Virus record (IMG/VR): IMGVR_UViG_3300037042_003003
Coordinates: 1 to 20,068 of that record
Length of the DNA stretch: 20,068 bases
Strand: one strand, 5' to 3'
From: a virus
This document shows, one piece after another, positions 1-20,068 of this stretch. Position numbers and translations under genes: made by a program. The notes beneath the pieces were generated by a model that saw nothing but the letters and a program-made list of their open reading frames with translations, did no database searches and was not told where the DNA came from. Each line of letters opens with the position of its first letter. Within the stretch, counting starts at the first letter, position 1.

Positions 1-5
1 GATGA

Positions 6-47
6 TGCAACTCCGAAGAGTTGCACGCCAGCTACGCAAGTAGTTGG
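6..47 (+). other. two adjacent tetraloop hairpins upstream of a terminator
   Basis: The first hairpin pairs 6-13 with 18-25 (TGCAACTC/GAGTTGCA, loop CGAA). The second pairs 28-35 with 40-47 (CCAGCTAC/GTAGTTGG, one G-T pair, GNRA-type loop GCAA). Both sit directly before the terminator at 55-86, so they may be the 3' end of a structured RNA or of an upstream mRNA that starts outside the window. A reading frame entering from the left edge ends at TAG 41-43 and could be the tail of an upstream gene; too little is visible to call it. Confidence 0.6.
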
Positions 48-54
48 TTGTTTT

Positions 55-86
55 CTACCCGGCACATCATGCCGGGTAGATTTTTT
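55..86 (+). terminator. rho-independent terminator
   Basis: A perfect 10-bp stem (CTACCCGGCA 55-64 with TGCCGGGTAG 70-79, 5-base loop) is followed by A and six T (81-86), then a second T-run. It would end transcription entering from the left and so isolates the early operon that starts at 118. The promoter for that operon was not identified. Confidence 0.85.
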
Positions 87-117
87 GGTTTTTTTGACAA
101 AGAAAACGGAGGAAATT

Positions 118-417
118 ATGGAAACATGTTTTGATTGTAATCAGTTGTGGACGCTTGCCCTTGATGACAAGCACATTGATGTGCCTGTTGATTGTCATTG
201 GCCGGCAGGCGTTGTTTTTGAGTATGTCTATGAGGCATACAAGAAACTGCGTGAGGCGTGTAACAAGACATCGTCTCTTAGTAAGTTTGCTGTGTTTTTC
301 TCTTTCATTGAGAGTGAGAAAAACATGGTTGAGATTGATGATGTATGGATCTTTAGGAACAAAGTGGAATCGGGATTCTACTACACGACCGCAGAGGTCA
401 CTATTAATAGGAGTTAA
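118..417 (+). CDS. hypothetical protein, 99 aa, first gene of the early operon
   Basis: The start ATG 118 has a perfect GGAGG (108-112) five bases upstream. The frame is open back to the left edge, but upstream starts lie in the terminator T-tract and have no ribosome site. The protein begins METCFDCNQ, with a CxxC at residues 4-7 that could bind metal, and has a predicted amphipathic central part (VFEYVYEAYKKLREAC). I do not recognise a family. The next gene starts one base after the stop codon, so the two are likely co-translated. A 9-bp inverted repeat (294-302/316-324) lies inside the gene. Position directly before a Csx16-like gene makes an anti-defence or host-takeover role possible, but nothing in the sequence shows it. 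Confidence 0.8.
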   Translation: METCFDCNQLWTLALDDKHIDVPVDCHWPAGVVFEYVYEAYKKLREACNKTSSLSKFAVFFSFIESEKNMVEIDDVWIFRNKVESGFYYTTAEVTINRS

Positions 418-418
418 C

Positions 419-706
419 ATGACAACAAGAGTGGTTATTACACGGCATCAAGGTGCCGTGGAGTGGTTAATGAAGCATGGTTACGTCGGAAGTGACGTAA
501 CTGTGGTGGCTCATGCCACAGTTGAAAACGTGCGAGGTATGGAGGTGTACGGGGTCATCCCCCTCCATTTGGCGGCAGTTGCGTTGTCGGTCAACGCAAT
601 TGATTTGCCGGATATGCCGGCGGATCGTCGCGGGACAGAGTTGTCCTGCGAGGACATGGAACGTTTTGGTGCGGTTTGCACACGTTACGTTGTGCAGAAA
701 GGTTAA
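419..706 (+). CDS. csx16-like: Csx16-like (VVA1548 family) protein, candidate phage ring nuclease
   Basis: This 95-residue protein has the whole pattern I associate with the Csx16/VVA1548 CRISPR-ancillary family. It shows TRHQGAVEW (residues 8-16), a hydrophobic strand ending VVAH (29-32), a GVIPLHLAA segment (45-53), PADRRGTELS (67-76) and ERFGA (81-85). The length matches the family. Csx16 genes are usually found beside type III CRISPR systems. Members of the Csx15/16/20 group have been linked to cleavage of the cyclic oligoadenylate messenger, which switches the defence off. In a phage early operon the reasonable inference is an anti-CRISPR ring nuclease, comparable in role to AcrIII-1; this is not proven here. 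Start: ATG 419 with AGGAG at 409-413; an in-frame upstream ATG at 131 would overlap gene 1 almost entirely and is rejected. The gene is GC-rich and its mRNA forms several perfect hairpins. Confidence 0.82.
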   Translation: MTTRVVITRHQGAVEWLMKHGYVGSDVTVVAHATVENVRGMEVYGVIPLHLAAVALSVNAIDLPDMPADRRGTELSCEDMERFGAVCTRYVVQKG

Positions 707-710
707 GAAG

Positions 711-1073
711 ATGAAAGTTTTGGAATACGGAGAGGATATTCTCTGGCTCGAAAGAGCCAGACCGTTCCCAAAGACGCCTGACCCGTACATTGTACGGCTG
801 AAGGCTTTGCGAGACGGGTTTGCCGTCCACTGCGGGTTTCATGACCCGGTTGTGGGCGGTCTGTGGGCCGGGGCCCTGTTTGTTACGAAACAGCAGGCCG
901 AGGCCTACATGTCCAAGTACGTCCCTGACGGGACGGCGTTTGTGACGACGGTTAGTCACCGTTGTCTTCGTCGGCATGGCCACTACTACTACATGGTTAG
1001 TAGTGACGGTGGGGTTGTTCGGAAGAAGATGGAGCATTGGCTCCTTTTTTCAGAAGGAGCAGAAGGAAAATAA
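711..1073 (+). CDS. hypothetical protein, 120 aa, GC-rich early gene
   Basis: Starts four bases after the Csx16-like stop, with AAAGG at 698-702 as a modest ribosome site. The protein is not recognised. It is basic near its C-terminus, with a CLRRHGHYYYMV stretch (about residues 83-94) and a GFHDPVVGGLWAGALF segment in the middle, and has no clear signal peptide or membrane span. Base composition is the highest in the window (sampled line 841-900 is 65% GC), as in the gene before it, so the pair may have been acquired together. Many short inverted repeats fall inside (742-761, 783-797, 813-827, 920-935, 944-966, 981-1005, 1040-1060). A partner role beside the Csx16-like protein is plausible but unsupported by any motif. 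Confidence 0.75.
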   Translation: MKVLEYGEDILWLERARPFPKTPDPYIVRLKALRDGFAVHCGFHDPVVGGLWAGALFVTKQQAEAYMSKYVPDGTAFVTTVSHRCLRRHGHYYYMVSSDGGVVRKKMEHWLLFSEGAEGK

Positions 1074-1277
1074 ATGAAAATTATTCGGTACAGCCGAATC
1101 TATGACTTGACGTCACAAGAATTTTTAGGCATTGACATTACAGAAGTCAGTGCCGATAGCGTCCCTGCGGACGTAGTTTGGACAGCAACTCCCACAGGTT
1201 GGGAGTCACAGGCGTACGAAGAGCCGTACTCCGAAACTTGGTTTACGAAGAAAGGAGAATACGATGGTCTACAGTAA
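1074..1277 (+). CDS. hypothetical protein, 67 aa
   Basis: The ATG abuts the preceding stop codon and has AAGGA at 1063-1067 upstream. The protein is acidic and starts MKIIRYSRIYDLTSQEFLGI, suggesting a small beta-rich fold. It overlaps the next gene by 14 bases, typical of coupled phage genes. The family is not recognised. Confidence 0.7.
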   Translation: MKIIRYSRIYDLTSQEFLGIDITEVSADSVPADVVWTATPTGWESQAYEEPYSETWFTKKGEYDGLQ

Positions 1278-1524
1278 AACACTACGGTTTCGTAGTGACA
1301 AGTTAGTTAAGCGTGTCATGGAAGACATTGCTTACGCTTCATCAGCAGACGTAAATACGTTTACTGATGAAACAGACACGGTAAATTACATATCCGTGTC
1401 CATTGGAGAGAAGTGTTTGGCTTATTGGGAGCCACAGTGCCCAAGTATATTTATATACGAAGGGCGTCACGCAAACAACATACGCCACATTATCAATAAT
1501 TATCGGAAGCAAAGAAGTAAGTAG
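1264..1524 (+). CDS. hypothetical protein, 86 aa
   Basis: Has a strong ribosome site AAAGGAG (1251-1257), six bases before ATG 1264. The protein has a basic N-terminus (LRFRSDKLVKR) and basic C-terminus (NNYRKQRSK) and no membrane segment. It was not recognised. Its stop codon lies inside the start of the tRNA-like sequence at 1522-1567. The coding DNA includes a 7-bp hairpin (1280-1297), an 8-bp stem (1338-1345/1364-1371) and another 7-bp stem (1375-1381/1394-1400). Confidence 0.75.
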   Translation: MVYSKTLRFRSDKLVKRVMEDIAYASSADVNTFTDETDTVNYISVSIGEKCLAYWEPQCPSIFIYEGRHANNIRHIINNYRKQRSK

Positions 1525-1567
1525 GTAGAGCTGGTGCTAATCCGGGGTTCGATTCCCCGGCTACCCT
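1522..1567 (+). other. truncated tRNA-like sequence (T-arm plus acceptor strand)
   Basis: Bases 1543-1559 form a textbook tRNA T-arm: CGGGG stem, TTCGATT loop, CCCCG stem, with the canonical GGTTCGATTCC box. It is followed by GCTACCC in the place of the 3' acceptor strand. A 5' GGTAG (1524-1528) can pair with CTACC (1561-1565), closing a minihelix. Between them are only 13 bases, so a normal D-arm, anticodon arm and variable loop cannot fit. AGAGC and GTGCTAATCC look like D-arm and anticodon-region remnants. No CCA follows. This could be a tRNA remnant, a phage attachment core copied from a host tRNA 3' end, or a tRNA-mimic structure. No integrase is visible in the window. Confidence 0.6.
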
Positions 1568-1603
1568 TTCTCCTGTGCGGAGAAGTTTGGAAAGGTAAAC
1601 ACA

Positions 1604-1870
1604 ATGAATAGGTTAGACCACCAGATTCTGAAGGCTACGGCCTTCAACATCATAAACGACTTGGGTGCATTGAAGTCACCTAAGAATCGTCGGACTCCGT
1701 CCGACATCACTACAAAAATCGTCTTGTTCTGCGCAAAGATGCGCAAGAAGGACGGCGCACTTGAAGCATCCATCTACAATGTCGAAGACAACATGTGGAT
1801 GGTGAATGAGTGCTATGACTCACTCTTGGCACTTGGTAAGTCAGCAAAAATGCTAGAGGAAGGAAAGTAA
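1604..1870 (+). CDS. hypothetical protein, 88 aa
   Basis: Start ATG 1604 has GGAAAGG (1589-1595) upstream and the ACACAATG context that recurs in this genome. The predicted protein is helical with a basic patch (KSPKNRR, about residues 24-30) and an MRKKDG segment. It could bind nucleic acid, but no family is recognised. Its last base is the first base of the next start codon (TAATG). Hairpins inside include 1630-1645 with a TACG loop closed by C-G (UNCG type) and 1689-1705. Confidence 0.75.
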   Translation: MNRLDHQILKATAFNIINDLGALKSPKNRRTPSDITTKIVLFCAKMRKKDGALEASIYNVEDNMWMVNECYDSLLALGKSAKMLEEGK

Positions 1871-2079
1871 TGGATAAGGTAGTTAATGTTGGACCCACTT
1901 GGGTCTACGTCAAAGATATAGTTTGTGGTGTGATCTTGGCACTCTGCATTGGCACAATTGTGTTGATGCAATTCAAGCTGCAAGCAGCCGAAAACCGCGC
2001 TGCTTTAGCGGAGCTGAAAATGGCAGAGGCAATCATAAAACTTTCGGATACATTTTTAAACATGGAGTTAATCAAATGA
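1870..2079 (+). CDS. small single-span membrane protein, 69 aa
   Basis: A hydrophobic segment at about residues 17-33 (IVCGVILALCIGTIVLM) is followed by a charged helix likely to form a coiled coil (AAENRAALAELKMAEAIIKL, about 39-58). This gives an N-out or N-in single-pass layout with a helical tail. Phage proteins of this shape include spanin-like, superinfection-exclusion and holin-like proteins; the early-operon setting argues against lysis but the sequence does not decide. Start has GGAAGGAAAG just upstream and overlaps the preceding stop codon. Confidence 0.75.
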   Translation: MDKVVNVGPTWVYVKDIVCGVILALCIGTIVLMQFKLQAAENRAALAELKMAEAIIKLSDTFLNMELIK

Positions 2080-2414
2080 CGTATGATTTGGCAACCTTAG
2101 TAGCACCAGAGAATACAGAAATAAAAAGGTTTGTTTACGTATTAAGACTAAACGAAAGCAGTTGTGTTGCTCATGCAGACGACATTTTCGGAACATGCAT
2201 GTTGGCGTTTGAATCAATTAACCACGCTTTAAATGTCCTAAACGAATACGTATCTGCTACAAAATGCACAGCAGACATACAACTGTATGACATACTTGGA
2301 CTTGATGAAAACATCAATGTTCGACTATATAAAATGAATGGAAGATGTGAAGATATAACAAACAAAAAATATATGCGTTTACTCGCATTACAAGAAAATA
2401 ACGGCTGTAAGTAA
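2076..2414 (+). CDS. hypothetical protein, 112 aa, last gene of the first operon
   Basis: I place the start at ATG 2076, which overlaps the preceding TGA as ATGA and has GGAG at 2064-2067. The frame stays open further upstream, but there it lies wholly over the membrane-protein gene. The protein has a central helix (FESINHALNVLNEYV) and several cysteines, and is not recognised. Composition drops sharply here to about 28% GC in the sampled line 2341-2400. It is followed by the repeat/terminator region. Confidence 0.75.
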   Translation: MTYDLATLVAPENTEIKRFVYVLRLNESSCVAHADDIFGTCMLAFESINHALNVLNEYVSATKCTADIQLYDILGLDENINVRLYKMNGRCEDITNKKYMRLLALQENNGCK

Positions 2415-2422
2415 ATAATAAT

Positions 2423-2448
2423 TGGAGGGGTCGGATTTTACCCCCCTC
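2423..2448 (+). repeat. 26-bp direct repeat, copy 1, hairpin-forming
   Basis: Identical over 26 bases to 2464-2489, 41 bases downstream. Each copy contains GAGGGG and CCCCTC, which pair as a 6-bp stem around a loop containing TCGGATTTTA. Confidence 0.9.
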
Positions 2449-2455
2449 TAATTTT
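2424..2455 (+). terminator. probable terminator ending the first operon
   Basis: The GAGGGG/CCCCTC stem of repeat copy 1 is followed by TAATTTTT (2449-2456). The spacing is slightly loose for a rho-independent terminator and the 6-bp stem has an extra pair of C, so it may be leaky. It lies 9 bases after the stop of the 2076-2414 gene, where an operon end would be expected. Confidence 0.5.
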
Positions 2456-2463
2456 TACTGGGG

Positions 2464-2489
2464 TGGAGGGGTCGGATTTTACCCCCCTC
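2464..2489 (+). repeat. 26-bp direct repeat, copy 2
   Basis: Same 26 bases as 2423-2448. It lacks a following T-run (ATATATTG instead), so on its own it is a hairpin rather than a terminator. It ends 30 bases before the next start codon. A tandem operator for a regulator, or an RNA-protein binding site, would also fit. Confidence 0.85.
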
Positions 2490-2519
2490 ATATATTGAAT
2501 AAGAATAATAAGGAACAAT

Positions 2520-2840
2520 ATGCTTAAGACAGGACAACAAGTCCGAAATGTACGACGACCAAACTCTATTGGAGTCGTTGTTTCTTTAAACACACCAAAT
2601 AATGATTGGTATGTAAATCCAGATTTTCATAGAGTTGTAATACGTTATGACCAAATAAAACTTATGTCTGATGGAACATGGGAAGGAGGAACGTTAGATG
2701 AATTACCAATAGATCTTCTCCCAGTAGGAGAAAACATACATGAAGCGTTTACTAAACATGTAAGAAGTGGAGATGTTGGCGGAACAACAAAAAATGGAAG
2801 TGCTAATCGCATTTTAATGTTACAAAGAAAAAGAAAATAA
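2520..2840 (+). CDS. hypothetical protein, 106 aa, possible SH3-like/KOW barrel
   Basis: Start ATG 2520 follows AAGGA (2511-2515). The N-terminal two thirds alternate beta-strands in the manner of a small SH3-like or KOW barrel: KTGQQVRNVRR, SIGVVVSLNT, HRVVIRYDQIKL, then WEGGTLDELP. The C-terminus is basic (RILMLQRKRK). The fold guess rests on strand spacing only. First gene after the repeat pair, so probably the head of the second operon. Confidence 0.75.
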   Translation: MLKTGQQVRNVRRPNSIGVVVSLNTPNNDWYVNPDFHRVVIRYDQIKLMSDGTWEGGTLDELPIDLLPVGENIHEAFTKHVRSGDVGGTTKNGSANRILMLQRKRK

Positions 2841-2842
2841 AA

Positions 2843-2941
2843 ATGTCTACAAAACAAAAAGAATTGGTAGGAATCGTAGGATTCTTAATCATAATAGCCG
2901 GATGGATGTACATGGCGTACAACGAAATCTACTTCAATTAA
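2843..2941 (+). CDS. very small membrane protein, 32 aa
   Basis: ATG 2843 starts two bases after the previous stop; AAAGAAAAAG upstream is a weak ribosome site. After a short polar head (STKQKE) nearly all of the rest is one hydrophobic span, LVGIVGFLIIIAGWMYMAY (residues 8-26). The stop codon TAA is followed at once by the ribosome site of the next small membrane gene. Phage micro-membrane proteins of this type have no assignable function from sequence. Confidence 0.6.
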   Translation: MSTKQKELVGIVGFLIIIAGWMYMAYNEIYFN

Positions 2942-2955
2942 AAGGAGGTGGTGAC

Positions 2956-3078
2956 ATGTGGTTCATCATAAGCATCATTGTCCTCACGTTGGTCATCGTG
3001 GGGCTTGTGGGATGGTTCTTCGACACAATCAATCAGTACCAAGAAAGAATAGATAAACATAATGACAACGGAATATAA
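2956..3078 (+). CDS. small membrane protein, 40 aa
   Basis: An exceptionally good ribosome site AAGGAGGT (2942-2949) precedes ATG 2956. Residues 2-22 are a continuous hydrophobic span (WFIISIIVLTLVIVGLVGWFF), followed by a polar tail (NQYQERIDKHNDNGI). It forms a tandem pair with the preceding 32-residue membrane protein and overlaps the next gene by 17 bases. A holin-like or toxin-like role is conceivable, but the endolysin is 13 kb away on the other strand. Confidence 0.7.
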   Translation: MWFIISIIVLTLVIVGLVGWFFDTINQYQERIDKHNDNGI

Positions 3079-3250
3079 AAAAGCAACCTACGATCAGTGG
3101 GTTGAAAACATGGAATTCATGTACAAACTTATCGGTGAAAAATTTAAACAACCCGTTAAACCTAACGGGAAACCTGAAGATGATGTAGAGATACTGTGGA
3201 ACTGGTATCAAAACTATAACAATAACTTAGCGAAAGAACTTAGAAAATGA
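3062..3250 (+). CDS. hypothetical protein, 62 aa
   Basis: Mostly helical, rich in Lys, Glu and aromatic residues (YDQWVENMEFMYKLIGEKF; ILWNWYQNYNNNLAKELRK). Overlaps the membrane-protein gene before it and, by ATGA, the gene after it. A 7-bp hairpin with an AACC loop (3152-3169) lies inside. No family recognised. Confidence 0.7.
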   Translation: MTTEYKKATYDQWVENMEFMYKLIGEKFKQPVKPNGKPEDDVEILWNWYQNYNNNLAKELRK

Positions 3251-3639
3251 ATAACCTTATTGCACCAAGCTTGCTGGCAACTAACGTACTAAAAGCGTAC
3301 GAGTTTCAATACGATACGATTACAAACGTTGAGTTTTTCATCACTGAAAACGGACGCACCAAACATAGAGCAACCATCAATGGCAACATAACCGTTGATC
3401 TATACATGCACTATGAAGTGATGACGGCTGCACATTTCAAAATAACAATCAATGTCTATAACAATACATGGACATTAAAAACTAACGGTTACCTTGACGA
3501 AGTTAATGTCGAATACACAAATGAAACAATCAAAGATACGTATGACTATCTTGATCTCAAAGAATGGATAAACAACTTTGTTGATACTGTTTATCAAGCA
3601 AAATGCGTAGAAAAACACGGCTTTGTAATCGTTCCTTAA
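3247..3639 (+). CDS. hypothetical protein, 130 aa, beta-rich
   Basis: The start overlaps the previous stop as ATGA. The strand-rich centre (RATINGNITVDLYMHYEV, then HFKITINVYNN) resembles in layout the centre of the 163-residue protein at 4587-5078 (ELNGHLIKMQYTLRFEV), so the two may be distant relatives; this is a weak visual resemblance. A helix near the C-terminus (LKEWINNFVDTVYQAKC) follows. The first pseudoknot element begins six bases after its stop codon. Confidence 0.75.
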   Translation: MNNLIAPSLLATNVLKAYEFQYDTITNVEFFITENGRTKHRATINGNITVDLYMHYEVMTAAHFKITINVYNNTWTLKTNGYLDEVNVEYTNETIKDTYDYLDLKEWINNFVDTVYQAKCVEKHGFVIVP

Positions 3640-3645
3640 ACACAT

Positions 3646-3674
3646 GTGAGGGATGCGACTCACTAACAACGCAT
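3646..3674 (+). promoter_or_regulatory. intercistronic RNA pseudoknot element, copy 1
   Basis: Stem 1 pairs GTGAG 3646-3650 with CTCAC 3659-3663. Stem 2 pairs ATGCG 3653-3657, inside the loop of stem 1, with CGCAT 3670-3674. Connecting loops are GG, A and TAACAA, dimensions that suit an H-type pseudoknot. In this copy the outermost stem 2 pair is A-T. It begins 6 bases after the stop of 3247-3639 and ends 13 bases before ATG 3688. Confidence 0.8.
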
Positions 3675-3687
3675 GAAAGAGAACACA

Positions 3688-4029
3688 ATGATAGACCTAA
3701 CACATCACAGGATGCTTATCCTGAACTTCGCATACCTTCACATCCACCCCGGTGGTGGATACGAAGGACTCATCAAATTGAGACCAAGTTTTCAACGTAA
3801 ACTAGATTTCGTAAGCCGTACAAATCTTGCCGAACTCATGGACTTTGCTGATGCTCATGTTCCTCATGACACACGCAATGCCAAAGGTTTTGAAGACTGG
3901 ATTCAAAGAGAGCCGACGGAAGAAGAAACCGTGTTGTTTGATACATGGGTGTCAGCAATCACACCGATGCCACGAACTGTAATACATGCACCCGTAGGGT
4001 GGGAAGAGGTAGATACAAGTAATGGCTAG
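3688..4029 (+). CDS. hypothetical protein, 113 aa, downstream of pseudoknot 1
   Basis: I choose ATG 3688 rather than the in-frame ATG 3673. The latter lies inside the pseudoknot, and all four genes behind this element start at an ACAATG 13-25 bases after it. There is no Shine-Dalgarno (GAAAGAG only). The protein starts MIDLTHHRMLILNFAYLHIH and has an acidic, helical C-terminal half. Not recognised. Overlaps the next gene by 8 bases. Confidence 0.75.
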   Translation: MIDLTHHRMLILNFAYLHIHPGGGYEGLIKLRPSFQRKLDFVSRTNLAELMDFADAHVPHDTRNAKGFEDWIQREPTEEETVLFDTWVSAITPMPRTVIHAPVGWEEVDTSNG

Positions 4030-4273
4030 ATATACATATCAAAACCAAGCGTTTGACTTTAAGGGCCGAGAAATCGGCCCTGTTTCTGTCTTTAATAAAG
4101 CCGCAGAAGCAAGAAGTGACGCTAGCGTTAGAGTGGCTCTGCAAATACAAATTTGGCAGATAAGAATCTATCGATGTCTTGAACACACTTATGACTTCAA
4201 ACCATACATGATGGTTTACGTCAATATAGTCACAAATAAAGTTAGGTGCAGCAAAAGGAAATTTTTTAAATGA
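4022..4273 (+). CDS. hypothetical protein, 83 aa, basic
   Basis: Has GGAAGAGG about 10 bases before ATG 4022. The protein has a net positive C-terminus (VRCSKRKFFK) and a central QIWQIRIYRCLEHTYDF stretch. Not recognised. Two perfect 7-bp hairpins lie inside: 4063-4080 with a GAAA loop and 4199-4217 with a 5-base loop. Overlaps the following gene by ATGA. Confidence 0.7.
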   Translation: MARYTYQNQAFDFKGREIGPVSVFNKAAEARSDASVRVALQIQIWQIRIYRCLEHTYDFKPYMMVYVNIVTNKVRCSKRKFFK

Positions 4274-4533
4274 GATTTGTACCAGTAGTTTTATACGGGT
4301 CACTTGTACTTGAGAAGTTATTAATAGAAAAATTAATAACAAAAGATCATTATGATCATATGTGGGAAAGATTTGCAGCTTTTAGTAACCCACTTAATTA
4401 TGTGTTAATTGATCTTGATGAAATAACTCTTAATCTTGAACAAGTTGAAACCGAAATGATAATGAATTACTTGCGAGCCGATGAAAACATTACCGATGAC
4501 GAATTCTCTTTCACCGTCAAACTCGCTATCTAA
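4270..4533 (+). CDS. hypothetical protein, 87 aa, acidic
   Basis: Start overlaps the preceding TGA as ATGA, with AAAAGGA 12 bases upstream. The protein is strongly acidic and helical (EKLLIEKLITKDHYDHMWERF; EITLNLEQVETEMIMNYL). No family recognised. It contains a perfect 9-bp inverted repeat (GTTATTAAT 4317-4325 with ATTAATAAC 4332-4340). Pseudoknot copy 2 begins 7 bases after its stop. Confidence 0.7.
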   Translation: MRFVPVVLYGSLVLEKLLIEKLITKDHYDHMWERFAAFSNPLNYVLIDLDEITLNLEQVETEMIMNYLRADENITDDEFSFTVKLAI

Positions 4534-4540
4534 TGTTTGT

Positions 4541-4569
4541 GTGAGGGATGCGTCTCACTAACAACGCAT
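4541..4569 (+). promoter_or_regulatory. intercistronic RNA pseudoknot element, copy 2
   Basis: Stem 1 is GTGAG 4541-4545 with CTCAC 4554-4558; stem 2 is ATGCG 4548-4552 with CGCAT 4565-4569; loops are GG, T and TAACAA. It differs from copy 1 only at the single joining base (T for A) within the 29-base element. The downstream start codon is at 4587, after an A-rich leader without a ribosome site. Confidence 0.8.
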
Positions 4570-4586
4570 AGAAAAGAAACAAAACA

Positions 4587-5078
4587 ATGTCAGTAGAATT
4601 ATACACAACGTATTTCCGTAACAGCTGCCTCGCTATCCCTGCCAAAATTGAAGACGGCACAATGACTTCATATGGTAATTATCACACTACCGAACACACA
4701 GATACTATTGAACTTAACGGGCATCTCATAAAGATGCAATATACTTTGAGATTTGAGGTATCAGACAGAGACACTAGAACGCTGCATCAAACGCCTCTGG
4801 TTCAGATTGAAATAGAGTTTGTAGCTCGTCCGTGGAAGGATAGTCCGGGGACGTCTTCAACCATGAAAAAAATCATTAAAGTTGAGATTAATGCTGAGAC
4901 GCTTGAAGAGCAGATTGATGAAGCAATCCAAACACTGGAGCGCGTTATTGTAGAGGTCAAACTACCTAGCGTTAACTTCGACTTTTGGAAGTATGTATCT
5001 AGCTCAATGCCTGACTTTGAGAAGCAGGTCAAGTATGCATGTGTCAATAACAATAACCGATTGTCCCTCGTGGACTAG
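4587..5078 (+). CDS. hypothetical protein, 163 aa, downstream of pseudoknot 2
   Basis: The leader GAAAAGAAACAAAACA before ATG 4587 has no GG and so no Shine-Dalgarno. The N-terminal 90 residues are beta-rich (TDTIELNGHLIKMQYTLRFEV, LVQIEIEFVARPW). A helical segment follows (INAETLEEQIDEAIQTLERV). Not recognised; weakly similar in layout to the protein at 3247-3639. Pseudoknot copy 3 starts 7 bases after the stop. Confidence 0.8.
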   Translation: MSVELYTTYFRNSCLAIPAKIEDGTMTSYGNYHTTEHTDTIELNGHLIKMQYTLRFEVSDRDTRTLHQTPLVQIEIEFVARPWKDSPGTSSTMKKIIKVEINAETLEEQIDEAIQTLERVIVEVKLPSVNFDFWKYVSSSMPDFEKQVKYACVNNNNRLSLVD

Positions 5079-5084
5079 TTAGAT

Positions 5085-5113
5085 GTGAGGGGTGCGACTC
5101 ACTAACAACGCAC
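5085..5113 (+). promoter_or_regulatory. intercistronic RNA pseudoknot element, copy 3
   Basis: Stem 1 is GTGAG 5085-5089 with CTCAC 5098-5102. Stem 2 is GTGCG 5092-5096 with CGCAC 5109-5113; loops are GG, A and TAACAA. Compared with copies 1 and 2, the first stem 2 base changes from A to G and its partner 17 bases later from T to C, keeping the pair. Confidence 0.82.
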
Positions 5114-5127
5114 AGAAAGACAACACA

Positions 5128-5379
5128 ATGTCAATAGGAACAGCTGAATACATCCGCTTTTACATATATAGAGATTGTCCTGCATACTCGTTTCCTCCAT
5201 GTGTATATGGGCACAACGCATGCTCATGCACTGATGAGGCTGGCGGTCCATGTATCAATGAAGCAGAGGCAGACAACGACCAGTCCGTAAACGTTTTTGA
5301 AGCATCTCGAATCATCGATTCCGTATACGTCAAAAATAACGACAACTACGAATTATTAATAATAGATGATGAAAATTAA
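5128..5379 (+). CDS. hypothetical protein, 83 aa, cysteine-bearing, downstream of pseudoknot 3
   Basis: ATG 5128 is preferred over the in-frame ATG 5092, which lies inside the pseudoknot; no ribosome site is present (AGAAAGACAACACA). The N-terminal half has five cysteines (CPAY, PPCVYGHNACSCTD, GGPCI), suggesting a small metal-bound or disulfide knuckle. The C-terminal half is acidic. Not recognised. Confidence 0.72.
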   Translation: MSIGTAEYIRFYIYRDCPAYSFPPCVYGHNACSCTDEAGGPCINEAEADNDQSVNVFEASRIIDSVYVKNNDNYELLIIDDEN

Positions 5380-5401
5380 TAGATAAAAAAAGGTACACAC
5401 A

Positions 5402-5665
5402 ATGAAATACACAGAGCCAACGTTTCGTAATCTAGTAGATCAAATGTTCGATAAAACCATGGGGATAACTACTGCTGACTTACCTGATTGGAGTCTTTGG
5501 GAATACTTTGACCTTGAATACGATTACACTCAAAAAGAAATCAACGAATGTGTTCAACAAGCATTCATTGATGGGTTGGTGGAAGCTGATGCTCCAAGCG
5601 ATTTACTGATTGAAATAATGCAAGACGTAATAAAACTACAAACTAACACACTAGGAGAGATTTAA
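5402..5665 (+). CDS. hypothetical protein, 87 aa, acidic
   Basis: Start ATG 5402 follows AAAAAAAGG and the recurrent ACACAATG context. A highly acidic, helical protein (DLEYDYTQKEINECVQQAFI; LLIEIMQDVIKL). Acidic small phage proteins can mimic DNA, but no motif supports that here. Two bases separate it from the next gene. Confidence 0.75.
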   Translation: MKYTEPTFRNLVDQMFDKTMGITTADLPDWSLWEYFDLEYDYTQKEINECVQQAFIDGLVEADAPSDLLIEIMQDVIKLQTNTLGEI

Positions 5666-5667
5666 CT

Positions 5668-6045
5668 ATGAATACCTGCTACGGCTGGACTAATTACGCA
5701 ACATGGTTGTTTTATCTGCATTATCAACAGGAAGTAGAGAACTGGTATCAAGACTATGATGACGAACAACGTGAACATCTTGATGAGTCAGATCTTCAAA
5801 GTTACTTTGAAGAGATGTATGGCGAAATGATTTGGAGCATTGCAAATATCTATCTCACTGATGAAATCGGTAAAATCTATCTCACTGATGTAATCGGTAA
5901 TGAGATGCGTGAAATCAACTGGAGGGAAATACTAAAAACACTACGCGAAGATGACGAGCCTATCGTTGACAGTTGGACGGAAGAAACCGCATTGTCAAAT
6001 TCTCTTGATCATGTTGCAGAAAACAAAAATAAAGAAAGAAACTAA
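5668..6045 (+). CDS. phage protein with GWTNYATW N-terminus, 125 aa
   Basis: The N-terminus CYGWTNYATWLFYLHYQQEV matches a motif (GWxNYxTW followed by a short helix) that recurs in a small, functionally unknown phage protein family, which I believe is catalogued as DUF7249. The rest is very acidic and helical. A strong AGGAGA precedes ATG 5668. The protein contains an in-frame 9-residue duplication (IYLTDEIGK/IYLTDVIGN), encoded by the 27-bp tandem repeat at 5848-5901. The stop codon overlaps the next start (TAATG). Confidence 0.75.
   Translation: MNTCYGWTNYATWLFYLHYQQEVENWYQDYDDEQREHLDESDLQSYFEEMYGEMIWSIANIYLTDEIGKIYLTDVIGNEMREINWREILKTLREDDEPIVDSWTEETALSNSLDHVAENKNKERN
5848..5901 (+). repeat. 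27-bp tandem duplication inside a CDS
   Basis: Two units of 27 bases (5848-5874 and 5875-5901) differ at about two positions (GAAATC versus GTAATC, and the last base). The length is a multiple of three, so the reading frame is kept. This is a recent slippage-type duplication. Confidence 0.85.
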
Positions 6046-6365
6046 TGACACATTTCCAATGCCTTAACGCAAAATTAGTTGCAGAACTGCTTACATGTCT
6101 GCACAACTCACCGACTTTTGACACACTCCAAACCTACGTCTACAATCAATCGTACGCTGATCTTGGCGAATTACTTAGTCAGTTTCATCCTATGATTGAT
6201 GGTTTACAATTTTGTATTGGAAAAGTGGACGGCCACAACGCCTTTGAAGAGATTGTCCTTGACATATTAAATCAAGTCTTTGAGTATTACTTCTGTCGGC
6301 CCGGTGATCTATACGACGCTGAAAAAATGTTTGAGAAGTTTTGCGCGCGTTCGTCAAATTCGTAA
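6045..6365 (+). CDS. hypothetical protein, 106 aa
   Basis: ATG 6045 shares its A with the previous TAA stop. The protein is mixed helical with scattered cysteines (FQCLNAKLVAELLTCLH; FEYYFCRPGDLYDAEKMFEKF). No recognisable family or membrane segment. Pseudoknot copy 4 starts 11 bases after its stop. Confidence 0.75.
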   Translation: MTHFQCLNAKLVAELLTCLHNSPTFDTLQTYVYNQSYADLGELLSQFHPMIDGLQFCIGKVDGHNAFEEIVLDILNQVFEYYFCRPGDLYDAEKMFEKFCARSSNS

Positions 6366-6376
6366 CCATTGTTGAT

Positions 6377-6405
6377 GTGAGGGGTGCGTCTCACTAACAA
6401 CGCAC
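6377..6405 (+). promoter_or_regulatory. intercistronic RNA pseudoknot element, copy 4
   Basis: Stem 1 is GTGAG 6377-6381 with CTCAC 6390-6394; stem 2 is GTGCG 6384-6388 with CGCAC 6401-6405; loops are GG, T and TAACAA. It carries the G-C version of the covarying pair. The leader to ATG 6431 is the longest of the four (25 bases) and contains no GG. Confidence 0.82.
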
Positions 6406-6430
6406 AAATACACAATAGTAAAGAAACACA

Positions 6431-6673
6431 ATGAAAAAATTAAAACTCGTGTCTGTTCCAATGTTTAATGCTCCCGGCGTACTGCGTTGGGCACGCCACT
6501 TTTATCGCATGACTAACTGCTCAGGTAAAGATAAGAAATATTTCTTGGGCGTAATGCGTGCTTGGGTACAACGAGATGCTAAGTATTGTCTTGAATGCGC
6601 AGACGAATTCATTGAATGGAATGTCAATGAAGAGTTTGTAACAATCACGGTCGATAGAAGGAAAAAGAAATGA
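6431..6673 (+). CDS. hypothetical protein, 80 aa, basic, downstream of pseudoknot 4
   Basis: The start is ATG 6431 in the AACACAATG context, with only AGTAAAGAAA upstream. The protein is basic and aromatic (VLRWARHFYRM, KDKKYFLGVMRAWVQRD) and ends VDRRKKK, so nucleic-acid binding is possible. Not recognised. Overlaps the next gene by ATGA. Confidence 0.75.
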   Translation: MKKLKLVSVPMFNAPGVLRWARHFYRMTNCSGKDKKYFLGVMRAWVQRDAKYCLECADEFIEWNVNEEFVTITVDRRKKK

Positions 6674-6987
6674 AACCACATAATCCTGTTGTATACAAAT
6701 ACGAATTATGGTCTACATATGGTGACAATACACCAAATGAAGAGGTTACTGTCTATTTGAAAACATATAGAAATCAACCAAGCAACGTCACTGTACGACG
6801 AGAGTTAGTCAACCTGATTGGATGCGCCGGTTTACGCCGTGGCATTGAACAAAGTTACGATGGAGATCAATATCGTATTTACAGCGAACGTCATTGTTTA
6901 GTTGGTTTTGCTAGTATTTGGTGCAATAACACACACAAAACATTTAATGTTTTACGTGCAGTAATGGAAGACAGAGTAGACGACTAG
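6670..6987 (+). CDS. hypothetical protein, 105 aa
   Basis: Has AAGGA about nine bases before ATG 6670, which overlaps the previous TGA. Beta-rich N-terminus (VVYKYELWSTYGDN, EVTVYLKTYRN) and a central SNVTVRRELVNLIGCAGLRR segment. No family recognised. Confidence 0.75.
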   Translation: MKPHNPVVYKYELWSTYGDNTPNEEVTVYLKTYRNQPSNVTVRRELVNLIGCAGLRRGIEQSYDGDQYRIYSERHCLVGFASIWCNNTHKTFNVLRAVMEDRVDD

Positions 6988-7028
6988 ATACTCAGATGAA
7001 TTTGGTATTGGAACACAAAGGATTAAAT

Positions 7029-7931
7029 ATGACGGCAAAAGAATATCTCAATAAATTTGGGCTGGATGCAAATCCAGCTCTTTTTACTAATGTACATAAT
7101 GGTAAACACATGAAACCAAAGTACAACACATACTGTATTTACAACGGCCTTAGCCAACTATCATGGTCTAAACCACAACCAATCATTGTATGCATGTCTA
7201 ACTGTCAGACTAACAATAAAGACTACAACATCAAAACTGGTGACATGTTGCAAACATACATCATTATGCGTGATGTGCATCCACAAGATGCTATTGACAC
7301 AAGTCTAGACAGATCTATCTGTGGTAACTGCAAGCATATGAAAACTTGGAAGAAAGACCCACGTACTGGCAAGTGGAAACGTGTGCGTACATGCTACGTC
7401 AATATAGGTAAAGGCACTACTGGTGTATGGCAATCATTCCAAAAAGGCAACATGCCTATTGTGTCTAGTATAGTTGCAGCAACTATTGCTTGGGTGTCTG
7501 GTAAAGAGTTACGTATGGGAACGTATGGTGACCCTGTAGCAGCACCATTCCCTATATGGAATGACATGCTTAGATACAGCCATGGCCATCGTGGTTACAC
7601 ACATCAGTGGCGTGAGCCTATTGCACAGCCATTCAAAGGCATATTGCAAGCTTCATGTGATACTTATGCCGATCAAGCAGAGGCTAAACGAGCTGGCTGG
7701 GGTACATTCACAGTCCTGCCACACGAAGACTACGACAGTTATCGCCACACTGCTTATGCCCTTGGCATGAAGCAATGCCCTAGTGACCCATTCATCAACG
7801 AGGCCAGAGCAATGCGTAACATGTTGCAGATGGTGCACATGACTTGCGTAACGTGTCATAAATCTCTCCAATGTGATGGCGATAGCGATATTGTCATCCG
7901 CGCTCATGGAAGCGCATCCCGCTGGGTTTGA
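7029..7931 (+). CDS. conserved cysteine-rich phage protein, 300 aa
   Basis: I choose ATG 7029, six bases after AAAGGA (7017-7022), over the in-frame ATG 6996, which has no ribosome site. The order of motifs recalls a family I have seen in many phages without an assigned activity. It runs CGNC (98-101) with a third Cys at 122 (TCYVN), RMGTYGDPVAAP (162-173), GYTHQW (189-194), AGWGTFTV (222-229), a Cys at 250 before PSD, and a CVTC pair at 273-276 with Cys 282. The cysteine clusters suggest iron-sulfur or zinc binding. It is the longest gene of the accessory region. A 7-bp hairpin (7063-7079 region) lies near its start. Confidence 0.8.
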   Translation: MTAKEYLNKFGLDANPALFTNVHNGKHMKPKYNTYCIYNGLSQLSWSKPQPIIVCMSNCQTNNKDYNIKTGDMLQTYIIMRDVHPQDAIDTSLDRSICGNCKHMKTWKKDPRTGKWKRVRTCYVNIGKGTTGVWQSFQKGNMPIVSSIVAATIAWVSGKELRMGTYGDPVAAPFPIWNDMLRYSHGHRGYTHQWREPIAQPFKGILQASCDTYADQAEAKRAGWGTFTVLPHEDYDSYRHTAYALGMKQCPSDPFINEARAMRNMLQMVHMTCVTCHKSLQCDGDSDIVIRAHGSASRWV

Positions 7932-7961
7932 TCAAACACAATAAATAAAAGGTAAATAAAC

Positions 7962-8375
7962 ATGTTCTACTCAATAGCAGACAACGACGAATGGTCGCAA
8001 GATCACTGGGATGAAAGGGGGCATTACACTACAGATGGTGAGTGCCTATCGCCATCCAATGGCATATATTTTATGGCTGCCCTTGGCAAGCGTATTTTTA
8101 AATCCATTGATGTACGTTATACCGATGCAGCAATACGTTGTTTCATCAACGAACAAGAAATACAAAGCGCAGTCAAAGTTACGGAAAATGAGATCGTAAA
8201 GTTTCTTGCTTTAGTTCAGTCCGTGTATCACGAACGTACCATAGAAGAGTTTAATGAAGCAATGTGGGAATACGTCGATGACTGTGCATACAGCTACTGG
8301 AATGACGTATTTAGTGCGCATGACTTATGTCTTGCATGCAGATTACAAGAACCAGATGGGTGGCCAGTGCCATGA
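7962..8375 (+). CDS. hypothetical protein, 137 aa, acidic
   Basis: AAAAGG lies about 10 bases before ATG 7962. The protein is acidic and tryptophan-rich (DNDEWSQDHWDERGHY; EEFNEAMWEYVDDCAYSYWNDVF), ending in CLACRLQEPDGW with a CxxC. Not recognised. The stop overlaps the next start as ATGA. Confidence 0.75.
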   Translation: MFYSIADNDEWSQDHWDERGHYTTDGECLSPSNGIYFMAALGKRIFKSIDVRYTDAAIRCFINEQEIQSAVKVTENEIVKFLALVQSVYHERTIEEFNEAMWEYVDDCAYSYWNDVFSAHDLCLACRLQEPDGWPVP

Positions 8376-8671
8376 CACCAGAAGAAGTAGCAAGGATTGA
8401 TGTAGAGATGACTGAAGAACTGCGTTTATTCCGGGAGAAATACCCGGAATATCTCATTGATGTGTGGGGTCCATACGACTTTGTGACACAACTAAGTAAG
8501 AATCTTGGACAAGTTGAAACGGGTGAGTTTGATCGTGATGCTGCAAAGAACTGGCATCACTGGACAGACGTTGTAGAGATATTGCGTGATTGCCATGATG
8601 CAGCTATTGGCACAAATTGGGAAACAATTAGACAAGCAGTAGAGGAGATAGAACGATATGCAAGCAAGTGA
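8372..8671 (+). CDS. hypothetical protein, 99 aa
   Basis: I place the start at ATG 8372 in an ATGA overlap; a frame extension to 8327 would lie wholly over the previous gene. An acidic helical protein (EEVARIDVEMTEELRLFREK; WHHWTDVVEILRDCHDAA). Not recognised. An 8-bp inverted repeat (ATTCCGGG/CCCGGAAT) lies near 8428-8450. Confidence 0.72.
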   Translation: MTPEEVARIDVEMTEELRLFREKYPEYLIDVWGPYDFVTQLSKNLGQVETGEFDRDAAKNWHHWTDVVEILRDCHDAAIGTNWETIRQAVEEIERYASK

Positions 8672-8984
8672 CACACACATCAAGTGGGTAGTGGGTAGTA
8701 TTGACAACGAGTTTTGGTATGACCAAATCACAGAAGGATTACATCACTGTGAGTGGGTTACCAAGTGGCATGCTGCTTGGGTCACCAAGCCTGAGCTTTG
8801 GTACATAGATATACATGATGACGAAGGTGAGATACATACGATATCTCCACGAGATGTCCTAGATAATCTTACAAAGTCATGGACGCAAGGTGATCGATCC
8901 TTTGAAGAACAGCAACAAGTCGATCAAGATGTGATTGACGCAATGCTTCAAGAACTATGCTTTGGTGAGTTAGTTTACGGTTAA
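8658..8984 (+). CDS. hypothetical protein, 108 aa
   Basis: Has AGAGGAGA upstream and overlaps the preceding gene by 14 bases. Tryptophan-rich N-terminal half (HIKWVVGSIDNEFWYDQI, CEWVTKWHAAWV) and an acidic helical C-terminus. Not recognised. Confidence 0.75.
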   Translation: MQASDTHIKWVVGSIDNEFWYDQITEGLHHCEWVTKWHAAWVTKPELWYIDIHDDEGEIHTISPRDVLDNLTKSWTQGDRSFEEQQQVDQDVIDAMLQELCFGELVYG

Positions 8985-8995
8985 GGAGTAACACA

Positions 8996-9502
8996 ATGCC
9001 GAATTGGTGCGATAACACATTTATAGTATCTGGTAGTAACATTGACGATGTCACAAAATGGCACACAGAAAACACATCTAAAGATCAACATGATCTTTAT
9101 CAAGTAGATTTTAATGGGTCAGTTCCCATGCCAGATGAAGAAGATGGTAACAACTGGTACGAATGGTCCTTATCTAATTGGGGGACCAAATGGAATGCAT
9201 GTTACGGATGCATACTAGAAAGCATTGGTAACGATAACGAGTTACGGTATTCGTTTGACACAGCATGGGGGCCACCACGAGAGTGGTTTATAATCATGAG
9301 TGCAAAGTATCCCAAGCTTAACTTTGCAATGCACTACTCAGAGCCGGGTATGTGCTTTGCTGGCACTATAAGTAGACAAGATGGTTACATTGACGAAGTG
9401 CAGCGAGTAAATGATGAACTTACTGATGATGACAAACAAGCAATGGGATACACACCATGCGAGTGTTGTAATGGATGGGAAGAAGAATGTATGTGTGATT
9501 GA
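8996..9502 (+). CDS. YubB/DUF1281-type ferredoxin-like-domain protein, 168 aa
   Basis: The N-terminus MPNWCDNTFIVSG is the hallmark opening of the DUF1281/YubB family (Api92-like phage and plasmid proteins). The downstream pattern also fits: FNGSVPMPDE, then WYEWSLSNWGTKWNA, then FDTAWGPPREW. Members are small alpha-beta proteins of unknown molecular role, common on phages and conjugative plasmids. The C-terminus ends in a cysteine cluster (CECCNGWEEECMCD) that may bind metal. AAGGAG (8984-8989) sets the start at 8996. Confidence 0.88.
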   Translation: MPNWCDNTFIVSGSNIDDVTKWHTENTSKDQHDLYQVDFNGSVPMPDEEDGNNWYEWSLSNWGTKWNACYGCILESIGNDNELRYSFDTAWGPPREWFIIMSAKYPKLNFAMHYSEPGMCFAGTISRQDGYIDEVQRVNDELTDDDKQAMGYTPCECCNGWEEECMCD

Positions 9503-9551
9503 TTACTTACGGTACAATACAAGTAATACATTTATTAATAGAAAGGTTTTT

Positions 9552-9950
9552 ATGTTACAAGAATTAATTGACATGTTAAATGCAATGAAACAAAATAGTG
9601 ATTACAAAGAAGGATGGAGTAAATTAGAACCACTAATTGGATTAAATGGCATAATTTCATTATCATGGCCACAATGGAGACTTAAATTAGTTACATTCAG
9701 AATGCCACGTGAATGGGATAACACACCAGAATCCGCACAAGAAATCAAAACAATAGACAATTTGTTTTGGCACAATGACAAAATTATTTGGATTACAGAC
9801 AAAAATAAAAATGATTACAATGCAACAGAGTTAGAACGTGTTGCAGTTACGGATGTAGTAGATGAGTTTTTATCAGGTAATTGGACACCACCTTGGAAAT
9901 GCGGGTATTGTGTTACTCGTCACAAAGGCACAACAATACCTAAATTCTAA
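9552..9950 (+). CDS. hypothetical protein, 132 aa
   Basis: AAAGG (9542-9546) lies five bases before ATG 9552; the open frame further upstream overlaps the YubB-type gene and is not used. The 49-base gap before it carries a 7-bp stem (9502-9508/9521-9527). The protein has a helical N-terminus and a CGYC knuckle near the C-terminus (WKCGYCVTRHKG). Not recognised. The stop overlaps the next start (TAATG). Confidence 0.75.
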   Translation: MLQELIDMLNAMKQNSDYKEGWSKLEPLIGLNGIISLSWPQWRLKLVTFRMPREWDNTPESAQEIKTIDNLFWHNDKIIWITDKNKNDYNATELERVAVTDVVDEFLSGNWTPPWKCGYCVTRHKGTTIPKF

Positions 9951-10507
9951 TGCCAAGTAGAAGACGCACTAACTATCACGCTGTAGCCTATACCATTAAA
10001 GGTTTAGGCTATAGCGTTACTGTTTCAAATCAATTTGTTGCAAAAATTATATATCAATATTGGATTATGATTGCTGAGCAAAAAAAATTAACAGGAGATG
10101 TGTCAGTTTATGCATTAATGTCACCAAACGGTTGGTCTACTTGGAGTAGAAAACACATCATTGCCCTTATGAATAATTTATGGAAATGGAGATTAATGTG
10201 TAAAACAATTATTACAAACGAACAAACAAAAGAAACAATTTCAAATACACAGTTCAAAGTAACAGGAGATGACTATGAACGAAATGCTAATTATGAATAT
10301 AAACAAATGCCTACAGCAGTTTTACACGCATTGCATAATGCAATGTTTTATCCAAATGTATTACAAATTTTACTGCGAGCGCCAACAGCTCTTGCAGCTA
10401 AAATTGGAATAAAAACAGAAGGTTATTTACATTGGCCTGACGGATCAAAAGTAGACCACATAGATAAAGTGTGGGAGTATTTACATTTTGAAGTCAAACG
10501 TACCTAA
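9950..10507 (+). CDS. hypothetical protein, 185 aa, possible DNA-binding
   Basis: The basic N-terminus (MPSRRRTNYHAVAY) is followed by helices with a winged-helix-like spacing (FVAKIIYQYWIMIAEQKK; SRKHIIALMNNLWKWRLM; then a short strand pair). That layout would suit a DNA-binding or replication-accessory protein, but no family is recognised. AT-rich. It is followed by a short frame and the VRR-NUC gene. Confidence 0.75.
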   Translation: MPSRRRTNYHAVAYTIKGLGYSVTVSNQFVAKIIYQYWIMIAEQKKLTGDVSVYALMSPNGWSTWSRKHIIALMNNLWKWRLMCKTIITNEQTKETISNTQFKVTGDDYERNANYEYKQMPTAVLHALHNAMFYPNVLQILLRAPTALAAKIGIKTEGYLHWPDGSKVDHIDKVWEYLHFEVKRT

Positions 10508-10598
10508 TCCTCGTGTCACATGTTTATTACAATTAATGATATCAATTGCAATATACATATTAATTTGGTTTCACGATTATATTAAGTCAAACGAATGA
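10488..10598 (+). CDS. candidate small membrane peptide, 36 aa, TTG start
   Basis: The 87-base gap between the 185-residue gene and the nuclease gene is open in one frame that ends in TGA overlapping the nuclease ATG (ATGA), the coupling arrangement used across this genome. GGGAG (10473-10477) lies 10 bases before TTG 10488. The peptide has one hydrophobic span (LLQLMISIAIYILIWF) and a polar tail. An internal ATG (10536) would give only 20 residues. Supported by coupling and the span, not by similarity. Confidence 0.45.
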   Translation: MKSNVPNPRVTCLLQLMISIAIYILIWFHDYIKSNE

Positions 10599-10975
10599 GA
10601 CGTAAAGCAGAATCAACATTTCAAAGTCAAGTAACAACACTGCTAACTGCATGTGGATACACAGTAATTGAAGTAGGTAAGTCACGTGGAAAAACACGAT
10701 GTCCTATTTGCAAAACATATCACTATTCCACTGGGTGGCAAGGTAATACAATAGGTGCGCCAGATATATATGTGCATCATAAAGACTGGAGATTTTGCTC
10801 TACAGGTATAGAACTTAAAACAGAGAAAGGAGCAGTTAGATATGAACAACAACTATTAGCCGAAAAACACATCACCATTATTTGCAGAAATATGGAAGAT
10901 GTCATCACACATATAGTATCAATTGATAAATTATTTAATGTACAAACAAAATTGGAGAATCTTAAATGGATTTAA
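10595..10975 (+). CDS. VRR-NUC (PD-(D/E)XK) nuclease, 126 aa
   Basis: Shows the VRR-NUC signature: a helix with a Glu near the start (AESTFQSQVTTLLTACGY), GAPDIYV (residues 54-60, catalytic Asp 57), IELKTEKG (72-79, the ELK of the active site) and YEQQLLAE (83-90, conserved Gln). Length fits the stand-alone phage form. Such enzymes act on branched or flap DNA in replication and recombination. A CPIC pair (36-39) in an insert before the active site could bind zinc with partners not obvious here. It lies directly upstream of the recombination module. Starts by ATGA overlap with the short frame before it. Confidence 0.88.
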   Translation: MRRKAESTFQSQVTTLLTACGYTVIEVGKSRGKTRCPICKTYHYSTGWQGNTIGAPDIYVHHKDWRFCSTGIELKTEKGAVRYEQQLLAEKHITIICRNMEDVITHIVSIDKLFNVQTKLENLKWI

Positions 10976-11625
10976 ATAGAATCTGGCCTATGTTGCTAGA
11001 TAATCACGACAAATGGTTAGACTTTGAACCACACACAACATGTTGGGTAGCTAGAAATTCTGAACAAACAGATGCTATTTCATGTACTCAAAAAGGCATG
11101 TGGTTGTTTGGTAACGTGTGGTCAAGTAAAGACATTGCTATTAAAAGTTTAAATGCTGATGGTCAAGGGCCAGATGACTACAAATTAGCTGAAGTTTCAC
11201 TGTCTGAGTTACTTACTGTATACAGAGCAATAAATTACGATAACGTGTTAATGACAGTTATTGGCATATCTACAGGAATACAATTGTCTACAACATATGT
11301 ACCAACAAATAGATTAGTTACTGATCCAGCATTAATTTGGTTATATGCAAAAGATAAAAAAGGTGATTACCTTTTACATGAAAATGCACTAATTGTAGGC
11401 CTCACGCCACTTACATTATTAGCAGAGTTGTCAGATATATATCCAACATTTGATATAGATTTAGTAGAAGGAAAATATACATTACATGCTAATCCTTTTG
11501 CAGATTTAGTTTCTAAAGTTGACGCTTTTTACACAACATTTGAAGTATGGCAAATAAAAACAGAAATGATATTTAGTCGTACTTTTAGAGAAATGAAAGA
11601 ACAATACAATGACAAAGGAGAATAA
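10966..11625 (+). CDS. hypothetical protein, 219 aa
   Basis: GGAGAATCTTAA precedes ATG 10966, inside the end of the nuclease gene (10-base overlap). A soluble mixed protein with an aromatic N-terminus (IWPMLLDNHDKWLDF) and a basic-acidic helical C-terminus (TFREMKEQYNDKGE). Position between the nuclease and the annealing-protein candidate suggests a DNA-metabolism role; no motif was identified. Confidence 0.78.
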   Translation: MDLNRIWPMLLDNHDKWLDFEPHTTCWVARNSEQTDAISCTQKGMWLFGNVWSSKDIAIKSLNADGQGPDDYKLAEVSLSELLTVYRAINYDNVLMTVIGISTGIQLSTTYVPTNRLVTDPALIWLYAKDKKGDYLLHENALIVGLTPLTLLAELSDIYPTFDIDLVEGKYTLHANPFADLVSKVDAFYTTFEVWQIKTEMIFSRTFREMKEQYNDKGE

Positions 11626-11626
11626 A

Positions 11627-12211
11627 ATGTTTAACCCAAAAGAACACTTCATTAACTTAAAAGGTAAGCAGTACTTGCCTGTGGCTCCACGTATTGCTTG
11701 GTTCCGTGAAGAACACTGGGACTGGACAATCATGACGTATGCAGTACCCGACCTTTCGGGTGTTGACTACACTACATTTGCAGCAGAAATCTTAGATGAA
11801 ACCGGAAGGCTTATTGCTAAAGCTCACAAAACAGAGCATGAAAAACACTTTGCTGATTACCGTGAGAAAGCAGAAACGGGCGCTATTGGGAGAGCATTGG
11901 CCTTGTGTGGGTATGGCACATTGTTTGCTCAAGAGTTAGATGAACCCGTAACTCCTGCTGGTGATTTACGTATTGTTGATGCTCCACAAGTGATTAAAGT
12001 TACGACGCTTACTCCGGGCAAACAGTTTGCTTTAGAATGCAAACGTATTTGGGGGTCAGATATTACACCGTCAGACATGAAACGTGTATTTGCTAAACTT
12101 ACTGGACATTCAGACACAAGTGATCAAAACTTGCGTTTAGTAACAGAAGTGTTAATGGGATTCAATACACCTGAAGAGGCAGAAGCAGTGTTCTTTACAG
12201 AGGAAGATTAA
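11627..12211 (+). CDS. candidate single-strand annealing protein (Rad52-like), 194 aa
   Basis: The start ATG 11627 has AAAGGAG (11614-11620) at good spacing. The protein belongs to a phage family recognisable by LPVAPRIAWFREEH (17-30), a strand with GRLIAKAHKTEH (60-71) and EKAETGAIGRALALCGYGT (80-98). The last motif resembles the conserved helix of Rad52/ERF-type annealing proteins (AxTxAxxRALxxxG), which supports a role in pairing complementary single strands during phage recombination. A Gam/Gp157-like gene follows at once and a nuclease precedes, the usual company of such proteins. The C-terminal third is likely a flexible binding tail. Assignment to a precise family is inferred. Confidence 0.65.
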   Translation: MFNPKEHFINLKGKQYLPVAPRIAWFREEHWDWTIMTYAVPDLSGVDYTTFAAEILDETGRLIAKAHKTEHEKHFADYREKAETGAIGRALALCGYGTLFAQELDEPVTPAGDLRIVDAPQVIKVTTLTPGKQFALECKRIWGSDITPSDMKRVFAKLTGHSDTSDQNLRLVTEVLMGFNTPEEAEAVFFTEED

Positions 12212-12212
12212 A

Positions 12213-12770
12213 TTGGACACAAATAAATTTGACATTATAGATGACTGTTATTGGGATATTGAGACTGGCGAATATGCCGGTCCCGTTGACGGTTGGATTG
12301 GCGAGGTACTTGAAACAGAAGATCAAATACTACTTGCAATGCAACGATTACTAAAATACGAAACAGAACTAAAAGCAGAACAACTTGCTATGCAATCTGT
12401 CGTTGATCGGTGTAAGTCTATGGTTAAAGATCGAGAACGTAAAGTTCAATGGTTTCAAAACAAATATGGAGAACAAGTTGCAGCATTTGCAAGATTACGA
12501 TTATACGGTAAAACTAAAACATGGAGGTGTCCATGGGGTCAAGTTTGCTTCCGTAAACCATCACCTACATTTATGATTAATCAAGATGAAAAAGCATTAG
12601 ACTTAGTGCCTAAAGAAGCTGTCAAAATTGAAATGTCAATTCTGAAAAGCAAAATACCTAAAGAAATACAACTCACATTAATTGAGGAATATCCTGACGT
12701 GTTTTGTATGTCAAATCCAGATGAAACATTTACAGTAAAATCATTGACAGCAACAGACACAGAGCAGTAA
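12213..12770 (+). CDS. Gam/Gp157-like protein, 185 aa, TTG start
   Basis: Starts with TTG 12213, six bases after GAGGAAG, one base after the previous stop. A long N-terminal helix likely to form a coiled coil (about 35-95: EDQILLAMQRLLKYETELKA and following) leads to a beta-hairpin (TWRCPWGQVCFRKPSP) and a C-terminal part ending in strands. This layout, with a pseudo-repeat of 'G-x-V-x-x-R-K' type, matches the host-nuclease inhibitor Gam and siphovirus Gp157 proteins, which bind DNA ends and shield phage DNA from host exonucleases. It pairs with the annealing-protein candidate upstream. A promoter-like sequence overlaps its last 27 bases. Confidence 0.65.
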   Translation: MDTNKFDIIDDCYWDIETGEYAGPVDGWIGEVLETEDQILLAMQRLLKYETELKAEQLAMQSVVDRCKSMVKDRERKVQWFQNKYGEQVAAFARLRLYGKTKTWRCPWGQVCFRKPSPTFMINQDEKALDLVPKEAVKIEMSILKSKIPKEIQLTLIEEYPDVFCMSNPDETFTVKSLTATDTEQ

Positions 12771-12773
12771 TAT
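12744..12773 (+). promoter_or_regulatory. sigma70-type promoter candidate
   Basis: A perfect TTGACA (12744-12749) and TAATAT (12768-12773, four of six consensus bases) are separated by 18 bases. The predicted start is near 12780, exactly where a hairpin begins. It would drive the leader RNA at 12780-12853 and, by readthrough, the replication genes. Confidence 0.5.
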
Positions 12774-12779
12774 TGAATG

Positions 12780-12853
12780 CTTCGTAAATATATTCAAACG
12801 AAGTGATCTACCAACAACAAACAGGCCACGGTGTTAAAATCCGTGGTCTTTTT
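12780..12853 (+). ncRNA. candidate structured leader or small RNA, about 74 nt
   Basis: A 5' hairpin (CTTCGT 12780-12785 with ACGAAG 12798-12803) is followed by an unstructured CA-rich linker (CTACCAACAACAAACA) and then the terminator hairpin with its T-run. This is the layout of a small regulatory RNA or an attenuated leader. No reading frame of note lies in this 103-base gap. Confidence 0.45.
12824..12853 (+). terminator. rho-independent terminator before the replication genes
   Basis: An 8-bp stem with one G-T pair (GGCCACGG 12824-12831, CCGTGGTC 12841-12848) is followed by TTTTT (12849-12853). The next start codon is only 20 bases away, too close for a promoter between them, so transcripts reaching the replication genes must pass through it. 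Confidence 0.8.
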
Positions 12854-12873
12854 GTATCACTAAAGGAAAAACA

Positions 12874-13488
12874 ATGAGTAACGAATTAGTTTATATAGGT
12901 AGCATCCCAGATGCAGTTAACGTGACCGATGTTGGTTTAGAATTCCATAAAGATATTGAATACGATCAATGGCTTACATTAATGGCTACATTGCAACAAT
13001 TATCTACAGCTTTTCAATTTGCAATTGGCGATGCTCTTAACTATGGACAAAAACGATTTGGAGAAAAATATGCGCAAGCAATGGATGCAACTGGTTGTGC
13101 TTATCAAAGCCTTGCTAACTGGAGCTGGGTGGCTTCTAGTGTGCCTATCAATAACCGCATTGCTGGGCTTAGTTGGACTCATCACAGGCTTGTGGCACGT
13201 ATTGGAACAGAACAACAAAAACAAATTTTAGAATCCGCCAAGGTTAGAGGAGTCTCAGTTACTGAATTTGAAAAAGAATTAAAAGGAGAGTCAGAAGAAG
13301 AAATAAAACAAATCAAACAGATTAACATTCCAGATGGATGGACTGTTGATGATATAAATAAAGCATTAGAAATAATCAGCTCTACACCTTTGCCACTTGC
13401 TGACGTGTACCAAGCTGGACTAACAAAACTATCAGAAGAAGACAATAAGGTGCAAAGATACTGCTCCGAATGTCCATACAATAACTAG
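12874..13488 (+). CDS. conserved phage protein, 204 aa, first gene of the replication cassette
   Basis: AAAGGA lies about 10 bases before ATG 12874. The segment FQFAIGDALNYGQKRFGEKY, then AQAMDATGCAYQSLANWSWV and LSWTHHRLVARI, recalls a protein type seen in several phages and actinobacterial elements. There it accompanies replication genes and may carry a helix-turn-helix. Its role is unknown to me. The C-terminal half has an acidic helix and a CSECPY pair at the end. Directly precedes the initiator gene by 8 bases. Confidence 0.75.
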   Translation: MSNELVYIGSIPDAVNVTDVGLEFHKDIEYDQWLTLMATLQQLSTAFQFAIGDALNYGQKRFGEKYAQAMDATGCAYQSLANWSWVASSVPINNRIAGLSWTHHRLVARIGTEQQKQILESAKVRGVSVTEFEKELKGESEEEIKQIKQINIPDGWTVDDINKALEIISSTPLPLADVYQAGLTKLSEEDNKVQRYCSECPYNN

Positions 13489-13496
13489 AGGTAAAC

Positions 13497-14234
13497 ATGA
13501 TTACAGTATTTAATGGCAAGTCGTTTGGCTTGTCAGGTGAACGTTCGTCTGGCTTTGTTCAGATAGATCGTTTACTGGTAGACCACATAACGTCATTTAC
13601 TCCATCAGGGTTTGTTGTGTTCATGGCTTTAGTCATGCACGTAGACAACGATGGTTACTGCTGGCCTAGCATTAAAAGGCTTATCGAATGCACAGGATTG
13701 TCTGAGACTACGGTCAAGACTGCACTTCATTACTTAACGAGCATGAAGATAAACGATAAGAGATTACTTGAAGTCAATGGAAGAACTTCTCCTAGTGGGA
13801 GAACAACAAGCAATGGTTACAAGTTATTCCCTGATTCGGTTGATCACAACGCTGATGTAAAAGTTACATCAGTCAAGCAAGTCAAGGCAGAAGCAATAAA
13901 AGAAGATGATGTAGCATTTCCACTTTACAAAGCATTTAAGCAAGCCAGATATGGATTTAATCCGGAAGCACCTATTACCGACAAGGAGTGGAAGGATGTC
14001 CGCTTAACTATCTGGCAGATGCACAAGGCTGGAGTTAGACCAGAGCAAGTACAGGAACGAGTCAAGGTACTTCTTGGAAAGTGGTATCGAAACCAAGAGA
14101 TGATTACAGTGCGTTCACTATGGAAACATTGGGAGACACACGCTAATTCAAAAGTGATTATTGCAACGGCTGAATTAAAATTAAATGGATCATCAGTAAA
14201 TATAAAGGATTGGTTTAATGACAACAACGGATAA
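13497..14234 (+). CDS. replication initiator-like protein with winged helix, 245 aa
   Basis: Residues 37-85 form a helix-turn-helix of the HTH_36 type: PSGFVVFMALVMHVDNDGYC, then WPSIKRLIECTGLSETTVKT, then a third helix ALHYLTSM. This is typical of phage replication initiators that bind the origin. A hydrophilic linker (about 105-145) joins it to a basic helical C-terminal domain (WKDVRLTIWQMHKAGVRPEQ), which in this type often contacts the helicase or loader. GAGG before ATG 13497 gives the start. The loader-like and DnaB genes follow in overlap. A 9-bp inverted repeat sits in the linker coding region (13852-13872). Confidence 0.78.
   Translation: MITVFNGKSFGLSGERSSGFVQIDRLLVDHITSFTPSGFVVFMALVMHVDNDGYCWPSIKRLIECTGLSETTVKTALHYLTSMKINDKRLLEVNGRTSPSGRTTSNGYKLFPDSVDHNADVKVTSVKQVKAEAIKEDDVAFPLYKAFKQARYGFNPEAPITDKEWKDVRLTIWQMHKAGVRPEQVQERVKVLLGKWYRNQEMITVRSLWKHWETHANSKVIIATAELKLNGSSVNIKDWFNDNNG
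13852..13872 (+). repeat. perfect 9-bp inverted repeat in the initiator gene
   Basis: CTGATGTAA (13852-13860) and TTACATCAG (13864-13872) are separated by AAG. It lies in the region coding the linker between the two initiator domains, followed by repeated GTCAAG. Lambdoid phages carry their origin at the same relative place in gene O, so this is a candidate origin element. It may equally be one of the many hairpins in this genome. Confidence 0.5.
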
Positions 14235-14652
14235 GTTATTGGCTGTGCTATCACAACTGCCAAGTAGTATTCAGTGGAGCGATACAAGCCATACGGTGTA
14301 CAGAGTAGCGATTGAAGGGATTAGTGATGAGGATATAAAGGAAGGCGCCAAACGTATTCTTACACGTGCCAAATTTCGTCCGACTCCATCGGAAGTACTG
14401 ATTAGTATTTCAACCGCAAAGTATGGTGATTATTTACCACACGTTGTTATTAATGATATTGCTGAAGCAATCCGACTTGGTACTCCGTTTTATAAGTTGC
14501 ACCCAACACTTCAGCATGTTGTAGCCAAGACTGGTGGATTAAAGGCATGGAGAGTTGAGCCTCCTATTAAAGGCCAGCAGTTACAAGAAGTACTCAATGA
14601 TGTCTTATTGACAATGATACAGGAACACATAAATGAGCAACGTGCAGACTAA
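14218..14652 (+). CDS. helicase loader-like protein, 144 aa
   Basis: The N-terminal part has the small helical layout of phage helicase loader or inhibitor proteins of the G39P kind: a helix TTTDKLLAVLSQLPSSI, a second SDEDIKEGAKRILTRA, then KFRPTPSEVLISIS. Position between a winged-helix initiator and DnaB, overlapping both by 17-20 bases, is where such loaders are found. The similarity is short, so the call leans on context. AAAGGA precedes ATG 14218. Confidence 0.6.
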   Translation: MTTTDKLLAVLSQLPSSIQWSDTSHTVYRVAIEGISDEDIKEGAKRILTRAKFRPTPSEVLISISTAKYGDYLPHVVINDIAEAIRLGTPFYKLHPTLQHVVAKTGGLKAWRVEPPIKGQQLQEVLNDVLLTMIQEHINEQRAD

Positions 14653-16012
14653 AAGCCTAGGCTTTAATATAGCAATTCCATCGGACGTTATGAGTGAGCA
14701 ATCACTTATAGCGTCTGTTTTACTAGGCGGTAATACTTTATTTAAAAATCTTACGAACATAGACAAAACAATGTTCTACAGAGTGGCTCACATCCTTATA
14801 TGGGATGCATACACCGCTATTGATGCATCTGGTCAAGACATAGATATTGTGACCGTAAATGAGGAACTGACAAAACGTAACGCACTTGAGGCATGCGGAG
14901 GACTTGGATACATTATGCAGTGTGCCGAGTTACTTCCTACAACATCTAATTATGAGAGTTACTCTAAGTTAGTTGTTGATTATCATAGACGCAGAGAAAT
15001 TATTTTTGCATCTGAATACGCAAGTAAACGTGCATCCCTTGGCGAAGAGACTATTGACACGATCATTACAGACTTAAATAAATCTGTATCAGATACGTAT
15101 ACCGGAAACACAACAGAAGATTTATCTAAATTAATTTCTATTGTGTCAGACAAGGCTATTAGCCGAGAAGAAGATGAGACTACGTTTAGTATTGGTAGTG
15201 GATTTAGTGAAGTAGATATTGTTACAGGAGGATGGAGAGATGGAGAACTGATTATAATTGGAGGAAGGCCATCTATGGGCAAGTCTAGTCTTGGTTTGCA
15301 ATATGCATGGAATGCAGCAAAGTCAATGACAGGTTACGATAAAAAGACTGGCGTGTTAATTATTTCTGCAGAAATGTCAAAAGACATGGTTACTGCACGT
15401 ATGTTGTCAATCTACAGTGAAGTGGATAGTCAGGTTATTCAAACCAAAAAACTGAATAACTATCAAAAAGATAAGTTACAAAGTGTAGCTAAGGAGGCTA
15501 AGTCACTTCATGTTCGCATTATTGCCGATAAAACTGTCACCCTTGGAGGAATCCGAGATGCAATTAGAGATACACAAAACTCATTTAATGTTGGCTTGGT
15601 GGTTGTTGATTACTTACAGATGATTGCGATGCCTACATCTTACAAGTCAGAGAATAGAACTCGTGACATAGGCGTTATTAGCCGAGGGCTGAAAGATATT
15701 GCCCGTGAGTACAAATGCCCTGTTGTTGCATTATCAAGCCTGTCTAGGGCTGTAGAGCAACGACAAGACAAGAGGCCAATGATGTCAGACCTTAGAGAGT
15801 CAGGAGACATTGAATCTGATGCAGATGTTATTCAGTTTATATATCGAGCTGGATATTATGAGCGGACTCAAGATGGTGAACAAAGTGATGAAGATAAAGC
15901 GGAGATCATAACAGCAAAGAATAGGAACGGGAGAACTGGTATCAGTTTACTCACATTCCAAACCAAATTTGCTAGGTTTAGTGAGTTTAATCTAAGTGCT
16001 TTTGACCTTTAG
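14633..16012 (+). CDS. dnaB: DnaB-type replicative DNA helicase, 459 aa
   Basis: A full-length DnaB family ATPase. An N-terminal helical domain (about 18-115, with SEQSLIASVL and GGLGYI) precedes the RecA-like motor. The motor has Walker A GRPSMGKS (211-218), the catalytic Glu in SAEMS (245-249), Walker B VVVDYLQM (323-330), the LSSLSRAVEQR motif and an ESDADVIQF region, followed by NRNGRTG, which carries the likely arginine finger. It unwinds the phage replication fork 5' to 3' as a hexamer and normally recruits primase. No separate primase is visible in this window. AGGA before ATG 14633 sets the start. Its 3' end overlaps the convergent endolysin gene by 21 bases. Confidence 0.97.
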   Translation: MSNVQTKSLGFNIAIPSDVMSEQSLIASVLLGGNTLFKNLTNIDKTMFYRVAHILIWDAYTAIDASGQDIDIVTVNEELTKRNALEACGGLGYIMQCAELLPTTSNYESYSKLVVDYHRRREIIFASEYASKRASLGEETIDTIITDLNKSVSDTYTGNTTEDLSKLISIVSDKAISREEDETTFSIGSGFSEVDIVTGGWRDGELIIIGGRPSMGKSSLGLQYAWNAAKSMTGYDKKTGVLIISAEMSKDMVTARMLSIYSEVDSQVIQTKKLNNYQKDKLQSVAKEAKSLHVRIIADKTVTLGGIRDAIRDTQNSFNVGLVVVDYLQMIAMPTSYKSENRTRDIGVISRGLKDIAREYKCPVVALSSLSRAVEQRQDKRPMMSDLRESGDIESDADVIQFIYRAGYYERTQDGEQSDEDKAEIITAKNRNGRTGISLLTFQTKFARFSEFNLSAFDL

Positions 16013-16768
16013 GTAAACCTTCTTCTGATCACTATTGGGAATGCAATCAAGGTTAAAACAGCGAGCAATATCTCGTACAGCTGCATACGACTTACCATCG
16101 CGTAGAATGCATTGAAGGGCCAGTGGCTTGCCGTCGTAAACTGGCCCGTCTTCCCAAGATAATGTAGCATCAGACCCAGTAACAAGCCTGACAAAATTCC
16201 TAACAGGTGCATACGTTTTTCCGTTTTGTAATAATGCAAAAATATATTTATCTCCAAATACAATTTTCCAATTTTCGCCGGTCAACATTAATCCCCAAGG
16301 ATTAATAAAAAAAACGTTGTTTTTATTGCGATTGGCAAAAACATTTTCTCTTTTAGCAACCATGTAACCATTTCTGCTGCCATCATTGTTACTATTGCCT
16401 TCAATTGACATCAACGTTCCTGTTTCAGAGCTTCCTGAAATAATGCCAATATGATAAGCATCGTTATCAGAAACTAAAATAACAAGATCGCCATGTTGGC
16501 CTTCGCTTGATAAGCATTTATGTTTTTTAGCATTAGCAAGCCACACGTCACAATCTGCGCTGAAACACAATGGCCAATTATAACCACTTTCTAACTCCCA
16601 CTCTATTGCAATAGCACTTACAAATGACGCACACCAAAAACTACCTAATGGCGCATGCACGTTTGTGTTCCATTTGTCAATTAATAAACTGCGATTGCTT
16701 CCAATTGGATCTTCAGTCACACCAATGTATTTACAAGCAATGTCTATAAATAAAAGTTTATTACTCAT
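15992..16768 (-). CDS. CHAP-domain endolysin with C-terminal stalk domain, 258 aa
   Basis: The N-terminal CHAP amidase/endopeptidase domain shows the catalytic Cys 46 in GSFWCASFV, a GDLVILV strand (93-99), His 106 in AYHIGIISG and the IEGNSNNDGSRNGY block (122-135). It would cut peptidoglycan peptides or amide links at the end of infection. Residues about 182-256 contain two copies of a YAxVR strand-helix unit (YAPVR 186-190, YAAVR 228-232), as in the copper-amine-oxidase N-terminal stalk domain, probably for wall binding. There is no signal peptide, so export would need a holin, which is not seen nearby. AAAGGAA precedes its ATG, which abuts the stop of the long upstream gene. Confidence 0.87.
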   Translation of the reverse strand: MSNKLLFIDIACKYIGVTEDPIGSNRSLLIDKWNTNVHAPLGSFWCASFVSAIAIEWELESGYNWPLCFSADCDVWLANAKKHKCLSSEGQHGDLVILVSDNDAYHIGIISGSSETGTLMSIEGNSNNDGSRNGYMVAKRENVFANRNKNNVFFINPWGLMLTGENWKIVFGDKYIFALLQNGKTYAPVRNFVRLVTGSDATLSWEDGPVYDGKPLALQCILRDGKSYAAVRDIARCFNLDCIPNSDQKKVYLKVKST

Positions 16769-19700
16769 TTAACGATTCCTTTGATTATTCATTTGTTCTT
16801 GTGTAGGATTTTTTAAAATAACAGTTTCTTTGCTTTTTCTCATTTCGTTCTGTTGTCGTTCAGATTGTTGTTTTGACACATCAATAACAGCTTGTGTTGG
16901 TACACCAGCCATTCGAGGAACTTGTGTTGACGACCAACCGTCTTCTCCAATATCACCACTGCCGGGTATGCCCTCATAAAGACTTTTTAATCCAAATTGA
17001 CTTACCATGTCAAATGCATTTGGATAATCATAACCATACTCTTTTACGTTTTGCACCATAGATCCGATTGTAAAGCCATCAGATTTCATTGCAGGAATAA
17101 CGTCTTGGTTAAGTGTATTATAATAACTATTTTCCATTCCAACGTACCGCATAGCTGTAGAAGTTGCATGATTATATTGTGCATCTTTTTGATAAAGCAT
17201 GTTTTCCAAATCAGTAAAAAGTTTTTGAACAGGCAACACTTCTTGATCTAAAGCAAATCTACTTGCTCCATTTGGATACATATGTGCAAGTCTAAGTAAA
17301 TCTAATGAATAAGGTCCAGCTGTGCGCAAAAGATCATTTTTATGTTGAAGAAAATATGTAAATCCCGGATGTTGTTGAAACAGTGCTGCTTTTGAAAATG
17401 TCCTACCAGTTTTGATAGCATTCCACACACCCATATACATAGGATTTATTCTTGTAAGAAGTTCTGAATTAAGCATTGTTTCGCCAATTGCTTTTACAGG
17501 ATGTACGCCGTTACTAATTAACTGCTGTGCTCTATAATACGGTGCGCCAATAAATCTATGCATACCCATTACAATTGGCGGAGCATGCAATTGCATGTTT
17601 CCAAAAGAAATAACTTTGCCAAATTTGGTTGGACTATTAAAATCAAAAAAGTCTTGACCTTCAAATTTAACATTTGCCTCATCCATTAATTCAGCCGTTC
17701 GATTTAATTCATACCATTCTGTAGGTTTTCCTTGTGCAGCAAGAAAAGCGCGTTCTTGAATATTAATTTGACCTGCTTGTAATAAATACCAAAGAAACAT
17801 TGTCTGACCAATCGATGCGCTTATCCTAGACAAATTGTAAATAGCCGGTGTTTTTGCAGTTGTTTTACCTGCAGATGTAAATTGACTAATTGCACGTAGG
17901 TAATTATGATATGCACCAAGATTAATAGTGTTGAATTCAGCGCCTTGATTAAACTTTCGATATACAGGACGGAATACATAGTTAATAGCATGTGCAGCAG
18001 CCAATTCAGCCATCATAGGCAAAAATGATGCAGCTTTAAGAGATTTGCCCCAATTTGGAGCAGTATATGCATTACCTGCAAGATATCCAATATCACGTGC
18101 AATAGGATGCGTGTTTGGATCTTCCCCTACTGGGCTGCCAGATAGTGTGTTTATAATGCGCGCAAAATTTTGTTTAACTTTGTCAGCTTCATAAATATCC
18201 GCATTTTTAAACCAAGCCTTTGAATCCAAATGATCAAAAGGCCTGCGGTCAACAACACGAGCAATTTCTAAAAATTGTTTAATGCGCAATAAATCAGTAG
18301 ATAAAAGTCCACCACGTTCTGTCATGCCAACAAAAGGAACAATACGTTGAGGAACAATACCTTGACCAATATTTTCAGCACCAGTCAATTGAATAGGTAC
18401 ATCTTTTAATTGTAATAATGGATTTAAAGCTTGTGCTGCCGAAGCTGCTGCATACCATTCACCATAAGAAGTAGCCAAACCATATTCATTTAAATCTTCA
18501 ATAGTGTATGATTCACGACGACCAGATTCACGATTATATTTACCTACAACAACAGCTTCAAAACTTTTTAAAAAAGGTACACCGATGTTTATTACGCTAT
18601 TTTTTTTCCCATATTTTCTAAAAATGCCGTCAATAATTTTGTGGTACATCATGTCGCCAAGTGCTACATCTTTTTGATGAGTAAATAATTTTTGATAGAT
18701 ATTTCCTGATCTATTAGTACCAGATGGCCACCAAAGATTAGGCATCATTCCAAGAATCCCGTAAAACTGCATTGCCATATCTTTTGGCCTAAATGCAGTC
18801 AACGCATAGTTTTGAATCATAGGGCGAGCAAAATCGCGACTTAATCGTTTGACTACTTCAAGCGATGACAAATTTAAAAACGCTGTACCTATAAGACGCC
18901 ATATTGGATAATCTTTAGGAATAGTATTTGCAGGCATTGTAGTTCCACTACCAACAGGAATGTCTGACAACGTAGCTATTTCAGTTGGACTAGAACTAAA
19001 CATTGCTCCAATAGTTTCTTTAAAACCACTGTCAGGTATTGTAATATGCACATTACGACCATCAATAGCAACGCCAATTTGATCATTATTACCATGTCGT
19101 TCAAAAATAATATTTTCTGGATCACCAGTGTGTGCCATCCGCTCTTGGATCATTTCGTATCTTTGTTGTTTCCATTGTTCAACAAACATTTCATCATTAG
19201 CTAATTCAGCAGGTAAGTCTGGCAATCCTCGTAATAAATCATTTTCATAATCTGAAAATGGTTTTGCACTTTCATCAACAATATCTCCAGATGAAAGCCA
19301 TGTTCCACTACGTTTGTTATTTACAATGGCGGATTGCAATACTTCATATGTGTCATCGCCAATATTAGCAATTGCTTTTTTAACAACATAGTTATCACGC
19401 ATTCCATCACGCCATTTAGTTGGTATAGAAGAAGATTGAAGTCTTTGCGCTCGTGCTACTAACATCTTTGCTATATACACCTCAGCAGGAACAATAGATG
19501 TTTTGCGGATACGTTCAATAGTTTTATAATTTTCCGGATTAGTAGTATCAAAATATCGCTGCATTGCTAAAAACATTAATTTAGAAGGACTTTGTTGCAT
19601 AACACGTTGATTATTAACGTAATTAATACCTTGTGGTCCATCTCCAGATGATTGATAAAACGATACATAAGGATTACTTAAACGATCTACCGAATAACCA

Positions 19701-20041
19701 ACGCCTGTTTCAGTAAATGCTTTTCTTCCAAGTTTATTTACTCTATATAAATATATTCCTTGTGGTTGTGACGGATCAGTAATGTCGTAATCACGCATTA
19801 CAACAATTCCTTTTTGGCTAATATGATACTGTTCTTGTTCCATTTTAGTCATGCTTTTAACAAGATTTGATTGTCCTAGTTCATCAACTTCAGACTTTGC
19901 CATTTTTGTAAAATTAACATCAGTATCTGAATTAAATAATGGAAATTGGCTGCTATAGATGTTTGATTTAAAAGGTCTATTGGCATTTAAATGATCAATT
20001 CCAATATTAAAAACTTCATTTCTTGTGAAGTCAACTTTCAT
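16769..20041 (-). CDS. very long late-type protein, at least 1090 aa, possible virion or ejected protein
   Basis: A single open frame of 1090 residues from ATG 20041, ending at the base before the endolysin start. No enzyme motif was seen. It has a mixed soluble sequence with an aromatic, proline- and asparagine-rich character, a helical middle (about 385-450, FLNLSSLEVVKRLSRDFARP), and a Gln/Asn/Lys-rich tail (KQQSERQQNEMRKSKETV). Size, minus-strand placement with the endolysin and lack of motifs suit an internal virion, injection or polyvalent-type protein; this is inference. The frame stays open to the window edge (20068), so the gene may be longer. Alternatively, ATG 20041 overlaps a TGA of another frame as ATGA, the usual coupling here, with a weak AGGA upstream. 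Confidence 0.75.
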   Translation of the reverse strand: MKVDFTRNEVFNIGIDHLNANRPFKSNIYSSQFPLFNSDTDVNFTKMAKSEVDELGQSNLVKSMTKMEQEQYHISQKGIVVMRDYDITDPSQPQGIYLYRVNKLGRKAFTETGVGYSVDRLSNPYVSFYQSSGDGPQGINYVNNQRVMQQSPSKLMFLAMQRYFDTTNPENYKTIERIRKTSIVPAEVYIAKMLVARAQRLQSSSIPTKWRDGMRDNYVVKKAIANIGDDTYEVLQSAIVNNKRSGTWLSSGDIVDESAKPFSDYENDLLRGLPDLPAELANDEMFVEQWKQQRYEMIQERMAHTGDPENIIFERHGNNDQIGVAIDGRNVHITIPDSGFKETIGAMFSSSPTEIATLSDIPVGSGTTMPANTIPKDYPIWRLIGTAFLNLSSLEVVKRLSRDFARPMIQNYALTAFRPKDMAMQFYGILGMMPNLWWPSGTNRSGNIYQKLFTHQKDVALGDMMYHKIIDGIFRKYGKKNSVINIGVPFLKSFEAVVVGKYNRESGRRESYTIEDLNEYGLATSYGEWYAAASAAQALNPLLQLKDVPIQLTGAENIGQGIVPQRIVPFVGMTERGGLLSTDLLRIKQFLEIARVVDRRPFDHLDSKAWFKNADIYEADKVKQNFARIINTLSGSPVGEDPNTHPIARDIGYLAGNAYTAPNWGKSLKAASFLPMMAELAAAHAINYVFRPVYRKFNQGAEFNTINLGAYHNYLRAISQFTSAGKTTAKTPAIYNLSRISASIGQTMFLWYLLQAGQINIQERAFLAAQGKPTEWYELNRTAELMDEANVKFEGQDFFDFNSPTKFGKVISFGNMQLHAPPIVMGMHRFIGAPYYRAQQLISNGVHPVKAIGETMLNSELLTRINPMYMGVWNAIKTGRTFSKAALFQQHPGFTYFLQHKNDLLRTAGPYSLDLLRLAHMYPNGASRFALDQEVLPVQKLFTDLENMLYQKDAQYNHATSTAMRYVGMENSYYNTLNQDVIPAMKSDGFTIGSMVQNVKEYGYDYPNAFDMVSQFGLKSLYEGIPGSGDIGEDGWSSTQVPRMAGVPTQAVIDVSKQQSERQQNEMRKSKETVILKNPTQEQMNNQRNR

Positions 20042-20068
20042 AATCCTGCCTGATTCGTCTGTAATTCT

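Follow-up and report, generated by a model that had tools for sequence, protein, structure and literature searches.

A short H-type pseudoknot behind stop codons of uncultured phages with a possible role at the 3' end of the upstream message

The DNA analyzed here (the window), a virus record of 20,068 bases, includes a DnaB-type helicase among its genes; matches to Mu Gam-like proteins were weak. All four copies of a 29-nucleotide pattern described in a first-pass annotation were recovered with zero mismatches, each on the coding (+) strand and each in an intergenic gap. The pattern occurred exactly four times in the window and in none of 100 dinucleotide-preserving shuffles. The copies stand singly, with start-to-start separations of 544 to 1,292 nucleotides. 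Copy 1 (positions 3646 to 3674), a member of a family with covariation in its pairing, consists of stem 1 (GTGAG/CTCAC), loop 1 (GG), stem 2 (ATGCG/CGCAT), loop 2 (A), and loop 3 (TAACAA). Copy 2 (4541 to 4569) has the same stem 2 and a T in loop 2. Stem 2 is GTGCG/CGCAC in copy 3 (5085 to 5113) and copy 4 (6377 to 6405), in which loop 2 is A and T, respectively. A general pseudoknot scan of the window gave one further candidate, at 12820, but a terminator hairpin with T5 behind it is the better reading of that site.

The genes flanking the four knots are also on the + strand. Copy 1 begins 6 nucleotides past the stop codon of a 130-amino-acid protein gene (3247 to 3639; family 3) and is followed by a gene that probably starts at 3688 (3688 to 4029). 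Copy 2 begins 7 nucleotides past the stop codon of an 87-amino-acid protein gene (4270 to 4533; family 1). The gene behind copy 2 (4587 to 5078; family 0, 163 amino acids) is also the gene upstream of copy 3, with its stop codon 6 nucleotides before that knot, and the gene that follows copy 3 probably starts at 5128 (5128 to 5379). Copy 4 lies 11 nucleotides past the stop codon of a 106-amino-acid protein gene found only in this record (6045 to 6365) and precedes a family 6 gene (6431 to 6673); in the window's phage group, a knot preceded this family in 8 of 21 cases. Profile searches gave no match for the tested genes around the four knots, and no single-stranded DNA-binding protein (SSB) was recognized beside any copy.

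Covariation among related sequences confirms the predicted structure as an H-type pseudoknot. The compensatory change noted in the first-pass annotation, in which the outer pair of stem 2 is A...T in copies 1 and 2 and G...C in copies 3 and 4, was present as described. Among 92 copies from the window's phage group, this pair was G-C in 56, A-U in 18, and G-U in 18, and the A-C combination, expected in about 11 of the 92 if the two sides varied independently, was never observed. Both stems covaried. In an alignment of 33 distinct knot sequences, 100% of the cells were paired, with 60 double changes; those rows that came from pattern searches had been preselected for a fully paired stem 1. When the partners were slid by 1 to 3 columns as a control, 19 to 52% were paired. 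Because the search patterns left little of stem 2 and loop 1 free, the conservation of those parts is overstated. Hairpin-only folding found stem 1 (approximately −7 kcal/mol) and found stem 2 if it was offered alone; the two stems can coexist solely in a pseudoknot, and their geometry (5 bp each, with loops of 2, 1, and 6 nucleotides) is ordinary for the H type.

Three pattern scans of IMG/VR defined the window's phage group. Its 92 copies were distributed over 42 loci; because four contigs contributed two loci each, these correspond to 38 records, one of which is the window. Since the genomes are related, the counts do not represent independent events. Records of 60 to 67 kb in this group carried two to three knots each, in a single orientation. 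When stem 1 was left free in the scans, unrelated phages were found in which it had been replaced and was nevertheless fully paired (GGGAG/CTCCC, AGGAG/CTCCT, GGTAG/CTACC, GGTGG/CCACC, AAAGG/CCTTT, CAAGG/CCTTG, CGCAG/CTGCG, CAGAG/CTCTG, GGCAG/CTGCC, and CTGAG/CTCAG). A control scan with a C..G outer pair yielded a fully paired stem 1 in 0 of 21 matches, and a scan in which a U-A pair of stem 2 was changed to C-G (GCGCG/CGCGC) yielded one in 14 of 120. By sequence comparison, related knots are present in many phages of unrelated lineages, frequently after a gene that encodes a DNA-coating protein.

The first-pass annotation knew of no named element with this pattern, which agrees with the database searches. 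Rfam covariance models, which ignore the crossing stem of a pseudoknot, gave no family match for the knot, and a motif BLAST search of named phages gave only weak matches and no convincing copy; those in S-RIM2 were antisense to genes. Bacterial genomes with the strict GTGAG core were chance-like matches that lacked the second arm of stem 2. An origin from pseudoknot PK1 of tmRNA was considered, since loci with a knot and a T-arm looked tmRNA-like, but neither ARAGORN nor Rfam called a tmRNA in them, and the few tmRNAs examined had no such knot core. Nor are the copies intrinsic terminators, because no U run follows any of them on the coding strand. The knot family is real, widely distributed among phages, and apparently undescribed in open PubMed Central papers.

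In order to assign the knot to one of its neighbors, its position was compared across the window's phage group. In 88 of the 89 cases, the gap from the upstream stop codon to the knot was 5, 6, 7, or 8 nucleotides, whereas the distance from the knot to the next ATG varied widely. The three upstream families were followed by a knot in 34 of 34 (family 0), 32 of 32 (family 1), and 19 of 20 (family 3) instances, 85 of 86 in total, and a knot preceded eight downstream families in 52 of 122. At least six different downstream families were found behind family 0 and its knot. The family 0 proteins were only 28 to 69% identical to the window's member, and the knots were 93 to 96% identical where their 30-nucleotide flanks were 43 to 55% identical. 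Because the upstream families retain the knot and the downstream genes are interchangeable, the sequence comparisons show that the knot is attached to the upstream gene, at its 3' end. The site at which family 1, the knot, and family 0 follow one another (copy 2) does not discriminate between the two attachments, since both sides are constant. Copy 4, known from this record only, could have been carried along by the gene downstream of it.

The first-pass annotation had also held that the flanking genes are unrelated, so that the copies did not arise by gene duplication. The genes are indeed unrelated in sequence; profile comparison of two upstream families revealed no homology, and a fold search with them gave no PDB match below an E value of 0.001. 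However, copies 1 to 3 follow conserved upstream families, and the AlphaFold models of the genes upstream of copies 1 and 3 share a similar order of helix, four strands, and helix. It is therefore possible that the knot was duplicated together with an upstream gene.

A second set of loci was collected without using the RNA. A PrimPol-like protein encoded behind the knot in several loci served as the query and identified 80 loci. In this group, a pseudoknot lies between a DUF669/SSB-like gene and the PrimPol gene, in front of a tRNA-like structure. Strict descriptors assigned 34 loci to the window's knot type and 21 to a second type (X4-C-TGnnnnA-N-X4'-..AAAC-TnnnnCA); several more knots of the second type, in which both stems covary, came from a general pseudoknot scan. 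L210 to L212 carry one type and L213, L214, and L227 carry the other, with near-identical flanks. Because near-identical flanks carry either type, the fold seems, from these alignments, to be kept more than the sequence. In 55 PrimPol-group loci scanned, a T-arm (GTTCGATTC-like) lies behind the knot, with acceptor-like pairing in 51 of the 55, an upper estimate because many registers were tried, and a CTCCTT loop in 45 of the 55. The tRNA-like stretch was not called a tRNA by ARAGORN or Rfam; genuine tRNA genes follow it in some loci. Nothing comparable lies directly behind the window's knots.

The best explanation, which we hold tentatively, is that the knot is a 3'-untranslated region (3'-UTR) pseudoknot that blocks 3'-to-5' exonucleases and stabilizes the upstream message, a function that we infer. 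Each 29-nucleotide pseudoknot would be part of the 3' UTR of the gene before it, and the compact fold, with its A-rich third loop in the minor groove of stem 1, would stop 3'-to-5' exoribonucleases. Cleavage in the A-rich spacer behind the knot, or in the tRNA-like structure of the relatives, would leave the upstream message with a sealed 3' end and a longer life than the other parts of the operon. Pseudoknots that differ in sequence would be equally serviceable, as the observed interchange of types suggests. A structural 3'-end element is favored because it would explain why the knot stays with the upstream gene, why knot types can replace one another, and why the knot precedes the tRNA-like structure. 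In the window's knot type, the conservation of stem 2, loop 1, and loop 3 exceeds what a simple roadblock would need and so counts against this reading, although most of these positions were fixed by the searches.

The alternatives retain substantial weight because the close spacing to the stop codon also fits an effect on the ribosome and because several lineages resemble 5' leaders. A knot positioned where mRNA enters the terminating ribosome could stop sliding after termination as well as reinitiation and thereby uncouple the genes, or could slow release. This is unlikely, even though a spacing of 5 to 8 nucleotides between stop codon and knot is the one at which pseudoknots influence ribosomes and the knot fills the gap from stop to start. 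Such an insulator should depend on the downstream gene, yet the knot tracks the upstream one, and PrimPol-group knots often lie farther from the upstream stop codon and are followed by tRNA-like or tRNA sequence. A knot this near the stop codon would touch the terminating ribosome, closer than a pure exonuclease block requires.

In another alternative, the knot would be an autogenous or trans-acting operator: a phage protein of the SSB type would bind it and cover the A-rich ribosome-binding site that follows, in the manner of T4 gp32, which uses a pseudoknot of approximately 28 nucleotides plus an unstructured region (PMC535899). The leader behind the knot is A-rich, and SSB-like genes neighbor knots in several lineages. 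However, the SSB-like genes recognized by profile lie upstream of the knot rather than downstream, which argues against the gene 32-like operator suggested in the first-pass annotation. The gene before the knot in L308 matched the SSB family phrog_378, and L266 and L115 gave weak matches to families that SSB-like proteins also match. In L057 and L099, the protein encoded behind the knot has an acidic tail, yet neither protein gave an SSB profile or PDB match, and their identification as SSBs was rejected. With two different knot sequences interchanging and no recognized SSB beside the window's copies, this operator is quite unlikely.

The first-pass annotation had more generally implied a 5' leader element of the downstream gene (an enhancer, a 5' protective element, or an operator). 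The start codon is typically approximately 13 to 31 nucleotides from the knot, and in some lineages (L099, L114, L124, and L139) the knot is at least 40 nucleotides from any upstream stop codon, or has no upstream gene near it, and lies approximately 15 to 31 nucleotides before a start codon, a position that looks like a 5' leader. The downstream genes are exchangeable and often lack the knot, and the placement just past the upstream stop codon, together with the tracking of the upstream gene, makes a leader function distinctly improbable for the family. These leader-like lineages, the possible movement of copy 4 with its downstream gene, and the relatedness of the genomes count against a 3'-UTR stabilizer. 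The structural part of the first-pass annotation stands, and the suggested function shifts from a downstream leader to the 3' end of the upstream gene.

Mimicry of a type III antitoxin RNA, by which the knot would inhibit a ToxN-like RNase of the host, is very improbable. ToxI RNAs are H-type pseudoknots of approximately 34 to 36 nucleotides, and phage TE escapes through a pseudo-ToxI (PMC3475682, PMC5086642), but the phage knots form no tandem array, are tied to particular gene ends, and vary freely in stem 1; the strict core was missing from 396 genomes of one bacterial phylum, and the tested genes beside the window's copies matched no toxin family. Recoding, with the pseudoknot acting on the stop codon before it to cause readthrough or frameshifting, is extremely unlikely; the spacing is within the recoding range, but gaps of 5, 6, 7, and 8 nucleotides place the knot in all three frames with none fixed, and in many copies of the 6-nucleotide class the extension runs into TAA or TGA within loop 3.

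If the 3'-UTR stabilizer reading is correct, phages could set the lifetime of single messages within an operon. The 29-nucleotide knot is a module that can be moved and tested, and pseudoknots overlooked by hairpin-based RNA searches can be common in uncultured phages.

Several known systems resemble the knot in part. The short conserved SAS/ESAS repeats of cluster K mycobacteriophages also occupy intergenic gaps of one phage, but they are located at start codons, and an ESAS consists of a 17-bp inverted repeat whose spacer varies (PMC3203893) rather than of interleaved stems; the distance from the phage knot to the ATG varies. ToxI and CptI are likewise short H-type pseudoknots with an adenine-rich loop but occur as tandem arrays with a toxin gene, neither of which accompanies the knot. 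The T4/RB69 gene 32 operator is the nearest phage precedent by shape; on a phage mRNA with an SSB gene, an H-type pseudoknot of similar size adjoins a ribosome-binding site that is A-rich and unstructured. The gene order differs; the SSB gene of T4/RB69 has the operator at its 5' end, whereas the knot is behind the upstream stop codon and the recognized SSB-like gene is upstream. None of the window's knots precedes a recognized SSB gene.

The intercistronic REP elements of enteric bacteria are structured RNAs behind one gene of an operon that protect the upstream message. The phage knot is also an intercistronic structured RNA, lies behind the stop codon of the gene that it would serve, as a REP-like 3'-UTR stabilizer does, and is proposed to be protective; REP elements are long chromosomal hairpins, whereas the phage element is a pseudoknot. 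At the 3' end of MALAT1, processing of a tRNA-like structure leaves a fold at the 3' end (PMC12609000). The triple helix of MALAT1, followed by mascRNA that is cut by RNase P, and the PrimPol-group relatives share the order of message, compact tertiary fold, and tRNA-like structure. The phage knot differs in being a classical H-type pseudoknot in an mRNA, RNase P cutting is here only proposed, and the window's copies lack an adjoining tRNA-like structure on their 3' side. A MALAT1-like device in several unrelated lineages of uncultured phages, in which RNase P would cut at the tRNA-like structure and an interchangeable pseudoknot would seal the 3' end of the mRNA of SSB or other early genes, with the window's phage using the same knot minus the tRNA-like part as an operon-internal stabilizer, is a doubtful extension of this comparison. 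If true, it would be a bacterial-virus counterpart of the animal long RNA 3' ends that pair a tRNA-like structure with a tertiary fold.

A second type of H-type pseudoknot, distinct from that of the window and covarying, was found between the SSB-like gene and the PrimPol gene in L176-L234, which are phage loci with a PrimPol gene. In this gap the second type (for example, AGAC-C-TGAGCCA-C-GTCT-TAAAAC-TGGCTCA) and the type found in the window replace one another. Six further loci (L117, L118, L124, L115, L137, and L139) possibly represent a sub-type of the knot, with a loop 1 containing GGG, a loop 2 containing CAT, and a stem 1 of 3 to 4 bp; in most of them a start codon lies behind the knot.

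AlphaFold models of the proteins encoded by the window genes at 3247-3639 and 4587-5078, which lie upstream of knot copies 1 and 3, run similarly from a helix through four strands to a second helix. No sequence similarity was found between the two gene families, and neither had a significant match in the PDB.

Within an intergenic gap of the window, the self-complementary sequence GGAGGGGTCGGATTTTACCCCCCTC is present as a direct repeat of two copies (2424-2490). The window also contains an in-frame tandem duplication of 27 nt (5845-5898) within the 125-amino-acid gene at 5668-6045. A hairpin, GGCCACGG...CCGTGGTC, followed by TTTTT (12824-12854), separates the Gam-like gene from the one after it and is probably an intrinsic terminator.

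A truncated tRNA-like stretch at 1524-1566 in the window comprises, in order, GGTAG, AGCTGGTGCT, CCGGGGTTCGATTCCCCGG, and CTACC; it lacks an anticodon arm and was not called by ARAGORN. In L159-L234, a tRNA-like structure is present 5' of PrimPol (for example, L197:2900-2985), with a large loop containing CTCCTTTC at the anticodon position. CTCCTTTC is similar to the 3' end of 16S rRNA and complements the Shine-Dalgarno region in front of the PrimPol gene that follows. Possible roles are sequestration of this site or action as an anti-Shine-Dalgarno RNA.
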